In this document: in pieces, positions 1 through 64,000 of the stretch
How positions within the stretch are numbered: the stretch's first letter is position 1
How the letters are laid out: each line of letters starts with the position of its first letter
NCBI GenBank assembly: GCA_020846975.1
Contig: JADLCX010000071.1
Span: 1-64,000, forward strand
Reading direction: 5' to 3'
Source: Phycisphaerales bacterium
Lineage (GTDB): Bacteria; Planctomycetota; Phycisphaerae; Phycisphaerales; UBA1924
Length of the DNA stretch: 64,000 nucleotides
The notes under the pieces: model-generated
What the model was told of the DNA's origin: nothing
The model's database searches: none
What the model saw: the letters and a program-made list of their open reading frames with translations, nothing else
Program-made: the position numbers and the translations under genes

Positions 1-74
1 AAAGCTCGTCCGTTTCGCCTTCCGAGAGACCATGGTCCGAGGCGACAATCGCGATTCCTCGCGGCAAATACGCG

Positions 75-119
75 AAAAATGAACAACCCGGAGACCCTCG
101 CAAGGAGAGTCTCCGGGTT
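75..119 (-). terminator. Rho-independent terminator of tRNA-Ser
   Basis: A perfect 11-bp inverted repeat (85-95 with 109-119, arm AACCCGGAGAC) is followed on the minus strand by a T-rich run at 84-75. It lies directly after the 3' end of the leftward tRNA gene, so it most likely ends that transcript. The 1-74 segment left of it shows no gene I can support; an ATG on the minus strand at 33 opens a frame that leaves the window after 11 codons. Confidence 0.8.
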
Positions 120-123
120 AAGC

Positions 124-214
124 GGAGAGGGAGGGATTCGAACCCTCGATACAGAGTGATACCCCGTATAACGGTTTAGCAAACCGTCGCCTTCAGCCTC
201 TCGGCCACCTCTCC
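124..214 (-). tRNA. tRNA-Ser (anticodon GCU)
   Basis: On the minus strand the acceptor arms GGAGAGG and CCTCTCC pair fully. The anticodon arm ACGGT/ACCGT encloses loop TTGCTAA with anticodon GCT, and the T arm is GAGGG-TTCGAAT-CCCTC. A long variable arm with its own stem (TACGGG against TCTGTA) marks a class II tRNA, as expected for serine. It reads AGC/AGU codons. The discriminator base is G at 123 and no CCA is encoded (CT follows), so CCA must be added after transcription. Confidence 0.95.
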
Positions 215-439
215 GGCGACGGGGCAAGGATAGCCGGGGAGGGGCGAGGGGGGAAGGCGGAGGGTGGAAGGGGGAGAGGGTGAGGGAGAACGAGCCTTCT
301 CTGTTCGGATCGCGGACGGCAGACCGATGAAGTTTCGGCTATGCTCTCGGCCCGGCTCGGGGTGCGGAGGCACTCCCGAGTCGATCGCCGTGGGGAGGGG
401 GCGTTGTTCCACGCGGGCGACACGGAGGTTGCTCTATCC

Positions 440-3400
440 ATGCGTCTGGCCAAGCTCACGCTCAACGGTTTCAAGTCCTTCGCCGACCGGACCGAGTTCA
501 CGTTCGACGAGCCGATCACGGCGATCGTCGGACCGAACGGGTGCGGCAAGAGCAACGTGGTCGATGCGGTGAAGTGGGTGCTGGGGGAGCGCTCGAGCAA
601 GAGCCTGCGCGGCAAGGAGATGACGGATGTGATCTTCGCGGGCTCGGTGGCGCGCAAGCCGCTGGGTATGGCGAGCGTGACGCTGACGTTCGAGAACCCG
701 CGCGGCGAGGGGACGGGGTCGGAAGATCACGCGCGCGATCCGGGGGTTGTGGACGAGAGCGATGCGGGGCACAGCGCGGCATCGTCCGGGGCGGGAGGGG
801 TCGGCGGCGAGGCGGTGCAATCGGTCGCGGGAACGGACGAGCCGCTGCCGGAGATCACGATCTCGCGGCAGAGGATCAACCGCGGCCTGCCGATCGACGC
901 GGACACGGTCGATGTCGAGCGGCGGCTGTACCGCGACGGGACGAGCCAGTACCTGATCAACGGCAAGCGGTGCCGCCTGCGCGACATCGTGGAGCTGTTC
1001 CTGGACACGGGGATCGGCGCGGATGCCTACTCGATCATCGAGCAGGGCAAGGTCGATGCGATGCTGATGGCCTCGCCGCAGGAGCGGCGGACGATCTTTG
1101 AGGAGGCGGCGGGGATCGCGAAGTTCAAGGCCAGGCGGATCGAGGCCGAGCGAAAACTGGAGCGGACCGAGGCGAACCTGACGCTGACCCGGGAGCAGCT
1201 GGAGAGCACGGAGCGGCGGCTGCGGATCGTGAAGGGGCAGGCGGCGAAGGCGCGGGTGTTCAAGACCCTGGACGCAGAGTTGCGGGCGATCCGGTGCGTT
1301 TCGGCGTTCGACCAGTACGACGATCTGCGGCGGCGGCTGGACGGGCTGACCTCGCAGCTCACCGAACTCGAGGCCAAGCGGGCGGCGGCGGCGGAGATGC
1401 TGGGGCAGCTCGAATCGGCGAAGCAGGAGGCGGAACTGGCCAGGGCCGAACTGGGCGGGAAGCAGCGGCGGACGGAATCGGAACTGCAGGCCGCGAGACA
1501 CGACGAGCAGAGCGCGCGGCAGCGGCAGGAGATGACGCGAAGGGCGATGGCCGAGGCGCAGGCCCAGATCGCGGAGGATGCGCGGCAACTGGAAGTGGCC
1601 GAGCAATGGATCGCGGAAGTGGCGAGGAGCGTCGAGGAGCAGTCGTCGCAGGTGGCAAGGCTGAGCGAGGAACTGACGCTGGCGGAGAAGCGGCTGGCGG
1701 ACCTGGCGCAGGAACGGGCCGCACAGCAGTCTCGCGTGGCGGAGGCAAGGTCGGAGCAGGCGGAGAAGCGGGCCGCGGCGGCGAACATCGACCGGGAACG
1801 GACGGTGCTTCTGGCGGGCGTCGAGGGGGACAAGCGACGGCTGGCGAGCATGTGCGACCAGCTCTCGGGGCTGGAACGGAAGCGCGGGACGATCGCGACG
1901 GAGCAGGCGCGAACGGAAACGCAGCAGAACCAGGCCGCGGGCGCGGCATCGACGGCCGAGGCGGAGATCGCGGGGCTGGAGTCGCGCATCGCGGGGCTCG
2001 TGGAGGCGGCGGGGAGACTGTCGTCGGACCGGCGCGGGCTCTCGGAGCGTGTGAGCACGCTCCAGCAGCAGCAGGTGCGGCTGGACAGCCGGCGTGCGAC
2101 GCTGCAGGAGTTGCAGGACTCGCACGCGGGGCTGGGCGAGGCGGTGCGGCACGTGCTCGCGGCGCGTCGCGCGGGGAAGGGCTACGGGCGGGTTGTCGGC
2201 GTTCTGGCGGACCTGATCCGCGTTGAGGGCGTGGGCGCGAAGGCCGAATCGGTGGAGGCGGCGCTCGGGACCAACCTGCAGGCGCTGGTCGTGCCGACTC
2301 TGGCGGATGTGCCGGGCGAAGCGGAGCTGGCCACGTTGCCGGGGCGCGCGGTGTTTGTGCCGCTGGAGGGATTCGGCGGGCAGGAGGCCTCGGGCGGCGC
2401 GGCAAACAAGGCCGCCGAAGCGGAAGCGACGGGCCGGGGCGATGAAGTCGTCGCGATGATCGGGGGCGCGGCGGGCTATCTGGCGAAAATCCGCACGATG
2501 GTCGCGGCCAAGTCCGAGGCGGCGCTGCCGGGAGGGGTGAGCCCCGCGGCGGTCGGACTTCTGCTCGATCGGTTGCTGGGCAAGACGCTGCTGGCGCGAG
2601 ATCTCGACAGCGCGATCCTGCTGATGGCGGGTCCGCTGGCGGAAGCCGGGGCGAGAATTGTGACGGCGGACGGTCGCGTGCTCGAGGGCGACGGCCGCGT
2701 CATCGCGGGGCCGGAGATCAGCGAGTCGGGCGGCGTGCTGCAGCGAGCGGCGGAACTGGCCGCGCTGGAAACGGAACTGGTTTCGGTCCGCACGAACCAC
2801 GATGAGGAACGGGCCGCGCTGGCGGCGGTTGACGAGCAGGCGGCGCGGATCAGCGCGGAGGAGGGCGAAGCGCGGAAGGCGATGGGCCAGCGTCAGCGGG
2901 AGCTGGCGGGCCTGCAAGCGCAGGCCGAGCGGCACGCGGCGGACCTCTCGCGGATGCAGCGCGAGGAGCGCACGCTGTCGCAGGAGATCGAGGACCTGAC
3001 GGCGCGGTGTGGAAGAATCGAGAGCGACCAGCAGGCGACGCTGGCGCGGGCCGAGAGCCTGCTGCGGCTGTTCGAGGAGCAGACAGCGCAGGCCGCGACG
3101 CTGGATGCGGGTATCGAGCAGGCCCAGCAGGATGCGGATGCCGCGGCGGAGCGGCTGACGGCCGCGAAGGTGGAGGCCGGGCGTGCGAACGAGCAACTGA
3201 GCGCGGCCAAGCGCGAGAAGAGCCGGCTGGAGATGACGCACGACGAGGCGGATCGTCGCCGCCGCTACCTCGCGGGGCAGGTCGAGCAGCGGCGGGCGGG
3301 GATTGCGCAGCACGAGCGCGTGGTGGCGGATTCGGGCGAGGCGATCGGGCGGGCCGCCTCGACCGCCAAGGCCGCGGAAGCGGAACTCGGCGGGTTGAAC

Positions 3401-4843
3401 GCCGCGTTACAGGAGGCCGAGGGTCGGGCGGGCGAACTGGGCGAGCGCGTGCTGGGGGCACGGCACCAGGCGCAGACCGTCGAGCGGGACTGGCACAGCG
3501 TGGAGGTGGCGCGGCGCGAGGTCGAGGTGAAGAGGGAGAACCTCGAAGAGCGGAGCCAGGAGGATCTAGGGCTGGACCTTGCACGCGAGTACGGCGACTA
3601 CGTCGCGATGCTCACGGAAGAGACGTTTGAGTTTGCGATCGAGGCGTCGGCGGACGCGGAGGATGTCGGCGGCGAGGACGATGTGGACGACCAAACCCCT
3701 GCGGCAACCCGTTCGGTCGCGGTGACGATCCGGCGGCTCGATGCGGAGTGGGCGGGGGGCGAGATCGATCGCCTGCGCGGCCAGATCAGGCAGCTCGGAA
3801 ACGTCAACCTGGATGCGATCGAAGAGGAGACGACGCTCGCGGCCCGAAACGAGGACCTGATCAAGCAGGTCGCGGATATTGACGCCGCGCGTGCGCAGCT
3901 CAGCGAGTTGATCGAGAAGCTGAATGTTGCCAGCCGCGATCGCTTCAAGGAGACCTTCGAGGCGATCGAGCACCACTTCGCCGCGCCGGACGGCATGTTC
4001 CGCCAGCTCTTCGGCGGGGGCGAGGCGAAGGTGCGGCTGATGCCGCTGATCAAGGAAGGCCCGAACGGCGAGAAGATCGTCACGGACCAGACGGACTGGC
4101 TGGAGAGCGGGGTCGAGGTCATCGCCAAACCGCCGGGCAAGCAGCCGCGGAGCATCAGCCAGCTTTCGGGCGGCGAGAAGACGATGACGGCGATCGCGCT
4201 GTTGCTCTCGATTTTCAAGAGCAAGCCGAGTTGCTTCTGCGTGCTGGACGAGGTGGATGCCGCGCTGGACGAGGCCAACACCGAACGGTTCTGCAAGGTG
4301 CTGCACCGCTTCCTGGCCCACTCGCACTTCATCGTCATCACCCACCACAAGCGCACGATGCAGTCGGCCGACCGGCTGTACGGCGTCACGATGCAGGAAC
4401 GCGGCGTGAGCAAGCGGGTGACGGTGAAGATGGACCAGGTGAGCGAGAAGGGCGAGATCGCGACCGCGGCGGAACCGCCCGAAGCGGCGCAGGCTCTTGC
4501 GGAGGTCGTCAAGGAACCCAAGCCCCGCGTGCGAAAGGCCGCGGCGCGTGTGCATTCCACCGAAGAACCGGCGGCGATTCAGGGGCCCTCGGTCGAGACC
4601 TCGCCGCAGCCCGAACCGGTCGCCGCGGCTCCTGAGATCGTCACGCGGCCGGTTTCGCCCGATGCGATGCCCGGCCCGCTGCCGCGCCGCAAGCGCACGC
4701 TGCTGGAATCGACGGGCCTGACCACGCTGACCGAGGATGACAAGCCGGAGCCGATCCTGGTACGGATCGGGAGGCCGAGCGCGGCGCTGCGGCAGGCGGC
4801 GAGCGCCCAGGCAGGCTCTGCGGAAGACCCCGGGGCCAAGTAG
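440..4843 (+). CDS. smc: Chromosome segregation protein SMC
   Basis: SMC ATPase that organises and segregates the chromosome as a dimer with ScpA/ScpB partners. From the ATG at 440, preceded by GGAGG at 424-428, it is 1467 aa. Walker [10 protein letters not shown] lies at residues 31-39, then two long coiled-coil arms, a hinge at about 575-755, the LSGGEKT signature near 1241 and Walker [14 protein letters not shown] near 1270. It is clearly longer than the usual 1150-1200 aa. Extra length sits in a Gly/Ser/Asp-rich insert in the N-terminal head lobe (about 88-140) and a Pro/Ala/Glu-rich tail after about residue 1325. No scpA or scpB is in the window. The frame is open further upstream to 341, but the ATG at 440 fits the conserved [14 protein letters not shown] start. 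Confidence 0.95.
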
Positions 4844-4872
4844 CGGAGATAACCGCATCGGCCCGATCCACG

Positions 4873-5865
4873 TCACTCAGGCCGAAGCGTTCCGACAAGT
4901 TCCGACAAGCTCGAGGCGCCCTGCCTTCGGACCCACCTGTCCAAGCCTCGGACAACACCGAGCGGTGATCGCGGATCGGCGTACAGCGCGGTGCCCATCC
5001 CCACCGCGGTCGCGCCCGCGAGGATGAACTCAGCCGCATCGCGCCACCCCACCACGCCTCCAAGCCCGATGATGGGCATGTGCTTGCCGGGCCCGTGCAG
5101 GTCGCGTCCGAACCTGTTGAAGACTTCCCACACGCTCCGAACCGCCGCGGCGTGAATCGCGGGGCCGGAGAGCCCGCCGGTCACGTTCGCGAGCAAGGGC
5201 CGGCGCGTCTCGACATCGATCGCGAGCGCCGGGATCGTGTTGCCGATCGTCAGACCCGTTCGCTCACCGCCCGCCTCGACCACGGCCCGGGCGATCGTCG
5301 CGATGTCGGGCGCGACGGGCGAGAGCTTGATGAACAGCGGTGTGCCCGGCGCGACGGCCCGCACGGCCCGCACGACTTCCGCGGCGGCGGGGGGCGATGC
5401 GCCGAACTCGGTGCCGTGCTTGACGTTCGGGCACGAGAGGTTGAGCTCGATCGCGGCGAGGCCCCGGGCCTGGGCGAACGATGCCGCGACCGCGGCGTAG
5501 TCCTCGACCGAGAAGCCCGCGACCGAGCCGATGATGGGGCAGGGCATCGCCCCCCCTCCCCCTCCTTCGCCTGCCCGCGGCAGGTACTCCCGCTCAAACG
5601 CGTCAATACCCGGGTTGGCCAGCCCGATCGCGTTGAGCATCCCGACGCCGGTCCGCGTCGGCAGGATGCGCCAGGTCGGGTTGCCCTCGCGCGGCAGGGG
5701 CGTGATCGACTTGGTCACGACCGCGCCCACGCGCGACAGGTCCAGCACCTCGTCGAACTCGTGCAGCGTTCCGGCGCACCCCGCCGCCAGGATCACGGGG
5801 TTCCGCAACGCGACACCCGCGAGCGTGGTGGCGAGCACTCCGGCGGACGCGGGGGGGACGGACAT
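4873..5865 (-). CDS. pyrD: Dihydroorotate dehydrogenase, class 1-like
   Basis: Flavin-dependent oxidation of dihydroorotate to orotate in pyrimidine synthesis. The 330-aa protein is a TIM barrel with class 1 signatures: VTKSITPLPREGNP near the N terminus, NAIGLANPG, NLSCPNVKHG, GNTIPALAID, GGLSGPAI and a closing phosphate-binding motif IGLGGV followed by AGATAVGMGTALY. The ATG at 5865 starts MSVPPAS; the frame runs 21 codons further up, but that would overlap the divergent gene's upstream region. It is convergent with smc (29-base gap). A class 1B enzyme would need a PyrK electron-transfer subunit, which is not nearby, so the electron acceptor is unknown. Confidence 0.87.
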   Translation of the reverse strand: MSVPPASAGVLATTLAGVALRNPVILAAGCAGTLHEFDEVLDLSRVGAVVTKSITPLPREGNPTWRILPTRTGVGMLNAIGLANPGIDAFEREYLPRAGEGGGGGAMPCPIIGSVAGFSVEDYAAVAASFAQARGLAAIELNLSCPNVKHGTEFGASPPAAAEVVRAVRAVAPGTPLFIKLSPVAPDIATIARAVVEAGGERTGLTIGNTIPALAIDVETRRPLLANVTGGLSGPAIHAAAVRSVWEVFNRFGRDLHGPGKHMPIIGLGGVVGWRDAAEFILAGATAVGMGTALYADPRSPLGVVRGLDRWVRRQGASSLSELVGTLRPE

Positions 5866-5905
5866 CGGGTGTGAGCATATGCGGGCCGCTGCATACCGTT
5901 CCCGC

Positions 5906-6595
5906 ATGTCCGACCTTGATCGCCGCATCGCGCAGTTTCAGAACATGGCCCAGGCCGACCCGGAGAACGAGATGGCCCACTTCTCGCTCGGCCGCGCCCT
6001 CAACGAGGCCGGTCGCCACGCCGAGGCGGCGGAGAGCTTCCTGCGCTGCACCGAACTGGCGCCGAGCATGAGCGTGGCCTACCAACTCGCGGGCGAGGCC
6101 CTGCTGAAGACCGCGGACAAGGACAAGGCGGCGCAACTTTTCACGCGCGGCTACACCATCGCGGCGGAGCGGGGCGAGTTCAAGCCGCGGGATGCGATCG
6201 CGGCGTTGCTCAAATCGATCGGACGCGAGGTCCCCGAGGTGGCGGTCAAGCCCAGAACCGGCTCGCGCGAGGTAGACCTGCTTTCCGGCGGCAAGGCGGC
6301 GGGCGGCGAGGTCGATCGGTCGAAGTATCCGCCCGGCACGTTCTTCTGCACACGGACAGGCCGACCGGGCACGAAGATGTCAAGGCCGCCATTCAAGGGC
6401 CCGGTGGGGCAGTGGATCCACGAGCACATCTCGCAGGAGACGTTCAACACGTGGATCGGCCAGGGGACCAAGGTGATCAACGAACTGCGTCTGGACCTCT
6501 CTCGCGAGCAGGATGCCGAAACGTACGACGAGCATATGCGGGAGTATCTGGGGATTGACGAGGATCTGTACACGAAGCTGACGGGCATGGCGTGA
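5906..6595 (+). CDS. TPR protein fused to Fe(2+)-trafficking (YggX-like) domain
   Basis: 229 aa. Residues about 15-90 form tetratricopeptide helices (ENEMAHFSLGRALNEAGRHA, then SVAYQLAGEALLKT). Residues about 150-225 match the small Fe(II)-trafficking/oxidative-damage protein YggX: FFCTRTG at its start keeps the conserved cysteine, then FKGPVGQWIHEHIS, W and KVINELRLDLS. YggX is normally a free protein of about 90 aa, so this is a fusion that may tether the iron-handling domain to a partner through the TPR. The ATG at 5906 is 40 bases from the divergent pyrD start, so both likely share a promoter region. Function in iron or Fe-S protection is inferred from the family. Confidence 0.8.
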   Translation: MSDLDRRIAQFQNMAQADPENEMAHFSLGRALNEAGRHAEAAESFLRCTELAPSMSVAYQLAGEALLKTADKDKAAQLFTRGYTIAAERGEFKPRDAIAALLKSIGREVPEVAVKPRTGSREVDLLSGGKAAGGEVDRSKYPPGTFFCTRTGRPGTKMSRPPFKGPVGQWIHEHISQETFNTWIGQGTKVINELRLDLSREQDAETYDEHMREYLGIDEDLYTKLTGMA

Positions 6596-6596
6596 A

Positions 6597-6682
6597 GGAA
6601 CTCGGAGCCCGGAGCGAAATGCCTGAGTCGTGGCCAGCCAGCAACTGCCGTGATCGGCTCCGAGTCCCGCGCGCCGAGTTCC
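6597..6682. repeat. Intergenic inverted repeat with alternative pairings
   Basis: Between the YggX-like gene and the next gene, ACTCGGAGCC (6600-6609) is perfectly complementary to 6656-6665. GGAACTCGG (6597-6605) is also perfectly complementary to CCGAGTTCC at 6674-6682. The two pairings share the left arm, so only one can form at a time. There is no T-tract. It may be a terminator or a decayed palindromic repeat. Confidence 0.5.
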
Positions 6683-6692
6683 GAGTTTCCCG

Positions 6693-7040
6693 TTGAACCA
6701 CTACCACATCTGGGTCAACCTGAAAGACAGTTACCGCGATGTTGAGTTCGCTCGCAACGTCGCCGCGTACCTCGGCTGGCTCAAGGACCGCGGCAAGATC
6801 GCCGCGTGGTCGCTGGCACGTCGAAAACTCGGGTTCGGACCCGACACCCTGGGTGAGTTTCATATCGTGGTCTGCACCGAGTCGCTCTCGCAACTCGACG
6901 AGGCGTTCATGACCGTCGCCCCGCGCGAGGGCGAGGTCCAGAAGCTCCACGCCGCGGTGTACTCGATGGTCACGGACTTCCAGGCGGCGCTGTACCGGGA
7001 TTTTCCTGATGGCGTACGCCGCGTTGATCGCCCGGAGTGA
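6693..7040 (+). CDS. Small conserved protein, DUF6614-like
   Basis: 115 aa from a TTG start (MNHYHIWVNLKDSYRDVEFA). No signal peptide or membrane segment. The mix of predicted strands and helices (HIWVNL, FHIVVCTESLSQLDEAF, YRDFPD near the end) looks like a small alpha/beta ferredoxin-like fold, and the sequence resembles the DUF6614 family as I remember it. The function is unknown. It overlaps the next gene by 4 bases (GTGA), so the two are probably translated together, which would link it to the LssY-type membrane protein. Confidence 0.65.
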   Translation: MNHYHIWVNLKDSYRDVEFARNVAAYLGWLKDRGKIAAWSLARRKLGFGPDTLGEFHIVVCTESLSQLDEAFMTVAPREGEVQKLHAAVYSMVTDFQAALYRDFPDGVRRVDRPE

Positions 7041-8329
7041 CCCCGATCTTGAACTTGCGCTCACTCTTCACAGTCACGTACCGACCACAACCCACGGACC
7101 GCGGGTTTCTGGAGCGACAGCAGACGCAAGAGCGCGACGGCGCGAGGGTATCCGTCGCGATTCCGGACGCGACGGAAGCACGCCGCATCTTTGGGGTGGA
7201 TGTCACCGCCCGCTCGCTCCAACCGGTGTTCATCCGCATCGAAAACCTTCTGCCCGCGGGCGGATCGCCCGTGCGGCTGCACGCCGTGGCCATCGACCCC
7301 GCGTACTACACGCCCCGGGAAGCCGCGTCGGTGTGCCGATTCTCGATCGGCAAGAGGATGATCAGTTTCGGCGTGCTCGCGTGGTTCTTTCTGCCCATGA
7401 TCGGGCTGGTGATCTCGAAGGCGATCAGCTCTCACCGCGCCAATCGTCGCATGGAGGGGTTGTTCAAGTCGCTATCGCTCCGCCTGGCTCCGATCAGTCC
7501 CGGACGAGCCGAGGAGGGATTCGTCTTCACGACGCTCGATGTCGGCACGAAGAATGTGTTGGTCCGCCTGCTCGGCACCGACTCGGCACGAGAGTTCGAG
7601 TTCGCGGTAGCCGTCCCCGGCCTTGATGCGGACCATCACCAGCGTGCGTTCGACGCGCTGCACTCGATGTCGGCCATCGAGAGCGTTGACCGGCCCGGGC
7701 TCGTGGAACGGTTGCGCACGCTGCCTGCCGCGACCACGAACAAGGGGGGCACCGGGCGCGGCGACCCCGTAAACCTCGTGGTGATTGGTACGTTTGACAC
7801 CATCCTCGCCGCGTTCGGCTCTCGCTGGGACGAGACCGAGATCATCAGCATCGCCACCTGCTGGAGAACCGCGCGTGCGTTCCTCCTCGGCGGCGAGTAC
7901 AGGTACTCCCCGGTCAGCCCGCTCTTTCTGATGGGCCGCAGCCAGGATTTCGCCCTGCAACGGATCCGCGGCGGCATCAACGAGCGGCTTCACCTGCGTC
8001 TCTGGGCTCTGCCGATGCGGTTCCTCGATCGCCCGGTCTGGATCGGGCAGATCAGCCGCGACATCGGCGTCCGGTTCACGCGCCGCACGTGGAACCTCAC
8101 GACGCACCGGATCGACCCCGATGTGGATGAATCGCGCGACTACCTCGTGGAGGACCTTCTTGCCGCGGGTCGGATACTCGGCGCGGCGTACCTGGACGGC
8201 GTCGGCGCGTGCACGAACGATGAACCACGCCGAAACCTGACGGGCGACCCGTACTTCACCGACGGACGGAGAGCGGTGGTGGTCGTCTCTGATCGTCGAA
8301 CCACCCCGATCAGGATCGAGTGGTGGTAG
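7037..8329 (+). CDS. LssY C-terminal-like membrane protein
   Basis: 430 aa, GTG start inside the stop of the preceding gene. One or two hydrophobic segments lie near residues 108-135 (MISFGVLAWFFLPMIGLVIS). The C-terminal half matches the LssY C-terminal domain: GDPVNLVVIG, TCWRTARAFLLGGEYRYSPV, FALQR, LRLWALPMRF and VWIGQISRDIGVRF. The family is named after a Legionella gene near a type I secretion cluster, often occurs beside PAP2 phosphatases and has no proven reaction; a role in envelope or lipid processes is only inferred. It is convergent with the DUF58 gene (10-base gap). Confidence 0.75.
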   Translation: MTPILNLRSLFTVTYRPQPTDRGFLERQQTQERDGARVSVAIPDATEARRIFGVDVTARSLQPVFIRIENLLPAGGSPVRLHAVAIDPAYYTPREAASVCRFSIGKRMISFGVLAWFFLPMIGLVISKAISSHRANRRMEGLFKSLSLRLAPISPGRAEEGFVFTTLDVGTKNVLVRLLGTDSAREFEFAVAVPGLDADHHQRAFDALHSMSAIESVDRPGLVERLRTLPAATTNKGGTGRGDPVNLVVIGTFDTILAAFGSRWDETEIISIATCWRTARAFLLGGEYRYSPVSPLFLMGRSQDFALQRIRGGINERLHLRLWALPMRFLDRPVWIGQISRDIGVRFTRRTWNLTTHRIDPDVDESRDYLVEDLLAAGRILGAAYLDGVGACTNDEPRRNLTGDPYFTDGRRAVVVVSDRRTTPIRIEWW

Positions 8330-8339
8330 GTCGTTCAGT

Positions 8340-9338
8340 TCATCTCACGATCCCCCGCCGCCGCAGATCCCCCAGCAGCAACCCCCCCACATCCGCATCC
8401 GACCGCACCACCACGTGCGTGATGCCTCGGGCGGTGAGGTAGGCGGTGAGGTTCGCCTGGTACTCCTCGAACTTCCGCAGGTAACGCCGCAGCAAGTCAC
8501 CGTTGACGGTCACTTCCGCCGCGCGGCCGGTCTCGGCGTCGGTCAGCCGCAGGTCGCCGATCACGATCCGTCCCCCACTCCCATCGAGTTCCGTGCCGGG
8601 GTCGATCTCGCCCGGCGCGAGCACCTGCATGATGGTTGTGTCCCAACCACCGTTGAGCAGCGAGAGGCCCTGCTCATAACCCTCCGGGACGAGCAGATCG
8701 CTGAGCAGCACGAACACACCCTTGCCGGTGCGAACCTGCGCCAGCCGCTTGATCGCTCCGGTGAACGTCGAGAACAGCGTAATCGCTGACGCCTGGGTCT
8801 GACCAGTCTCGACCCGCGGGCCCGCCCCGGCGCCGCCGCGGGTTTGTTCGAGGATGAACTTCGCCGCCACCCGCACACCCGTGCGGCCCCGTGTCGGAGG
8901 CAGGTAGCGCAGGCCCGACTCATCGAACGCCCACAGCACGACGCGGTTGTTGTTGACCAGCCCGAGATAGGCCATCGCCATCGCGATCCGCTGGGCCTGG
9001 ATCAGCTTGTTGGGGTTCCCCGCATCCATGCTCCGCGAGGCGTCGATCGCGATGTGCAACGCCAGGTCCTGCTCTTCGAGGAATATCTTGATGAAGAAAC
9101 GATCGAGCCGCGCGAAGACATTCCAATCTACATGCCGCAGGTCGTCGCCCGCGACATACTGCCGGTAGTCCTCGAACTCGACGCTCCGGCCGCGGGCCTT
9201 GCTCCGGCGCTCGCCCTGCAGTTTGCCGGCGAAGGTCTTGCGGCTGGAAAGATCAAGCCGATCGAGCGCGGCGGCGAGCTGCGGACTGATCAGGTCGTTG
9301 ATGGTCTGCGGCGCTCGGGTCGAGACAGAGGCGAGCAT
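8340..9338 (-). CDS. DUF58 domain protein (vWA-like fold)
   Basis: 332 aa. The DUF58 core is clear: RRSKARGRSVEFEDYRQYVAGDDLRHVDWNVFAR at about 45-78, a hallmark of the family, followed by the vWA-type strand LALHIAIDASRSM (D-x-S-x-S-like metal site written as DASRS) near 93-105. In most bacteria DUF58 proteins sit beside a MoxR AAA ATPase and Batl-type vWA membrane proteins; neither is next to this gene, so it is an isolated member. It may act in assembly or quality control of an envelope complex. Start at 9338 is the first ATG of the frame. Confidence 0.85.
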   Translation of the reverse strand: MLASVSTRAPQTINDLISPQLAAALDRLDLSSRKTFAGKLQGERRSKARGRSVEFEDYRQYVAGDDLRHVDWNVFARLDRFFIKIFLEEQDLALHIAIDASRSMDAGNPNKLIQAQRIAMAMAYLGLVNNNRVVLWAFDESGLRYLPPTRGRTGVRVAAKFILEQTRGGAGAGPRVETGQTQASAITLFSTFTGAIKRLAQVRTGKGVFVLLSDLLVPEGYEQGLSLLNGGWDTTIMQVLAPGEIDPGTELDGSGGRIVIGDLRLTDAETGRAAEVTVNGDLLRRYLRKFEEYQANLTAYLTARGITHVVVRSDADVGGLLLGDLRRRGIVR

Positions 9339-9392
9339 TACGCAAGAGTACGCGACGCTTTCTATGCTTCACCCGAAATCGGGAATCGCGGT

Positions 9393-10139
9393 TCAGTTCT
9401 TGGAGTCCCGCACCCTGCGGTAGTCATCCGCCGGCTTGCCGTCGGCGTACTCCCACACGATGACCGGCAGGTGCTTGACGCCCCACTTGCGGGCGGCCTC
9501 GTGGGTCGGGAAGAGCAGGTCGAGCCGGTGGCCCTTGATCGCGCCGCCGCGGTCGAGCACGGGGACGACCTGGGCATCGTCGTAGCCGGGGATGCTGATC
9601 ATCGAACCGAGCGGCAGGATCCGGGAATCGGCCGCAACCAGTTTGCCGCCGTTGGTGAAGACGTTGTGGATCGACGACGTGATGCCGTCGGCCGAATCGC
9701 CGCAGGAACGGGAGTCGGGCGAATACGCGGTAACGGTCATCCATATCGTGCGGGCGGGGCGCACCGGGCGGGCGTTGAACCAGCGAACCTCCGCACCCCA
9801 CTGCGCGGGAGCAGTCTCGACAACCGCGGTCTCGGTCTCAACCGCTGGATCCTCGTCGGCGCCGTCCGTGACCGTCGCGGTAACGAGCGGGTCCGTCACT
9901 TCCGGCTGCGCGGCGACGGGCTCGGTAACGAGGGGTACGGCCGCTTCGTCCGTGCGAACGTCAGAAACCGCCGACAGCGAGTCCAGCCTTGAGAGCCCGC
10001 GGGCTTCCTTGGTGATCACGGCCGACGCCGCGACCAGCGCCACCAGTCCAACGAACGCGCCCGCCGAGACCACCGCGCGCACGCGGCGGCGACGAACCAG
10101 CGAATCGGGAATCGTGTCTTGAATGGTGTTGGGTGTCAC
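9393..10139 (-). CDS. 3D-domain (RlpA/MltA-like) cell-wall protein
   Basis: 248 aa. A single membrane anchor follows a basic patch (VRRRRVRAVVSAGAFVGLVA, about 15-35). A Val/Thr/Glu-rich linker leads to a C-terminal 3D domain at about 145-240. The three acidic residues that name the domain are visible in TAYSPDSRSCGD, KLVAADSRILPLGS and VLDRGGAIKGHRLDLLF. This double-psi beta-barrel occurs in lytic transglycosylases and resuscitation factors, so it probably acts on or binds peptidoglycan outside the membrane. It is leftward and divergent from the TauE gene. Confidence 0.85.
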   Translation of the reverse strand: MTPNTIQDTIPDSLVRRRRVRAVVSAGAFVGLVALVAASAVITKEARGLSRLDSLSAVSDVRTDEAAVPLVTEPVAAQPEVTDPLVTATVTDGADEDPAVETETAVVETAPAQWGAEVRWFNARPVRPARTIWMTVTAYSPDSRSCGDSADGITSSIHNVFTNGGKLVAADSRILPLGSMISIPGYDDAQVVPVLDRGGAIKGHRLDLLFPTHEAARKWGVKHLPVIVWEYADGKPADDYRRVRDSKN

Positions 10140-10400
10140 GTTGAACCTGCCTGATCTGAGGATGTTGGAGCCGGACAGCCGATCTTGCGAAAGGTCGAAC
10201 CGAATCCGTCATCCGTCAGCCGGAGCCACCCGTAGTTATACGGGCCCTGCGGCGGTCGGATGAGCGTACATCCATCTTGTCCCAATCGCGGCCGGTGTCC
10301 CGCCAACCCGCCTGATCCGGCGGCGTTGGGGTGGTCCTGCACCACTTGATCCACCGAAATGGGGTACAAGTTACGGACAACCGACAGCCGATAAGCCTGC
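10140..10400. other. Divergent intergenic region
   Basis: Gene-free region between the leftward 3D-domain gene and the rightward TauE gene. It holds a short hairpin (GTGGT-CCTGC-ACCAC near 10330) and otherwise no motif I can name. A DnaA-box match (TTATCCACA on the minus strand, 10402-10410) sits at its right edge, across the proposed TTG start of the next gene. A single box is not evidence of an origin. Confidence 0.4.
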
Positions 10401-11237
10401 TTGTGGATAACCACCCCGGAGCCCGCCCTGCTCTTTGACCTCCCGCACATCCTGGGTGTCGCGGTGGTCGGACTCATCGCCGGGGTTCTCGGTGGTCTGG
10501 CCGGTGTGGGCGGTTCGATGGTGATGTTGCCCGCGTTGCACTTTCTGTACGGCGATGAGCCGGAGAGCATCCACCACCTCTATATGGCCGCGGCGATGAC
10601 CGTGAACGTCATGGTCTCGCTTCCCGCCGCGCTCAGGCACCACCGTGCCCGCGCGGTCCGCACCGACCTTGTCCGCGTGCTTGCGATCGGGACAACGGTC
10701 GCGGTCATCGCGGGTGTGCTGTTGGGCAACCTGGTGGCGGGCGACAGGCTCAGACTGTGCCTCGCGCTGTTCCTGGGCGTGTACTGCCTCTCGAACCTCG
10801 TCCGGCTCGTGCGCAACCACCCCGAGCACGCGGCCGAGGATGAGCGCACCGACGCCCCGCGACTGGCGATCAGCGGGGTCTCGACGGGTCTCATCGGGGG
10901 CCTCTTGGGGCTGGGCGGGGGCGTTGTGCTCGTTCCAATGCTGCAGTTCCTCAACCGCGTGCCGCTGCGCAACGCCATCGCGACCAGTTCGGCGGTCATC
11001 TGCATCACGGCGGTCTTCGGGGCCGGGCTCAAGCTCGCATCGCTCTCCCGGCTGGGCCAATCGCCCGGCACGGCCCTGGCCCTGGCGCTCGCGATGGCGC
11101 CCACCGCGGTGATCGGCGGAACCCTGGGCGCGCGGCTCACGCACACCCTCCCGATCCGCTCGGTGCGCATCGTGATCACCGCTCTCATGCTCGTGGTCGC
11201 GGCCAGGCTTGCCGATCTGCCGGAACTGTTCCGCTAG
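10401..11237 (+). CDS. TauE/SafE-family sulfite or organo-acid exporter
   Basis: 278 aa integral membrane protein with the internal duplication of the TauE/SafE family: GLIAGVLGGLAGVGGSMVML at about 24-43 and GLIGGLLGLGGGVVLVPML at about 163-181 each carry the Gly-rich signature. Roughly eight hydrophobic segments. Members export sulfite, sulfoacetate or similar anions; the substrate here cannot be read from sequence. The TTG at 10401 is the first possible start after an in-frame TAA at 10392 and has no clear ribosome binding site. The 3' end overlaps the convergent plsC-like gene by 4 bases. Confidence 0.8.
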   Translation: MWITTPEPALLFDLPHILGVAVVGLIAGVLGGLAGVGGSMVMLPALHFLYGDEPESIHHLYMAAAMTVNVMVSLPAALRHHRARAVRTDLVRVLAIGTTVAVIAGVLLGNLVAGDRLRLCLALFLGVYCLSNLVRLVRNHPEHAAEDERTDAPRLAISGVSTGLIGGLLGLGGGVVLVPMLQFLNRVPLRNAIATSSAVICITAVFGAGLKLASLSRLGQSPGTALALALAMAPTAVIGGTLGARLTHTLPIRSVRIVITALMLVVAARLADLPELFR

Positions 11238-11977
11238 GCGTTGGCCTGGAAGGTCGCGCGGCCGTCCCCGGCCCCCGGCGCGGGGCGCCGCCCGCCGCTG
11301 GACCGGCGCAACTGCTCCCGCAGCGTCAGGCGCAGATCATCGACGCGCTCGGCGAGCATCGCCAGCCCGGCATCCGGCCCGAGCGTCTTCAGATCACCCG
11401 CCTTGACGGGCTGTCCGAACATCACCGCGCACCGATGCCCGAAAAGACCGGGAAACTTCCGGCTCCGCGGCCAGGCATCAAACGCCCCTTCGACGGCCGC
11501 GGGCAGGACATCGCACCCCGATCGACTCATGAGCAACCACGCGCCGCGCTTGAACTCTCGCAGCGCGCCGTCGGGAGAGCGAGAACCCTCCGGGAAGATC
11601 AGCATGAGCCGACCCTTCTTGAGTTCCCCGATCGCCGTGCGGATCGCCGCCGCGTCGCCCTCTTCCTGCCGGATCGGGATGGACCCGACGCCGCGCAGGA
11701 TCAGACCGAACAGGATGTTCTTGAACAGCCCGGACCTGGCCAGCGAGGCCATGTTGCGGCGATCAAGCCCGACCCCGATGAGCACGGGGTCCAGGTGCGA
11801 CTGGTGGTTGGCGACGACCAGCAGCCCGCCGGTCATTGGTACTCGGTCGCGGCCGATGACTTTCAGGCGATAGAACAGCGTGACGTAGACCAGGCACAGA
11901 AACCGGCAGAGCCTGTAGAACAGGATCGTTCGGAGCGGTTCGCCGGAATCACACCTTCGCAGGCCCGACAGCATCAC
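11234..11977 (-). CDS. plsC: 1-acyl-sn-glycerol-3-phosphate acyltransferase (PlsC-type)
   Basis: Transfers an acyl chain to lysophosphatidic acid in phospholipid synthesis at the inner membrane. 247 aa with the catalytic NHQSHLDP box (NHX4D) near residue 57 and the FPEGSRS box near 130; a hydrophobic N-terminal segment (LCRFLCLVYVTLFY) precedes them. The ATG at 11977 overlaps the stop of the upstream cmk by 4 bases (ATGA), so it is translationally coupled. The cmk-plsC pairing is common in bacteria and links CTP/CDP supply with phospholipid synthesis. Confidence 0.9.
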   Translation of the reverse strand: MMLSGLRRCDSGEPLRTILFYRLCRFLCLVYVTLFYRLKVIGRDRVPMTGGLLVVANHQSHLDPVLIGVGLDRRNMASLARSGLFKNILFGLILRGVGSIPIRQEEGDAAAIRTAIGELKKGRLMLIFPEGSRSPDGALREFKRGAWLLMSRSGCDVLPAAVEGAFDAWPRSRKFPGLFGHRCAVMFGQPVKAGDLKTLGPDAGLAMLAERVDDLRLTLREQLRRSSGGRRPAPGAGDGRATFQANA

Positions 11978-12825
11978 GGCGCCCCGGCGGCGCCGCCCGA
12001 GCCGAGCCGATCGGCGGCCACCGCGGCCCGCACACGCCGCTCGAGCTCGTCCACCACATGCTCGATCGACAGCGCGGAGGTATCGACGCGTTGGGCATCC
12101 GCCGGACAGACCAAGGGGCCCACCGCGCGCGTCGTGTCCGACCTGTCCCGCTCGATGATCTCGGCGAGGATCCGCGCTTCATCCGCGGGGATTCCACGGG
12201 CCTTGAGTTCTTCGGTCCGCCGTCGCGCCCGCACCTCGGCCGAAGCGAACATGAAGAGTTTGACGTCGGCATCGGGAAACGCCACGGAGCCCTGATCGCG
12301 GCCCTCGGTGACCAGCCGGCTGTGCACCGCGGCGATATCGCGTTGCCGATCCACCATCACGCGACGGAGTTCGGCGATCCCCGCGATCGGCGACACGATG
12401 CGCGTGACATCGTCATCACGGATCCGCTTCATGACCGACTGCCCGTCGCACAGAAGGTCGGGCGGATCGGTGGTCCAGTCGAAGCGCATGTCCACGCCGC
12501 GGACCCGATCGACCACGCGCTGGCCATCCGCGGCCGAGAGCCCCCGATCGACGGCGATGAGCGCCGCGGCACGGTACATCGCGCCGGTATCGAGGAAGTC
12601 CACGCCGAGCCGCTTGGCCAGAAGACGTGCGACCGTGGACTTGCCTGTGCCCGCCGGACCGTCGATCGTGATGATGAGTCGCTCAGGCATCCACGCCCCT
12701 GCGTCCAAATCCACCCGCACCGGGCGCGCCAACGTGCCGAACAGCGCTGTCGCCGCGGACCGCATCGGCGCGTCCGTCCGGCTCGACGAAGGAGCGTCGG
12801 GAGGCGATGAAGTCTCGGTCATCAT
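11974..12825 (-). CDS. cmk: Cytidylate kinase
   Basis: Phosphorylates CMP and dCMP with ATP. P-loop GPAGTGKST follows ITID near residue 52. The substrate-binding LDTGAMYRAAAL, the VTRIVSPIAGI segment and EGRDQGSVAFPDAD are typical of bacterial Cmk, with Gln where EGRDIG is usual. It is 283 aa from the ATG at 12825, which overlaps the upstream gene's stop (ATGA) and so is favoured; this gives a 45-residue N-terminal extension. A start at the internal ATG (12690, MPERLIITIDGP) would give the usual length and cannot be excluded. Confidence 0.92.
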   Translation of the reverse strand: MMTETSSPPDAPSSSRTDAPMRSAATALFGTLARPVRVDLDAGAWMPERLIITIDGPAGTGKSTVARLLAKRLGVDFLDTGAMYRAAALIAVDRGLSAADGQRVVDRVRGVDMRFDWTTDPPDLLCDGQSVMKRIRDDDVTRIVSPIAGIAELRRVMVDRQRDIAAVHSRLVTEGRDQGSVAFPDADVKLFMFASAEVRARRRTEELKARGIPADEARILAEIIERDRSDTTRAVGPLVCPADAQRVDTSALSIEHVVDELERRVRAAVAADRLGSGGAAGAP

Positions 12826-13658
12826 TCCTCGGCATCCTCGGACCCCACCACTGACTCTAGGACGGCCTTGGTTTGGAGGATGCCCGCGGCGGGATCGTCG
12901 CTTCCCCGATAGTCAATCGCGAGCGTTCCCTGATAGCCGACCGCGATCACGGTCTTGACGTACTCGGCCAGGTCGTAGGCGTCGTGACCGGACACACCCG
13001 GCTTCTTGCCGGGCTTGAACGAAACGGCGGAGGCGGTGATGGCCGAGGCGTAGGGCGAGAGCCGGCGGAGGTGCAGCAACGGATCGGCGGCCTTCGACGC
13101 GGTCTCGAAGTCCGGGAAGGTTCCGATCCGGAACCCCCCCACCTTCTTGATGAGGTCCGTCAGCCGCTCGGGATCCTGAGTCAGGCCCTTGTGGGATTGC
13201 AGCAGGACGTTGACCTCAAGCCGTTCGGCGACGGACAGAACGCTCCGCAATCGCTCGACGGTGTTGTCGAACGTGTCCTCATCGTCCTCCCCCACCAAGG
13301 CCAGGCCGATCGAGTTGCATCCCAGCCTGTGCGCTGCACGGACGACCCGGATCACCCGCTCGATCACCGCATCACCCTGTCCGTCGTCCATTCCACCGAA
13401 GACCTGCGGCTCGGATTCGGTCAGGACGAGGCAGGGGCACGACGCCTTGTCGGCGGCATCGCGCAGACTGTCGAGCTTGCCGATGTCCGCGCCCACGAGC
13501 AGGTTCGTTGAGAGCGTAAGTCCATGCAGCCCAAGCTGCTCGCGGGCGAAGCGCGGGACATCCGTCAACGCGAGAGCGTCGGCGGGGGGCTTGGCCCGCC
13601 CTTTCGGGCTGGTCACGATGCGGGCGCGCAGAGCGTTCGCGGTCAGGGTCAGCAGCAT
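12822..13658 (-). CDS. TIM-barrel sugar isomerase/epimerase-like protein
   Basis: 278 aa from the ATG at 13658 (MLLTLTANALRARIV). Features of the AP endonuclease 2 / xylose isomerase-like barrel can be seen: GLHGLTLSTNLL near the N terminus, GCNSIGLALVGEDDED, EVNVLLQSHKGLTQDPERL, GGFRIGTFPDF and GYQGTLAIDYRG at the end. Catalytic metal ligands usual in the family (E, D, H, E) are not all obvious, so the reaction is unknown. The frame continues upstream to 13880, but that part is Arg/Ser-rich and unlike a folded domain. First gene of the operon with cmk and plsC. Confidence 0.65.
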   Translation of the reverse strand: MLLTLTANALRARIVTSPKGRAKPPADALALTDVPRFAREQLGLHGLTLSTNLLVGADIGKLDSLRDAADKASCPCLVLTESEPQVFGGMDDGQGDAVIERVIRVVRAAHRLGCNSIGLALVGEDDEDTFDNTVERLRSVLSVAERLEVNVLLQSHKGLTQDPERLTDLIKKVGGFRIGTFPDFETASKAADPLLHLRRLSPYASAITASAVSFKPGKKPGVSGHDAYDLAEYVKTVIAVGYQGTLAIDYRGSDDPAAGILQTKAVLESVVGSEDAEE

Positions 13659-14060
13659 CCGGGTGGCAATGTATCCAAAGTTACGAACGCACGCCAACCC
13701 GCGGCGTATTGTGGGTGATTCCTCGGTCGCCTGAGCGGACGCTTTCTCGGGAACGGCCGCCGAGAGCCATCGGACGGGCAGGGAGGCATTCAAGTTCCGT
13801 CCGCCGCGCGTAGAGATGCTCGCGATGCGAAGCCGGCTGCCCGGACGTCGAACCATCGCAAGTCTATTGATTTCAAGCACCTACGACAATTGCCCGCCGA
13901 GCGATGCCTGACCGGCTAGCATCAGCCCCCGAATCGAGTTTCGGTTGATCGACGCACTTCTGAGGACTTTCAAGACTCGTGTTTTCGCCGTTTCACGGGA
14001 CGGCAAAATCCCGCATTCGATGCCCGGCCCGCACCTCCGACTTACCCACCAGGAACCCCG
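13659..14060. other. 402-base divergent intergenic region
   Basis: Lies between the leftward TIM-barrel gene and gcvH. It is less GC-rich than the coding sequence around 13930-14010 and presumably holds both promoters, though no clear -35/-10 pair stands out. I looked for a glycine riboswitch ahead of gcvH and saw none. AGGA ten bases before the gcvH ATG can serve as its ribosome binding site. Confidence 0.5.
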
Positions 14061-14443
14061 ATGGCCTCCACCCCCCTTCCCGCCGACCGCAAGTACTCCG
14101 AATCTCACGAGTGGCACAAGGTCGAAGGTGGCACGCTCACCCTCGGCCTGACGCAGTTTGCCGTGGATCAACTCACGGATGTGACGTACGTCGAGATGAA
14201 GCCCGCGGGGTTCAAGTTTTCGGCGGGCAGCGTGCTCGGTGAGGTCGAGTCCGTGAAGACGACCAGCGACGTCTACTGCGCGGCCGGGGGCGAGGTGATC
14301 GAGGTCAACAAGGCCCTGTCCGACGATCCATCGCTGCTCAACACCGACCCGTACGGCAAGGGCTGGCTGGTGAAGATCAAGGTCGGCGACGCATCCGGTC
14401 TCGACAGGCTGATGGATGCCACGGCCTACGGCAAGCAGTACGC

Positions 14444-14447
<4 letters not shown>
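14061..14447 (+). CDS. gcvH: Glycine cleavage system H protein
   Basis: Lipoyl carrier that shuttles the aminomethyl group between the P, T and L proteins of glycine cleavage. 128 aa. The lipoyl-lysine site is in VESVKTTSDVY near residue 67, preceded by GSVLGE, and the C-terminal NTDPYGKGWLVKIKV matches the family. No gcvT, gcvP or lipoate ligase gene is nearby. Instead its stop overlaps the start of an ABC transporter ATPase (ATGA at 14444), so the three genes 14061-17753 are likely one transcript. Confidence 0.95.
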
Positions 14448-15244
<797 letters not shown>

Positions 15245-17856
15245 CCGCTCGCTCCTGCTCATCGCGGCGGTGGCCCTTTCGGCGGCGCTGATCACGGCGG
15301 TGTCGTGCTCGATGGCCAGCCTGAACAAGGGCGTGCGCAAGCGCGTGGAGACGACCGTCGGCGCCGCCGACCTGCGCGTGCAGCGCATCGGTCGCGACGT
15401 CTTCTCCGCGGATGTGCTCGGGCAGGTCGAGGCCTGGCCGGAGGTCACCCTCGCGGTTGGTCGGCTGGGCGGCCCGATCCCGCTCAAGAACCCCCGCACG
15501 GGCAAGGACTTCGCCTCGGTGGGCAACGGCGTGATGCCCGACCGTGAACTGCTTGTGCGACCGCAGACCCTGGTCGAAGGCAGGTTCGTCCGTGACGATG
15601 GCGACGTCGCGCTCCAGGAGCAGACCGCGAGGGAACTCGAGGCCCGAGTGGGCGATGTGCTCGAAGTCGATCGCTTCGGCGAGCCGGTGCGGCTCACCGT
15701 CGTCGGCATCGTCAAGAACCCCCCGCTCTCCAACCTCATCCCTCCCGAGGCGTGGGTGCCGATCTCCACGATGGAGCGCATCTCCGAGAAGCGGGGCAAG
15801 CTGCGGGACATTGACCTGGTCATCAAGGACAGCGCCCAGGCCGAGTCGATCGCGCGAACGCGGGCACCCGAGTTCGAGAAGGGCGTCGTGCTGCGCCCGG
15901 CAAGCAAGGTTACCAGCGGGTTGAACAAGAACATGCGCTCGAGCCAGATCGGCATGTCGATCGCCAGCATGCTCTCCTTCCTCGCCGCGAGTTTCATCAT
16001 CATGACCGGCCTCTCGACCAACGTGACCGAGCGGCAGCGCGAGCTCGCGATGCTGCGGTGCGTCGGCGCGATGCGGGGCCAGCTCGCCGAGTCGCAGTTG
16101 ATCGGCGGGATCGCGGTCGGGCTGGCCGGCTCGCTCCTGGGGGTCCCGCTCGGGATTCTGGGCGCGTTTGTCCTCACCCGGCTCTTCCCGGACCAGCTCC
16201 CGGTGTTCGCCATCAACTGGCTTGGACTGGCGCTGGCGCTCGGAGGATCGATGTTCGCCGGCCTTCTCGGGGCGGCGTGGCCGGCGATCCGCGCCAGCCG
16301 CACCTCACCCCTGGAAGCCCTCGCCATCCGCTCGCGGCCGGCTCGCGTGCGGGGCATCGTTCTCTGCGGCGTGCTCGGGATCGTGGGCGCCTTCATCCAC
16401 GCGAGCATCTTCGTCATCCCCATGTCCGCCGATGCCAAGTTCTGGGCCGACATGGCGATCGGGATTCCCGCGGCGTTCACCGGGTACTTCCTGATCTCGG
16501 TCCCCGTCACGGCGCTCGCGGCGGTCTCGCTCTCGGGGCTGGTTTCTCGGGTGTTCGCGCTGCCTCCTCGCCTGCTCAAACGCACGATCCTCACCACGCC
16601 CTACCGCTTCGGGTTCACCGCCGGCGCGATGATGATGGGCCTGACGCTGCTGGTCGCGCTCTGGACCAACGGCCGCGCCGTCACCCGCGACTGGCTCGGC
16701 TCGCTCGCCTTTCCCGACGCGTTCGTCACGGGCATCTCGATCAGCGAGAAGACGCTGGACCGCATCCGCGCCATGCCGCAGGTTCGCGATGCGGCGGCCG
16801 TCACCATCCAGAACTTCAAGACCGACGCCTTCGGTCTCAAGGTCTTCGATAACGTCAACACCAGCTTCGTCGCGTTCGAGCCGCGCCCCTTCTTTCACAT
16901 GACCCGGATGACCTGGGTCGAGGGGGACGAGAAGACCGCGCTGGCTCGCCTGGAGCAGGGGGGCGCGGTCATCGTCGCGCAGGAGTACCGGGTCTCCAAG
17001 GGTATCGGCGTGGGCGACAAGATCACGCTCTACTCAGGGGGCAAGCCGTACGTGTTCGATGTTGTCGGCGTTGTCAACTCGCCCGGTCTCGATATCGCCA
17101 GCAAGTTCTTCGATATCGGCGAGGAATACCTCGACCAGGCCGTGAACGCGGTCTTCGGCTCGCGCGATGACCTCAAGCGGCTGTTCGGCAACAGCGCGAT
17201 CAACCTTGTGCAGATGAGCTTCCAACCCGGCGTCACCGACCAGGAGGCCGTGCTCAAGCGGATCCGCCGCGCCGCGGGGTTCGAGATCGTTTCCGCGGGC
17301 TCGGGCAAGGCCGTCAAGGAAGAGATCGCCGGCGTTCTCCAGACCTCGTTCCTGGTCATGTCGGTCGTCGCCATCGGCGCGATGCTCGTCGCCTCGTTCG
17401 GCGTCGCGAACCTGATCGTCGCCGGCATCCAGGCCCGCCAGTACGAGTTCGGCGTCCTGCGCGCCATCGGCGCCGAACGCGGCCTGATCACACGCATGGT
17501 GCTCGCCGAGGCCGCCATCATCGCGATCTCGGCCTGCATCGTCGGCACCATCTTCGGCATCCAGGCGGCTTGGGCCGGCCAGCGCATGAACGCCGCCATG
17601 ATCGGCCTCCGGCTCACGCTCGCGGTGCCGATCGGACCGACCGCGGCCGGCTGGATGATCACCGCCCTGATCACGCTGGGCGCGGCGGGCCCGGCCGTGT
17701 GGAGCCTCTCGCGCCGCCACCCGCGCGAGCTTCTGGGCGTCGTGCGCGGCTGAGACGGCCTGTGATCGTCGGATAACCCGCACGACAACCGAGCCCTGCT
17801 CACAACCGGGCCCCGACCCGTCGATAGCCCTCCACTTCGACCCACGGGAGGCCCCC

Positions 17857-19059
17857 ATGCGATTCACCGTTATCGGCACCGACGCCCAGACCGGCCGCGA
17901 CATCGAGGAGGGCTTCGAGGCCAAGTCCGCCGACCACGCCGAGTACCTCGCCTCGCAGCGCGGCATCAGCGTCCAGCGTGTCAAGGTTACCGCGACGGAG
18001 ACCTTGCCCGCCAACAAGCCCGCAACGGCGGCTCCGGCCCACGCGCCGTGGGTTGCCGTCGTCGCGGACCACCGGCCAAACCCGTCGGCGCAGGCCGATC
18101 GCGCCGAATCACCATCGCCACGTCCGTCCGTGGCCGGCTCGACGCGCCACGCCTCGCCGACGGTCGAGCCCGTGGCCGATGCACCCCGCAAGCTCGGGCT
18201 CATCGCCCTGGGGCTCGGCGGGGTGGGGCTCCTCTTCTGCTGGATCCCGGTCATCGGGATGATCAGCATCCCGCTCTGCCTGATCGGCGCCGCCGCCGGC
18301 GGGCTCGGGGCGTGGACGCTCCGCGCACGCTCGCGGCTGGTCCCGCTCGCCGCCCGCTCGCTCGCGCTCCCGCTCGGCGGAGCCGCCCTTTCGGTGTTGG
18401 CCCTCGCGATCGCGGGCGTCGTCGCCCTCGGCCCCGCGGAGACCGCCACGGGCGCGGTCCGCGCCGCCCCGACCGTGCTTCCCGACGCGAAGATGTCCGA
18501 AGCCAAGCCGGCCCGCTCGCTCGCCATCGTCGGCTCTCACACCAGCGGCGAAGCGGCATCGCTCTTCACACCCAGACCCGCCGCCACTCCCCCGGTCACG
18601 CCCGCGGAGGCTCCCAAGCCCGTCAAGATCGGCGATGCCGAGGTCGAACTGGTTTCCGCATCCGTCGAGAACCTCCTGCTCATTGGCGAGGCGGGCCGAT
18701 CGCACGGTGAGTCCACCGACAAGATGCTCGTGATCAAACTCCGCGTTCGCAATGCCGGTGACTCGGCGATCAGCTACCTCTCGTTTGCCGGCGATGAGGC
18801 CAACCTCGACGGCCGCGCGGCATCGCTCGCCGACGAGCGGGGGGTGCGGTTTCGCCGCACCACGTTCGAGATCGGTGTGGCCCCGATCGGGCGCGTCCGC
18901 CAGGACCGGCTTCCCGCGGGCCGCGATCTGACCGACACGCTCGTCTTTCACGTCCCTCCAACCAGCATCACCAACGCGAGCATCACGCTGCACGGCGAGT
19001 GCGTCGGCGCGGCCGGGACCGTCGAGCTCACGTTTCCAGCCTCCATGATCCGGCGCTGA
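17857..19059 (+). CDS. Membrane protein with Ig-like C-terminal domain, unknown function
   Basis: 400 aa; GGGAGG precedes the ATG by 7 bases. The first 45 residues form a small soluble module (MRFTVIGTDAQTGRDIEEGF), followed by an Ala/Pro/Ser linker. Residues about 110-150 and 165-190 are hydrophobic hairpins (LGLIALGLGGVGLLFCWIPV; LGGAALSVLALAIAGVVAL). The C-terminal 140 residues look like a beta-sandwich of the DUF4352 type (KMLVIKLRVRNAGDSAISYL, then DTLVFHVPP). I do not recognise the gene. The order of soluble head, membrane hairpins and outer sandwich suggests an envelope protein. Confidence 0.6.
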   Translation: MRFTVIGTDAQTGRDIEEGFEAKSADHAEYLASQRGISVQRVKVTATETLPANKPATAAPAHAPWVAVVADHRPNPSAQADRAESPSPRPSVAGSTRHASPTVEPVADAPRKLGLIALGLGGVGLLFCWIPVIGMISIPLCLIGAAAGGLGAWTLRARSRLVPLAARSLALPLGGAALSVLALAIAGVVALGPAETATGAVRAAPTVLPDAKMSEAKPARSLAIVGSHTSGEAASLFTPRPAATPPVTPAEAPKPVKIGDAEVELVSASVENLLLIGEAGRSHGESTDKMLVIKLRVRNAGDSAISYLSFAGDEANLDGRAASLADERGVRFRRTTFEIGVAPIGRVRQDRLPAGRDLTDTLVFHVPPTSITNASITLHGECVGAAGTVELTFPASMIRR

Positions 19060-19122
19060 ACCTGCGCCGCGGCTCGCACGGCCGGCGTTCGGCGTGTGTC
19101 CCCGCATACGCTCACGGGCGTG

Positions 19123-20271
19123 ATGCTCGGCCCCGCCACCACCCTCGACGACCGCGGCCAAGATGTCGATCTCATCCGTCCGAAGCAGCTTGGACGCGAT
19201 CAGGCGGACATCGTCGCGGCACCCGCGCTGGGAAAGTTCCTGGCCGAGGTGGTCAAGGCCGAGTCGCGCCGTATCAGCCCGGCACGCGTCGCCCTTTCCG
19301 TTGCCGCCTGCGCGGTCTTGATCTTCGCACGGCTCTTCTACCGCCGCATCTTCCCCGGCGCGCCGCCGCTCATGGTCATGATCCTGTTCTGGGGCGGTCT
19401 GGCGCTCTTCATCGTGGCGATGCGCATCATGACGCGCCGAACGCACGGTTTCACGCTCGCTTCCACCGCCGTCTCTTCCGGTCTTTGCGGTTCGTGCGGC
19501 TACTCGTTGCACAAGCTCGACGCCGAAGGAGATGGATGTGTCACCTGCCCCGAGTGCGGCGCGGCCTGGCGAGCCTGTCGCATCACGCGCCCTCATTGGG
19601 TGACTGCGTCCTTCGTTCCCTACCGCTCACCGTGGCTGCTCAGGTGGATCGGAATGGTTCCCACCGACAAGCAGCTCCTCGGGCGCGACGCACGCGGGGC
19701 GTACTTTCGCATCATCGACAAGCACCTTCGCCTGCTGTCTCCCGATCGGCGGGCCGAGCTCGGTTCGGATCGGCTTCGCCTCATCCGTCGCGCTGTGGGC
19801 CGCGTCGGGTTCATCGGTCGATGTCTGGTCGCGCTCATCCCGGCGGCGCTGTCCGCCGTGCTCGCGTATGCCGGACTGCGAACGCTGCCTCACGGCACCG
19901 GCGACAACTTCACCATCGTGGTTCTGCTCTTCACCTTGAGCGTGATCTTCGGCCTCCTCACGGCCATCACCGTACGCAGCCATATCTTTTCCCTCGCCGA
20001 TCGACGCGGCGCGGTGCTGGCCGCACGCGGGCTGTGCGGGTGCTGTGCGAGCGACCTCCCCGCCGACGAGCCCCAGCCAGACGGCTTCACCAACTGCACC
20101 ACCTGCGGCGCGGCCTGGCGCGTGCCGGGCGCATCCGACGGCGCGTTGTGCGAGGCCTGCCGCTACTCGCTCAGCGGCCTGTTTCCCGATCCGAACGGCC
20201 GCGTGACCTGCCCGGAGTGCGGAGCATTGGCCTTCATGCCGGTGGCGCACGCGCCCGCTCCCCCACTATGA
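19123..20271 (+). CDS. Membrane protein with repeated zinc ribbons
   Basis: 382 aa from the ATG at 19123; a GTG nine codons upstream is possible. Hydrophobic pairs lie at about 58-100 and again at about 235-290. At least three cysteine knuckle sets are visible: CGSCGYSL paired with CPECGAAWR, CGCCASDL paired with CTTCGAAWR, and CEACRYSLSGL paired with CPECG near the C terminus. Zinc-ribbon membrane proteins of this sort are common in planctomycetes and have no known role. The stop is 6 bases before uvrB, so co-transcription is likely. Confidence 0.6.
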   Translation: MLGPATTLDDRGQDVDLIRPKQLGRDQADIVAAPALGKFLAEVVKAESRRISPARVALSVAACAVLIFARLFYRRIFPGAPPLMVMILFWGGLALFIVAMRIMTRRTHGFTLASTAVSSGLCGSCGYSLHKLDAEGDGCVTCPECGAAWRACRITRPHWVTASFVPYRSPWLLRWIGMVPTDKQLLGRDARGAYFRIIDKHLRLLSPDRRAELGSDRLRLIRRAVGRVGFIGRCLVALIPAALSAVLAYAGLRTLPHGTGDNFTIVVLLFTLSVIFGLLTAITVRSHIFSLADRRGAVLAARGLCGCCASDLPADEPQPDGFTNCTTCGAAWRVPGASDGALCEACRYSLSGLFPDPNGRVTCPECGALAFMPVAHAPAPPL

Positions 20272-20277
20272 TCGACC

Positions 20278-22584
20278 GTGACGCCCCCCGCCCAAGCTGA
20301 TGTGTCCCGTGCCGCCGATGCGCACCCGCGCTTCGCCCGCCAGCGCCCCTTCGAGGTCGTCAGCCCCTTCAAGCCCACCGGCGATCAGCCCGCGGCGATC
20401 GAGCAACTCTCCCGCGACATTCTTGCGGGCCGCGAATGCGTCACGCTCCTGGGCGCAACCGGCACGGGCAAGACGTTCACCATGGCCAACGTCATCGCCC
20501 GCCTCGGCAAGCCCACGCTCATCCTGAGCCACAACAAAACCCTCGCCGCCCAGCTCTTCGAGGAGATGCGCGAGCTGTTCCCAAACAACAGCGTCAACTA
20601 CTTCGTCTCCTACTACGACTACTACCAGCCCGAAGCCTACATCCCGCAGCGTGACATCTACATCGAGAAGGATTCCAGCAAGAACGAGGAGCTCGATCAA
20701 CTCCGCCTGGCCGCAACCAGCAACATCCTCTCGCGGCGCGACACCATCGTCGTCGCGAGCGTCTCGTGCATCTTCGGCCTCGGCTCGCCCATCGCCTACA
20801 ACCAGCGAGTGCTCACCATCACGCGCGGCGCGGTCATCAACCGACGGGAGTTCCTGCTCGCGATGGCCGCGATGCAGTACCAGCGGGCCGACATCGAGTT
20901 CGCACGCGCCAAGTTCCGCGTCCGCGGCGACTCCATCGAGGTCTGGCCCGCCTACGAGAAGTACGCGGTCCGTGTGGAGCTCTTCGGCGATCAGATCGAG
21001 AAGATCGAGCTCATCAACCCCGCCAGCGGCGAGATCATCGCGGAAGAAAAGCAGTTCTTCCTGTTCCCCGCCGTCCACTACGTGCTCGGCGACGACGAGA
21101 TCGCCCCCATTATCCAGAAGATCCGGGCCGAACTCGACGCCCGCGTCATCGAGCTGCGCTCGCAAGGCAAGCTTCTGGAGGCCCAGCGACTCCTGGCCCG
21201 GACCAGGTACGACCTCGAGATGATCGAGGAGGTCGGGTTCTGCAACGGCATCGAGAACTACTCGCGGTTCTTCGACGGCCGCATGCCCGGAGAGCGCCCG
21301 TACACGCTGCTCGACTATTTCGACTTTGCGCCGAGCGGCGAAGGACCCGCGAAGGTGCGGAGCGGCGGGCCCGACACGGACCCGCCACGCGCGCCGACCG
21401 CCCACCCGGCCGTCGCATCCGCGGATCACCCGGGCGCGGAGCCCGCGGCCCTGCGTTCCAACCACAAGGACTGGCTCATCATCATCGACGAGTCGCATGT
21501 CACGATTCCCCAGGTTCGCGCCATGTTCAACGGCGATCGCAACCGCAAGACGGTCCTCGTCGAGCACGGCTTCCGGCTCCCGTCCGCGCTCGACAACCGC
21601 CCGCTCCGCTTCGAGGAGTTCGAGTCCGTCGTGCCGCGGATGTTGTTCGTCAGCGCGACGCCCGGCGAATACGAACTTCGGCGCTGCTCGGGTGTCGTCG
21701 CCGAACAGGTCATCCGACCCACCGGTCTTGTGGACCCGGTCATCGAGGTCAGGCCCGCGCAGGGCCAGATCGCCGACCTCCTCCAGCGGTGCCAGGACCG
21801 CGTCGCCCGTGGCGAGCGCATCCTCGTGACCGCCCTCACCAAGCGGCTCTGCGAAGACCTCGCCGCGTACCTCGACGAGAAGGGGCTCCGCGTCCGATAC
21901 CTGCACAGCGAGATCGAGACGCTCGAGCGCGTCCAGATCCTCAACGATCTCCGCACGGGCGAGTTCGATGTGCTCGTCGGCGTCAACCTGCTGCGCGAAG
22001 GCCTCGACCTCCCCGAGGTCTCGCTGGTGTGCATCCTCGATGCCGACAAGGAGGGGTTCCTCCGCTCTCCCACGAGCCTGATCCAGCAGATGGGCCGCGC
22101 CGCGCGCAACGTCAACGCCACCGTGATCATGTACGCCGACAAGGTCACGCCCGCGATGGACGCGGCCATGAAGGAGACCGATCGCCGGCGCGCCAAGCAG
22201 ATCGCCTACAACACCGAGCACAACATCACCCCGCAGACGATCGTGAAGTCCATCCGTCGCGGTCTCGAAGCCGAACTCAAGGCCCGCCGCACCGCCCGCG
22301 ACGCCGTCAAGGAGACCGAGCAGGCCTTCGAGGTCAGCGAACTCGTCAACCAACTCGAAGAAGAGATGCTCGAAGCCGCCCAGAACCTTGAGTTCGAGAA
22401 GGCCGCACGCCTCCGCGATCAGGTCCGCCGACTCAAGTCCCAGCCCTCCGGCGCCTCCGCCCGCATCAAGCGCTCCGACCTCGACCCATCGGGCCCCGCG
22501 GATGCCTCCGCCCGCGGCTCAAAGCCCGGCATGCCCGGCGTCCGATCCGGAAAGCGCGGCAAGCGCGCCCGCGGCGGGAGATAA
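20278..22584 (+). CDS. uvrB: Excinuclease ABC subunit B
   Basis: Damage-verification helicase of nucleotide excision repair, working with UvrA and UvrC. 768 aa from a GTG start. Walker A GATGTGKT near residue 60, the beta-hairpin region YYDYYQPEAYIP, DESH box near 402, and a C-terminal UVR motif (LEEEMLEAAQNLEFEKAARL). Two departures from the usual 670 aa: a Pro/Ala/Gly-rich insert of about 45 residues just before the DESH strand (about 350-395), and a basic, Gly/Ser/Arg-rich tail of about 50 residues after the UVR motif. Core motifs are intact, so it should be active. Confidence 0.96.
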   Translation: MTPPAQADVSRAADAHPRFARQRPFEVVSPFKPTGDQPAAIEQLSRDILAGRECVTLLGATGTGKTFTMANVIARLGKPTLILSHNKTLAAQLFEEMRELFPNNSVNYFVSYYDYYQPEAYIPQRDIYIEKDSSKNEELDQLRLAATSNILSRRDTIVVASVSCIFGLGSPIAYNQRVLTITRGAVINRREFLLAMAAMQYQRADIEFARAKFRVRGDSIEVWPAYEKYAVRVELFGDQIEKIELINPASGEIIAEEKQFFLFPAVHYVLGDDEIAPIIQKIRAELDARVIELRSQGKLLEAQRLLARTRYDLEMIEEVGFCNGIENYSRFFDGRMPGERPYTLLDYFDFAPSGEGPAKVRSGGPDTDPPRAPTAHPAVASADHPGAEPAALRSNHKDWLIIIDESHVTIPQVRAMFNGDRNRKTVLVEHGFRLPSALDNRPLRFEEFESVVPRMLFVSATPGEYELRRCSGVVAEQVIRPTGLVDPVIEVRPAQGQIADLLQRCQDRVARGERILVTALTKRLCEDLAAYLDEKGLRVRYLHSEIETLERVQILNDLRTGEFDVLVGVNLLREGLDLPEVSLVCILDADKEGFLRSPTSLIQQMGRAARNVNATVIMYADKVTPAMDAAMKETDRRRAKQIAYNTEHNITPQTIVKSIRRGLEAELKARRTARDAVKETEQAFEVSELVNQLEEEMLEAAQNLEFEKAARLRDQVRRLKSQPSGASARIKRSDLDPSGPADASARGSKPGMPGVRSGKRGKRARGGR

Positions 22585-22689
22585 GCCCGGAGATATCGAT
22601 CGTCATGCGAGGCGGATCAGAGCGGTGGCGGGTCACCAGGTCGCGTGCGGTCGCCGGCACGCGTTACAATCGAACCTACTCCACCCCCC

Positions 22690-23952
22690 ATGAACCGCCT
22701 CGTCTGCACCAACCTGGATGTGGCCACCCCCGCATCGCAGGCGGCTCTTCCACCCCCCCGCGCCGCGAGCAGTCCGCGCGACCCATCGGCCACCACCCGT
22801 GTCCTGTTCGTCAACGGCGCCGAGCTTGGCTTTGCAACGACCGGCCGCACTCTCCAGCACTACACGGCCCAGCGCGACGACATCGAGGCCGTACATTTCT
22901 CGATCGCCATGCCGCGCTGGCTCAGGCTCGCTACGGCCGATTGCCCCATCCGCTCGATCAAGTACGCCGGCCTTGACCTCCACGTCCTTCGTCAGTTGTT
23001 CGCGACGCGCCGAATCCTCGAACCGCTGCTCCGCGGCCCGCTCGGCGTCGTACAGCACCGCTACGACGTCGTTCACATCATGACCCAGGCCCGTGGCATG
23101 ACGATCCCGACCCTCCGCCGCGAGACCTCCGCCCGCTGGGTCGTCAACGCCGACGCCACGGTGATCCAGTTCGAGCGAGAGTTCGGCTTCCGCAACCTTC
23201 TCTCCCGCCGCCACCACGCCATCGAACGCGACATCTACCACGCCTGCGATGCCGTCGCCTGCGCCAGCCGATGGGTCGCGGATTCCGTCGTGAGCGAGTA
23301 CGGCCTGCCGCCAGAGCGCACGTTTCTCCATATGCCCTGCGCCCGCCGCCTTCCGGGCGCCGAGCCGCGGCGTGCCGATGCACACCTTCACCGAGCCGAC
23401 CGGCGTCTCCGCCTGGTGTTCGTCGGCAACGCCTGGCGTCGCAAGGGCGGCCCGCGTCTCCTCGCCTGGCACCAGCAGCGTTGGGCGGATCGCGCCGAAC
23501 TGCACATCTGTTCGGCCGAAGCGCCGGTCGATCGCGCCGCCCGCAACGTCATCTGGCACGGCGCAACCGCCCACGACAAACTCATCCGCGAAATCCTCCC
23601 CGCGTGCGATCTGTTCGTCATGCCTACCCGCGAGGACACCTTCCTGATCGCCGCTCAGGAAGCCCACACCATGGGCCTGCCGGTGGTGACCTCCCGCCTT
23701 GCCGGCATCCCGGAGGTGGTTCTGCACGACCGCACCGGCCTGCTCTGCCCGCGCGGTGACGACCACGCCTTCATCGTCGCCATCGAGCGTCCGCTCAACG
23801 ATGCCTCGCTGTTGACCCGCTTCTCCGCGGCCGCGGCCGAGCACGCTCGGCTGAACCTCAACGCCGACATTTGGCACAACCACCTGCTCGACCAGATCGT
23901 TTCGCTCGCCAACCATCGCGCCGTGAAGTTCACCCCACGGGACATCCCATGA
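22690..23952 (+). CDS. Glycosyltransferase family 4-like protein
   Basis: 420 aa from the ATG at 22690. A GT-B fold is suggested by an N-terminal Rossmann half (VLFVNGAELGFATTGRTLQH), and a C-terminal half with RLRLVFVGNAWRRKGGPRLL, IWHGATAHDKLIREILPACD and the donor-binding FVMPTREDTFLIAAQEAHTM, then PVVTSRLAGIPEVV. The E-x7-E pattern of GT4 enzymes is present in EDTFLIAAQE. It likely adds a sugar to a glycan or lipid at the cytoplasmic face. The stop overlaps the ATG of a small membrane protein (ATGA). Confidence 0.85.
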   Translation: MNRLVCTNLDVATPASQAALPPPRAASSPRDPSATTRVLFVNGAELGFATTGRTLQHYTAQRDDIEAVHFSIAMPRWLRLATADCPIRSIKYAGLDLHVLRQLFATRRILEPLLRGPLGVVQHRYDVVHIMTQARGMTIPTLRRETSARWVVNADATVIQFEREFGFRNLLSRRHHAIERDIYHACDAVACASRWVADSVVSEYGLPPERTFLHMPCARRLPGAEPRRADAHLHRADRRLRLVFVGNAWRRKGGPRLLAWHQQRWADRAELHICSAEAPVDRAARNVIWHGATAHDKLIREILPACDLFVMPTREDTFLIAAQEAHTMGLPVVTSRLAGIPEVVLHDRTGLLCPRGDDHAFIVAIERPLNDASLLTRFSAAAAEHARLNLNADIWHNHLLDQIVSLANHRAVKFTPRDIP

Positions 23953-24164
23953 GCCGCTCGACCCCTCCCCGCCAGCCCGACACCTACATCGGCGAGACCC
24001 GCGCCCAGGGCCTGCAGCGCAAGCTTCCCTACTACCTCCTCGGCCTCGCCATCGGCTGCATCATGGTCGGCATCATCGTCATGATGCGACAGCGGGCGCT
24101 CGGACCAACCCCGGGTCAACCATCACCACCGACGACGCAGCCGGCGCAGTCTGCGCCGCGCTGA
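23949..24164 (+). CDS. Small single-pass membrane protein
   Basis: 71 aa, ATG overlapping the glycosyltransferase stop by 4 bases. One clear membrane segment (YYLLGLAIGCIMVGIIVMM, about 28-46) after a polar N terminus and before a Pro/Thr/Gln-rich tail. The coupling suggests it assists or anchors the glycosyltransferase. No family recognised. Confidence 0.65.
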   Translation: MSRSTPPRQPDTYIGETRAQGLQRKLPYYLLGLAIGCIMVGIIVMMRQRALGPTPGQPSPPTTQPAQSAPR

Positions 24165-24195
24165 GGCCGCCCCGCGCGTGAACATTCGGTGCTTC

Positions 24196-24900
24196 CTACG
24201 CCGCCACCCGCGCCGCCGCCCCGCTCCCGCTCGCCCGCCACGCCGCGTCATACGAGGCCCGTTTGTCCGGGCTCTTGAGCACGTCGTACGCCTTGTGAAG
24301 CTCGATGAACTTCGCCTGAGCCTCGGGAGAGGGGTTGAGGTCGGGGTGCACGCGCCGGGCCTGCTCGCGGAACGCCCGGTGAATGTCGGTGTCCGTCGCG
24401 GCCGGCGCGACACCCAGCAGCGCGTACAGGTCTGGAAGCTGGACCGAGACCGAAGCCGCCACGGTGCGCTGTGCGGGGTCGGCCTGTTCCTTCGCCGCCG
24501 CGCGCCGTCCCGCGCCCTTGATGCACCCGTGCCGGGCCAGGCTGTCGAGCGCGGCGCTCAGTTCCGGCGTGACCTGCTGAAACTCGATGCCGATCTCGAA
24601 GCCCATGGGCCTGCGCTTCTGCACTCGCGCCACCCGCCCGACGACCAGCAGTTCATCGGTCGGCGACTGCAGTTCGAGCCGCACCAGATCGCCCAGTCCC
24701 AGCGGCGGAGCCTTGCCGCACTCCACGCACATGCCGCACGACGACAGGTCCGCGACCTGGCCAAGCATGCACGAGACAACAGCCGTCTGAAACCTGGGCG
24801 CGCGGCGACTCTCGGCGCCTCGATCGGGCGTCTGCGCGGCCGCGTTTTCCGCGGGTCTGGCGGACTTTCGGAACCAGCCCATCACGTCAATCGTCGGCAT
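24196..24900 (-). CDS. PilZ domain fused to a DnaJ J-domain
   Basis: 234 aa. N-terminal PilZ domain at about 30-130 with both c-di-GMP signatures intact: RRAPR (RxxxR) near residue 32 and DLSSCG (D/N-x-S-x-x-G) near 52. After a short linker, residues about 155-225 are a J-domain: LYALLGVAPAATDTDIHRAF, the HPD tripeptide in RRVHPDLNP, and a closing KAYDVLKSPDKRASYD helix. The J-domain should stimulate a DnaK-type ATPase, and the PilZ half should make this depend on c-di-GMP; this is inference. It lies 127 bases downstream of the FHA-PilB gene on the same strand. An internal ATG at 24882 (MGWFRK) is an alternative start. Confidence 0.85.
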   Translation of the reverse strand: MPTIDVMGWFRKSARPAENAAAQTPDRGAESRRAPRFQTAVVSCMLGQVADLSSCGMCVECGKAPPLGLGDLVRLELQSPTDELLVVGRVARVQKRRPMGFEIGIEFQQVTPELSAALDSLARHGCIKGAGRRAAAKEQADPAQRTVAASVSVQLPDLYALLGVAPAATDTDIHRAFREQARRVHPDLNPSPEAQAKFIELHKAYDVLKSPDKRASYDAAWRASGSGAAARVAA

Positions 24901-25027
24901 TGTCCGGCGGCCGCTTCACACAGAGCCCGCCCGCCGTCAGGGTCCGAGAGTCATGCGCGGATCAACCCGAACAGGCCGAACCCGGCGAATAACTCAACAG
25001 CCGTCTCGACCGTCACAGGCCGCACCG

Positions 25028-26725
25028 TCAGCGCGCCGTGGCTACCCGATCGACCTCTTCCAGCGTGGTCACACCCCGCGCGACCTGCACCCAGCCGGAC
25101 TGCACCAGCGTCGTGAACATCCCCGATTCGATGACCCGCTTCATGGCCGCGATCGTCGGTTCCTTGATGATGACATCCCGCAACTCGTCGGTGAAGTCGA
25201 GCACCTCGTAGATCGCCTTGCGGCCGCGATACCCCGTGCGCAGACACGCCGCGCAGCCCGTGGCCATCTGGATCTCGGTCTGGTTTTCGAGGTATCGACC
25301 CATGCGCGTCGCCTGGCTCGGGGTCACTCGAACAGGCCGCTTGCAGTTCTCGCACAACACCCGCACCAGCCGCTGCGCCAGCACCACCTCGAGCGAGTTG
25401 GCGACCAGGTACGACTCGACCTTGAGATCGAGCAGACGAAACACGCTGCTCATGGTGTCCTTGGCGTGCACGGTCGAGAAGACAAGGTGCCCGGTCATCG
25501 ACGCCTGCATCGCCGTCCGCGCCGTCTCCTCGTCGCGAATCTCGCCGACAAGGATCACGTCCGGATCCTGCCGCAGCACGCTGCGCAGCAGGCTGCCGAA
25601 GGTGTTGCCCTTGTGCTCGTCGATCGGAATCTGAGTCACGTTGTCGAGGTGGTACTCGACCGGGTCCTCGATCGTGATCACGTTGCGGCGCTCGCGGTCG
25701 ATCTCGCGCAGGCAGTTGTAGAGCGTCGTGGTCTTGCCCGAGCCGGTCGGCCCGCACACCAGCAGCAGGCCCGCCTCCTGCTCGCAGACCTTGCGCACCC
25801 GGTCGTACATGTACGGCGGCAGACCCAGGTCGCCCATGCTCTTGGGCGCATCGCGCTGATCGAGCACCCGCACCACCAGCTTCTGGCCGTGCACGCTGGG
25901 CGTAAAACTGATCCGGTAATCGACCCGCCTCGCCGAAGCGCCCTCGGTCTGCCCGAACCGGACCGAGAAGTGCCCATCGAGCACGGCCTCGCGCCCGGTG
26001 GGTCGCATCTGGCACGCGGTCTTGACCAGCCCGTTGACCAGTTCACCCACGTTGTTGGGCAGGTTGACCACGTTCACCATCTGCCCGTCGATGCGCATGC
26101 GCACCTGAACGCTGTCGCCCTTGGGCTCGATATGGATGTCCGTCGCCCGCGCCTTTCCCGCAGAGAGCAGCAGCAGCCGCGCCGCACGCGACCCTTCGCC
26201 CTCGCCCGCGAGCGCGGCCGAAGCCTTGCCACGCCCGTCGATCATCTCGATCGGGTCCTCAACGCCGGTGTTTCGCGGCGGGAGCATGTTGATCAGTTCC
26301 TTGAGGTCGGTCACCCAGGTCGGTTCCTCCCCGCCGGAAAGCGCCGCCTCGCTCCGAGCCTGCTCCTGCCGCTCTTTGAGCGTCTCTTCCGCCTCCAGCA
26401 CGAACGTGTGGTTGCCCACCTTGATCACATCACCGGGCCGCAGGACCGAGTCGGTGATCTTGACCCCGTTGAGCTTGGTCCCGTTCCGCGAGCCCAGATC
26501 ACGCACGCGAAAACTCGGCGACTCGGCATCCTCGGTCTCATCCACGCCCATCTCACCGTTCCGACCGTGCGGCCCCGCCGGCTCGATCACGCAATGGAAC
26601 CGGGAGAGCAGCGTGTCCTCGACCGCCAATGCGTTCTCGGGCGATCTCCCGATGGAAACCGCCTTGTCGGAAAGCTGGGCGCTGAGCCGCGAGTCGTTCA
26701 GGGATGTGAGGTGATAGGCGGGCAT
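25028..26725 (-). CDS. PilB/GspE-type secretion ATPase with N-terminal FHA domain
   Basis: 565 aa from the ATG at 26725 (MPAYHLTSLNDSRLS). Residues about 10-110 are an FHA phosphothreonine-binding domain (VSIGRSPENAL, SRFHCVIEP, DLGSRNGTKLNG). The rest is a type II/IV secretion ATPase: ATDIHIEPKGDSVQVRMRID, Walker A GPTGSGKTTT, Walker B VILVGEIRDEET, and a zinc site made of CENC and CAAC. The FHA domain stands where MshEN/GspE N-terminal domains normally sit, so recruitment to a pilus or secretion machine may depend on phosphorylation. No other pilus or secretion gene is in the window. It is divergent from serS. Confidence 0.88.
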   Translation of the reverse strand: MPAYHLTSLNDSRLSAQLSDKAVSIGRSPENALAVEDTLLSRFHCVIEPAGPHGRNGEMGVDETEDAESPSFRVRDLGSRNGTKLNGVKITDSVLRPGDVIKVGNHTFVLEAEETLKERQEQARSEAALSGGEEPTWVTDLKELINMLPPRNTGVEDPIEMIDGRGKASAALAGEGEGSRAARLLLLSAGKARATDIHIEPKGDSVQVRMRIDGQMVNVVNLPNNVGELVNGLVKTACQMRPTGREAVLDGHFSVRFGQTEGASARRVDYRISFTPSVHGQKLVVRVLDQRDAPKSMGDLGLPPYMYDRVRKVCEQEAGLLLVCGPTGSGKTTTLYNCLREIDRERRNVITIEDPVEYHLDNVTQIPIDEHKGNTFGSLLRSVLRQDPDVILVGEIRDEETARTAMQASMTGHLVFSTVHAKDTMSSVFRLLDLKVESYLVANSLEVVLAQRLVRVLCENCKRPVRVTPSQATRMGRYLENQTEIQMATGCAACLRTGYRGRKAIYEVLDFTDELRDVIIKEPTIAAMKRVIESGMFTTLVQSGWVQVARGVTTLEEVDRVATAR

Positions 26726-26826
26726 CTCGGGGAGAACTGAGGGGACCTTCGTCAGCCGGAACGATGATAAGGCCTGAGCGTGCACGGTGCGACTCCAAAA
26801 CGGTCGGCGGCTTACCATCCCGCCCC

Positions 26827-28260
26827 ATGATCGACCTGAAAGACCTGCGAGAGAACCCCGACAAGTACCGCCGCGGCTGCGCCAACAAGGGCGTTTCGGT
26901 TGACCTCGACCGTCTGATCGAACTCGACGCCCGCCGCCGATCCCTCCTGACCGAAAAGGAGCAGGCCCGCGCCGAGCAGGGCAAGATCGACAAGGAAGTC
27001 GGGCCGCAGATCGGCCGACTCAAAGGCCAGCTTGGGAAGGCCGCCCCGGATGCCAAGGCCGCGCTCGAAGCCGAGCTCGCCTCGATCATGGCCCGCCCCG
27101 CGGCCCTCAAAGAAAAAGTCCAGTCGCTCGACGCCCAGATTGCCTCCCTTGAACCCGACCTCAACGCGATCCTCCTGACCGTCCCGCTGCCGCCCGACCC
27201 CGATGTGCCGGTCGGCAAGGGCTCGGACGACAACGTCGAGATCCGCCGCTGGGACCCGGCCGGGGGTACCTCATCGCCCGGCGGAGTTCCCTTCGATACC
27301 AGCAAAACATACGAGCAAAACCGGGGCTTCCTGCCGAAGACCCATCTTCAACTCGTGGAATCGCTCGGCCTCGCCGACTTCCCCCGCGGCGTGAAGATGG
27401 CCGGGGCACGGTCGTACGTCCTCACCGGCGACGGCTTTCTGCTCCACAACGCCGCGCTCCGCTACGCCTTCGACTTCATGACGCTCAAGAACGATTTCAA
27501 GGCGATGTCCGTCCCCGTGCTGGTCAAGGAAGAGTGCATGGTCGGCACAGGCTTCTTCCCCGCCGGGCGCGAGCAGGCTTACCACATCGAAGAGTCCAAG
27601 CGCGGCGGGGGCTACGACCAGTTCCTCACGGGCACGGGCGAGGTCGGCCTCATGGGCATCCACCAGGACGAGATCCTCGATGAAGCCCAGCTCCCGCTCA
27701 AATACACCACCGTCAGCACCTGCTTCCGCCGCGAAGCCGGCGCCGCCGGAAAGGACACCGCCGGCCTCTACCGCATCCACCAGTTCGACAAGGTCGAGCA
27801 GGTCGTCATCTGCAAGGCCGACGAGCAGGAAAGCCGCCGCTGGCACAAGCAGATGATCGGGTACGTCGAGGAACTTCTCCAATCCCTCGGCCTCCCCTAC
27901 CGCCTCCTGCAGTGCTGCACAGGCGACCTCGGTGTCAAGAACGCCGACATGATCGACATCGAAAGCTGGATGCCGGGCCGCGGCGAGATGACCAAGCAGG
28001 GCCCTCGCGGCGACTACGGCGAAACCCACTCCGCCAGCCGCCTTTACGACTACCAGTGCCGCCGCCTCAACATGCGTTACCGCCCGGGCGGAGAAAACGG
28101 AAAAGGCCCCACCACCTTCTGCCACTCCCTCAACAACACCGTCGCCGCCTGCCCGCGCCTGCTCATCCCCATCCTGGAGATGTGGCAGAACGCCGACGGC
28201 ACCGTCACGATTCCGCCACCCCTGCGGCCGTACATGGGTGGAAAAGAGAATATCGACTGA
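26827..28260 (+). CDS. serS: Seryl-tRNA synthetase
   Basis: Charges tRNA-Ser. 477 aa from the ATG at 26827 (MIDLKDLRENPDKYRRGC). The N-terminal antiparallel coiled coil spans about 30-110. The class II core follows, with motif 2 STCFRREAGAAGKDT and motif 3 near the end (FCHSLNNTVAACPRLLIPIL, showing the N-x-T-x3-x-R-L form). Somewhat longer than the usual 425-430 aa owing to loops in the middle. A serine tRNA is also in this window (124-214) but far away. Confidence 0.96.
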   Translation: MIDLKDLRENPDKYRRGCANKGVSVDLDRLIELDARRRSLLTEKEQARAEQGKIDKEVGPQIGRLKGQLGKAAPDAKAALEAELASIMARPAALKEKVQSLDAQIASLEPDLNAILLTVPLPPDPDVPVGKGSDDNVEIRRWDPAGGTSSPGGVPFDTSKTYEQNRGFLPKTHLQLVESLGLADFPRGVKMAGARSYVLTGDGFLLHNAALRYAFDFMTLKNDFKAMSVPVLVKEECMVGTGFFPAGREQAYHIEESKRGGGYDQFLTGTGEVGLMGIHQDEILDEAQLPLKYTTVSTCFRREAGAAGKDTAGLYRIHQFDKVEQVVICKADEQESRRWHKQMIGYVEELLQSLGLPYRLLQCCTGDLGVKNADMIDIESWMPGRGEMTKQGPRGDYGETHSASRLYDYQCRRLNMRYRPGGENGKGPTTFCHSLNNTVAACPRLLIPILEMWQNADGTVTIPPPLRPYMGGKENID

Positions 28261-28265
28261 CTCGG

Positions 28266-28571
28266 ATGCCGCGCCTCACGCTGCTTACCACCGGCATTCT
28301 CACACTCCCCGTTGACGCTGTTGTCAACGCCGCCGACCGCTTCCTCCGCGGCAACGGCGGCGTGAATGGTGTCATCCACCGGGTCGCCGGCCGCAAGCTC
28401 AGCACCACCCGATACACAATCAGCGACGAAGACTCGAACAGGAGGCACACGACCGACACGGCTCGAAGGCTCATCGCCATGTGCGGCAGTCGACCGCTTC
28501 TCGCCGAACTCATGGTAGCGACGGTTCCACCACGTGCATTACTCAACAACCCGCTTCCGCAACGCCGATAA
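28266..28571 (+). pseudogene. Truncated macro-domain (ADP-ribose-binding) remnant
   Basis: Starting 5 bases after serS, the frame reads MPRLTLLTTGILTLPVDAVV then NAADRFLRGNGGVNGVIHR, which is the N-terminal third of a macro domain (usual motif VDAIVNAAN then GGGGVDGAIH). After about 45 codons the similarity stops and the frame becomes Arg/Thr-rich with no macro motifs before it ends. A complete macro domain needs about 150 more residues. I take it as a broken O-acetyl-ADP-ribose deacetylase-type gene. Confidence 0.65.
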
Positions 28572-28579
28572 CCCGCCCC

Positions 28580-29191
28580 GTGCGCCTGCTGCGTCGGACC
28601 GTCCTCGTGCTCAGCCTGCTCTGTGTCGTGCTGACACTGTCGCTGTGGGTCCGCAGCCAGTTCACCATCGACTCGCTCGCTCTCCAGCACACCATCGTGG
28701 ACCGAAACGCGGCCACGCCCGACGGCCAGCTCGGGGCATGGACGATCCGCTCGACGACGTTCCACGCATCTCCGTCCCGAGGCTCGCTCGTGTTGACCCG
28801 ATCCGTCTACGAGTCGCTCCAGGACGCGAAGCCGATCGGCGCCACCCTCTCCGCGTTTCGGGAGGGTGACGGCGTTCGGCTCACCACCTTCGACCGAGCC
28901 CAACTCGTGCCCGACCCGCACCCCCACGGCTACTACCACACACCGACCGATTGGCGATTCGCCGGCTTCGGGGCCTACCCGTTCGCCCGCGGCGCGGCCC
29001 TGCACGCCACGCTCGAACTGCCCCTTTGGTTCGTGGCGTTGGTCTGGGCATGCCCAGCCGCCGTGATCTCACGCTCCGCGTGCCGGCAAAGGTTCCGACG
29101 CCGCAAGGGCCTCTGCCTGCACTGCGGCCACGACCTCACCGGCGCGAGACTGGTGTGCTCCGAGTGCGGAAACGAGTTCGCCCTCGCGTAA
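28580..29191 (+). CDS. Membrane protein with C-terminal zinc ribbon
   Basis: 203 aa from a GTG at 28580; the frame is open to 28481, so the start is uncertain. One membrane segment near the N terminus (TVLVLSLLCVVLTLSLWV) and one at about 150-170 (LWFVALVWACPAAVI) enclose an outer domain of about 110 residues. A short zinc ribbon closes the protein: CLHCGHDLTG and CSECGNEF. The plan matches the planctomycete zinc-ribbon membrane proteins such as the one at 19123. Function unknown. Confidence 0.6.
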   Translation: MRLLRRTVLVLSLLCVVLTLSLWVRSQFTIDSLALQHTIVDRNAATPDGQLGAWTIRSTTFHASPSRGSLVLTRSVYESLQDAKPIGATLSAFREGDGVRLTTFDRAQLVPDPHPHGYYHTPTDWRFAGFGAYPFARGAALHATLELPLWFVALVWACPAAVISRSACRQRFRRRKGLCLHCGHDLTGARLVCSECGNEFALA

Positions 29192-29264
29192 TCCCACTCA
29201 ACCCGACAGAGCGCACGTCGAAAGCCGAACAACGGATCGACGCCGCGTCACCCTACCCTCCTTC

Positions 29265-29918
29265 ATGCCCATCTCAGCCCCGGACCTTCTGAAGCAACTC
29301 GGTTGGCGCTACGCCGTCAAGAAGTTCGACCCCACCCGGAAGATCCCCGCCGAAACCTGGGACACGATCGAGCGGGCCGTCATTCTCAGCCCATCCTCGT
29401 TCGGCCTGCAACCCTGGCGGTTCTTCGTCGTCAACAACCCCGACACCCGCGCCAAACTCCGCGCGGTGAGCTGGAATCAATCTCAGATCACCGACGCTTC
29501 TCACATGGTCGTCTTTGCCCGGCGCGGCGAGGTAACCGCTGCGGATATCGACGCCCACATCGCCCGCATTGTCGAGGTCCGCAAGACACCCCCCGCGGTC
29601 CTGAACGACCTGAGGAACATGATGCTCGGATCGATCACCGAGCCCGCAACGCTGCCCGGCGGAAACATGGTCACCTGGACCCGCAGCCAGGTCTACATCG
29701 CGCTCGGGTTCTTCCTCTCCACGTGCGCCCTGCTCGGCGTCGATGCCTGCCCGATGGAGGGGTTCGACCCGGCCCAGTACGACGAAGTCCTCGGCCTTCC
29801 CGCACAAGGCTACCACGCCGTCGTCATCGCCACCGCCGGCTATCGTGCCGCCGACGACTGGCTCGCACCGCTCGCCAAGGTACGCCACCCACGCGAACGC
29901 ACGATCAGGCACATCTGA
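29265..29918 (+). CDS. NAD(P)H-dependent nitroreductase-family oxidoreductase
   Basis: FMN-dependent reductase of the NfsB/nitroreductase fold. 217 aa with the FMN-phosphate motif RYAVKKFDPTRKIP near residue 15, AVILSPSSFGLQPWRFFVV near 40, the mid segment YIALGFFLSTCALLGVDACPMEGFD and the closing VIATAGYRA. These features fit reduction of quinones or nitroaromatics with FMN. The physiological substrate is not evident. It stands alone, tail to tail with the glycosyltransferase at 29937. Confidence 0.88.
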   Translation: MPISAPDLLKQLGWRYAVKKFDPTRKIPAETWDTIERAVILSPSSFGLQPWRFFVVNNPDTRAKLRAVSWNQSQITDASHMVVFARRGEVTAADIDAHIARIVEVRKTPPAVLNDLRNMMLGSITEPATLPGGNMVTWTRSQVYIALGFFLSTCALLGVDACPMEGFDPAQYDEVLGLPAQGYHAVVIATAGYRAADDWLAPLAKVRHPRERTIRHI

Positions 29919-29936
29919 CGCCCGAACGCCAACGCA

Positions 29937-31382
29937 TCAGGCCGCCGCCGCGTGCACTGGCGATTCCACGGGCTGGCTGGAGGCCTGGAGCATCCGAACC
30001 AACCGATGGTCCCAGGTGTGCTCGCGCAGGGCCCGATCCTGCATCGCGCGGCCCATCTCCGACGCTTGTCGCGGGTCATCAAGCAGCCGCTGGATCGACT
30101 CCAGCAAACCGTCCGCGCGGTCGAACGCCACGATCTCGCGCCCGCTGTCGAAGCACTCGTCGAGCTCCGCCGAGGAGTGGTGCGCGCACGCGATGCCCGC
30201 CGAGGCGATCTGGAAGGGCTTGTGCGTCAATCCCTCCTCGTCGTGGGCCGCGTTGATGTTCAGCGCAACCCGTCCACGGCGATAGACCGCCCCCTGATCC
30301 TCGTACGCAACCCAGCGCGTCGCCTCCGCCGACTGTTCGATCCCGATCGGCGCCCCCGTGCAGCCGTAGAGCCCGAAATCGAGCCTTCTCGCCAGCCACG
30401 CCGGATAGAAACTCCTCCTCCACTCCCCGAGCCGCCTCAACACACCGACCGCCGCGTACCAGCGCTGCGGCCCGGCGTGCAGCCACTCAAGCGCCGACTC
30501 GTACTCAACCGGGAGCGCCATCGCGAGCGACCAGACCGACCGCCGCGGCTCCCCGCTCTTGGCCCGCAGCAACTCGACCCCGAATGCTCGAAGCAAACCC
30601 GCTTCGCGTGTTGACGCCGACAGCGACTCCACCCACCGCACCCATCTCGCCATCGCCGCCGGCATGGCCGCACGGTCCATGGCCTCCGGGTCAGGCCGCT
30701 CGTCGTTCAGGAACGGCTCGATCTCCGGCGGCAGCGCCGATGCCCCGCCCATGATCGCCACGACATCGTGCACGGGCGCCGGCTCGTCCGCGGGCCGGGC
30801 GATCCTGAACCGCTCGATGTCCTCCGCCATCGGCATCGCCACCGTGTTCCGCCACCCCAGCGCGGCCGCCGCCTCGGCCGCGGCCGCGCGGCTCTTCAGG
30901 ACGTGCGTGTGCAAGGGGTGATCCAGCCGCGACACGAACTCCGCTCGCAGCGCGGCGCCCTGGTTGAACCAGTCCGGATGATCGGTCCACAGCATGATGT
31001 GCCGCACGCCGAGCGCGGCGAACATCGGCTCTCCCGGTTCACCGGGCTCTCGCGACAAGAGCCCGAAGTCCAGCGCGCCGTTCCACGCATAGCCCAGCGT
31101 GTGCGTGATGCGGTGCTTCCGCACCAGCCTGGCCAGTTCCAACTGCACGCGCACGCACGCGCCCATCATGCCGCGGCTCTGCGCCTCCGCGTCCCGAACC
31201 CTCCACAGTTCCTCCATCTCCACGCACGCGTGCGGGATGCCCAGCCGCGTCGCCGCGCGGGCCAGACCCAGCATGTAGTGCCGGCTCTGGCGCCCGGGGT
31301 TGAGCAGGATGAGCAATCGGTTCTCGGACACTGGGGCCGGCTCCACGCGCCGCGCGATCCCCCAACCCGCGCCCCGCGGCAC
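29937..31382 (-). CDS. Glycosyltransferase-like protein (CgeB-type)
   Basis: 481 aa. A GT-B-like plan: N-terminal half starting LLILLNPGRQSRHYMLGLAR with a Rossmann pattern and HTLGYAWNGALDFGLLSREP; C-terminal half with GRVALNINAAHDEEGLTHKP, FQIASAGIACAHH and a terminal helix before the stop. The GLTHKPFQIASAG block resembles the nucleotide-sugar site of CgeB/GT1-like proteins, where RTFEIPACG is usual. An in-frame GTG at 31331 (VSENRLLIL) may be the true start, since the first 17 residues look non-conserved. Acceptor unknown. Confidence 0.7.
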   Translation of the reverse strand: MPRGAGWGIARRVEPAPVSENRLLILLNPGRQSRHYMLGLARAATRLGIPHACVEMEELWRVRDAEAQSRGMMGACVRVQLELARLVRKHRITHTLGYAWNGALDFGLLSREPGEPGEPMFAALGVRHIMLWTDHPDWFNQGAALRAEFVSRLDHPLHTHVLKSRAAAAEAAAALGWRNTVAMPMAEDIERFRIARPADEPAPVHDVVAIMGGASALPPEIEPFLNDERPDPEAMDRAAMPAAMARWVRWVESLSASTREAGLLRAFGVELLRAKSGEPRRSVWSLAMALPVEYESALEWLHAGPQRWYAAVGVLRRLGEWRRSFYPAWLARRLDFGLYGCTGAPIGIEQSAEATRWVAYEDQGAVYRRGRVALNINAAHDEEGLTHKPFQIASAGIACAHHSSAELDECFDSGREIVAFDRADGLLESIQRLLDDPRQASEMGRAMQDRALREHTWDHRLVRMLQASSQPVESPVHAAAA

Positions 31383-31555
31383 ACGCGACCCATCCCGATC
31401 GACCCGCCGACTCCGCCCGTGCGGCCCAGCCCATCAACCCGCCGCGCACGACATCCCCCTCGCGCGGCAGTCGTCGCACGCGCCGCACACACGGCACGGG
31501 TTAACAGGGCTATGGGACCGGACAAGACGCTGAACCCCACCCGCGATCGGGACCA
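31383..31555. other. Intergenic region between GT-like gene and pgeF
   Basis: 173 bases between two leftward genes. It is GC-rich and I see no hairpin terminator or clear promoter in it. Confidence 0.4.
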
Positions 31556-32365
31556 TCAACCGTCGATCACGGAGCCGATCACCGCGACCATGCGTCCCGT
31601 AACCCCCCGATCACGCCGGTGCGAGAAGAACCGTTCAGAGTCCCCCGCCGTGCAGTGCGGAAGCACGTCGATGTTCTCGGCCGACAACCCCGCCCTTGCA
31701 AGCTGTTCCGCGATCGAGCCCTTCAGATCCACCAACGACCGATCGCGCGCCCCTGCTCGCACGTGCCGGGTTTCCGGACCAAACACCAGGCGGAACTCCG
31801 CCGCGACTTCCGGCCCCACCTCGAAAGCCTCCGCGCTGATGCAGGGACCGATCGCCGCCGCGAGCACGGCCGTCGGCGCACCCAAACCAGCCATCCGTTC
31901 CACCGCGTGGGACACCACGCCCTCCACCACACCTCGCCACCCCGCGTGTACCGTGCCAACCACGCGTCCATCGCTCGAAGCCAGCAAGACCGGCGCACAA
32001 TCCGCCACCCGTATCGCCAGCACGCGCGCGGGGTCATCCGTCACGATCGCGTCGGCCCTGGTGTCGTGCTCACCCTCGTGCGTCCGCCGCCCGCGCCTCA
32101 CCTCGTGCACCACCGCGCCGTGCACCTGATGCACCTGCACCAGTTCGCGCCCTCGCATCCCGACCGACTCCAGCAGACGGTCAACGTTCCGGGCAATGTT
32201 CGTCGCCGGGTCTCGTTGCTCCAACGCAATCTCACCCGGGTTGCCGAAGTTCAGCGACTCAAAGACGCCGCTCGAGATGCCGCCCTGCCGCGTGGAGAAC
32301 GCATGGCGGCACGGCCGCTTCCCAAGAACAGGGGAGAACACTGGGCGAACGTTCAACATGGCCAA
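31556..32365 (-). CDS. pgeF: Peptidoglycan editing factor / purine nucleoside phosphorylase-like
   Basis: 269 aa member of the DUF152/YfiH/LACC1 family. The zinc-site and catalytic residues are visible: QVHQVHG near residue 80, VADCAPVLL near 119, and VHAGWRGVV near 138, plus AIGPCIS and the C-terminal FFSHRRD. Known members remove L-serine mis-incorporated in peptidoglycan precursors or act as purine nucleoside phosphorylases. Start at 32365 with an N terminus (MAMLNVRPVFSPV) of normal length. Divergent from the lipoprotein gene at 32469. Confidence 0.9.
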   Translation of the reverse strand: MAMLNVRPVFSPVLGKRPCRHAFSTRQGGISSGVFESLNFGNPGEIALEQRDPATNIARNVDRLLESVGMRGRELVQVHQVHGAVVHEVRRGRRTHEGEHDTRADAIVTDDPARVLAIRVADCAPVLLASSDGRVVGTVHAGWRGVVEGVVSHAVERMAGLGAPTAVLAAAIGPCISAEAFEVGPEVAAEFRLVFGPETRHVRAGARDRSLVDLKGSIAEQLARAGLSAENIDVLPHCTAGDSERFFSHRRDRGVTGRMVAVIGSVIDG

Positions 32366-32468
32366 GTATTGGCCGAGCCGTGCCCGCCGGGCCCATGCAC
32401 ACTACAGTTCCCGCTCACAACTCACACGGCGGCTTTTTTCGCGCCGCGAAACTCCTGGGAGGTTCACC

Positions 32469-32900
32469 ATGGCTCGTCTGCTGTTCCCCGTTCTGGTCGT
32501 TGCCTCGCTCGGATTGGCCGCGTGCGATGAGTCCAAGACGCCGTCCGTCGGCGACAAACTCAAGGACGCCGGCAAGGCGGCCGGCGACAAGCTCGCCGGT
32601 GCGGCCGACGCCGCGAAGAACTCGATCATGGACGCGCTCAAGCCGCAGATCGACGCGGTGAAGGCCAAGATCGAGACGCTGACCAAGGGTGCATCCTCGG
32701 TCAAGGAAGCCGACAAGGCCGCTTACGACAAGGACGTCACCGACATCAACAGCGGCTTCAAGACGCTCACCGACAGTTGGGACAAGCTCAAGTCCTCCGC
32801 CTCGGGCGATTGGACCAAGCTCGGCGACACGCTCAAGACCGAAGCCACCGCGCTGCTCGGCAAGGTCAACGCCGCCCTAGCCAAGTACGGCATCAAATAG
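32469..32900 (+). CDS. Small helical lipoprotein
   Basis: 143 aa with a lipoprotein signal (LLFPVLVVASLGLAAC, lipobox LAAC near residue 19). The mature part is Lys/Ala/Asp-rich and helical (KLKDAGKAAGDKLAGAADAA, then a long amphipathic stretch), similar in style to periplasmic apolipoprotein-like coils. GGGAGG at 32457-32462 lies 6 bases before the ATG. A strong terminator follows, so it is likely a single-gene, well-expressed transcript. Function unknown. Confidence 0.75.
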   Translation: MARLLFPVLVVASLGLAACDESKTPSVGDKLKDAGKAAGDKLAGAADAAKNSIMDALKPQIDAVKAKIETLTKGASSVKEADKAAYDKDVTDINSGFKTLTDSWDKLKSSASGDWTKLGDTLKTEATALLGKVNAALAKYGIK

Positions 32901-32928
32901 CCCCTCGGCGGTTCGCGCCCAAGCCCAC

Positions 32929-32959
32929 GGCCCCGGCGGGGATCCCCACCGGGGCCTTT
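32929..32959 (+). terminator. Terminator after the small lipoprotein gene
   Basis: GGCCCCGG (32929-32936) pairs with CCGGGGCC (32949-32956), and GGGGATCCCC inside the loop extends the fold. A short TTT follows. It separates the lipoprotein from yajQ. Confidence 0.7.
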
Positions 32960-33001
32960 GCGTTCCCTGAGTCGCCACTCGCCATCTCGGAATCAACGAA
33001 C

Positions 33002-33493
33002 ATGCCCAGCCTCGACATCGTCAGCCGCATCGATTTCGCCGAACTCGACAACGCCATCAACAACACCAGGAAGGCGATCATGAATCGCTTCGATTTCCGC
33101 AACACCAAGTACGAGATCGAGCTCAACAAGAAGGACAAGAAGATCCATATCCAGGCCGAGGACGACGGCAAGCAGGCCGCCATCCGCGAGATGTTCATCA
33201 ACGCCGCGATCAAGCGCGGCCTCGATATGAAGTCCTTCGAGTTCGGCGAGTGCGAGCCCGGCCCCGCGGGCAACTCCAAGCGCGATATCAAGCTCCGCGA
33301 CGGGCTCGAGGGCGAACTCGCCAAGAAGATCACCAAACTCATCAAGGAATCCAAGATCAAGGTCCAGGCCTCGATCCAGGGCGACGAGGTCCGTCTCTCC
33401 GGCAAGCAGATCGACGATCTCCGCTCGTGCATGACCCTGCTCAACCAGTCCGGCCTCGAGCTCCCCCTCCAGTACGTCAACATGAAGAGTTGA
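33002..33493 (+). CDS. yajQ: YajQ-family cyclic nucleotide-binding protein
   Basis: 163 aa, the family's normal length. It has the characteristic start MPSLDIVSRIDFAELDNAI, FDFRNTKYEIELNKKDKKIH, and GLEGELAKKITKLIKESKIK, followed by the closing strand LELPLQYVN. YajQ folds as two RRM-like halves; members bind c-di-GMP or nucleic acids. With the PilZ-J protein at 24196 it is the second possible c-di-GMP receptor in the window. Tandem hairpins follow the gene. Confidence 0.93.
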   Translation: MPSLDIVSRIDFAELDNAINNTRKAIMNRFDFRNTKYEIELNKKDKKIHIQAEDDGKQAAIREMFINAAIKRGLDMKSFEFGECEPGPAGNSKRDIKLRDGLEGELAKKITKLIKESKIKVQASIQGDEVRLSGKQIDDLRSCMTLLNQSGLELPLQYVNMKS

Positions 33494-33499
33494 CCGTGG

Positions 33500-33552
33500 C
33501 ATGGGCATCCCTGCCCATGACGGATGAGCAGGCTCAACGCCTGCTCATCCGT
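33500..33552 (+). terminator. Tandem hairpins after yajQ
   Basis: Two adjacent perfect palindromes: CATGGGCA/TGCCCATG (33500-33519, 4-base loop), and a 14-bp stem ACGGATGAGCAGGC (33520-33533) with 33539-33552 around a 5-base loop. No T-tract follows, so they may end transcription or protect the 3' end. Confidence 0.65.
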
Positions 33553-33621
33553 GCGTAACGCGCACAACTCGCACCAAGCCCAAGTCGCAATCCGGCGAAC
33601 GAGGTTCCCAACAAGGCTGTC

Positions 33622-34014
33622 ATGACCGTGACCGCCGCAGCACACCCAACCCGCCCGCAGCCCGACCTCTCCGACGCCGAGCGCGCCGCCATCATCGCCC
33701 GGCTCCGCAGGCTCTCCTGGCTTCTCGACAGCTCCGTTCGCATCCCCGGCACACGTCTCACGATCGGCCTCGACCCCATCGTCGGTCTCGCGCCCGGCAT
33801 CGGCGATGCCCTCATGCTCATAGCGAGCGTGTACATCATCGTGCAGGGCCACCGCCTCGGCGCATCGCGCCGGACTCTCGCCAAGATGGCGCTCAACGTC
33901 GCCATTGATGCGCTCACCGGGGTGGTCCCCATCGCCGGCGACATCTTCGACGCCGCGTGGAAGGCCAACCAACGCAACCTCCGACTGCTCGGCATCACAC
34001 CGACCGCCGGTTGA
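33622..34014 (+). CDS. DUF4112 membrane-associated protein
   Basis: 130 aa. The DUF4112 signature is clear: LRRLSWLLDSSVRIPGTRLT, then IGLDPIVGLAPGIGDALML, and GVVPIAGDIFDAAWKANQRN. Two weakly hydrophobic helices (about 55-80 and 88-112) suggest membrane association. The family is widespread but uncharacterised. It sits alone between yajQ and the next gene, with an ATG at 33622. Confidence 0.88.
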   Translation: MTVTAAAHPTRPQPDLSDAERAAIIARLRRLSWLLDSSVRIPGTRLTIGLDPIVGLAPGIGDALMLIASVYIIVQGHRLGASRRTLAKMALNVAIDALTGVVPIAGDIFDAAWKANQRNLRLLGITPTAG

Positions 34015-34159
34015 ATCCGCACGAGCACCGAATCTCGCTCAAGACGGCACGTTCTCAACGCCGGCCCCCGGCGTGCTTACGATGGTGCCGCAACTCCGTG
34101 CCTCTCAAGGCCCGGCGCGTTGCCGCAACCATAAAGCATTGCTACACAAAGAGATACGA

Positions 34160-35623
34160 ATGTCCAAGTCCGCCGTCTCCGCCTCGCCCGCTCACACCAA
34201 CGGCTCCGCCCTCACGCCGGCGGCCGCCAAGGCGGCCGTCCACGACCTGCTCGACAAGTTCAACTACAAGCCCCAGCCCGAGGGCCAGAAGCTCATCAAC
34301 GAACTCGTCAACGACTTTCTGAAGCACAACCCCTCCGCGGCGATCCTCTCGCGGCGTATGAAGTCCGAGACCGGGACCCGCTTCGCCGATTGGATCGACC
34401 ACATCCAGGTCGGCAGCAGCGCATCGATCAAGAAGCGGCTGACCGAGTGCGGCTTCACGCTCCACCCGCAACCGATGGCCGACGAGTGCTACATCCACGA
34501 GGGCGCGATGTTCCCCTCGGTCGTGCTTGTCTCGGGCAAGGCCGTCCGCATCGGCGTCAAGGTCGAGAGCGTGATGGACTTCCTCGTCGCGCACAACATC
34601 AACGAGGGCGATATCCACGGCGAGCCGGGCGGCCAGTTCCGCATGGCCACGGCCTTCAAGGGCGCGGACGGTTTCGACATGTTCATCGTCGAGCGACACG
34701 GCTACCGCGGCTTCGCCGCCCCCAGGTTCGACGCGGCGAAGGCCGCCCGGGCCGCCTGGCACGGCGAGGTGCTCAAGCGCCGCCGCCGCGAGTTCGACAA
34801 CGATGCCGAAGGCTTCCGCGAAACAACCCGGCTTGTCGATGCCGCCATCGCCGATCTCGGAGCCGACTGGACCTGCGACCTGTTCTTCGCCGCCGAACGC
34901 TGCTACTGGATGCGCCGCAACCGCGCCGGCCAGGTCCAGTTCGCCCGCCAGCAGAAACTCGGCCTGGGCTGGGCCAACCACGACCACCACACCTACCGCT
35001 CCTCGCGCGAGCACTTCACCCGCCTCGTCGCGCTCTGGGAAAAGCTCGGCTTCACCTGCCGCGAACGCTTCTACGCCGGCCACGAGGCCCAGTGGGGCGC
35101 GCAGGTCATGGAGCAGGCCGCCACCGGCATCACCACCTTCAACGATGTGGACATGAGCCCCGAAGAACTGCTCGGCGACTTCAGCCACGAGGGCTTTGCG
35201 CAGAGCCGCGACCGACTCGGCACCGTCGGCCTCTGGTGCGGCCTGCACGGCGAGGCTGTATTGCAGGCCGGCATGCACCACCTCGAGGCCCAGTTTGATT
35301 GGCAGGCGCTCGTCGAGCAGCTCGAGCAGAACGCCCACATCCGCACCATGGCGCCGTTCACGACCTTCAAGTACCTCCGCCAGGCGTTCACCGAGGGCGA
35401 GACCTGGCAGGTCAGCGAGAAGCGCCTCCAGAAGCTCGTCGCCGCCAGGCTCATCTCGACCGAGCAGGCCTCGATGTTCCGTCAGGAGGGCGCGCTCGGC
35501 AGCCACCTCGAAAACCTCGAACGCAACGACGGCTTCAAGGGCTTCAACCAGGAGGGCGTCAGCGACATCATCGCCCGCACCGACCCGCGCAAGCATGCCA
35601 AGATGCACGCCGTCGGCGCGTAG
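34160..35623 (+). CDS. Unrecognised protein with two possible VOC-like modules
   Basis: 487 aa, soluble, no signal. I do not recognise the family. Two segments look like vicinal-oxygen-chelate beta-alpha-beta modules with metal residues: WIDHIQVGSSASIKKRLTEC with IHEGAMFPSVVL (about 78-130), and NHDHHTYRSSREHFTRL, LWEKLGF, AGHEAQWGAQVME (about 275-325). HDHH and the Glu in QVME would be candidate metal ligands. The C-terminal 120 residues are helical (TFKYLRQAFTEGETWQVSEK). The start at 34160 matches a plausible open N terminus. It is followed after 16 bases by the asparaginase-domain gene, so they may share a transcript. VOC membership is inference only. Confidence 0.6.
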   Translation: MSKSAVSASPAHTNGSALTPAAAKAAVHDLLDKFNYKPQPEGQKLINELVNDFLKHNPSAAILSRRMKSETGTRFADWIDHIQVGSSASIKKRLTECGFTLHPQPMADECYIHEGAMFPSVVLVSGKAVRIGVKVESVMDFLVAHNINEGDIHGEPGGQFRMATAFKGADGFDMFIVERHGYRGFAAPRFDAAKAARAAWHGEVLKRRRREFDNDAEGFRETTRLVDAAIADLGADWTCDLFFAAERCYWMRRNRAGQVQFARQQKLGLGWANHDHHTYRSSREHFTRLVALWEKLGFTCRERFYAGHEAQWGAQVMEQAATGITTFNDVDMSPEELLGDFSHEGFAQSRDRLGTVGLWCGLHGEAVLQAGMHHLEAQFDWQALVEQLEQNAHIRTMAPFTTFKYLRQAFTEGETWQVSEKRLQKLVAARLISTEQASMFRQEGALGSHLENLERNDGFKGFNQEGVSDIIARTDPRKHAKMHAVGA

Positions 35624-35639
35624 AACGCACCCACCGCCC

Positions 35640-36164
35640 ATGCGCCACATCACGCTCATCACCACCGGCGGCACGATCGAGAAGACCTACGACGAGATGA
35701 CCGGCGAGCTCGCCAACCGCCGCTCGGTCGTCCGCCGGATGCTGCGCCGGCTGCGCCTCGAAGACACCACCGTCTCGACGATCGAACTGCTCAGCAAGGA
35801 CAGCCTGCACATGACCGAGGACGATCGCACGGCGATCGTCGAGGCCTGCCGCGCCGCAGGCGCGGAGCGGCCGCAGAACAGCGGCGGCGGCGCCGGCATC
35901 GTCGTCCTCCACGGGACCGACACACTCGCGCTCACCGGCGAACGCCTGCACAAGGAACTTCGCTCACCCACGGTCCCGCTCGTCCTGACCGGCGCGATGC
36001 GCCCCTTCGAGATGGCCCGCTCCGATGCGCTCCAGAACCTCACCGAGGCGATCTTCGCCACCGGCATCCAACCCCCCGGCGTCTACGTCGCCGCCCACGG
36101 GCGGGTACTGAAGTTCCCGGGTGTCCAGAAGGACCGCGAGCGCGGAACGTTCGTTCGGCCGTAA
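35640..36164 (+). CDS. Asparaginase N-terminal domain-only protein
   Basis: 174 aa. The L-asparaginase N-terminal domain is intact: ITLITTGGTIEKTYD at the start with the TGGTI nucleophile motif, VVLHGTDTLALTGERL near 90, and VPLVLTGAMRPFEMARSDAL near 110. Full asparaginases have a further domain of about 130 residues; this one stops after the first. Stand-alone versions of this length are known as asparaginase domain-containing proteins. Whether it hydrolyses asparagine is unknown. It is convergent with the EamA-type gene. Confidence 0.85.
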   Translation: MRHITLITTGGTIEKTYDEMTGELANRRSVVRRMLRRLRLEDTTVSTIELLSKDSLHMTEDDRTAIVEACRAAGAERPQNSGGGAGIVVLHGTDTLALTGERLHKELRSPTVPLVLTGAMRPFEMARSDALQNLTEAIFATGIQPPGVYVAAHGRVLKFPGVQKDRERGTFVRP

Positions 36165-36169
36165 TGGGC

Positions 36170-36679
36170 CTATTCAGCGGCCACTTCCACGCGCGTGCCC
36201 GATTCAAGCGTCGATCGCTTGCTCCCCCCCGCCAGCATCACGATCCCCACCACGATCAGCACCACCGCCACGCCCTTCCGCACCGTCATCTCCTCTCCCA
36301 GGAACCACCACCCGAGAAGCACCGCCGTTGCGGGCGCCAGCGCGAACGCGATCGGACGCAGCACGGATATGTCGCCCCCCGGCAGCGACAACCCGACATA
36401 GAAGAAGAACACGCCCGCGAACCCCGCGAGCACCCCCGAGCCGACGACGATCTTCACCCACGTCGCCGGCCGCATCTCCCGCCACCACTCCTGCGGCTCA
36501 GTTTTCAGCACCGATCGCGCCACCAGGTACCCCACCACCGCCAGCGGCAGCGTCACCGCCGCGCGCAGCAGCACCGTGCCCAGAGGCCCGATCTCCTTCG
36601 TGTTGATCGCCGACTTGGTGAAGATCTCGCCGACACCCCAGCACAGGCCCGCGGCGATCGCGCACAGAATAGCTTGCAT
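36170..36679 (-). CDS. EamA-type transporter, half-size
   Basis: 169 aa with about five hydrophobic segments and a single EamA module (ILCAIAAGLCWGVGEIFTKS, FAGVFFFYVGLSL, SVLRPIAFALAPATAVLLGWWFLGEEMT). Typical DMT exporters carry two such modules of about 140 residues, so this one probably works as a dimer. Substrate unknown. It lies 54 bases downstream of rplU on the same strand, in the place where rpmA is commonly found. Confidence 0.8.
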   Translation of the reverse strand: MQAILCAIAAGLCWGVGEIFTKSAINTKEIGPLGTVLLRAAVTLPLAVVGYLVARSVLKTEPQEWWREMRPATWVKIVVGSGVLAGFAGVFFFYVGLSLPGGDISVLRPIAFALAPATAVLLGWWFLGEEMTVRKGVAVVLIVVGIVMLAGGSKRSTLESGTRVEVAAE

Positions 36680-36733
36680 GCCCTGTCTATCGACCGGGCC
36701 GCTTCTTCCGCGCTATCAACCAACCTCAGTTGC

Positions 36734-37063
36734 TCACCCGTTGATCGAGGTGATCTTCACCCGCGTGTACCGCTGGCGGTGGCCCGTGCGGCGGCGGCTG
36801 TTCTTCTTGGCCTGGAAGTACTGGATGCGGAGCTTCTCGCCCTGCACCACGCCTTCAACCACCTCGGCCGCGACCGATGCGCCCGACACGTACGGCTGGC
36901 CGATCTTCACCGCCGCCCCGTCCTGGCCGCCCACCAGCAGGACCTTGTCGAAGTTCACCTTCTTGCCCGGCGCGGCCGACCCGGCATCGAGCAGATCGAC
37001 GAGGATCACATCGCCCGACTCGACCTTCCGCTGACCGCCCGACTCTTCAATGATTGCGTACAT
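36734..37063 (-). CDS. rplU: 50S ribosomal protein L21
   Basis: 109 aa, full length. MYAIIEESGGQRKVESGDVI at the N terminus, FDKVLLVGG near 40, the conserved FQAKKNSRRRTGHRQRYT near 82-100, and VKITSI at the end identify L21. In most bacteria rplU is followed by rpmA (L27) and obgE; here the next gene on this strand is an EamA-type transporter instead. The upstream 37064-37206 should contain its promoter. Confidence 0.95.
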   Translation of the reverse strand: MYAIIEESGGQRKVESGDVILVDLLDAGSAAPGKKVNFDKVLLVGGQDGAAVKIGQPYVSGASVAAEVVEGVVQGEKLRIQYFQAKKNSRRRTGHRQRYTRVKITSING

Positions 37064-37367
37064 GCTTGACTCTCAACGACTTACCGCACTTGACGGGGGG
37101 GCGAGTCACCCCTCGTGGGGTCGCCCGGCTTGATGCCCGGTTCGTTGCGGGGACCAAGCGTAGGCCACCCCCGCGCCCGGCACCACCGACCATCCTTCAA
37201 GGGTACAGTCCAAGCATGTGGTGGCGGGTACCCCGCGTCTCCGACGCGGGCGGTGAACGGGGCGTGCAAGTCTCGCCGGCCACCTTGGAGAGGCGGGGTA
37301 CCCCCCCTCCCCGCGCGTCGCCTACGCTCGCCTCCCGCCTCTCGACCACCAACACAAGGAGCCCGCC
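37064..37367. other. 304-base divergent intergenic region with a dispersed element
   Basis: Between rplU and the SYLF lipoprotein. It holds the 78-base element described separately (37226-37303). Downstream of it is a C-rich stretch and then the region before the lipoprotein ATG. I see no other gene; short reading frames across it are Arg/Gly/Pro-rich. Confidence 0.6.
37207..37303. repeat. 78-bp intergenic element, copy A, with conserved left flank
   Basis: Core 37226-37303 is bounded by an 11-bp inverted repeat (GGGTACCCCGC and GCGGGGTACCC). Its reverse complement matches 55159-55236 over the full 78 bases with about 9 mismatches. The 19 bases left of it (37207-37225) match 55126-55144 at 17 positions in the same orientation, so the core is inverted relative to its flank between the two copies. 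Confidence 0.85.
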
Positions 37368-37913
37368 ATGAAGTCTGCCTTCCTCGCCCTCACCGCCGCC
37401 ACGGTCTTCACCGCGCTCGGCGCCGCGTGCAGCACCGCCCCCTCCTCCGCCGCCGACCGCGGCGCGATCCAGGATGAATCCTCCAACACCGTCGCCCGAG
37501 CCCGCAAGACCGATGCCTCGCTCGCCGCGCTGATGGACAAGTCCGCCGGCTACGCCGTCTTCCCGACCGTCGGCAAGGGCGCGGTCGGTGTCGGCGGCGC
37601 GTACGGCCGCGGCACGCTCTATGAGGGCGGCAAGTTCGTCGGCTACTGCGACCTCAGCCAGGGCTCGATCGGCTTCCAGCTCGGCGGCCAGGCCTACTCC
37701 GAGATCCTGGTGTTCGAGGATCAGGCCGCGGTGGACCGCTTCAAGCGGGGCGAGCTGAAGTTCGCCGCGCAGGCGACCGCCGTCGCGCTCAAGTCCGGCG
37801 CGGGCGCCAACGCCAAGTTCACCGAGGGTGTCGCGGTCTTCACCATGAACGAGTCGGGCCTGATGTACGAGGCCTCGATCGGCGGCCAGAACTTCACGTA
37901 CCAGGCGAAGTAA
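37368..37913 (+). CDS. SYLF-domain lipoprotein
   Basis: 181 aa. The N terminus is a secretion signal ending in a lipobox-like LGAAC near residue 18-22. The mature part carries the SYLF (Ysc84) lipid-binding domain: LMDKSAGYAVFPTVGKGAVG, VGGAYGRGTLYEGGKFVGYC, IGFQLGGQAYSEILVF and a final LMYEASIGGQNFTY. Bacterial SYLF proteins bind phosphoinositide-like lipids in vitro; the in vivo role is unclear. It is expressed alone, behind the dispersed 78-bp element. Confidence 0.9.
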   Translation: MKSAFLALTAATVFTALGAACSTAPSSAADRGAIQDESSNTVARARKTDASLAALMDKSAGYAVFPTVGKGAVGVGGAYGRGTLYEGGKFVGYCDLSQGSIGFQLGGQAYSEILVFEDQAAVDRFKRGELKFAAQATAVALKSGAGANAKFTEGVAVFTMNESGLMYEASIGGQNFTYQAK

Positions 37914-37987
37914 GCCGCTCCGCCCAAACGAACAAGGTGCGCAGCGCCAACCAGCACTGCGCACCCTGTTGTTTGTCGACCGATTCC

Positions 37988-38689
37988 TTACGCCGCGACC
38001 TTCATCGCCCCATCGCTGGTGGCGTTGGTGGTGAAAGTCTGCGAGAACCCGGCACCCCCGCCCATTCCGCCCATGTTGATCTCCAGCGGGCCGGCAAAGC
38101 CCGAGGCGAGCGTGCCGCGGCGGGCCTGCACGCGGTAGCTGACGGTGCCGTCGCAGGCGATGAAGCCCGCATCGATCCACGACTTGTCGAAGGTGGCCCC
38201 GACGAGCGTGAAGCCCGTCTCGGCAGCGCGGCGGCGCGAGACCTCGAAGATGATGCCGCTGCTGGGGCCGCTGCGCTCGGCCTTCCACGCGAGCGAAAGG
38301 TGGCCCGAGGCGTCGATGGTGCCGGTGAGGCTCTCGGGCGTCGTCGGCGCGGGCAGGGGCGCGGGCGGGGCGGGGGGCGGGATGTCCGCCAGGGCGTAGA
38401 CGTTGGGGCTGTTGGTGGTCTCGGCGAAGGCCTTGATGGTGGCGATGAGGTCGCGGCCGAGATCGTTCATCGTGCTGACGGCGTTGTAGTACGCGGTGGT
38501 CCGGCTCTTGGACTTCTCGCGGGCCTCGATCGCCTCCATGAACGCCGCGCGGGCCTCGGAGGCCAGGTTGGCGATCGCGTTGGATTGAGCCAGACTCAAT
38601 CCGATCTGGACGGCACTGGCCTGCCACGTCGGCGCGTGCGACTCAAAGAAAAGGATCTGCTCTTCACGGGTTGCTGGTAGCACGGACAT
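37988..38689 (-). CDS. Protein with helical N terminus and Fn3-like C terminus
   Basis: 233 aa from the ATG at 38689, supported by AAGGAG 8 bases upstream; the frame is open to 38833. Residues about 1-105 are helical and Ala-rich (GLSLAQSNAIANLASEARAA). A Pro-rich hinge (PPPAPPAPLPAP) leads to an Fn3-type beta-sandwich at about 125-205 (GHLSLAWKAERS, IIFEVSRR, VSYRVQARRG). No signal peptide. A Gly/Met patch (MGGMGGGAGF) precedes the end. Similar planctomycete proteins exist but I cannot name a function. Confidence 0.6.
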   Translation of the reverse strand: MSVLPATREEQILFFESHAPTWQASAVQIGLSLAQSNAIANLASEARAAFMEAIEAREKSKSRTTAYYNAVSTMNDLGRDLIATIKAFAETTNSPNVYALADIPPPAPPAPLPAPTTPESLTGTIDASGHLSLAWKAERSGPSSGIIFEVSRRRAAETGFTLVGATFDKSWIDAGFIACDGTVSYRVQARRGTLASGFAGPLEINMGGMGGGAGFSQTFTTNATSDGAMKVAA

Positions 38690-38962
38690 CGGTGCGACTC
38701 CTTGGTCGGTGGTCCCGAGGCGCACACACTCGGACGGGTTGAACAGGATGCCCGGCCCGGTACACACACCGCACGGTGGAGGGCCGCATCCACCCTCAAC
38801 CGTCGGCGCGATTTGGGTCGTTCTTGAGCACAATCAGAAAGAAAGGGCCAAAGGCGGTACGCGGAGGAAGCGGAGGAGAGCGGAGGTCAGCAGAGGGGGA
38901 GGCGTGTTGATCCTGGGGCCGGGCATGCGGCCCCACCCAATCGCAAGGCGCTGTACACTCCG
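38690..38962. other. Divergent intergenic region before the methyltransferase gene
   Basis: 273 bases. It holds a purine-rich tract with GCGGAGG words (about 38865-38900) similar in flavour to the repeats flanking murB, and a short palindrome (TGGGGCCG/CGGCCCCA near 38914-38934). No gene seen. Confidence 0.45.
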
Positions 38963-40528
38963 ATGGTGAGCCGGAAGAAGACCAGCAAGAAGGCCGAGCG
39001 GAAATCCAAGCGAGGGGACGGGGGGCTTGATTCGTCCCCCCTCCCCCCCGCGCCCCGCACGCCCGCGCCGCGCGGCGGTCGTCCTTCGGCCCTTATCGAT
39101 ACCCGGGTGATCTACTGCGGTGACAACCTCGAACAGCTCGCCAAGCTGCCGGATGCCTGCATCGACCTGATCTACATTGATCCGCCCTTCAACTCCAACC
39201 GCAACTATGAGGTCTTCTGGGGCGAGACCAAGGAGAAGCGTTCGTTCGAGGACCGGCACGCGAGCACGCAGGCGTACATCGACTACATGCGGCCGCGCTG
39301 CGTCGAGCTGGCTCGCGTGCTCAAGAAGACGGGGAGTTTCTACTACCACTGCGACGATCATGCAAGCCACTACGTCAAGGTGATGCTAGATCAGGTGTTC
39401 GGGCACCAGTTCTTTCAAAACGAGATCGCTTGGAAGCGCACTGGCGCACGCGGCGACGGATTCGCATGGAACCAATTGCACGACACACTCTTTCTATACA
39501 GCCGGTCTGCCGAGTTCACGTTCCACAGGCAGTTTGAGGAGTACGGCGACGAGTATCTGGAGACGAAATACCGCTACGACGACGGTGACGGGCGAAAGTA
39601 CCGCCTTGACAACATGACCAGCCCGAATCCACGGCCGAACATGATGTACGAGTGGAAAGGGCACGCTTCGCCAGAGAAGGGGTGGCGGTACTCCAAGGAA
39701 ACGATGGCCGAACTTGATGCCGACGGGCGTGTCTGGTACCCGAAAGACAAGTCCAAACGGCCGCAGCTGAAAAGGTACCTCGACGAGATGCAGGGCATCC
39801 CGATGGGAAGCGTGTGGACCGACATCGCGCCGATCAACTCTCAGGCCCAGGAGCGACTCGGCTACCCAACCCAGAAGCCTCTGGCTCTGCTCGAACGCAT
39901 CGTGAGCGCGAGCAGCAACCCCAACGACATCGTCCTCGACGCCTTCTGCGGGTGCGGCACCGCGCTCGTCGCCGCCCAGAACCTCGGCCGCCAGTGGATC
40001 GGCATCGACATCTCACCCACCGCCTGCCGCGTCATGGCCAAACGCCTCCGCGATGTCTGCAAGATGCGTGAGAGCGAGCCTGGTCGTCGGGCCGGTGACA
40101 AGAACTCCTTTATTGTCCGCGACCTGCCGTGGACCGTCGAGAAGCTCAAGGCCATCCCTCCCTTCGAGTTCGAGAACTGGGCCGTGATCGCCCTCGGCGG
40201 CATCCCCAACAAGGTCCAGGTCGGCGACATGGGCATCGATGGCCGCATCTTCCCCGTCGGCACCAAGCCCAGCGATGCCCACAGCATGTTCGCGGGCGAC
40301 TGGTTCCCCATCCAGGTCAAGCAGATGGACAAGGTCGGTCGGCCCGACATCGACCAGTTCGAGGCCGTCATGGCCCGCGAGGACCGCCAGCGCGGCTTCT
40401 TCATCGCCTTCGGCTTCTCATCCGATGCCGAGGCCGAGTGCGCCGCGTTCTTCAAGAAAACCAAGCGCGTCATCAAGCTCATCACGGTTCAAGAGATTCT
40501 GGATGAGCAGCACGTGCAGAAGATGTAG
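38963..40528 (+). CDS. DNA methyltransferase fused to Mrr-type nuclease domain
   Basis: 521 aa. A Lys/Arg-rich start is followed by a beta-class amino-methyltransferase: DLIYIDPPFNSNRNY (motif IV) near residue 70, a central target-recognition part, and VLDAFCGCGTALVAAQNLGR (SAM site) near 320. The last 140 residues look like an Mrr-type PD-(D/E)xK nuclease: FENWAVIALGG, VGDMGIDG, WFPIQVKQ, and GFFIAFGFSSDAEAECAAF. The candidate catalytic set is the Asp of GID and the QVK triad. One polypeptide could thus modify and cut DNA. Codons at about 39385-39890 use many A/T-ending forms unlike either flank. A small gene follows, coupled through a stop-overlapping ribosome site. Confidence 0.88.
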   Translation: MVSRKKTSKKAERKSKRGDGGLDSSPLPPAPRTPAPRGGRPSALIDTRVIYCGDNLEQLAKLPDACIDLIYIDPPFNSNRNYEVFWGETKEKRSFEDRHASTQAYIDYMRPRCVELARVLKKTGSFYYHCDDHASHYVKVMLDQVFGHQFFQNEIAWKRTGARGDGFAWNQLHDTLFLYSRSAEFTFHRQFEEYGDEYLETKYRYDDGDGRKYRLDNMTSPNPRPNMMYEWKGHASPEKGWRYSKETMAELDADGRVWYPKDKSKRPQLKRYLDEMQGIPMGSVWTDIAPINSQAQERLGYPTQKPLALLERIVSASSNPNDIVLDAFCGCGTALVAAQNLGRQWIGIDISPTACRVMAKRLRDVCKMRESEPGRRAGDKNSFIVRDLPWTVEKLKAIPPFEFENWAVIALGGIPNKVQVGDMGIDGRIFPVGTKPSDAHSMFAGDWFPIQVKQMDKVGRPDIDQFEAVMAREDRQRGFFIAFGFSSDAEAECAAFFKKTKRVIKLITVQEILDEQHVQKM

Positions 40529-40533
40529 GAGGT
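40526..40533 (+). promoter_or_regulatory. Shine-Dalgarno overlapping the methyltransferase stop
   Basis: TAGGAGGT contains the TAG stop of the preceding gene and lies 4 bases before the ATG at 40538. This arrangement indicates translational coupling of the two genes. Confidence 0.75.
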
Positions 40534-40537
40534 CGCC

Positions 40538-40828
40538 ATGATTGCGTTCAGCGCCCAGGTCAGCGGTGACAGGACCGACTATGTGGAGGTCGAGACCGGC
40601 TACGGCGGCAAGCATCGGAAGGTCCGAGTGGTGCCGGGAAACACCTACCGCATCGAGCCGCTCAGCCCGCAGGTTCGCAAGAACCGTGACCGGGTCTGCC
40701 GCGTGACCGGCTTCCGGGAGTTCGGCGCGAAAGGAGACCTGTACGCCAACGTGGTCTGGGAAGACACCGGCCAGAAAGGCTGGAGCCCCATGGACCACTT
40801 CGCCGAGGTCAAGCCCGGCGCGTGCTGA
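40538..40828 (+). CDS. Small protein coupled to the methyltransferase-Mrr gene
   Basis: 96 aa, soluble. The sequence alternates short strands (DYVEVETGYGGKHRKVRVV, RVCRVTGFREF, LYANVVWEDTGQKGWSPMDHF) and looks like an SH3- or Tudor-like beta-barrel. I know no family name. Tight coupling to the restriction-modification fusion suggests a partner role, such as nucleic-acid binding or control, but that is inferred from position only. A hairpin follows 6 bases after the stop. Confidence 0.7.
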   Translation: MIAFSAQVSGDRTDYVEVETGYGGKHRKVRVVPGNTYRIEPLSPQVRKNRDRVCRVTGFREFGAKGDLYANVVWEDTGQKGWSPMDHFAEVKPGAC

Positions 40829-40833
40829 TGCTG

Positions 40834-40854
40834 TGCAGGGGCACAGCCCCTGCA
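40834..40854 (+). terminator. Hairpin after the 96-aa gene
   Basis: TGCAGGGGC (40834-40842) and GCCCCTGCA (40846-40854) form a perfect 9-bp stem with a 3-base loop. No T-tract, but placed right after the stop codon; a likely terminator or 3'-end structure. Confidence 0.55.
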
Positions 40855-40866
40855 ACCCCAAAGGCC

Positions 40867-40946
40867 AAAGACCGGCGCGATCGCTCACCCCGGCTCGGGC
40901 TCTGGTCTTTCCGGGGAGAGCGTGAGAGGGGGCTTCCCCCTCTCAC
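40867..40946 (+). other. Crossing complementary pairs plus perfect hairpin
   Basis: AAAGACC (40867-40873) pairs with GGTCTTT (40904-40910). GCTCACCCCGG (40883-40893) pairs with 40911-40921 at 10 of 11 positions. The pairs cross, giving pseudoknot topology or two competing stems. Immediately after, GTGAGAGGGGG (40922-40932) pairs perfectly with 40936-40946 around a 3-base loop. Confidence 0.55.
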
Positions 40947-41090
40947 ACCGAGAAGCGTGCAACTCAGGAAGCACCGGCGCAAACCCTGCTCGGATTCGCG
41001 TCCTGATCGGCGGTTATCAAGCCCATTCACGCCATCATCACGCGATAACACGAACATCCGTCGAGCGCAACGGTCGTTGTGATGGTCATC

Positions 41091-41321
41091 GCAACAACAA
41101 TTCCGGCCGTCACAACCGTTGTTGCGACCGTCACGGAAACAGTTCCGGGCATCACAAGAGTTGTTGCGGCCATCACGGAAACAGTTGCGGGCATCACGGG
41201 AACAGTTCCGGCCGTTGCAGGAACAGTTCCGGGCATCACGACGACCATTCCGGGCATCACGACGACCATTCCGGGCATCACGACGATCGTTGCGGCCATC
41301 ACAGCTCTTGCAACGGCCGCC
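41091..41321. repeat. Degenerate 21-base tandem repeat, 11 units
   Basis: Eleven consecutive 21-base units; two (41238-41258 and 41259-41279) are identical and the others keep parts of a pattern of the form ACGGNAACAGTTCCGGGCAT plus C. The unit is a multiple of three, so every frame gives a 7-residue repeat (for example ITTTIPG on the plus strand or VVVMPGM on the minus strand). No spacer structure as in CRISPR. Too low in complexity for me to call a gene. Confidence 0.85.
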
Positions 41322-41389
41322 GCGGGTCCGGGCATCGCCCGATCAGCGCGGCGAGCGCGCGGCCGTCCTGTGCATCGCGCTGGGCCGAC

Positions 41390-41462
41390 ACAGCCTGCCC
41401 AGAGCGGCAGGCTGTGCCACGAAGACAGCAGGCTGTGCCACGAAGACAGCAGGCTGTGCCAC
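41390..41462. repeat. Hairpin plus 21-base direct repeat (GCAGGCTGTGCCAC)
   Basis: ACAGCCTGCC (41390-41399) pairs with GGCAGGCTGT (41406-41415). From 41407 a 21-base unit beginning GCAGGCTGTGCCAC occurs twice in full and a third time for 14 bases (41407-41427, 41428-41448, 41449-41462). Confidence 0.8.
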
Positions 41463-41507
41463 GGCTTGCTTTCGCCGCTTCCCCCCTCCGACCTCCGCCC
41501 TCCCCCT

Positions 41508-42647
41508 TCACTCCAGCCAGTCCTTCGCCTTCAGCCGCGCCGGGACGTACTCCTCGGTGACGAAACTGATCCCCTTGTTGATCATCGCCTCGACTTCCAT
41601 CTTGAACCCGTTGTCGAGCAGGCCCTGGATCTCGCGCTGCCAGCCCTTGTGGTGCTCGAACCACGGGTACGCGGCGATCTCCTTCGCGCGCTTGATGTCG
41701 TTGTCGTTGAGCTTGATCTGCACATCGTCGGTGAAGCCGCAGGCCTTGTAGTCCTTGCTCCGCACGCCGATGAACTTGGCCTCGGGGATCGCCAGCCGGT
41801 TGGACTCGAACGCCAGCGAGATCGAGCCCTGCTTGATGACGCTGAAGATGTAGTGCCCCCAGGGGTCGCAATCCAGCAGGCAGTAGATCGGCAGGCCCAG
41901 CTCGCTGTTGAGCCGCTGGAGCAGCCGGCGCACTCCCCGAGACGGCTGGCCCCCGCCCTCGGTGAGGATGCAGTTGTGCTCCTGCCAGAAGCGGTCCTCG
42001 TTGAACCGGCCCCAGACGGTGTCCTTCTCGACGTGCAGCACGAACCTGGCCTCGCACTTCTTGAACTGGATGACATCGGGCTCGACGATGCTCGGGATGG
42101 CGTAGCCGCCCGAACCCATCCGGCGGCAGTCGATCTCGTCGCCCGAGTCGATGATCGTGATGTTGCCGATCATCGTCCCCTTCTTCTTGGCGAAGATGTG
42201 CAGCTCCTCGCGGAGCGCGCCGAGGCTGACCTCGAGGTCCTCGAGGATACCGTCGGACTCGTCCTGGTCGGTGAAGGTCTTCTCGCTGGTGCCCGCGACG
42301 GTGTGCAGGCCCTTGTAGAACATCCCGCGGAGGCTCAGCGACTTCTCGACCTCGATCAGTTCCTTGATGCCGCGCGCGTGCAGGCAGGTCTGCATGAACT
42401 GCTTGGCCTGGTTCAGGTTGAACAGCTCGCGCTCGGCCGTCGCCGAGCCCATCTCGAGGATGCCGCGCTTGCGGTTCCAGATCGTGTTGCTCCTGGTCCG
42501 CAAGGGGATCTCGACCCTCGGCTCCTTGCCGCCCAGGGCCTTCTTCGCGACATCATCCGCGAGCTCGACGATCCCCCTGAGCGTGCGGGTGTCGCGCTCC
42601 TTGATGCGCCTGGAGACCGAACCGGCGGCGGGCTTGCTCTTGGCCAT
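41508..42647 (-). CDS. top6A: DNA topoisomerase VI subunit A
   Basis: Catalytic, Spo11-related subunit of the type IIB topoisomerase that passes duplex DNA through a double-strand break. 379 aa from the ATG at 42647; a GTG four codons upstream is possible. The winged-helix region carries SLRGMFYKG with the candidate catalytic Tyr at residue 111. The Toprim domain shows ILTEGGGQPSRGVRRLL and LLDCDPWGHYIFS, with Glu and D-x-D metal ligands in place. The C-terminal HHKGWQREIQGLLDNG fits the family. It is in the same leftward run as top6B, separated by an NTF2-like gene. Confidence 0.93.
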   Translation of the reverse strand: MAKSKPAAGSVSRRIKERDTRTLRGIVELADDVAKKALGGKEPRVEIPLRTRSNTIWNRKRGILEMGSATAERELFNLNQAKQFMQTCLHARGIKELIEVEKSLSLRGMFYKGLHTVAGTSEKTFTDQDESDGILEDLEVSLGALREELHIFAKKKGTMIGNITIIDSGDEIDCRRMGSGGYAIPSIVEPDVIQFKKCEARFVLHVEKDTVWGRFNEDRFWQEHNCILTEGGGQPSRGVRRLLQRLNSELGLPIYCLLDCDPWGHYIFSVIKQGSISLAFESNRLAIPEAKFIGVRSKDYKACGFTDDVQIKLNDNDIKRAKEIAAYPWFEHHKGWQREIQGLLDNGFKMEVEAMINKGISFVTEEYVPARLKAKDWLE

Positions 42648-42722
42648 GACTCTGGACACTCCGTGGATGGGAACAAGGGGACGATCGTCGCGGCGGGTCC
42701 GGCCGCGGCGGCCGGCGGGCCT

Positions 42723-43100
42723 TCAACCGTAGTGGGAAACCGAGCGGACGATCCGGCCCGCGCTGTTGAGAAAGAAGACCTCGGCCGCGAGATCGCCGGA
42801 CATGCGCCGGTAGACCAGGATCACGCTCCCGAGGCCGGTGGTCACGTGCAGGGGATCGAAGCGGAGCGTCGGGTTGCGCTCCAGGGCCCGGGCGAAATAG
42901 TCGCGGACACCCGCGATCCCCCCGATCGACGCGTCGTCGGTGCCGTTGTACCGCTTGATGAAGGGCGAGGAGTGCTCGATCGCGGCGTCGTAGTGCGACA
43001 TGATGCCGTCGAGGTCGTGCGCGTTCCACGCGGCGTACCACGAGGCCGCGAAGTCTCGGGCGTGCTCGGGGGTCAGGGGCTGGTTCACGGGCCCGGGCAT
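42723..43100 (-). CDS. NTF2/SnoaL-like protein
   Basis: 125 aa with the cone-shaped NTF2-like pattern: FAASWYAAWNAHDLDGIMSH, YDAAIEHSSPF, IGGIAGVRDYFARALERNP, and a final sheet ILVYRRM, EVFFLNSAGRIVRSVSHYG. Family members are small enzymes or binding proteins with varied roles. The ATG shares a base with the stop of top6B (TGATG), so it is coupled to it, and top6A follows 75 bases later. A link to topoisomerase function is only positional. Confidence 0.8.
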   Translation of the reverse strand: MPGPVNQPLTPEHARDFAASWYAAWNAHDLDGIMSHYDAAIEHSSPFIKRYNGTDDASIGGIAGVRDYFARALERNPTLRFDPLHVTTGLGSVILVYRRMSGDLAAEVFFLNSAGRIVRSVSHYG

Positions 43101-45451
43101 CAGAACAACCTCCCCCCGGCATCATCCAGCGGAACCGGCTTGCCCGTCCTGAGGTCCAGCCGCATCTTGGGCTTGGGCTTTCTCTCGATCGGCGCGGCCG
43201 CGGGCGGGGGCGCGGCGGGGATCGCGGCGGGCTTCTTCGACGCGGCGGGCCTGGCGGGCCTTGGCTTCTCGGGTTTCGACGGCGCGCGGCGGGCCTGCTT
43301 CACATCCATCAGCGTCGGCTCATCGTCATCGGCCTTGGCGCGGGCGGCGACCCTGAGCATCGCGGCCTCGGCCTTGCTCTGGGCGAAGGGATCGGGCTTT
43401 CCGGGCGCACGCTTGCGCGATGGGGAAGCGGGCTCGGCGGCTTGGCGCCCGCCCGCGGGCTCGGCCGTGCCCGCGTTCGGCACACCCACGATGATGACGC
43501 CCTCCTGGTCGGCGGGGTCCTCCTCCTTGACCTTCTTCCCGTCCTCGTCGAGCCGCAGGTCCGCGATCGCCGTCCGCTTCTTCGCCTGCGCCAGGAGCGC
43601 ATCGAACAGCTTCCTGGTGTCCGTGCCGTTGATGGCGTTGACCGCCTTGGAGATCTCCCCGATGTACCGCTCGAACACGTCCCGCCGCTCGGCCTCGCGG
43701 CGCATCTTGAGCCGCTTGCGCATGTACGCGCCGAGCTTCCGCCCGCACTCCATCAGCGCGAGCTTCATCTCCTTGCGGATCTCGTCGTAGTCGGCCACCG
43801 CCTCCTTGCTCTCGCTTGTGAACGGCACCCACACGCTGGCCATGTGGATCATGATGACGATCGGCCCCACCGGCGCGGCCCCGCGCGGCTGCTGCAGGTC
43901 GTAGTTGCGCCAGTTGGTCTCGCCCACGGCCTTGAAACTGCTGCACGCCGACTGCTGGAACAGCAGCGGCACGCGGTTGGCGAACCGGATGACGCGCGAC
44001 GAGTCCTCCGTCGGCAGTTCGCCCCCGAACGCGATCGCCGCCTCGATCAGGAACGGCCGGCCTCGGTACACCGCCGCCTCGCGGCTGCTCGCCGCGTAGA
44101 ACTCCGCCCGCACGCCCTTGAGCAGCCCCGCCAGCAACTGGCGCACACCGATGGGCGCGAGGCAGTCGGTGGGCGGAGGCGGGAGCTTGGATTCCTGCAT
44201 CTCCTTGTACAGCTTCTCTGCGGTCGCGTGGTCCACATCACCCACCTTCGTCCGGCTCGTCAACCCCACCGACTTGCAGAACTCCCCCGCCGTGTTCGCG
44301 CTCACGCGGCTGAACTTGTCCTGCAGGAAGTTGTACAGCGTGTAGCCCTTTTCCTCCTGCTCCGCCTCCTTGAGCATCTGGAGCAGGATCCCCAACTCGA
44401 TCCCCCGCGGGTGCGGCATGATCTCCTTGGTCTCGGGCGGGAGCTCTTCCACCGCGCGAGGGAAGAGGATGATCCCGTTCGTCTCGGTCGTCACCACCGG
44501 CGCGGCCGGAGCAACCACCGCCGGAGCCTCCGCGGCCTCCCCACCCGCCGCGACCTCCCCTTCCTTGGTTCCGCCCTCCGCCCTCCGCTTTCCGCCCTTC
44601 AAGAGCGGCACATCCTCTTCCTCCGCCGCGCTCTCGCGCGATGGGGGCACGAACGTGATCCGCGCGTGCGGGTTGGCGATCGCGGTGAGTTCGAGGAACT
44701 CATCGACGCTGCCGCGGCCCTTCTGGTAGCGGCCCTCGAGCTCGATCGTCACGCTGGTGCCCGTCGGGTAGGCCTTGGGCGAGAGAAACTCACCCTTCTC
44801 CGACATCTCCCGCGTCCCCGCCGTCAGCCCCCGCAGCCGCTGGAGCGGAAAGTCCGGCGTCTCCTCATCCACCGTGACCTCCGCGCGGTTGGTCTTGGTG
44901 TTCATCGCCAGTTCGATGTGGTGGGCCTTCTTGTTGGCATCCGGCCGCGTCTGGATCATCATGGGCTTGCCCGTGGTGATCAGCCCGTACATGCCCGCGG
45001 CCGAAATCCCGATACCCTGCTGCCCGCGCGACATCTTCAGCCGGTGAAACTTCGACCCATAGAGCAGCCGCCCGAAGATGTTCTCGACTTGCTTGCGGAC
45101 GATGCCGGGACCGTTGTCCACGACCGTGATCCGGTACCGCGACTGCTTCACCTCCCGCCCGCGCTCCGGCTGCAAGTCCTCGATCACCACCGTGATGTCC
45201 GGCAGGATCGACGCCTCCTCGCACGCATCCAGCGAGTTGTCCACGGCCTCCTTCACCGTCGTCAGCAGCGCCTTGCGCGGGTTGTCAAACCCCAGGAGGT
45301 GTCGGTTCTTGGCGAAAAACTCGCTCACCGAGATGTCGCGCTGCCGCGAGGCCATCGTCTCGGCCGTGACCTTCTTCTCGCGGCCGGTTCCAGAGGTGCT
45401 TTTCTTGCTCACGTGGGTCGTCGGGGGTTCAAGTTCGGCAACAGCGCTCAT
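43100..45451 (-). CDS. top6B: DNA topoisomerase VI subunit B
   Basis: ATPase subunit of topoisomerase VI. 783 aa. GHKL ATP-binding motifs: VKEAVDNSLDACEEA near 66 (N box), VVDNGPGI near 110, GSKFHRLKMSRGQQGIGIS near 132-150, and a transducer region with the switch lysine expected later. An Ala/Glu/Gly-rich insert (about 265-320) and a Pro/Ala/Lys-rich C-terminal tail of about 120 residues make it longer than archaeal forms (about 530 aa). Topoisomerase VI is archaeal and plant-like; in bacteria it is patchy but known in some planctomycetes. Confidence 0.94.
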   Translation of the reverse strand: MSAVAELEPPTTHVSKKSTSGTGREKKVTAETMASRQRDISVSEFFAKNRHLLGFDNPRKALLTTVKEAVDNSLDACEEASILPDITVVIEDLQPERGREVKQSRYRITVVDNGPGIVRKQVENIFGRLLYGSKFHRLKMSRGQQGIGISAAGMYGLITTGKPMMIQTRPDANKKAHHIELAMNTKTNRAEVTVDEETPDFPLQRLRGLTAGTREMSEKGEFLSPKAYPTGTSVTIELEGRYQKGRGSVDEFLELTAIANPHARITFVPPSRESAAEEEDVPLLKGGKRRAEGGTKEGEVAAGGEAAEAPAVVAPAAPVVTTETNGIILFPRAVEELPPETKEIMPHPRGIELGILLQMLKEAEQEEKGYTLYNFLQDKFSRVSANTAGEFCKSVGLTSRTKVGDVDHATAEKLYKEMQESKLPPPPTDCLAPIGVRQLLAGLLKGVRAEFYAASSREAAVYRGRPFLIEAAIAFGGELPTEDSSRVIRFANRVPLLFQQSACSSFKAVGETNWRNYDLQQPRGAAPVGPIVIMIHMASVWVPFTSESKEAVADYDEIRKEMKLALMECGRKLGAYMRKRLKMRREAERRDVFERYIGEISKAVNAINGTDTRKLFDALLAQAKKRTAIADLRLDEDGKKVKEEDPADQEGVIIVGVPNAGTAEPAGGRQAAEPASPSRKRAPGKPDPFAQSKAEAAMLRVAARAKADDDEPTLMDVKQARRAPSKPEKPRPARPAASKKPAAIPAAPPPAAAPIERKPKPKMRLDLRTGKPVPLDDAGGRLF

Positions 45452-45573
45452 GACAGCCCTCCCTGGCTGGCCAATCGGGGTGAATCAAGTCCGTTCATCG
45501 GCACTATAGAGCCGGGTGCCATCACTTGCCGCGCCACGGCGCGGTGATGACGGGAAGCACGCCCAGGCACACC

Positions 45574-46215
45574 CTACCAGACCCCCGGCACCAGCCGATA
45601 CTTCACACGCTCGGCGTATTTCGCCCACTCCGCGTTCTGCGACAGCACCCGCTCCTCAGCGCGGATGCGGTAGATCATCGATCCCCACCCCACCGCGACC
45701 AGGATCAGCGTCCACACGCTCCACTCGTGGAGGTTGTACCCGATGTCCTGGATCACGTACGACACGTACAGGGGATGCCGCACCAGCCGGTAGGTCCCCC
45801 TCGTCGAGAGCCCGCGCATCGCGGGCCGCACACCAAAGAACCGCCCCAGGCTGATCAGCCCCACCAGGCTCAGCGACGCCCCGATGATCACCAGCACCTT
45901 CGCCGCCTGCACCTGCTCCGGCGCACCGACATGCCCCGGGTGCCATTGCAGCAGCATCACCTGCGCGTACGAGTACGTGTACGACACCAGCACCGCGATA
46001 CCCGCCCCGGTCGATCGATCCTGCACCTGCGCCGGCCGACGCACCAGCGCGATCACCAGCACCAGCAGGTTCGAGCAGACGTACACCCAGTCGGTGGGGC
46101 TCAGGCCTTCCGCCAACAGAACCAGGATCGCCAGTTCCACCGCCGTCACACCGAACAACACCAAGTCGCCGGGACTTCGACCCCACAACCTCCACCCGAT
46201 CGGTGGGCTCTTCAT
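45574..46215 (-). CDS. ICMT/PEMT-like membrane methyltransferase
   Basis: 213 aa from the ATG at 46215 (MKSPPIGW); the frame is open 9 codons further. About five membrane helices, then the SAM-binding C-terminal signature of isoprenylcysteine carboxyl methyltransferase-like proteins: RGLSTRGTYRLVRHPLYVSY near 137, and IRAEERVLSQNAEWAKYAE with the family's E-E near the end. Bacterial members methylate small lipids or unknown substrates at the membrane. It lies downstream of no coupled gene. Confidence 0.82.
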   Translation of the reverse strand: MKSPPIGWRLWGRSPGDLVLFGVTAVELAILVLLAEGLSPTDWVYVCSNLLVLVIALVRRPAQVQDRSTGAGIAVLVSYTYSYAQVMLLQWHPGHVGAPEQVQAAKVLVIIGASLSLVGLISLGRFFGVRPAMRGLSTRGTYRLVRHPLYVSYVIQDIGYNLHEWSVWTLILVAVGWGSMIYRIRAEERVLSQNAEWAKYAERVKYRLVPGVW

Positions 46216-46340
46216 GGAAAGATCGTACCAACCACCAGCCACGCGACGTGCCAGCCGCCCTTCGCCGTCGTGGAACCGTCCTATGCTTGGCTCTCCTCAG
46301 TCCATGACGTGACGGGCAAGTTCACGCACACTTGACCAAG

Positions 46341-46348
46341 AGGAGGTG
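46341..46348 (+). promoter_or_regulatory. Consensus Shine-Dalgarno before a 28-codon frame
   Basis: AGGAGGTG, the closest match to the anti-16S consensus I found in the window, 4 bases before the ATG at 46353. Confidence 0.7.
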
Positions 46349-46352
46349 CCCT

Positions 46353-46585
46353 ATGGCACGAAGCAACGTTGATCGGGATGGACTGGAAGAGGTGCGGATT
46401 CCAGGTGACGCGCAAGCGACGCATGGGATTCCCGTCTGAGACGAACGTGAAGCGCGGCGAGCGTGGCGTGCACACATCGCAGGGTTTCAAGGAGTTCGTC
46501 GAGAAACTCGGTCGCAACGACCCGTGCCCGTGCGGATCGATGAGGCGGTTTCAAGGCGTGTTGCCTGAAGACGGGTCGGTTTTGA
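46353..46585 (+). pseudogene. Small SEC-C zinc-motif gene split over three frames
   Basis: The ATG at 46353 has a consensus ribosome site but its frame ends at 46439 after 28 codons. The next frame carries [17 protein letters not shown] and [13 protein letters not shown], the first half of a SEC-C zinc motif (CxC). The second half, [11 protein letters not shown] followed by TGA at 46583-46585, is in the third frame. Put together they make the usual C-x-C-x8-CC motif of SecA tails and small SEC-C proteins. Either the gene is broken by two frameshifts or there are sequencing errors. Confidence 0.6.
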
Positions 46586-46647
46586 CGGGTCGAACCGCGG
46601 CGAGTACACGCGGTGAGCAGTAACCAGAGACCCGCGAGATACCAAGG

Positions 46648-46669
46648 CCCCGGGCGATGATGCCCGGGG
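46648..46669 (+). terminator. Hairpin between SEC-C remnant and nuclease gene
   Basis: CCCCGGGC (46648-46655) and GCCCGGGG (46662-46669) form a perfect 8-bp stem with a 6-base loop, flanked by weaker pairing GGCC/GGCC. It lies between convergent genes and could end transcripts from either side. Confidence 0.55.
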
Positions 46670-46745
46670 CGGTGTGCTTTGGGGCCTCAGCCAAACCCCC
46701 GTCACCACCGCGCGCCTGCCTCTCGAAGCCGTGCCGCCCAGCGAT

Positions 46746-47270
46746 CTACTCGTCATCCTTCGCCGCGTCGAGCACCTTCTCCTCGACGTAGATCGGCACG
46801 TTGCTCGCGATCCCCAGCGCGATCGCGTCGCTCGGGCGAGAGTCGATTTTCACCAGTTTCCCGTGCGAATCGCGCACGTTCAGGATCGCGTAGAACGTGT
46901 GGTCGCGCAGGTCGCTGATGGTGATCGATTCGAGCTTGCCGCCGAGGGCCTCGATCGCGTTGGTCAGCAGGTCGTGGGTCTGCGGGCGCTTGATCGGGAT
47001 CCCCTTCAGCCGGCGCTCGATCGCCTGCGCCTCGGGCAGGCCGATGACGATCGGGAAGGCGCGGCCGTTCTCGACCTGGCTGTAGGTCATGGCCGAGTGG
47101 CCGCTGCCCCCCCCCGCCGCGCCCCCCCCGCTCGCCCCTCCCCCCGCGCTCGAGCCGCCGGCGGGCGCATCATCACCATCGGAGGTGGGCACCACCTCGC
47201 GGAGTTCGATGATCTGGTAGTCGTTGAGCTCGCGGATCAGGATCCGCGCCAGCTCCATGCGTACCGCCAT
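46746..47270 (-). CDS. Bifunctional nuclease (BFN, DUF151)
   Basis: 174 aa from the ATG at 47270 (MAVRMELARILIREL). The BFN domain covers about 60-165: RAFPIVIGLPEAQAIERRLK, HDLLTNAIEALGGKLESITI, FYAILNVRDSHGKLVKIDSR, and PSDAIALGIASNVPIYV. Members degrade both DNA and RNA in vitro. A Gly/Ser/Ala-rich insert (about 34-58) breaks the N-terminal strand. The open frame upstream to 47492 is Arg/Pro-rich and excluded. A 116-base gap separates it from nnrE, which is on the same strand. Confidence 0.9.
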   Translation of the reverse strand: MAVRMELARILIRELNDYQIIELREVVPTSDGDDAPAGGSSAGGGASGGGAAGGGSGHSAMTYSQVENGRAFPIVIGLPEAQAIERRLKGIPIKRPQTHDLLTNAIEALGGKLESITISDLRDHTFYAILNVRDSHGKLVKIDSRPSDAIALGIASNVPIYVEEKVLDAAKDDE

Positions 47271-47386
47271 GTCCGTGTCTCCGTCACCAGACTCTTCGCC
47301 CGTTTTCCGATCCGGTTGCCGCATCCGCCGCCGGGCGCTCCGTGCCGCATTGTTAGGCGGGCCGATGCGACGGATCGACCGGCGCA

Positions 47387-48265
47387 TCACTGCGGCCGGG
47401 CTTCGTCCGTCATCGGCTCGCCCTCGACATCCATCGGGCGGCCCAGGCGCTCGATCAGGGCGCGGGGCGCGCCGATCCCCGCGACCAAACAATCGCCCAA
47501 GAATGGCTGCGCGGCAAGGGTCAGGTAACCGGTCTTCAAGCCCAGCAGCGCGACGGTGACATCGGCCCGGACCGCCTCGCCCCCGACGAAAGGTGACCCG
47601 GTCGCGGCGTCGAGTCCACTCGGGACATCGACGGCGAGAATGGGCACCTGCTCGGCCCGGTAGGCATTGACCAGTTTGATCAGTTCGCCCATCTCTCCAG
47701 CCGCCGGGCGGTCAAGCCCGGTCCCGAGGAGGGCGTCGATGACCAGATCGGGATCGCCGAGATCGGCGCGTGCGAGGCGTGCGGCCTCTCGCGGCGACCC
47801 GCCGGTAACATGGATGGGGATACCCATCCGCCGAGCGACATCGAGATTGACGCGGGCATCGCCCGTGTACCTCTCGGGCGACGCGGGAGTGACGATCGAG
47901 ACGGCCGAGCCGTCGTTGGCGAGGTGGCGTGCGGCCGCGAAGCCGTCGCCGCCGTTGTTGCCCGGCCCGCAGAAGACGAGAATGCACGGGTCCTCGACGC
48001 CGGTGAGCAGATCGCGGGCGACGCTGGCGATGCCGAGGGCGGCGTTCTCCATGAGGAGGATGGATGGGATACCGAACTCCTCGACGCAGAGGCGATCGAC
48101 CTCGCGCGATTGGGCCGGCGTGAAGACGTAGAGCGGATCGACAGGAGAATCGTCGGCGTCCCGGGCGGGCGGATCGCGGCGCGGCGATCGACGGGCGGAA
48201 TCGCGTCCGTTTCCGCCGCCTCCACCACGGCGGTGCCTGCGCCCGGTATCCTCTGGCCGATGCAT
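47387..48265 (-). CDS. nnrE: NAD(P)H-hydrate epimerase
   Basis: Repairs hydrated NAD(P)H by interconverting the R and S epimers. 292 aa. YjeF N-terminal domain signatures: VFTPAQSREVDRL near 47, SILLMENAALGIAS near 68, VFCGPGNNGGDGFAAARHL near 97, DLVIDALLGTGL near 165, and AVDVPSGLDAATG near 205. The N-terminal 40 residues are Arg/Asp-rich and probably not conserved; there is no other start before VDPLYVF. The dehydratase half (NnrD), fused in many bacteria, is absent. Confidence 0.9.
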   Translation of the reverse strand: MHRPEDTGRRHRRGGGGGNGRDSARRSPRRDPPARDADDSPVDPLYVFTPAQSREVDRLCVEEFGIPSILLMENAALGIASVARDLLTGVEDPCILVFCGPGNNGGDGFAAARHLANDGSAVSIVTPASPERYTGDARVNLDVARRMGIPIHVTGGSPREAARLARADLGDPDLVIDALLGTGLDRPAAGEMGELIKLVNAYRAEQVPILAVDVPSGLDAATGSPFVGGEAVRADVTVALLGLKTGYLTLAAQPFLGDCLVAGIGAPRALIERLGRPMDVEGEPMTDEARPQ

Positions 48266-48312
48266 GATCGAGGTTTATCGGAAGGTGCGCGGGTGCGCTG
48301 CACAGGAAAGGC

Positions 48313-49581
48313 ATGATCGACACACTGATCGTCATCCTGCTGGTGGTCCTGGGCTTGTGCGGGGTGGGTCTGGGTGGTTATTGGGCCGCGGTGGGGTACC
48401 ACATCGGGCGGACGATGGCGCTCATCCCGACGGCCCGGCGGGGGCTGAGCCTGCCGGTGCCGGCCGAAGCGCTCCCCCGGGTGTGCGTGATCGTGCCGGC
48501 GCACAACGAGGAGTCGTGCATCGGCGTGGTCGCGGCGTCGCTGGCCCGCCAGGACTATCCGGCGGATCGGCTGCGGCTGGTGTTCGTGCTGGACCGGTGC
48601 ACGGATCGGACGCGGGCGGTGCTGGAGGAGACGCTGCAACGCGCGGCATCGATGGATCGCGCGGAGATCATCGAACTCACCGAGTGCACGCCCGGCTGGA
48701 TCGGCAAACCGCACGCGCTCTGGAGCGCTGTGAACCGGGCGAAGTCGGCGGCGGATGCCGATGTGCTGCTCTTTGTCGATGCCGACACCGAGTTGGACAC
48801 CCGGCTCGTCCGGGCAACGTCGTCGCTCATGGTGCATCGCGGCCTGGGGTTCCTGAGCCTGTTGAGCACGCTGACCTACGACCACTGGTTTGAGACGGTG
48901 GTGCAGCCTGCGGCGGGGATGGAACTGATGCGACAGTTCCCGATCGTGAAAGCCAACGGGGGCGCGGAGCGAGGGACGCGCGCGGGAAGCGAACGGCGCC
49001 GGCCGTTCGCGAACGGACAGTACATCATGGTGCGCCGCGAAGACTACCAACGAGCCGGCGGGCACGAGGCGGTGCGTGCGTCGGTGCTGGAGGATGTGGA
49101 ACTGGCGCGACGCGCCGATAAGTGCGGCGTAGTGTGCGGGTTCTTCCTCGACGGGGGCATGCTCAGGTGCCGGATGTACGATTCGTACGCCGCGCTACGC
49201 CGAGGGTGGAAACGGATCTACAGCGAGTCCGCCAATGTGAAGCCTCAGCGCCTCCGCAAGATGGCGCGGCGCGTGAGGCTGCTGGGAACATGCCTGCCCG
49301 CGGGCGCGGCGATCGGGCTGGCGCTGGGGCTCTGGTTTCGCGGCTCTTCGCACGACGCCCTCGCGGGCATCGTCTGGACGATCTGCGCCGCGGGATTGTG
49401 CGTGTGGGCCGGCGTGCTGGTGTGGAGCTACTTGATCGGACGCATCCCGCTGATCGGACTGCCGGCGTTCGCGGTCGGGTCGTGGATCACGGGGAGCATC
49501 CTGCTCGAGGCGGCGCGCGACCTGGAGCGCGGCAAGCCCACGGAATGGGGCGGATTGAAGATCGATCGCTCGGCGCGGTGA
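48313..49581 (+). CDS. Membrane glycosyltransferase family 2
   Basis: 422 aa. AGGAAAGG precedes the ATG. An N-terminal membrane helix (TLIVILLVVLGLCGVGLGGY) leads to a GT-A domain: RVCVIVPAHNEESCIGVVAA near 56, FVLDRCTDRTR, ADVLLFVDADTELD (DxD site) near 151, and the acceptor-side GHEAVRASVLEDVELARR. Three C-terminal helices (about 315-400) close it. The form recalls hopanoid-, carotenoid- or ceramide-type glycosyltransferases; substrate unknown. Confidence 0.85.
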   Translation: MIDTLIVILLVVLGLCGVGLGGYWAAVGYHIGRTMALIPTARRGLSLPVPAEALPRVCVIVPAHNEESCIGVVAASLARQDYPADRLRLVFVLDRCTDRTRAVLEETLQRAASMDRAEIIELTECTPGWIGKPHALWSAVNRAKSAADADVLLFVDADTELDTRLVRATSSLMVHRGLGFLSLLSTLTYDHWFETVVQPAAGMELMRQFPIVKANGGAERGTRAGSERRRPFANGQYIMVRREDYQRAGGHEAVRASVLEDVELARRADKCGVVCGFFLDGGMLRCRMYDSYAALRRGWKRIYSESANVKPQRLRKMARRVRLLGTCLPAGAAIGLALGLWFRGSSHDALAGIVWTICAAGLCVWAGVLVWSYLIGRIPLIGLPAFAVGSWITGSILLEAARDLERGKPTEWGGLKIDRSAR

Positions 49582-49588
49582 GCAAGGA

Positions 49589-50770
49589 TCACTTGCGCGG
49601 TCCGGGCTTCGGCCCGGATCCGGCAGCGGCGCGGTACTCATCCAGCCGAGCCTGGTACTCGGCGCGGATGGTCTTGCTCGACTCGAACTCGACCGCGCGA
49701 GCCTGAAGCGCGACGGCCTCGGCGATGTTCTGCTGCGCGAACCTGACGCGGGCGTGCGCGGCCAGCGCGGCGGACGACTTGCCGCCGCTGGCCTCGACCG
49801 CGCGGGCCGTCGCCCGCTCGGCGATGGCGAGGTCGCGACGCTCGATCGACCGGTCCTCGGTGATGATCCAGGCGAGCAGGGCGAGGGCACGGGGATCGTC
49901 CTTCAAGGGCCCGTCGATCGATGCCTGCGCGTGCTTGTACGCGGCGTCCAGGTCTCGGACGCCCGAGGCCAGGAGCGTGAACTTCCAGAGGATGTACTCG
50001 CTCATCACCGGCGGGTCGATCGCGATGATGCGGTCGATCGTGGCGACGGCTTCGGTGAAGCGGGTCTCGGCGAGTTGATCGTCGAGCCGGGCACGCAGGG
50101 GCGCGGCACGGGCGCGGGCCTCGGCCTCCCGCTTGGCACGCGCGGCGGCGGCGACCAGATCGAACTTGCCGGCGACAACCTGCTGGAGAACCGCATCGAG
50201 GCCGTCGTGGGGAAAGCCGATCCACGCGATGCGTCCGGCGCGATCAACCACGAACGCGGTGGGGATGCCTTCCTGACCAGCGCTCTCCATCCACGCCGAA
50301 TCGGAGCGGCCCGAATCATCCCACGCCACCGCGTAATCGAACTTGTCCTCGGACTGTCGAACGAACTTCTCGACGTGAGCAAGGCCCTGCGGCTCGTGGC
50401 TTGTCACCCCGACGATCGTCACGGTGCCCTGGTACTTTTCCTGGAGTTCGGAGAGGTACGGGATACTGCGCCGGCAGGGGGAGCACCACGTGGCCCAGAA
50501 CTCGACAACGTACACGCGGCCCATCTCGAACTTCGTGACCGGGGCGCCGCGCACCCAACTGGCGACCGAAAGCTCCGGCGCGGCGTCGCCAACCAGCAGG
50601 CGCGGCAGGTTGCGGGCGATCGAGACTGATGGCGGGGTTCCGGGAACGACGTTGGGGACCGTGTCGGGCGTTCCCGGCGGCACGGGCGCACCTGTCTGGC
50701 CGTGCGCAAGCGGAGCGCACGCCAGGATGCCGTGGATCGCCGCCGCGAAGATCAGTCTGCCAAACGCCAT
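49589..50770 (-). CDS. Secreted TlpA-like thioredoxin with C-terminal repeat region
   Basis: 393 aa from the ATG at 50770, with GGAGGTG 6 bases upstream. Signal peptide (LIFAAAIHGILACAPLAHG). The redox domain at about 60-200 has VVEFWATWCSPCRRSIPYLS (CxxC), VTIVGVTSHEP, and a cis-Pro segment GIPTAFVVDRAGRIAWIGFP. The last 190 residues are helical and may form TPR-like repeats. It should reduce or keep disulfides or deliver redox equivalents in the periplasm. Convergent with the GT2 gene; divergent from the TonB-like gene. Confidence 0.87.
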   Translation of the reverse strand: MAFGRLIFAAAIHGILACAPLAHGQTGAPVPPGTPDTVPNVVPGTPPSVSIARNLPRLLVGDAAPELSVASWVRGAPVTKFEMGRVYVVEFWATWCSPCRRSIPYLSELQEKYQGTVTIVGVTSHEPQGLAHVEKFVRQSEDKFDYAVAWDDSGRSDSAWMESAGQEGIPTAFVVDRAGRIAWIGFPHDGLDAVLQQVVAGKFDLVAAAARAKREAEARARAAPLRARLDDQLAETRFTEAVATIDRIIAIDPPVMSEYILWKFTLLASGVRDLDAAYKHAQASIDGPLKDDPRALALLAWIITEDRSIERRDLAIAERATARAVEASGGKSSAALAAHARVRFAQQNIAEAVALQARAVEFESSKTIRAEYQARLDEYRAAAGSGPKPGPRK

Positions 50771-50940
50771 GCAACGCACCTCCGCGGGCCACGTCTTGGG
50801 GGCCGCGCTCGCTCCGATTCGGGAGTCGATCTTATCGAGTGAATCCGGGTGCGGCATGTCCGCAAACAGCCCGGAGCCCGACCAATTCCCCCCCACCATT
50901 CCCCAACCCTGTTGCCCTCGTGGAGCATACCGTTCAGTCG

Positions 50941-52197
50941 ATGGCCGGTTGCCTGGCTCAACCCGTTCGAGCACGCCATGACCGACCGCTCGCGCTGGCG
51001 ATCGCGCTGAGCGTGGGTGTGCATCTTTTGGGCGGGATCGTGACGACGCGCGTGGGGATCGAACCGGAACTGCCGGGACGAACCTCGAGCCACGACCGTT
51101 GGCTGCGTTCGGGCGCGATGAACCTCGCTTTCGACGAGCAGGAAGCGCCGAGTGACCCGCGGCGGGATGCGGAAACCGCGGCCGCGCCGCAGCAACCGCC
51201 CACCACCGAGCCGCCCACCCCAGCGCCGCAGCCTGAACCTATGGAGTTGACGCTGGGCATCGACGGCTCGACGCACAAGACCGACAACATGATCGGGTTC
51301 CGCGAGGCGACCGAGCACTCGGCCCGGAAGTCCGAGGTTGACCAGCCCGCGCTGGAGTTGGATGCCGGCTCGATGGAGGCCGCGACGCGTGCGGCGGGTC
51401 AGCCGGATGCGAAATCAGCCGAGCCGACCCAGCAGCCGAGCCCGCGCGAGGCGATGGGTCCGCCCGAGCCGACGCTCGCTCAACTCGCGGCGGCGGCCGT
51501 TGAGGCTTCGGCAGGGCCGAAGGGCGATGCGCTGGAGACCCGCGAAGCGGTTCCCGCGCAGAGCGAGCCCGCCGGTAACACCGCGAACAACACCCCCGGC
51601 GCGGCCATCCGGGAGCGGCCGCCGGTTGATCGGCCGATCGCGGACCGCACGCGTGAGTTCCAGGCCGCGACAACACAAGGCACGCCCGACGGTGCAGACG
51701 GGACCGACCGCACGACCGTGATCGGCGCGAACCCGCCGGCCGGCGGCAACCCGTCGAGTGGCGGCAAGCCGGGCGATGGCGGGAACGCCCCAAGCACCAA
51801 CCCAGCCAGCGCGGACGAGCCGGGCAACGCGCCGGGCATCAAGAGCGACAAGGAATCGGACCCGAGCAGCAGGATCAAGCCGATCGAGGTACGGTTCGGG
51901 CAGACAGTCGCCGGCGATGGCGTCGAGATCGTGACGCGCCGGCCGCGGCAGCCGTTGTTCACGAAGCTGACGCGCGTCACCGTCGCGCCGGACAACCCGG
52001 GCGTCGAGGCCACGTTCGACGCGAGCGGCAAGGTTGTCGATGTCAAGCTGGTGAAATCGAGCGGGTACGCGGATGTTGACGAGCCGGTGATCAACATGGT
52101 GTACTCGTGGCGGGCGCGAGGGCCGAAGCTCGCCGCGCTGACGGCGGGCGACCCGACCAAGAAGTTCAAGTTGCGGTTCCTGGTCCTGATCCGATGA
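50941..52197 (+). CDS. TonB-like energy-transducer protein
   Basis: 418 aa from the ATG at 50941 (MAGCLAQPVRARHDRP). One N-terminal membrane helix (PLALAIALSVGVHLLGGIV), a long Pro/Ala/Glu/Gly-rich periplasmic linker (about 60-320), and a C-terminal domain with the TonB fold (VTVAPDNPGVEATFDASGKV, then VDVKLVKSSGYADVDEPVI). This is the plan of TonB, which passes ion-gradient energy to outer-membrane receptors. No ExbB, ExbD or receptor gene is next to it, so its partner is unknown. The stop overlaps the next ATG (ATGA). Confidence 0.8.
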   Translation: MAGCLAQPVRARHDRPLALAIALSVGVHLLGGIVTTRVGIEPELPGRTSSHDRWLRSGAMNLAFDEQEAPSDPRRDAETAAAPQQPPTTEPPTPAPQPEPMELTLGIDGSTHKTDNMIGFREATEHSARKSEVDQPALELDAGSMEAATRAAGQPDAKSAEPTQQPSPREAMGPPEPTLAQLAAAAVEASAGPKGDALETREAVPAQSEPAGNTANNTPGAAIRERPPVDRPIADRTREFQAATTQGTPDGADGTDRTTVIGANPPAGGNPSSGGKPGDGGNAPSTNPASADEPGNAPGIKSDKESDPSSRIKPIEVRFGQTVAGDGVEIVTRRPRQPLFTKLTRVTVAPDNPGVEATFDASGKVVDVKLVKSSGYADVDEPVINMVYSWRARGPKLAALTAGDPTKKFKLRFLVLIR

Positions 52198-52877
52198 ACC
52201 ACCACAAGACGCACCGCCCAACACCGGATGCCGGATCGTTCCGGCGAGCGCGTGGCATTCTCTCGCGTGCCGTGCTCTGCTGCGCCGGGGCGGTCATGCT
52301 CGGGCTCGGTCAGCCGACCAAAAAGCCCGCGCCGTTCACACCGGTCGATCCCGGCGTGGTGGACCTCACCTCGAACGCGGTGAGCATGCGCGTGCTGCGG
52401 CTCGACCAGCGCATCCCGACGGGTTTCGATCAGGTGTACAAGGTCGATCCCTCCGCCGCGCCGAAGTCGCTCTCCGTCAAACCCTTGTTCGCCCGCAAGT
52501 CCGGCGCGCTGACGGTGCTCTTCCCCCGCGGCGAGTACGTCGCGACCGAAGAGGGCGCGGTCGTGCCCGTCATCCCGCCGGGTGCGCGCATGATCATCGG
52601 CGACGAGGACGAACCGATCGACCCGCGCGCGACGGCGCGCTCGCTCTCGGCGGTCGATCGGAGTGTCTCCACCTCGGCGCACCGCGGAGCGACGGTGGCG
52701 GCTCGCTCGACGGCGATCGATCCGACCTCGCCGGGATCGGAACATCTCGATCCCACGTCAGACCACACCGCGCCGAGCGTGTTGACGGATGAGGGCTACC
52801 GCGTGCGACGCGTCCGCGATCTCCTGATCCGTGCGGCTGCGGTGGATTCCGGTCGCGCGGAGCGTGCAAGCCCTTGA
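52194..52877 (+). CDS. Secreted protein coupled to TonB-like gene
   Basis: 227 aa, start within the preceding stop (ATGA). A signal or membrane segment lies at about 24-42 (LSRAVLCCAGAVMLGLG). The exported part begins with a beta-rich stretch (VDLTSNAVSMRVLRLDQRIP, VLFPRGEYVATEEGAVVPVI) and continues with a Ser/Thr/Ala-rich tail that ends in a helix. No family recognised. Coupling suggests joint work with the TonB-like protein. Confidence 0.6.
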   Translation: MNHHKTHRPTPDAGSFRRARGILSRAVLCCAGAVMLGLGQPTKKPAPFTPVDPGVVDLTSNAVSMRVLRLDQRIPTGFDQVYKVDPSAAPKSLSVKPLFARKSGALTVLFPRGEYVATEEGAVVPVIPPGARMIIGDEDEPIDPRATARSLSAVDRSVSTSAHRGATVAARSTAIDPTSPGSEHLDPTSDHTAPSVLTDEGYRVRRVRDLLIRAAAVDSGRAERASP

Positions 52878-53057
52878 TAGACCGGAAGTTGACCATGTCC
52901 CCCCCGAACTGGGATTCCGGTGCAGCCGTTCGCACGATCGGCGTGTAAAAGTCCTGCCGAACAGAACCGGCATTCTGTCGTGACACGTCGATAGTGAACG
53001 CCCCGCGCCCGACGCGAAGCGACAATCCGCGGAATCCCTGGTGCGAGAACCTCAAGC
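52878..53057. other. Intergenic region before the BamE-like lipoprotein
   Basis: 180 bases without a gene. No hairpin terminator stands out and no clear promoter could be named, though this region should hold the lipoprotein's promoter. Confidence 0.4.
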
Positions 53058-53423
53058 ATGATACTCGCTTCCCGAATCGTCCTTGGCGCGACGACGCTGG
53101 CGTGCAGCGCCGGCCTCACCGGCTGCCTCGTCTCCAGCCACAACTCGACGAAGATCGAAGGGGCGTACGTCAGCCCCGCGACCTACGACGAGGTACAACC
53201 CGGCACGACCACCGCGGAGTGGATCACCGCGGCGTTCGGCCAGCCGTCGGTCAAGACGCCGCTGGCGAGCGGTGATGAACTCTGGAAGTGGACGTACACC
53301 AAGACCAAGTCCGGCCAAGGCTCGGTGCTGTTTGTCTTCGGCGGGTCGGATGTCACCGAGACCGTCGGCCACGTGAACATCCAGGTCCGCGACGGGATCG
53401 TGGTTCACAAGTGGCGGGATTGA
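53058..53423 (+). CDS. Small BamE/OmlA-like lipoprotein
   Basis: 121 aa. Signal with lipobox LTGC near residue 23. The mature protein follows the SmpA/OmlA pattern: STKIEGAYVSPATYDEVQPG TTTAEWI as a lead helix, AAFGQPSVKTPLASGDELWK, and strands LFVFGG and VNIQVRDGIVV. In BamE such a domain helps assemble outer-membrane proteins; here the resemblance is in pattern only. Convergent with floA (18-base gap). Confidence 0.65.
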   Translation: MILASRIVLGATTLACSAGLTGCLVSSHNSTKIEGAYVSPATYDEVQPGTTTAEWITAAFGQPSVKTPLASGDELWKWTYTKTKSGQGSVLFVFGGSDVTETVGHVNIQVRDGIVVHKWRD

Positions 53424-53441
53424 ACCAGGCTTCGGCGGTCG

Positions 53442-54452
53442 CTACGCGCCCTGCCCGCCGTGCGCCGCGGGATCGGTTCCGGCGATAGCGCCGCGCATGG
53501 CGGTGTCGGCCTGCACGTTGCGCATCTTGTAGTAATCCATGATCCCGAGGTTGCCCTTGCGGAAAGCCTCGGCCATGGCCTTGGGCACCTCGGCCTCGGC
53601 GAGCACGACCAGCGCCCGGTTCTCCTGCACCTTGGCCTTGAACTCCTGCTCCTGCGCCGTAGCGAGGGCGCGTCGGGTCTCCGCCGCCGCCTGGGCCTTG
53701 CGTTTGTCGGCCTCGGCCTGATCGGTCTGGAGTTTGGCGCCGATGTTCTCGCCGACATCGATGTCGGCGATATCGATCGAGAGGATCTCGAAAGCGGTTC
53801 CGGCGTCGAGCCCCTGCTTCATCACGGTCTTGGTGATCTCGTCGGGGTTCTCGAGCACCTGCTTGTGGTCCTCGGCGGAGCCGATGGTGGAGACGATGCC
53901 CTGGCCGACGCGGGCGATGACCGTCTCTTCGGTCGCGCCGCCGACGAGCTGGCCGATGTTGGTGCGGACGGTGACCCGCGCCTTGACCTTGAGCTGGATG
54001 CCGTTCTTGGCGACCGCGTCGATGGTCGGGCGCGGGCTGGAAGCGCTCGGGATGTCGATGATCTTGGGGTTCACGCTTGTCTGAACGGCGTCGAGGATGT
54101 CGCGGCCGGCGAGGTCGATGGCCGTCGCGGTCTCCCACGGGAGATTGATCCGCGCGCCCTTCGCGGCGATGATCGCGTTGATGACGGCCGGCACACGCCC
54201 GCCGGCGAGGTAGTGCGTCTCGATCTTGCTGGTGGGGATGTCCAGACCCGCCTTGACCGCCCGGATGCGCGAATAGACCACCACGCGCGGATCGACCTTG
54301 CGCAGCTTCATGCCGATCAACTCGGTAACCCCGACGCGGGCGTTGCTGAACAGGGCCTGAAAGTAGAGGCTGGCGAAACTGAACGCGATGATCGCGCCCA
54401 CGAGGAAGATGATCGCGAGGATCGCGCCGACGACAATCTGCCAGGTTTCCAT
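53442..54452 (-). CDS. floA: Flotillin-like protein FloA
   Basis: 336 aa from the ATG at 54452 ([20 protein letters not shown]). A membrane hairpin at about 5-30, then SPFH-type domain ([56 protein letters not shown]), and an Ala/Glu/Lys coiled coil (about 235-310). Flotillins organise membrane microdomains. Genes of NfeD type are next upstream on the same strand (54580 and 55249), a standard partnership in bacteria. Confidence 0.93.
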
Positions 54453-54579
54453 CGAGCGGGTCTCCGGTTGGGTCGCACACAGTATACGGGACCGGACGAC
54501 CGACGATTCACGCCGCGGCGCCTCGAAACCGCCCGCGCGGGACCGTGCTCGGGCGCGGCCGCACGAAAACCGGTCCCAA

Positions 54580-55089
54580 TCACGCGTGCGCCGAATCGTC
54601 CGCCGGGCGAACGCGCACCTGCATCGCATCGGACCCCGTTACCCGCACGCGCGTGCCCGAACGCACAAACGCGATCTCCGACATGGCGGCGACCCGCTTG
54701 TCGCCGATACGGATGAAGCCGCCGGGCCGCAGGTCGGTGAGCGTGAGCCCTTCCTCGCCGATCAGCGCCTCGAACTCGGCCCCCGGCGACGGCGCGGGCG
54801 CGCCGCCGTCCAGCGCATCGGGAGGCAGGTTCAGCATCTTCTTGCCCATCGCGGTCGATGGGAAGATCTGCAGCCCGACGAAGACAATGGTCGGCCCGAT
54901 GATGGCGATCGCGAGCAGCCCGCTCATTCCCCATCGCCAGTCATACCGGAACAGGCAGACCACCCCGCCGATGGCGACGCACGCGGAGGTGACGCCGAGA
55001 ACGCCGGCCGTCGGCACGAACACTTCGATGATCAGCAGCAGGGCCGCGAGGGACAGGAGCCCCACACCCCAGTAGACGAGAGATTCCAT
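54580..55089 (-). CDS. Short NfeD-family membrane protein
   Basis: 169 aa from the ATG at 55089 ([20 protein letters not shown]). About four membrane helices in the first 90 residues, then the NfeD OB-fold domain ([20 protein letters not shown], then [20 protein letters not shown]). It stands between floA and the long NfeD gene, fitting the nfeD-floA pair. The frame upstream to 55209 runs into the dispersed element and is excluded. Confidence 0.85.
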
Positions 55090-55125
55090 GGCGGTAGCGT
55101 AGCGGGTGGCGTTCGGAACGGGTGA

Positions 55126-55236
55126 AGTCCAAGTTTGTGGTGGCGAGAACCGGGGACGGGGTGCCCCGCCTCTCCGAGGCGGCCGGCGCGCCTTGCACGC
55201 CCCGTTCACTGTCCGCGTCGGAGACGCAGGGTGCCC
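55126..55236. repeat. 78-bp intergenic element, copy B, with conserved left flank
   Basis: Flank 55126-55144 and core 55159-55236; a 14-base extra segment separates them. The core is the reverse complement of 37226-37303, same length, about 9 mismatches. It lies between the two NfeD genes, within 13 bases of the long NfeD stop, so it is probably transcribed in their mRNA. Confidence 0.85.
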
Positions 55237-55248
55237 AGGAAGCGTCGC

Positions 55249-57024
55249 TCAGACCTTCTCGACGACCGTCCTGAACTGCTCGATCGCGACGATGCGCACC
55301 GGGGTGTCGGCGTCGATGAACCCCATGTCGGCGACCACATCGACGATCCGGCCGTCGATCTCGACTCGCCCGGATGGTCGCAGCGGCGTGATCGTCCGTC
55401 CGATCGAGCCGATGCGGACCGCGCCGCCGCCATCGCCCATCGCGGCGAGCAGGCCCTCTGTCGAATCCTCGGCCGGCGAGTTGCTCAGCACGAACCGGCG
55501 GAAAACCGGGAGCGTCGGCAGGTGCTTGGCCGTGTAGTACATCAGCACGAACGCCGTGGCCATCGAGATGAGCACCGTCAGCGTGCCGAACGCCAGCTCG
55601 TTGCGGGCGCGCGGCGACGTGGGGAACAGACCCGACGGCCCGCCCACGAACACGCCGATCAGCCCGCCGAAGAGCAGGATCGCGCCGCAGACCCCGAAAA
55701 CCCCGAATCCCGGGATGAGCAGGATTTCGACCGCGAGCAGGGCGATCCCGAGCACGATCGCGGCGACGCTCCACCACGCCGCCAGATCGACCAGCACGGG
55801 CGGGACGATCAGGGCGATCAGCGCGCACAGCGCGACCGCGCCCGGAAGCGCGACCCCGGGGTGGGTCATCTCCACGAACAGGGCGAGCAGGAAGATCACG
55901 ATCAGCACGCCGCGCGAGATCGGGTGGGTCAGAAACCGCGCCAGCCCTTCGGACCATGTCTCGTTGAGCCGTGCCACGCTCGATGCGCCGAAGCGGGCCT
56001 TCAGATCGTCATCGCTCTTCACCACCGCCTGCGCCAGGCCGTAGCGGATCATCGACGCGGACTTGAGCACCACCAGCCCGTGCCCATCGCTGACGTACTC
56101 GACCAGACGGTACTTGCCCGCCTGGTCCGGCGCGGCGAGATCGGGGCGGTCGGACCTGGCCCCCTTGATCTCGAGCGTCGCGTTGACCTCTCGCGCCAGC
56201 ACCGGCGAAGTACCCGGCGCGGCAGGGACATAGACAGTCGAGGGATCACCGGGCGTCGGCGACGCGGATGATGATGGCACGGGGCGCGTCGGGAGCGGCT
56301 GGCCGCCGCCGCCGGTGGCGCCGGTCGCCGATGGGATGTACGGCGTGCTCCGCACAGGCTCCTCGCCGGTGGCGAGCTGGTACTGCGATTCGGTGACGAA
56401 CAGCCGCCGGCCCGTCGTGGTGTGCTCAACCAGCCAGAGTTCGACGCCGCGGCGGACAAAGCCCTGCACCAGCATCTCGTCCTGGTTGTTGCGACGCGCG
56501 GAATCGACCACCTCGCTCAGCAGGGGGCCGAGCAGCTTCTCTCGCTCGGCCTCCGGGAGCTTCTGAATGCCTGTCAGCGGGTCGTACGCGATGGGCAGCG
56601 CGTCGCCCATCGTCGCGGGATCGTTGACGACGATCTCGCGGCAGGCCAGGGCGATGATCGCGCCGGCGGAGTAGGCGTTGGGGTTGATCCACGCCGTGGT
56701 GTTGCCGATCGGGCACGCCTTGATCGCGTTGCAGATCTTGAGGCACGCGCCCAGTTCGCCCCCGGGCGTGTCAATGTCGAAGACGATCGCGCCCGCGCCG
56801 TCGGCGACGGCCCGCTTGATGCGGCGATCAACGCCGTAGGCGGTCCAGTTGTCGATCTCGCCGTGGATGCTGATGACGGCGACGTTGGCGGCGGCGCGGG
56901 AGGCTGGGACGGCCGCGGGGAGAGGGGGCGGGACCGGCGACTGAGCCGGCGCGCCCGTCCACGCGCCCACCAGCACGAGCATGGCGTAAGCCAACCAGCG
57001 GAACTGTGACAGACTGCGTGCCAT
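55249..57024 (-). CDS. NfeD/ClpP-type membrane serine protease
   Basis: 591 aa. Signal peptide (WLAYAMLVLVGAWTGAPAQ), then a ClpP/SppA-like protease domain: IDNWTAYGVDRRIKRAV, VFDIDTPGGELG, and INPNAYSAGAIIALACREIV with the candidate catalytic Ser. A Pro/Thr-rich insert (about 235-275) divides it. The C terminus has four or five membrane helices (about 380-500) and an NfeD OB-fold (IGSIGRTITPLRPSGRVEID). Such proteins cleave membrane stomatin/flotillin partners, and floA is just downstream. Confidence 0.9.
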   Translation of the reverse strand: MARSLSQFRWLAYAMLVLVGAWTGAPAQSPVPPPLPAAVPASRAAANVAVISIHGEIDNWTAYGVDRRIKRAVADGAGAIVFDIDTPGGELGACLKICNAIKACPIGNTTAWINPNAYSAGAIIALACREIVVNDPATMGDALPIAYDPLTGIQKLPEAEREKLLGPLLSEVVDSARRNNQDEMLVQGFVRRGVELWLVEHTTTGRRLFVTESQYQLATGEEPVRSTPYIPSATGATGGGGQPLPTRPVPSSSASPTPGDPSTVYVPAAPGTSPVLAREVNATLEIKGARSDRPDLAAPDQAGKYRLVEYVSDGHGLVVLKSASMIRYGLAQAVVKSDDDLKARFGASSVARLNETWSEGLARFLTHPISRGVLIVIFLLALFVEMTHPGVALPGAVALCALIALIVPPVLVDLAAWWSVAAIVLGIALLAVEILLIPGFGVFGVCGAILLFGGLIGVFVGGPSGLFPTSPRARNELAFGTLTVLISMATAFVLMYYTAKHLPTLPVFRRFVLSNSPAEDSTEGLLAAMGDGGGAVRIGSIGRTITPLRPSGRVEIDGRIVDVVADMGFIDADTPVRIVAIEQFRTVVEKV

Positions 57025-57151
57025 TGAGGGAATGGTACGTGGCCCTCCGACGGATCGCCGATCGCCTCGCGGCCAAGCGAGGCGGGTCGTTCCAACCCTC
57101 TAGTTCGGAGCGCGGACAGGAAAGTTTCGTCGGCTCGCCTTGCCGAGACGT

Positions 57152-57697
57152 TCAGAACTCTTCCTGCTCCACCGCCCAGGTCATCGAACCGTCACCCTTC
57201 GAGCAGTCGATGTGCAGCGCGAAGAAGCCGGGCTTGGAACCGGCCCGGGCGGGGTCGTAGGACCTCTCGCCCTTGCGGATGAGCGGCCAGATGATGCGAC
57301 GGTCGGTCTCGGGAAGGGGCAGCGAGTCGATCTCGTGCGGGTGAAACCACTCGAGCGAGCCCTCGTTGATCTGCTTCCACGCGACCTTCACCGGTCCCAG
57401 CACGCGGTAGTAGAACAGCAGCCAGTGCCCCTTGCCCTCGTAGGCCGCCTCGCTGATCAGCCCCCCCAGGTGCAGCCGCTCGATCGGCACATCGATCCCC
57501 GCCTCCTCCATGATCTCGCGACGGGCGCACTGCGCGGGCGACTCGCCGGTGAGCATGTCGAGCTTGCCGCCGATCGGCGAGCACAAGCCCTTGTTGGGCT
57601 CGCGCAGCCGGCGGAGCAGGAGGATGCGGCCCTGCTCATCACGCAGGTCGCAGAGGCAGGCGAGCTTGTAGGGCAGGGGTGCGGCTGGAGGACTCAT
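57152..57697 (-). CDS. Nudix hydrolase
   Basis: 181 aa. Beta-strand start LACLCDLRDEQGRILLLRRL, then a Nudix box GGKLDMLTGESPAQCARREI followed by MEEAGI. The E-x7-REIMEEAG part is intact; the first part has two extra residues compared with G-x5-E. The family hydrolyses nucleoside diphosphates linked to another moiety, often 8-oxo-dGTP or NADH. The C terminus (SMTWAVEQEEF) is unusual. Substrate unknown. Confidence 0.9.
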   Translation of the reverse strand: MSPPAAPLPYKLACLCDLRDEQGRILLLRRLREPNKGLCSPIGGKLDMLTGESPAQCARREIMEEAGIDVPIERLHLGGLISEAAYEGKGHWLLFYYRVLGPVKVAWKQINEGSLEWFHPHEIDSLPLPETDRRIIWPLIRKGERSYDPARAGSKPGFFALHIDCSKGDGSMTWAVEQEEF

Positions 57698-57792
57698 GAA
57701 CAGAGCATAGAGCCGAGCAGCGCGAGCGGCCGGTACCGGACGCCGTCACCCTCACGAAGCGATCCACCGGAACCTTGCGCTGCTCATCTCCA

Positions 57793-59568
57793 CTACGAAC
57801 ACCCGGTGAAGTACGCGCTGAGGAAGTCGAAGATGTCCTGAACCGACAGACCACCCACTCCGTTGAAGTCGGCCGCCAGATCGAGCGCGAAGTACGCGGC
57901 CAGGAAGTCAAAGATGTCCTGGACCGTCGGTGGCGGGCCGGAGTTGTTGAAATCCGCCGGGCAACCGGGCACGGTCGGGACGGGCAGGCCCGCGATCGTG
58001 ACCTCGCCCGGATCACCGGCCGCGCCGGGGCGGAACAGCGCGAGCGTCGCCGCGCCCGTGGTCGGCGGCACGCTGGTTCGGAAGCGGAAGTTGTACATCG
58101 TGCCCCACCGCAGCGCGTTGGCGTTCGCGTTCGCATCGAAGGTCTGGGTTGACCACGTGAGCCGGCCGCCGGCCAACGTCGGCGCCCAATCGGTCTCATC
58201 GAAGTTGACGCTCCCGCTGCCATCACCCGAGTGGTACGCGACATCGCGGAAGCCGATGTTCGTGGTGGTCGCGCCCGTGGGGATCGCGAGCGAGAACGCG
58301 CGGCCGGATCGGTGCGAGTTGAGGTTGCGGACGGCGTATTCGTAGTCCCAGTTGTCGCCGCCGGCATCGGTGACCTTCGCCGCCACGATGAACCGGGCGA
58401 AGATGCCATCCTCGGTGTAGTCGGCGTTGACCTGCGTGACGGAGGGATCGGCGGCCTTCCACGCGTCGATCGCGGGCTGCGTCCTGAACACCGCCCCGGT
58501 GAGCACGGGTGTCGCGCCGATACCCGAAATTGTCAGGGCGCGATAGCTCGCGTTGTTCAGGCCGTTCCCGGCCTGGGCATCGTCGGCGGTGAGGTACTGA
58601 ACTTCCACGAAGTACTGGGCACCGGCGTTCTGCGCGGGGTCGATGTCGCTGGTCAGCACCTGCAACCGGCGGGCGATCGTCCCGTTCCACGGGGGGCTCG
58701 CGAACGGGTAAGGAAACACGCCGGTCGTCGCGTTGACCTCCCACTTGGGGCCGAGCAGGTTGCGGTCGCCGGCCTGGCTGGCGACGTACGGGTCGGAACA
58801 TCCGACACCGAGGACCTGCCCGAGATGGCCGTTGCACGTGCCGCAGATCCCGTTATCCACGGTGCCGAAGGTGTGCTTGAGCCACGACTGCCCGAGCTGC
58901 TCGAACCGTCCACCCTTGAGGCGGAACATGGTCTGCGCGATCAGCGGGTGGCCCGGCGTGTCCTGATCCCAGTTCACATCCTCGGTTCCGATGTTGCATG
59001 AAGTCGAGCCGTACGCGTACGCCGTGATCGCGCCCTCCGGCGTGTATCGCCCGGCGTTGGTGATGTCGCCGACGATCACGTCCGGCCCCTCGTTCGGCGG
59101 GGGAACGGTGGGCTGGTACGCGAGGCTGACCGAGTAGGCGCCCGATCCGCCGCACCAGCCCGCGATACGGAGGTAGTACATCGTGCCGGCGGTGATGTTG
59201 GCACGCACGGTCGAGCGTTGGCCGCAGTTGTCATCGTTGCACGCAACCTGGTTCGTGCCGTCGCCCGGACATCCCGTGTGCAGGGAGAGCACCGTGTCCC
59301 ATGTCGCGCCCCCGCAGGTGGAGGCGACGATCGACTGATCGATCGGCGACACGAACCGTACCCAGACGTCCGGTCCGGTTGCACAGGTCGTGACGCACGA
59401 GTCCGACCCGTCCGGCGTCGCGCCCACGGTCGTGCCCGAGATCAGGGCCGGGACCGTCACGACACCCGCGCCGCCGCAGGAGTCCGTTTGGGCAACCGCG
59501 CCCGATGCGCAGACCAAGCCAACCAGACCGGCCATGACCGGACGCCGAAGCGCGAAAAACTCAAGCAC
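57793..59568 (-). CDS. Secreted protein with GC-type dockerin-like tail
   Basis: 591 aa. Signal peptide (PVMAGLVGLVCASGAVAQ). The first 130 residues form a beta-sandwich of pre-peptidase type with many Cys (TCGGATWDTVLSLHTGCPGD). The long middle shows Cys/Trp/Asn-rich strands without a known family. The end is a double EF-hand-like dockerin module: CPADFNNSGPPPTVQDIFDF, LAAYF, then ADFNGVGGLSVQDIFDFLSA, YFTGC. This C-terminal form is typical of secreted planctomycete proteins. Confidence 0.8.
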   Translation of the reverse strand: MLEFFALRRPVMAGLVGLVCASGAVAQTDSCGGAGVVTVPALISGTTVGATPDGSDSCVTTCATGPDVWVRFVSPIDQSIVASTCGGATWDTVLSLHTGCPGDGTNQVACNDDNCGQRSTVRANITAGTMYYLRIAGWCGGSGAYSVSLAYQPTVPPPNEGPDVIVGDITNAGRYTPEGAITAYAYGSTSCNIGTEDVNWDQDTPGHPLIAQTMFRLKGGRFEQLGQSWLKHTFGTVDNGICGTCNGHLGQVLGVGCSDPYVASQAGDRNLLGPKWEVNATTGVFPYPFASPPWNGTIARRLQVLTSDIDPAQNAGAQYFVEVQYLTADDAQAGNGLNNASYRALTISGIGATPVLTGAVFRTQPAIDAWKAADPSVTQVNADYTEDGIFARFIVAAKVTDAGGDNWDYEYAVRNLNSHRSGRAFSLAIPTGATTTNIGFRDVAYHSGDGSGSVNFDETDWAPTLAGGRLTWSTQTFDANANANALRWGTMYNFRFRTSVPPTTGAATLALFRPGAAGDPGEVTIAGLPVPTVPGCPADFNNSGPPPTVQDIFDFLAAYFALDLAADFNGVGGLSVQDIFDFLSAYFTGCS

Positions 59569-59806
59569 GGGTCGAATCTCCTCGGGGCAAGCCTCGAACT
59601 CCCCCGCCCACCCCTACAAACGTACATCACAGCCGCCGCGACCGCAATGTCCGCTGACTCACGACCCGACCGCCGGCTGCCCGATGTTTGTGGCGATGCC
59701 TATGACTTCGATGAAGTTCGTCGCCGGAACTGTCCCCCTTCCGGCCCGTGAGTCCGCGCCGGTCCGCCCGCCGGCCGCCAGAACGCCGAGCCACCCTGTT
59801 CACCCC
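59569..59806. other. Divergent region before murC
   Basis: 238 bases between the dockerin-type gene and murC. The murC frame is open through much of it with possible ATG starts near 59692-59710, so part may be coding. No structured element seen. Confidence 0.4.
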
Positions 59807-61303
59807 GTGACCCTCGCTTCGACCCATCCCACGACGGACCACCACGGCCACGCCGGCCTGAACATCGCCGGAAAGAACGCCTACCTCATCGGCATCGGCG
59901 GTTGCGGCATGTCGGGTCTGGCCCGAATGCTGCGAGCCCGCGGGGCGATCGTCAGCGGATCGGACTCAAGCCCTTCCCCCTACACCCACGCGCTGAGGGC
60001 CGACGGCGTCCATGTCGGTTTCGATCAGACCACCATGTGGCTGCCCGACGAGTGCGACCTCGTGATCGCCTCGGCCGCCATCAAGCCCGATCACCCTCAG
60101 TTGCTGGAAGCCGAGCGCCGCGGCGTACCGCACCTCAACTACGCCGAAGCCCTCGGACGCTGCATGATCGGTTGCACCGGCCTCTGCGTCGCCGGCACCC
60201 ACGGCAAGAGCACCACCACCGCCATGCTCGGCCTCGCGCTGGCGGATGCGGGCCTCAACCCGAACGTCATCGTCGGAGCCAACTGTCCCCAGATGGGGGG
60301 GAGCGGGTTCCGTTTGGGCTCCACAACCATCCCGACCGGCGAACTGACCGGCGAGCCGGGCCTGCTGGTTGTCGAGGCGTGCGAGTTCAACCGGAGTTTC
60401 CACAACTACCGGCCGTTGAAGGCCGCCATCACTTCGGTGGAGGCCGACCACCTGGATGTTTACGGGTCACTCGAAGAAGTGATCAAGTCCTTTCACGAGT
60501 TTGCGAGGCTCATCCCGCCCGCCAATGACGGGGGTCTGCTGATCATCGCGGACAAGGACAGCCATCGACGCGAAGTCACGGCGGGCCTCGAGTGCGAGGT
60601 GCAGACCATCGGATGGTCGCCGAGTTGCGACTGGAGCGTGCAGTACGACCCGGCGACGCGACGGACCGGGCTGGTGCGCAAGGGGCAGGGATTGGTGGCC
60701 GCGTGGGTGACGAGCCTGCCCGGCGAGCACAACGCGATGAACAGCGCGACCGCCGCGGCGCTGGCGATCAGCACCGGCGCGGATTCGGACGCCGTGGCGA
60801 ACTCGCTGGCGCAGTTCAAGGGGATCGACCGCCGGATGCAGTTCCTGGGCGAGAAAAAACTGCCCGGAGCGGGCAAGGGCGTGCGGGTCTACGACGACTA
60901 CGGCCACCACCCGACGGAAGTCTCGACGACGCTGACGGCGATGCGCGAGTTCGAGCGGCCGCAGGAGCGGGACGGTCGGCTGATCTGCGTCTTCCAGCCT
61001 CACCAGCACTCGCGGACGCGGTTCCTGCTCGACGAGTTCGCCAGCGCGTTCGGCCAGGCCGATATGGTCATCGTGCCGCACATCTACTTCGTACGCGACT
61101 CGATCGAGGAAAAGACCAAGGTGACCGCGAACGACCTGGTGGACCGCCTGCGTCACCGCGGCGTGCAGGCCCTTCACCTGCACCCGTTCGAGGCGATCAT
61201 CGAACACCTGGAATCGGAATGTCGGCCCGGCGATCTCGTGGTCGTCATGGGCGCTGGACCGGTGGACCAGATCGCGCGAGGGTATCTCAACGCTCGTCCG
61301 TAG
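59807..61303 (+). CDS. murC: UDP-N-acetylmuramate--L-alanine ligase
   Basis: First amino-acid addition in peptidoglycan precursor synthesis. 498 aa from the GTG at 59807 (MTLASTHPTTDHHG). YLIGIGGCGMSGLARML near 30, P-loop VAGTHGKSTTTAML near 130, VEACEFNRSFHNYRP near 190, and DDYGHHPTEVSTTL near 365 are all Mur-ligase landmarks. The frame is open to 59390 with several ATGs around 59700, so the start is uncertain. First of the murC-murB-ddl run. Confidence 0.93.
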   Translation: MTLASTHPTTDHHGHAGLNIAGKNAYLIGIGGCGMSGLARMLRARGAIVSGSDSSPSPYTHALRADGVHVGFDQTTMWLPDECDLVIASAAIKPDHPQLLEAERRGVPHLNYAEALGRCMIGCTGLCVAGTHGKSTTTAMLGLALADAGLNPNVIVGANCPQMGGSGFRLGSTTIPTGELTGEPGLLVVEACEFNRSFHNYRPLKAAITSVEADHLDVYGSLEEVIKSFHEFARLIPPANDGGLLIIADKDSHRREVTAGLECEVQTIGWSPSCDWSVQYDPATRRTGLVRKGQGLVAAWVTSLPGEHNAMNSATAAALAISTGADSDAVANSLAQFKGIDRRMQFLGEKKLPGAGKGVRVYDDYGHHPTEVSTTLTAMREFERPQERDGRLICVFQPHQHSRTRFLLDEFASAFGQADMVIVPHIYFVRDSIEEKTKVTANDLVDRLRHRGVQALHLHPFEAIIEHLESECRPGDLVVVMGAGPVDQIARGYLNARP

Positions 61304-61340
61304 CACGCAATGGATCATGAAGCAGATGCCGAAGCCAGTT

Positions 61341-61440
61341 CACACAGCGCACAGAGAAGTCGCAGAGTCCGGTGAGAGAGTCAAAGTGCTTTCTTATTGT
61401 CTTCCTCTGTACCCTCTCTGCGATCTCTGCGCCCATGTGT
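61341..61440. repeat. Imperfect inverted repeat between murC and murB
   Basis: Left arm 61341-61367 (CGCACAGAGAAGTCGCAGAG core) and right arm 61415-61440 (CTCTGCGATCTCTGCG core) are imperfectly complementary, with a less GC-rich loop. Repeated CAGAG/CTCTG words resemble dispersed hairpins seen in many bacterial genomes. Confidence 0.55.
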
Positions 61441-61467
61441 TCCGTCTTGGTATCCAGGGATGCTGAT

Positions 61468-62397
61468 ATGAAAGCGGTCGCGGAAATGGTGCGCAGCAGC
61501 GAGATCAGGATCGAGCGTGACGCGGCGATCCCGACGTGGTTCGGGATCGGGGGGCGGGCCGATCGCCTCGCCCGCCCGGCGGATGCGGCCCAACTGGCCG
61601 AGTGTGTGCGCATCGACCCCGCGCTGCGCGTGCTGGGCGACGGCGCGAACCTGCTGGTTGACGATGACGGCGTCGGTGAACTGGTCGTCAGCCTGAGCGA
61701 GCGCGGGTTCACGGGTGTGCGCATCGACCGTTCCACCGGACGCGTCGTCGCCGGCGCGGGCGCGAACCTGCCCAAACTGATCACCGAAACCGTGCGCCAG
61801 GGGCTCGCCGGGCTCGAAGGGCTCGGTGGAATCCCGGCAACGGTCGGCGGCGCGGCGATCATGAACGCGGGCGGAGCGTTCGGCCAGATCGGCGACAGCA
61901 TCGCGGCGGTCCACGGCCTGGACAGCGATGGGAACGAGGTCACGCTGGGGCGCGAGCAGATCGACTTCCGCTACAGGCACTCGGGGCTGAACCACCTCCT
62001 GCTCACGTCGGTCGAGTTCGACCTGCGCGAGGAGGACCAGGTCGCGCTGCGGGCGCGGCTCAAGCAGGTGATGGAGTACAAGAAAAAGTCGCAGCCGATG
62101 GCCGACCGGAGCGCGGGTTGCGTGTTCAAGAACCCCACCCTGAGGCAGGATGTCGCCGACATCGGCCCGGCCGGCGAGCGCGTCAGCGCGGGGATGCTCA
62201 TCGATCGGGCCGGGTGCAAGGGCTCGAGCGTCGGCGGCGCGAGCGTCAGCCCGGTGCACGCAAACTTCGTCGTGACCGAGACCGGCGCGAAGGCTCACGA
62301 TGTCATCGAACTCATGCGGCGGACGCGCGGGCGTGTGCTCGACAGGTTCGGGGTTGAGTTGGAGCCGGAGGTCGTGATCTGGTCGCGCGGCGCGTGA
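61468..62397 (+). CDS. murB: UDP-N-acetylmuramate dehydrogenase
   Basis: FAD enzyme that reduces UDP-GlcNAc-enolpyruvate to UDP-MurNAc. 309 aa from the ATG at 61468 (MKAVAEMVRSSE). FGIGGRADRLARP near 29, VLGDGANLLVDDDGVG near 52, GLAGLEGLGGIPATVGGAAI near 112, SAGCVFKNP with the catalytic Ser near 213, and VSPVHANFVV near 265 identify a type II-like MurB. Follows murC after 164 bases holding an inverted repeat. Confidence 0.95.
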   Translation: MKAVAEMVRSSEIRIERDAAIPTWFGIGGRADRLARPADAAQLAECVRIDPALRVLGDGANLLVDDDGVGELVVSLSERGFTGVRIDRSTGRVVAGAGANLPKLITETVRQGLAGLEGLGGIPATVGGAAIMNAGGAFGQIGDSIAAVHGLDSDGNEVTLGREQIDFRYRHSGLNHLLLTSVEFDLREEDQVALRARLKQVMEYKKKSQPMADRSAGCVFKNPTLRQDVADIGPAGERVSAGMLIDRAGCKGSSVGGASVSPVHANFVVTETGAKAHDVIELMRRTRGRVLDRFGVELEPEVVIWSRGA

Positions 62398-62420
62398 CGA
62401 GCCCGGACAACACAGACAAC

Positions 62421-62526
62421 GCGGAGGATCGCTGAGAGCGCAGAGCAAAGTCGGTGATACGGAAGGAACAACGCCAACCAGGGCTCCTTTTCAAGCCTTC
62501 TCTCCGCGCTTTCTGTGACTCCTCCG
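62421..62526. repeat. Imperfect inverted repeat between murB and ddl
   Basis: Left arm 62421-62450 (GCGGAGGATCGCTGAGAGCG core) and right arm 62498-62526 (CTCCGCGCTTTCTGTGACTC core) are imperfectly complementary. The words and spacing resemble the element at 61341-61440, so murB is bracketed by two such repeats. Confidence 0.55.
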
Positions 62527-62571
62527 AGACCCCCGTACTGTCCTGACTTTGCGCCGGAATGGAGTGACGGC

Positions 62572-63516
62572 ATGTCCAAGACAACCGTGCTGGTGCTGGG
62601 CGGCGGGCCCGATTCGGAGCGCGAGGTCTCGCTGGTTAGCGCGCGGTGCATCGCCGACGCGCTCGACGCCTCGCCCAGGTTCCGCGCCGAGCGGCGGACG
62701 ATCGAGCAGATCGGCATCGACGAGTTGAAGGTCATGCCGGGCGAGGTCATCTTCCCCGCGCTGCACGGCGGGTGGGGCGAGGGCGGCCCGCTGCAGGACC
62801 TGCTCGAGTTCGATGGTCGTCCGTTCGTCGGAAGCGGGTCCGGCGCGGCGCGCTGGGCGATGGACAAAATCGCGACCAAGTTGGAAGCCCAGCGGCTGGG
62901 AATCCCTACGCCGCGAGGGCACGTGCTGGACCTGCGCGATGTGGTCTGTCCGCTGGCGTTCCCGGTGGTCGTCAAGCCGATCCACGAGGGCTCGACGGTG
63001 GGGCTGTTTGTTTGCCGCGATGCGGCGGAGTGGGCTCGGGCGCGGCGGACGATCGAGGATGCGCAGCTCATGGGCGAGCGCCGGTGCTGCATGGTCGAGC
63101 CGTGCGTGACGGGCTCGGGCGGCGGGAAGGCCCGCGAACTCACCGTCGGCCTGATCGACGGCAAGGCCCTCCCGATCATCGAGATCCGGCCGGCCGACGG
63201 GCTCTACGACTACGAGGCCAAGTACACGCGCGACGACACCCAGTACCTGCTCGATCCGCCGTTGCCGGATGGGGTCGGCGCCGCCATCAAGCGGCAGACC
63301 GAGGAACTGGCCGCGGCGATGGGTGTTCGGCACCTGGCCCGGACCGACTTCATGCTCGATGGCGCAGGAACCGCGTGGTTCCTGGAGATCAATACCCTGC
63401 CGGGGTTCACCGACCATTCCCTGGTCCCCAAGGCCGCCCGCCACACCGGCCTGGAAATGCCGGACCTGTGCTCGAAACTCGTGGAGATGGCGATCCGGGA
63501 CCATGCGCGCCGATAA
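62572..63516 (+). CDS. ddl: D-alanine--D-alanine ligase
   Basis: Makes the D-Ala-D-Ala end of peptidoglycan precursors. 314 aa. LVLGGGPDSEREVSLVSAR at the start, VIFPALHGGWGEGGPLQ near 63, the ATP-grasp lysine in FPVVVKPIHEGSTVGLFVC near 130, YDYEAKYTRDDTQYLLDPPL near 208, and LEINTLPGFTDHSLVPKAA near 272 with the acidic metal ligands. Trp-Gly in the GGWGEGG loop where many have GxxGEDG. Third of the murC-murB-ddl run. Confidence 0.95.
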   Translation: MSKTTVLVLGGGPDSEREVSLVSARCIADALDASPRFRAERRTIEQIGIDELKVMPGEVIFPALHGGWGEGGPLQDLLEFDGRPFVGSGSGAARWAMDKIATKLEAQRLGIPTPRGHVLDLRDVVCPLAFPVVVKPIHEGSTVGLFVCRDAAEWARARRTIEDAQLMGERRCCMVEPCVTGSGGGKARELTVGLIDGKALPIIEIRPADGLYDYEAKYTRDDTQYLLDPPLPDGVGAAIKRQTEELAAAMGVRHLARTDFMLDGAGTAWFLEINTLPGFTDHSLVPKAARHTGLEMPDLCSKLVEMAIRDHARR

Positions 63517-63569
63517 GAGGGATACGAGCGGGCGGGTCGGGAGGGGAGGGAGGCTCGGGATGGCGCGCT

Positions 63570-64000
63570 ATGGCACGGAACAAGGACAAGGGGCGGGGCT
63601 GGTTCGCCTGGGCACGGTCGGCGTTCGCCGATCGCTCGCGGGTGCTTGATACCGCGACTTCGGTCGTCACCTTCGCGATCGTCGTGACGGTGCTCGCGAC
63701 GCTGGTCATCGCGCGCGGCCCGCTCCAGAAACAGGCCACGAGTCTGCGGACTTCCCGGTTGCAGGTCGCGTTCGATTGGCCCCCGCTCGCCGGCAAGGCC
63801 ACGAGCCGCAGCCACGGCTCCGGCGAGCCCGCGACGTGGATGAACCGGCAGATGCGCGCCGAACTCGAGAACCTCGCGCTCAAACTTCTCAACGGCGACC
63901 CCTTCGATTCCCACGCACTTGAGCGCACGCGCGATGCGCTCCGCCAGACCGGCTGGTTCGCCGACGGACCTTGGCTCAAGCGCCACCCGAGCGGGCTGGT
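63570..64000 (+). CDS. ftsQ: FtsQ/DivIB-like division protein, 5' part
   Basis: The frame from the ATG at 63570 is open to the window end (143 codons, no stop). Start MARNKDKGRGWFAWARSAFA gives a basic cytoplasmic tail, then one membrane helix (SVVTFAIVVTVLATLVIARG). The periplasmic part ends in LRQTGWFADGPWLKRHPSGL, which resembles the POTRA segment of FtsQ (PWV...V.R..P..L.V). Position after murC-murB-ddl is where ftsQ normally lies. The gene is cut by the window edge, so the call rests on place and pattern. Confidence 0.6.
   Translation, partial: MARNKDKGRGWFAWARSAFADRSRVLDTATSVVTFAIVVTVLATLVIARGPLQKQATSLRTSRLQVAFDWPPLAGKATSRSHGSGEPATWMNRQMRAELENLALKLLNGDPFDSHALERTRDALRQTGWFADGPWLKRHPSGL

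Follow-up and report, generated by a model that had tools for sequence, protein, structure and literature searches.

c-di-GMP is known chiefly for its control of motility, adhesion, and polysaccharide synthesis. Its PilZ receptors, such as YcgR, Alg44, BcsA, MrkH, and MotI, share a beta-barrel and the motifs RxxxR and DxSxxG, and they have no J domain. PilZ domains also occur on the same polypeptide as domains of the Hsp70 system: four of the 24 PilZ proteins of Myxococcus xanthus carry a DnaK or a DnaJ domain, and all 24 of these genes have been deleted, with no motility, EPS, or development phenotype except for plpA, pixA, pixB, and pkn1 (PMC8316039). Two M. xanthus PilZ-DnaK chaperones, CsdK1 and CsdK2, have an N-terminal PilZ domain joined to the Hsp70 system, and a link between c-di-GMP and a chaperone client has been proposed for them; mutation of the c-di-GMP motif of CsdK2 left client binding unaffected (PMC10313047). 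CbpA, like the J-domain proteins of classes B and C in general, has a J domain with an HPD motif, and the co-chaperone activity of CbpA is controlled by another protein, CbpM (PMC4063869).

The window, by which we mean the entire 64,000-nucleotide stretch of DNA analyzed here, encodes a protein in which an N-terminal PilZ domain is fused to a C-terminal J domain (PilZ-J). The combination of PilZ with an Hsp70-system domain, DnaJ included, is not wholly new given the M. xanthus proteins, but those belong to the Myxococcota and have been studied only by gene deletion (we set them apart by description, not by sequence), whereas the family described here extends across an order of another phylum and has its own short-hairpin PilZ subtype. 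It differs from CsdK1 and CsdK2 in that PilZ is fused to a J domain and not to DnaK itself, and from CbpA in lacking a client-binding beta-sandwich or G/F region and in carrying its additional module, PilZ, in cis. The initial annotation of this locus knew of no characterized example of such a fusion, a statement to be qualified in view of the M. xanthus deletions and the work on CsdK1 and CsdK2. No study of the biochemistry of PilZ-J proteins was found in the literature searched, which covers few subscription papers.

Domain organization and predicted structure

The features of the locus, all on the minus strand, are as follows.

24196..24900, minus strand: open reading frame of the PilZ-J-domain protein, 234 amino acids from the ATG at 24900
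24523..24813, minus strand: PilZ domain, aa 30-126, a predicted beta-barrel plus C-terminal helix of the short-hairpin subtype
24793..24807, minus strand: RxxxR motif (RRAPR, aa 32-36), from sequence
24733..24750, minus strand: DxSxxG motif (DLSSCG, aa 51-56), from sequence
24433..24522, minus strand: linker, aa 127-156, with mostly low pLDDT
24247..24432, minus strand: J domain, aa 157-218, a full-length match to PF00226
24340..24348, minus strand: HPD motif (aa 185-187), from sequence
25028..26818, minus strand: FHA domain plus type II/IV secretion ATPase (GspE/PilB type), directly upstream of the PilZ-J gene across a gap of 127 bp

The reading frame is real and has the boundaries first assigned to it, to which we add the strand that had been omitted. 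Because the short M-x-hydrophobic opening of most homologs aligns with M7, translation may instead start at the in-frame ATG at 24882, yielding a protein of 228 amino acids.

Both domains named in the initial annotation exceed their Pfam cutoffs in a domain search, and the three motifs that it read in the protein are all intact. PilZ (PF07238) matches at aa 45-120 (E = 4.7e-8, 33.7 bits against a cutoff of 22.5), and DnaJ (PF00226) matches at aa 157-218 over positions 1-63 of the 63 in the model (E = 8.5e-20, 71.1 bits against a cutoff of 27.8). These scores, and the presence of the same motifs in homologs, exclude a chance resemblance. PilZ and DnaJ are the only Pfam matches in the protein. 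It has the fold and profile of PilZ along with the RxxxR and [D/N]xSxxG motifs of PilZ c-di-GMP receptors; its J domain is also complete, HPD lying where helix II gives way to helix III, and Pfam detects neither a zinc finger nor the G/F-rich region or beta-sandwich that mark classes A and B, which is the makeup of a class C Hsp40. No HSP70 match was found by Pfam in the protein, setting it apart from the PilZ-DnaK (CsdK) type. Among the NCBIfam models matched, no named family corresponds to the PilZ-J fusion, the matches being J-domain families and a subthreshold PilZ-type model.

An AlphaFold model built from an 18-row alignment has a mean pLDDT of 82, with values of >90 over most of the PilZ and J domains and a disordered linker. 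The PilZ half (aa 30-126 of the model, RxxxR included) superimposes on YcgR bound to c-di-GMP (5y6g) with a Z score of 12.6 and an rmsd of 2.0 A over 97 residues, and on Alg44 (4rt1) with a Z score of 11.8; Z scores against the five characterized receptors named above lie at about 9.5 to 12.6. The J half, with predicted helices at 158-162, 170-184, 192-209, and 211-223, resembles CbpA (3ucs; Z, 12.6), T. thermophilus DnaJ, and the J domain in a complex with DnaK (5nro; Z, 10.0). A shared fold is by itself no demonstration of what PilZ-J does.

The PilZ half has one unusual feature, the length of the segment between its two motifs. The RxxxR motif sits near the start of the Pfam PilZ model, and the aspartate of DxSxxG falls near position 29 of that model, whereas R36 and D51 are separated by 14 residues in 49 of 57 homologs. 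The segment is shorter than that of the Pfam model, as it is than those of YcgR, Alg44, BcsA, MrkH, and MotI, and binding of c-di-GMP might be weaker as a result.

Conservation across homologs

Homologs are very divergent, with 22 to 37% identity to the window protein and a mean column identity of 27% in a 57-row alignment, all 57 members of which match both the PilZ and the DnaJ family (Pfam, E <= 0.001). The presumptive ligand residues are nevertheless nearly fixed among 59 homologs: the second arginine of RxxxR (R36) and G56 occur in all 59, D51 (replaced by asparagine in the other two) and S53 each occur in 57, and the first arginine of RxxxR occurs in 53. G47 is also invariant. HPD is intact in 56 of the 59. 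When 200 alignment columns are ranked by relative entropy, H185 is 3rd, P186 11th, D51 12th, S53 13th, G56 14th, D187 16th, and R36 23rd, and by this measure the columns of HPD, DxSxxG, and R36 are under strong constraint.

In the J domain of the window protein, F198, R214, and R178 are kept. The equivalents of E. coli R22, R27, and R36, which count among the DnaK contacts of the J domain in its basic helix II and elsewhere, are H, E, and L.

Exceptions to the motif pattern are few. Two proteins from one genus (L150 and L154, in genomes G449 and G443) have lost HPD from the J domain and retain the PilZ motifs, which is, at the level of motifs, a natural separation of the PilZ and J functions, and a third (L134) has HPE in place of HPD. 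Since HPD is lost or altered in these proteins, not every member of the family has the J function. Two homologs have the order PilZ-J-PilZ (L055 in G025 and L149 in G515); in L055, the first PilZ is without RxxxR, and the second retains it.

Proposed function and alternative explanations

Because invariant ligand residues occur together with HPD, the protein is best read as one that binds c-di-GMP and recruits DnaK. We assign a probability of about 0.5 to the view, drawn from sequence, modeling, and analogy, that it belongs to the class C J-domain proteins, responds to c-di-GMP, and brings DnaK to partners specified by PilZ. The invariant residues and the fold suggest that the N-terminal PilZ domain binds c-di-GMP, and if it behaves as known PilZ proteins do, the bound form would dock on, or release, a partner protein. 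The C-terminal J domain, on its flexible linker, would then carry ATP-loaded DnaK to that partner and, as is expected of the J-domain family, trigger ATP hydrolysis by DnaK through HPD, such that one client complex would be folded, remodeled, or disassembled according to the level of c-di-GMP. PilZ-J would in this manner probably link a c-di-GMP signal to protein folding.

Several observations count against this reading. A PilZ domain may keep its motifs and yet not bind c-di-GMP, as illustrated by PlpA (PMC8316039), and CsdK2, a related PilZ-DnaK protein, does not depend on its c-di-GMP motif for contact with its client (PMC10313047). The 14-residue segment between the PilZ motifs, the different residues at three DnaK-contact positions, and the loss or alteration of HPD in three homologs weigh in the same direction.

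How the two halves would cooperate bears on the first alternative, that of direct gating, in which c-di-GMP on PilZ would open or close the J domain through intramolecular masking of the HPD face, making the protein an on/off co-chaperone switch. This was the model of the initial annotation, whose idea of a c-di-GMP receptor joined to an Hsp70 recruiter is supported by the anatomy of the protein and by how deeply that anatomy is conserved. There are precedents for such control in the masking of the J domain of CbpA by CbpM in trans (PMC4063869), CbpA (3ucs) being among our fold matches, and in the autoinhibitory helices that regulate J domains (PMC13254874), and the PilZ and HPD motifs are conserved together among the 59 homologs. 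But the linker ranges from 17 to 95 residues, with neither its length nor its sequence conserved, and the pTM of the AlphaFold model is 0.50, such that the interdomain arrangement is not confidently modeled; gating itself we therefore consider unlikely. Given this variation in linker length, we favor a tether, in which PilZ picks the place or partner and the J domain supplies DnaK, over a rigid gate.

Slightly less likely again is a constitutive co-chaperone whose PilZ domain is a protein-binding module only, with no sensing of c-di-GMP in vivo, and whose J domain brings DnaK to one and the same partner. The behavior of PlpA, which retains its motif without binding, and of CsdK2 would fit such a protein, but R36, D51, S53, and G56 rank near the top of the alignment in conservation although the sequences are very divergent, and the arginine of RxxxR would have no obvious structural role without a ligand. 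It is improbable that the J domain has a structural or adaptor role within an ordinary PilZ signaling adaptor and does not activate DnaK, for although the few HPD-altered homologs largely keep their PilZ motifs and J-domain proteins with altered HPD motifs exist (PMC13254874), the retention of HPD in nearly all homologs, with F198 and R214 also kept, is unexpected without selection by Hsp70.

Returning to the reading of PilZ-J as a c-di-GMP-responsive recruiter of DnaK, the broader proposition that this is an order-wide, planctomycete-type J-domain family in which the engagement of DnaK, or the place where it happens, is under the direct control of c-di-GMP is a tentative one, to which we give a little short of even odds. 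If true, a cyclic dinucleotide would be wired directly, at the molecular level, to the Hsp70 machinery, and a conserved Hsp70-recruiting receptor would add proteostasis or complex disassembly to the direct outputs of c-di-GMP.

The host has both the signal and the chaperone partner, since its genome has six matches to GGDEF, of which four are strong, and encodes two Hsp70 proteins, one of them clearly DnaK; three other J-domain proteins accompany PilZ-J. Co-occurrence with GGDEF proteins was rejected as support: GGDEF occurs in all of the listed PilZ-J genomes, but 394 of the 400 genomes of the order encode it as well.

Distribution and origin of the fusion

When 400 genomes from the same order were searched with a profile, 119 matches had E <= 1e-34, all covering both domains except that in G013, which covers mainly the J part. 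PilZ-J proteins are present in about 118 of the 400 genomes, in families f1, f2, f3, f5, and f6. They are small (about 200 to 300 residues) and usually single-copy, with G695 the sole exception among these genomes. About 18 full-length matches were obtained among 60 related genomes. Genome counts are lower bounds, since only the top candidates were scored in each genome and the Pfam matches listed for the host genome did not include the window's own PilZ.

In a sample of 392 genomes from the phylum, every match above about 140 bits came from that same order, and no PilZ-J was found outside it. A single-protein scan of genome contigs for PilZ-J found nothing. A second scan, built on aligned closer members, searched with a J-domain pattern only and gave one named PilZ-J, from a Phycisphaerales metagenome-assembled genome (L158), among the 80 loci listed. 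Because this is the only PilZ-J record with a name that was found, the order carrying the family is probably the Phycisphaerales.

Stand-alone PilZ proteins of the short-hairpin subtype are present in these genomes, the window's own included (L002 and L005). Four of the stand-alone proteins (L005, L238, L239, and L243) are of the subtype of the fused domains, with the pattern RRxGRL...CxLGxVxDISxxGMRV, and are without a J domain. In a tree of PilZ domains, built on only 97 columns, all 57 fused domains fall on one side of a branch (support, 98/90), with seven stand-alone domains, these four among them, on the other. This topology fits one fusion event with subsequent losses.

Genomic context

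No conserved gene neighborhood surrounds PilZ-J in 59 loci, where neighbors are common only to small clades, and a scan around the gene in the window found no promoter or terminator. The upstream ATPase gene, whose FHA domain is N-terminal, runs in the same direction as PilZ-J and is only possibly linked to it. An operon-based function was rejected, as the FHA-secretion ATPase is not shared as the upstream neighbor across the 59 loci, and since neighbors are not conserved beyond small clades, it is no guide to the function of PilZ-J. A stand-alone PilZ gene adjoins PilZ-J in 4 of the 59 loci (L058, L129, L145, and L146), two of which are from one genus.

Elsewhere in the window, a single open reading frame at 38963-40528 (plus strand) combines an N4/N6 DNA methylase domain with a C-terminal Mrr-type restriction endonuclease domain. 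UvrB (20278-22584, plus strand; 768 aa) has, by eye, an apparent A/P/G-rich insert of ~45 residues near aa 355-400, before IIIDESH. At 53442-57024 (minus strand), a flotillin-like FloA adjoins an NfeD protein.

What the first reader, a model, noticed from the sequence alone, without database searches (positions are those of the whole stretch)
38963..40528. Methyltransferase and Mrr-type nuclease in one chain
An amino-methyltransferase of beta class is followed by an Mrr-like PD-(D/E)xK domain (GDMGIDG, QVK, GFFIAFGFSSDAEAE). It could be a one-gene restriction-modification system, or an Mrr part that acts on foreign modification. No separate restriction subunit is near.
Basis: partly seen in the sequence, partly recalled or inferred. 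Interest (0 to 1): 0.75.

Follow-up and report, generated by a model that had tools for sequence, protein, structure and literature searches.

The report
One-gene restriction-modification enzyme, swappable recognition domain
This bacterial gene joins a DNA-marking enzyme and an Mrr-type DNA-cutting enzyme in one protein, and its relatives keep both enzymes while freely exchanging the middle part that should read the DNA sequence, so it is most likely a complete one-gene defence system that databases list only as a DNA methyltransferase.

Summary
ORF 38963-40528 (+, 521 aa) has a beta-class amino-methyltransferase (Pfam N6_N4_Mtase 67-358) followed by an Mrr-type nuclease domain (Mrr_cat 419-513, above Pfam's cut-off). 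The C-terminal domain, modelled alone, matches solved PD-(D/E)xK nucleases (AspBHI, MspJI, FokI, Type ISP LlaBIII; Z 9-11). A genome scan found 310 related loci; all 82 distinct members read keep D426, Q451 and K453. No neighbouring gene is conserved. The new finding lies in the middle: residues 156-290, the expected target recognition domain (TRD), behave as a swappable cassette. TRD identity is uncorrelated with core identity (rho -0.04); copies from one bin share about 90% core DNA but have unrelated TRDs; the nuclease stays under purifying selection. Swapping is safe only if one TRD steers both activities, which favours a single-chain restriction-modification enzyme over a modification-dependent one. 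It works like a Type IIC enzyme, but the combination of an N-terminal beta-class methyltransferase with a C-terminal Mrr PD-QxK nuclease was not found in the literature held (REBASE could not be searched). Distant homologues in phages and plasmids are annotated only as methyltransferases. Methylation and cutting remain untested.

The parts
38963..40528 (+). whole gene, 521 aa, beta-class amino-methyltransferase plus Mrr-type nuclease
39161..40036 (+). methyltransferase domain (Pfam N6_N4_Mtase, residues 67-358), with the TRD inside it
   Evidence: E 3.9e-47; structure matches CcrM, M.BceJIV, M.RsrI at Z about 26
39179..39190 (+). DPPF catalytic motif IV (residues 73-76)
   Evidence: invariant in 67 sequences
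39428..39832 (+). variable target recognition domain (TRD), residues 156-290, exchanged as a cassette in the family
   Evidence: mean pairwise identity 0.37 against 0.85, 0.87 and 0.68 for the other domains; swaps at DNA level
39938..39961 (+). DAFCGCGT, AdoMet-binding motif I (residues 326-333), after the TRD as in the beta class
   Evidence: D326 and C329-T333 invariant
40115..40525 (+). C-terminal Mrr-type PD-(D/E)xK nuclease domain, residues 385-521
   Evidence: Pfam Mrr_cat 419-513; model of the domain alone matches PD-(D/E)xK nucleases at Z 9-11
40163..40180 (+). FEFENW (residues 401-406), first helix of the nuclease; the acids are Q in much of the distant phage-type branch
40226..40243 (+). 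DMGIDG (residues 422-427) with the predicted catalytic D426
   Evidence: D422, G424, D426, G427 invariant in 67 sequences
40313..40321 (+). QVK (residues 451-453), the Q-x-K half of the PD-QxK site
   Evidence: V452 and K453 invariant, Q451 at least 90%

Best explanation
A self-contained restriction-modification enzyme in one chain that works like a Type IIC enzyme. The TRD inside the beta-class methyltransferase reads a specific DNA sequence. On host DNA the methyltransferase keeps that site methylated (probably N6-methyladenine). On unmethylated foreign DNA the C-terminal Mrr-type nuclease, which has no specificity of its own, cuts at or near the same site, probably by pairing with the nuclease of a second molecule. 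Because one TRD steers both activities, exchanging the TRD changes both at once and gives a new working system. Shown: domains, conserved catalytic residues, fold, TRD exchange, standing alone, purifying selection on the nuclease. Inferred: which base is methylated, that it cuts, that it cuts unmethylated DNA, and where.
For: Both domains found and kept in all 82 close members read. The nuclease model resembles the Mrr-type domains of AspBHI and MspJI, FokI and the Type ISP enzyme LlaBIII. TRD region identity 0.37 against 0.85, 0.87 and 0.68. Pairs with core DNA identity mostly 0.85-1.0 have TRD identity 0.3-0.55; in such pairs TRD synonymous sites are saturated or nearly so, and in L037/L044 the reverse holds, TRD dS 0.026 against 0.22-0.45 in the flanks. 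TRD types scatter over the core tree almost at random (14 changes of a possible 17, 12 of 14, 7 of 7) and TRD identity is uncorrelated with core identity (rho -0.04). Nuclease dN/dS 0.01-0.26 in six pairs. No conserved neighbour in over 80 loci. This is the only Mrr_cat in the genome. Patchy presence (8 of 41 genomes) and decayed copies, as is usual for restriction-modification genes.
Against: No activity data. One nuclease site per chain requires pairing or two cuts, which was not tested. AdoMet dependence, target sequence and cut position are unknown. Foldseek matches of the nuclease domain are weak (best E 0.0012), although the second aligner ranks nucleases first. The gene is not in a defence island here. 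Copies said to share a genome come from metagenome bins.
Confidence: 0.72

Rival explanations
1. Modification-dependent (Type IV-like) enzyme: the Mrr domain cuts DNA that carries foreign modification, while the methyltransferase has a separate role.
For: Among the best fold matches of the C-terminal domain are the nuclease domains of the modification-dependent enzymes AspBHI and MspJI; a weak PADLOC match of the domain alone is to a Type IV model (E 0.019).
Against: No SRA, PUA or Mrr_N reader in Pfam scans. Mrr-type PD-QxK nucleases also serve cutters of unmethylated sites such as Type ISP enzymes (PMC3874165). With freely exchanged TRDs each swap would put methylation at new sites, hard to tolerate if the nuclease cut methylated DNA.
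Confidence: 0.1
2. A solitary, epigenetic or protective methyltransferase whose nuclease domain no longer cuts and serves DNA binding or regulation.
For: Databases annotate homologues only as methyltransferases; distant homologues sit in phages, where solitary methyltransferases are common; some distant nuclease domains also match a Pfam family named for inactive nucleases.
Against: D426 and K453 are invariant in 67 sequences down to 38% identity, and the nuclease evolves under purifying selection, dN/dS as low as 0.01. An inactive domain would not be expected to keep its catalytic residues.
Confidence: 0.13
3. The methyltransferase of a Type III-like or multi-subunit system whose partner is elsewhere in the genome.
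For: The methyltransferase part resembles Type III Mod subunits such as that of EcoP15I.
Against: It carries its own nuclease, has no conserved neighbour, and no helicase/Res gene lies beside it.
Confidence: 0.05

Closest known systems
Type IIC/IIG single-chain restriction-modification enzymes (MmeI, BpuSI, Eco57I)
   Same: Endonuclease and methyltransferase in one chain, both using one specificity module.
   Different: Those have an N-terminal PD-(D/E)xK domain and a gamma-class methyltransferase with a C-terminal or separate specificity module (PMC4081073, PMC3874165); here a beta-class methyltransferase with an internal TRD comes first and an Mrr-type nuclease last.
BtgZI
   Same: N-terminal methyltransferase and C-terminal nuclease domain with Q in place of E (PMC4081073).
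   Different: Alpha-class methyltransferase; its sequence was not compared here.
Type ISP enzymes (LlaGI, LlaBIII)
   Same: Mrr-like PD-QxK nuclease in a single-chain restriction-modification enzyme (PMC3874165); fold match Z 9.3.
   Different: Nuclease at the N-terminus, a DNA translocase domain and a gamma-class methyltransferase; none of these here.
MspJI and AspBHI, modification-dependent nucleases
   Same: C-terminal Mrr-like nuclease domain, among the best fold matches; PD-QxK in MspJI (PMC12707154).
   Different: They carry a reader of modified cytosine (SRA-like) and no methyltransferase.
Type III Mod subunit (EcoP15I)
   Same: Beta-class adenine methyltransferase with an internal TRD.
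   Different: Needs a separate Res helicase-nuclease subunit; Mod has no nuclease.

Membership tests
Type IIC (combined R and M in one protein) | endonuclease and methyltransferase domains in one chain | tested here: met
Type IIC (combined R and M in one protein) | both activities demonstrated, on the same recognition sequence | not testable with these tools
   needs biochemistry; cassette exchange of the single TRD supports a shared specificity
Type IIG in the narrow sense | gamma-class methyltransferase with N-terminal nuclease | tested here: not met
   motif IV precedes motif I with an internal TRD (beta class) and the nuclease is C-terminal
Type IIG in the narrow sense | cleavage stimulated by or dependent on AdoMet | not testable with these tools
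   no biochemistry
Type ISP | translocase (helicase) domain between nuclease and methyltransferase | tested here: not met
   521 aa, no helicase domain in the Pfam scan
Type IV, Mrr family | Mrr-type catalytic domain (PD-QxK) | tested here: met
   Pfam Mrr_cat above cut-off, fold, motif conservation
Type IV, Mrr family | domain that reads modified bases (Mrr_N winged helix, SRA, PUA) | tested here: not met
   no such Pfam hit in the protein or among families listed for 67 members
Beta-class amino-methyltransferase | order motif IV (DPPF), TRD, motif I | tested here: met
   structure Z about 26 to CcrM, M.RsrI, M.BceJIV

The most novel reading that the evidence does not exclude
A widespread, so far unrecognised subclass of single-chain restriction-modification enzymes (beta-class methyltransferase plus C-terminal Mrr nuclease) whose recognition domain moves as a cassette between paralogues and across phyla, so that a bacterium, plasmid or phage can gain a new matched pair of cutting and protecting specificities in one recombination step.
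Probability: 0.5. Interest if true: 0.65.

Novelty: new variant of a known kind. Interest (0 to 1): 0.55.

Why it matters
If true, hundreds of genes in Planctomycetota, Acidobacteriota, Verrucomicrobiota and others, and distant ones in phages and plasmids, that are annotated as plain DNA methyltransferases are complete restriction-modification systems. The natural set of shuffled TRDs on an almost constant frame would make the link between TRD sequence and DNA motif directly testable and is a natural source of enzymes with new specificities. Surveys of bacterial defence would need correcting.

Tried and rejected
Conserved partner gene: none; the 96-aa ORF just downstream (40538-40828) has no homologue in any other fetched locus and no Pfam hit, so it is not taken as a partner. 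Profile of the nuclease domain against the sequences of solved structures: one chance hit only. The full-length model finds only methyltransferases, so the C-terminal domain was folded alone. Foldseek ranks eukaryotic RNA polymerase subunit Rpb5 first for it, partly similar to such nucleases (own knowledge); VIA-align ranks nucleases above it. NCBIfam has no hit for the nuclease part, and PADLOC names the chain a methyltransferase only. Literature searches for a beta-class methyltransferase-Mrr fusion found none in the held library; REBASE could not be searched. Whole-gene horizontal transfer as the reason for the wide spread: the core tree follows phyla fairly well (9 changes, least possible 5), so mobility is clear for the TRD, less so for the whole gene. 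Promoter scan: nothing.

Full report
What is there. ORF 38963-40528 on the + strand encodes 521 aa. Pfam finds N6_N4_Mtase at 67-358 (E 3.9e-47) and Mrr_cat at 419-513 (27.7 bits against a cut-off of 21). DPPF (73-76) lies before DAFCGCGT (326-333) with a long region between, which is the beta class. The best structural matches of the methyltransferase part are the adenine methyltransferases CcrM, M.BceJIV, M.RsrI and MboIIA (Z about 26) and Type III Mod of EcoP15I (Z 23); N6-methyladenine is therefore expected, not shown.

The C-terminal domain. Folded alone with 67 relatives it gave a fair model (mean pLDDT 80). VIA-align ranks AF1548, AspBHI, MspJI, FokI, Nt.BspD6I, EcoT38I and Type ISP LlaBIII first (Z 10.8 to 9.3); all but AF1548, whose title says unknown function, are restriction or nicking enzymes. 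D422, G424, D426, G427, V452 and K453 are invariant in 67 sequences down to 38% identity and Q451 is nearly so. This is the PD-QxK form of the site, as described for Mrr, MspJI and Type ISP enzymes (PMC12707154, PMC3874165).

The family. A scan of one genome for each of 84,980 species found 310 loci that encode relatives; the best 80 were kept, at 58-91% identity. Record titles name mostly Planctomycetota, Acidobacteriota and Verrucomicrobiota. All 82 distinct members read have both domains. Presence is patchy: 8 of 41 genomes among own and relatives have a full-length copy, and in 392 genomes of the phylum the nuclease domain is matched in 14, few of them full length. Several copies are broken. 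None of the window's neighbours tested recurs in other loci, not even beside the 91% identical L033, and no gene family recurs beside the enzyme in more than five loci. The gene thus stands alone.

The recognition cassette. Mean pairwise identity is 0.85 (45-155), 0.37 (156-290), 0.87 (296-366) and 0.68 (nuclease, 385-521). This is not mere relaxed constraint, because DNA shows it too. In L047/L070, L049/L078, L051/L088 and L042/L052, identity falls from about 0.8-1.0 to 0.3-0.55 in the middle and rises again; synonymous sites are saturated or nearly so in the TRD but at dS 0.16-1.7 in the other parts. The first two pairs each come from one bin. The reverse occurs in L037/L044: TRD dS 0.026, other parts 0.22-0.45. 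On a tree of the core without the TRD, the four largest TRD types need 14 of a possible 17, 12 of 14, 7 of 7 and 4 of 4 changes, close to shuffled labels, whereas phylum labels cluster strongly. Spearman rho of core and TRD identity is -0.04; of 306 pairs with methyltransferase core identity of at least 0.90, 171 have TRD identity under 0.35.

Mechanism. Where nuclease and methyltransferase each have a specificity of their own, changing the TRD of one alone would leave cut sites unprotected. [quoted passage not shown] No reader domain was found for the nuclease. So I infer: the TRD binds the site; host sites are methylated; unmethylated sites are cut, with pairing of two nuclease domains as presumed for Type IIC enzymes (PMC4081073). 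Cutting, its dependence on methylation, and the target remain to be shown.

Comparison. Most Type IIC enzymes have an N-terminal nuclease and a gamma-class methyltransferase; BtgZI has an alpha-class methyltransferase followed by a nuclease with Q in place of E (PMC4081073). Type ISP enzymes have an Mrr-like nuclease, a translocase and a gamma-class methyltransferase (PMC3874165). A beta-class methyltransferase followed by an Mrr nuclease was not found in the held literature, but REBASE was not available and may hold predicted entries. Hence: a new variant of a known kind.

Phages and plasmids. Distant homologues (about 30-45% identity) with Mrr_cat occur in mycobacteriophage Dori gp42, rhizobial plasmid pMLa and a Microbacterium plasmid, and in viral contigs; the annotated ones are called methyltransferase only.

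Noticed in passing
window 41508-45451 (-): Topoisomerase VI subunits A and B, an enzyme typical of archaea, side by side in a planctomycete-like genome, with a SnoaL-like ORF (42723-43100) between them.
   Followed up: no
L143:2983-4620 (Mycobacterium phage Dori gp42): A phage gene called DNA methyltransferase, just after the lysis genes and near the integrase, has the same methyltransferase plus Mrr_cat architecture; a phage with its own one-gene restriction-modification enzyme would be unusual.
   Followed up: partly
window 39194-39259 (residues 78-99): The stretch after DPPF (SNRNYEVFWGETKEKRSFEDRH) is among the most conserved in the family yet has the lowest confidence of the folded part of the model, possibly a loop that orders only on DNA.
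   Followed up: no
L146, L147, L148, L149, L150: Broken remnants of the gene in other genomes, with both halves or only the nuclease end left.
   Followed up: partly
window 46746-47492 (-): Protein with a bifunctional nuclease domain (BFN_dom).
   Followed up: no
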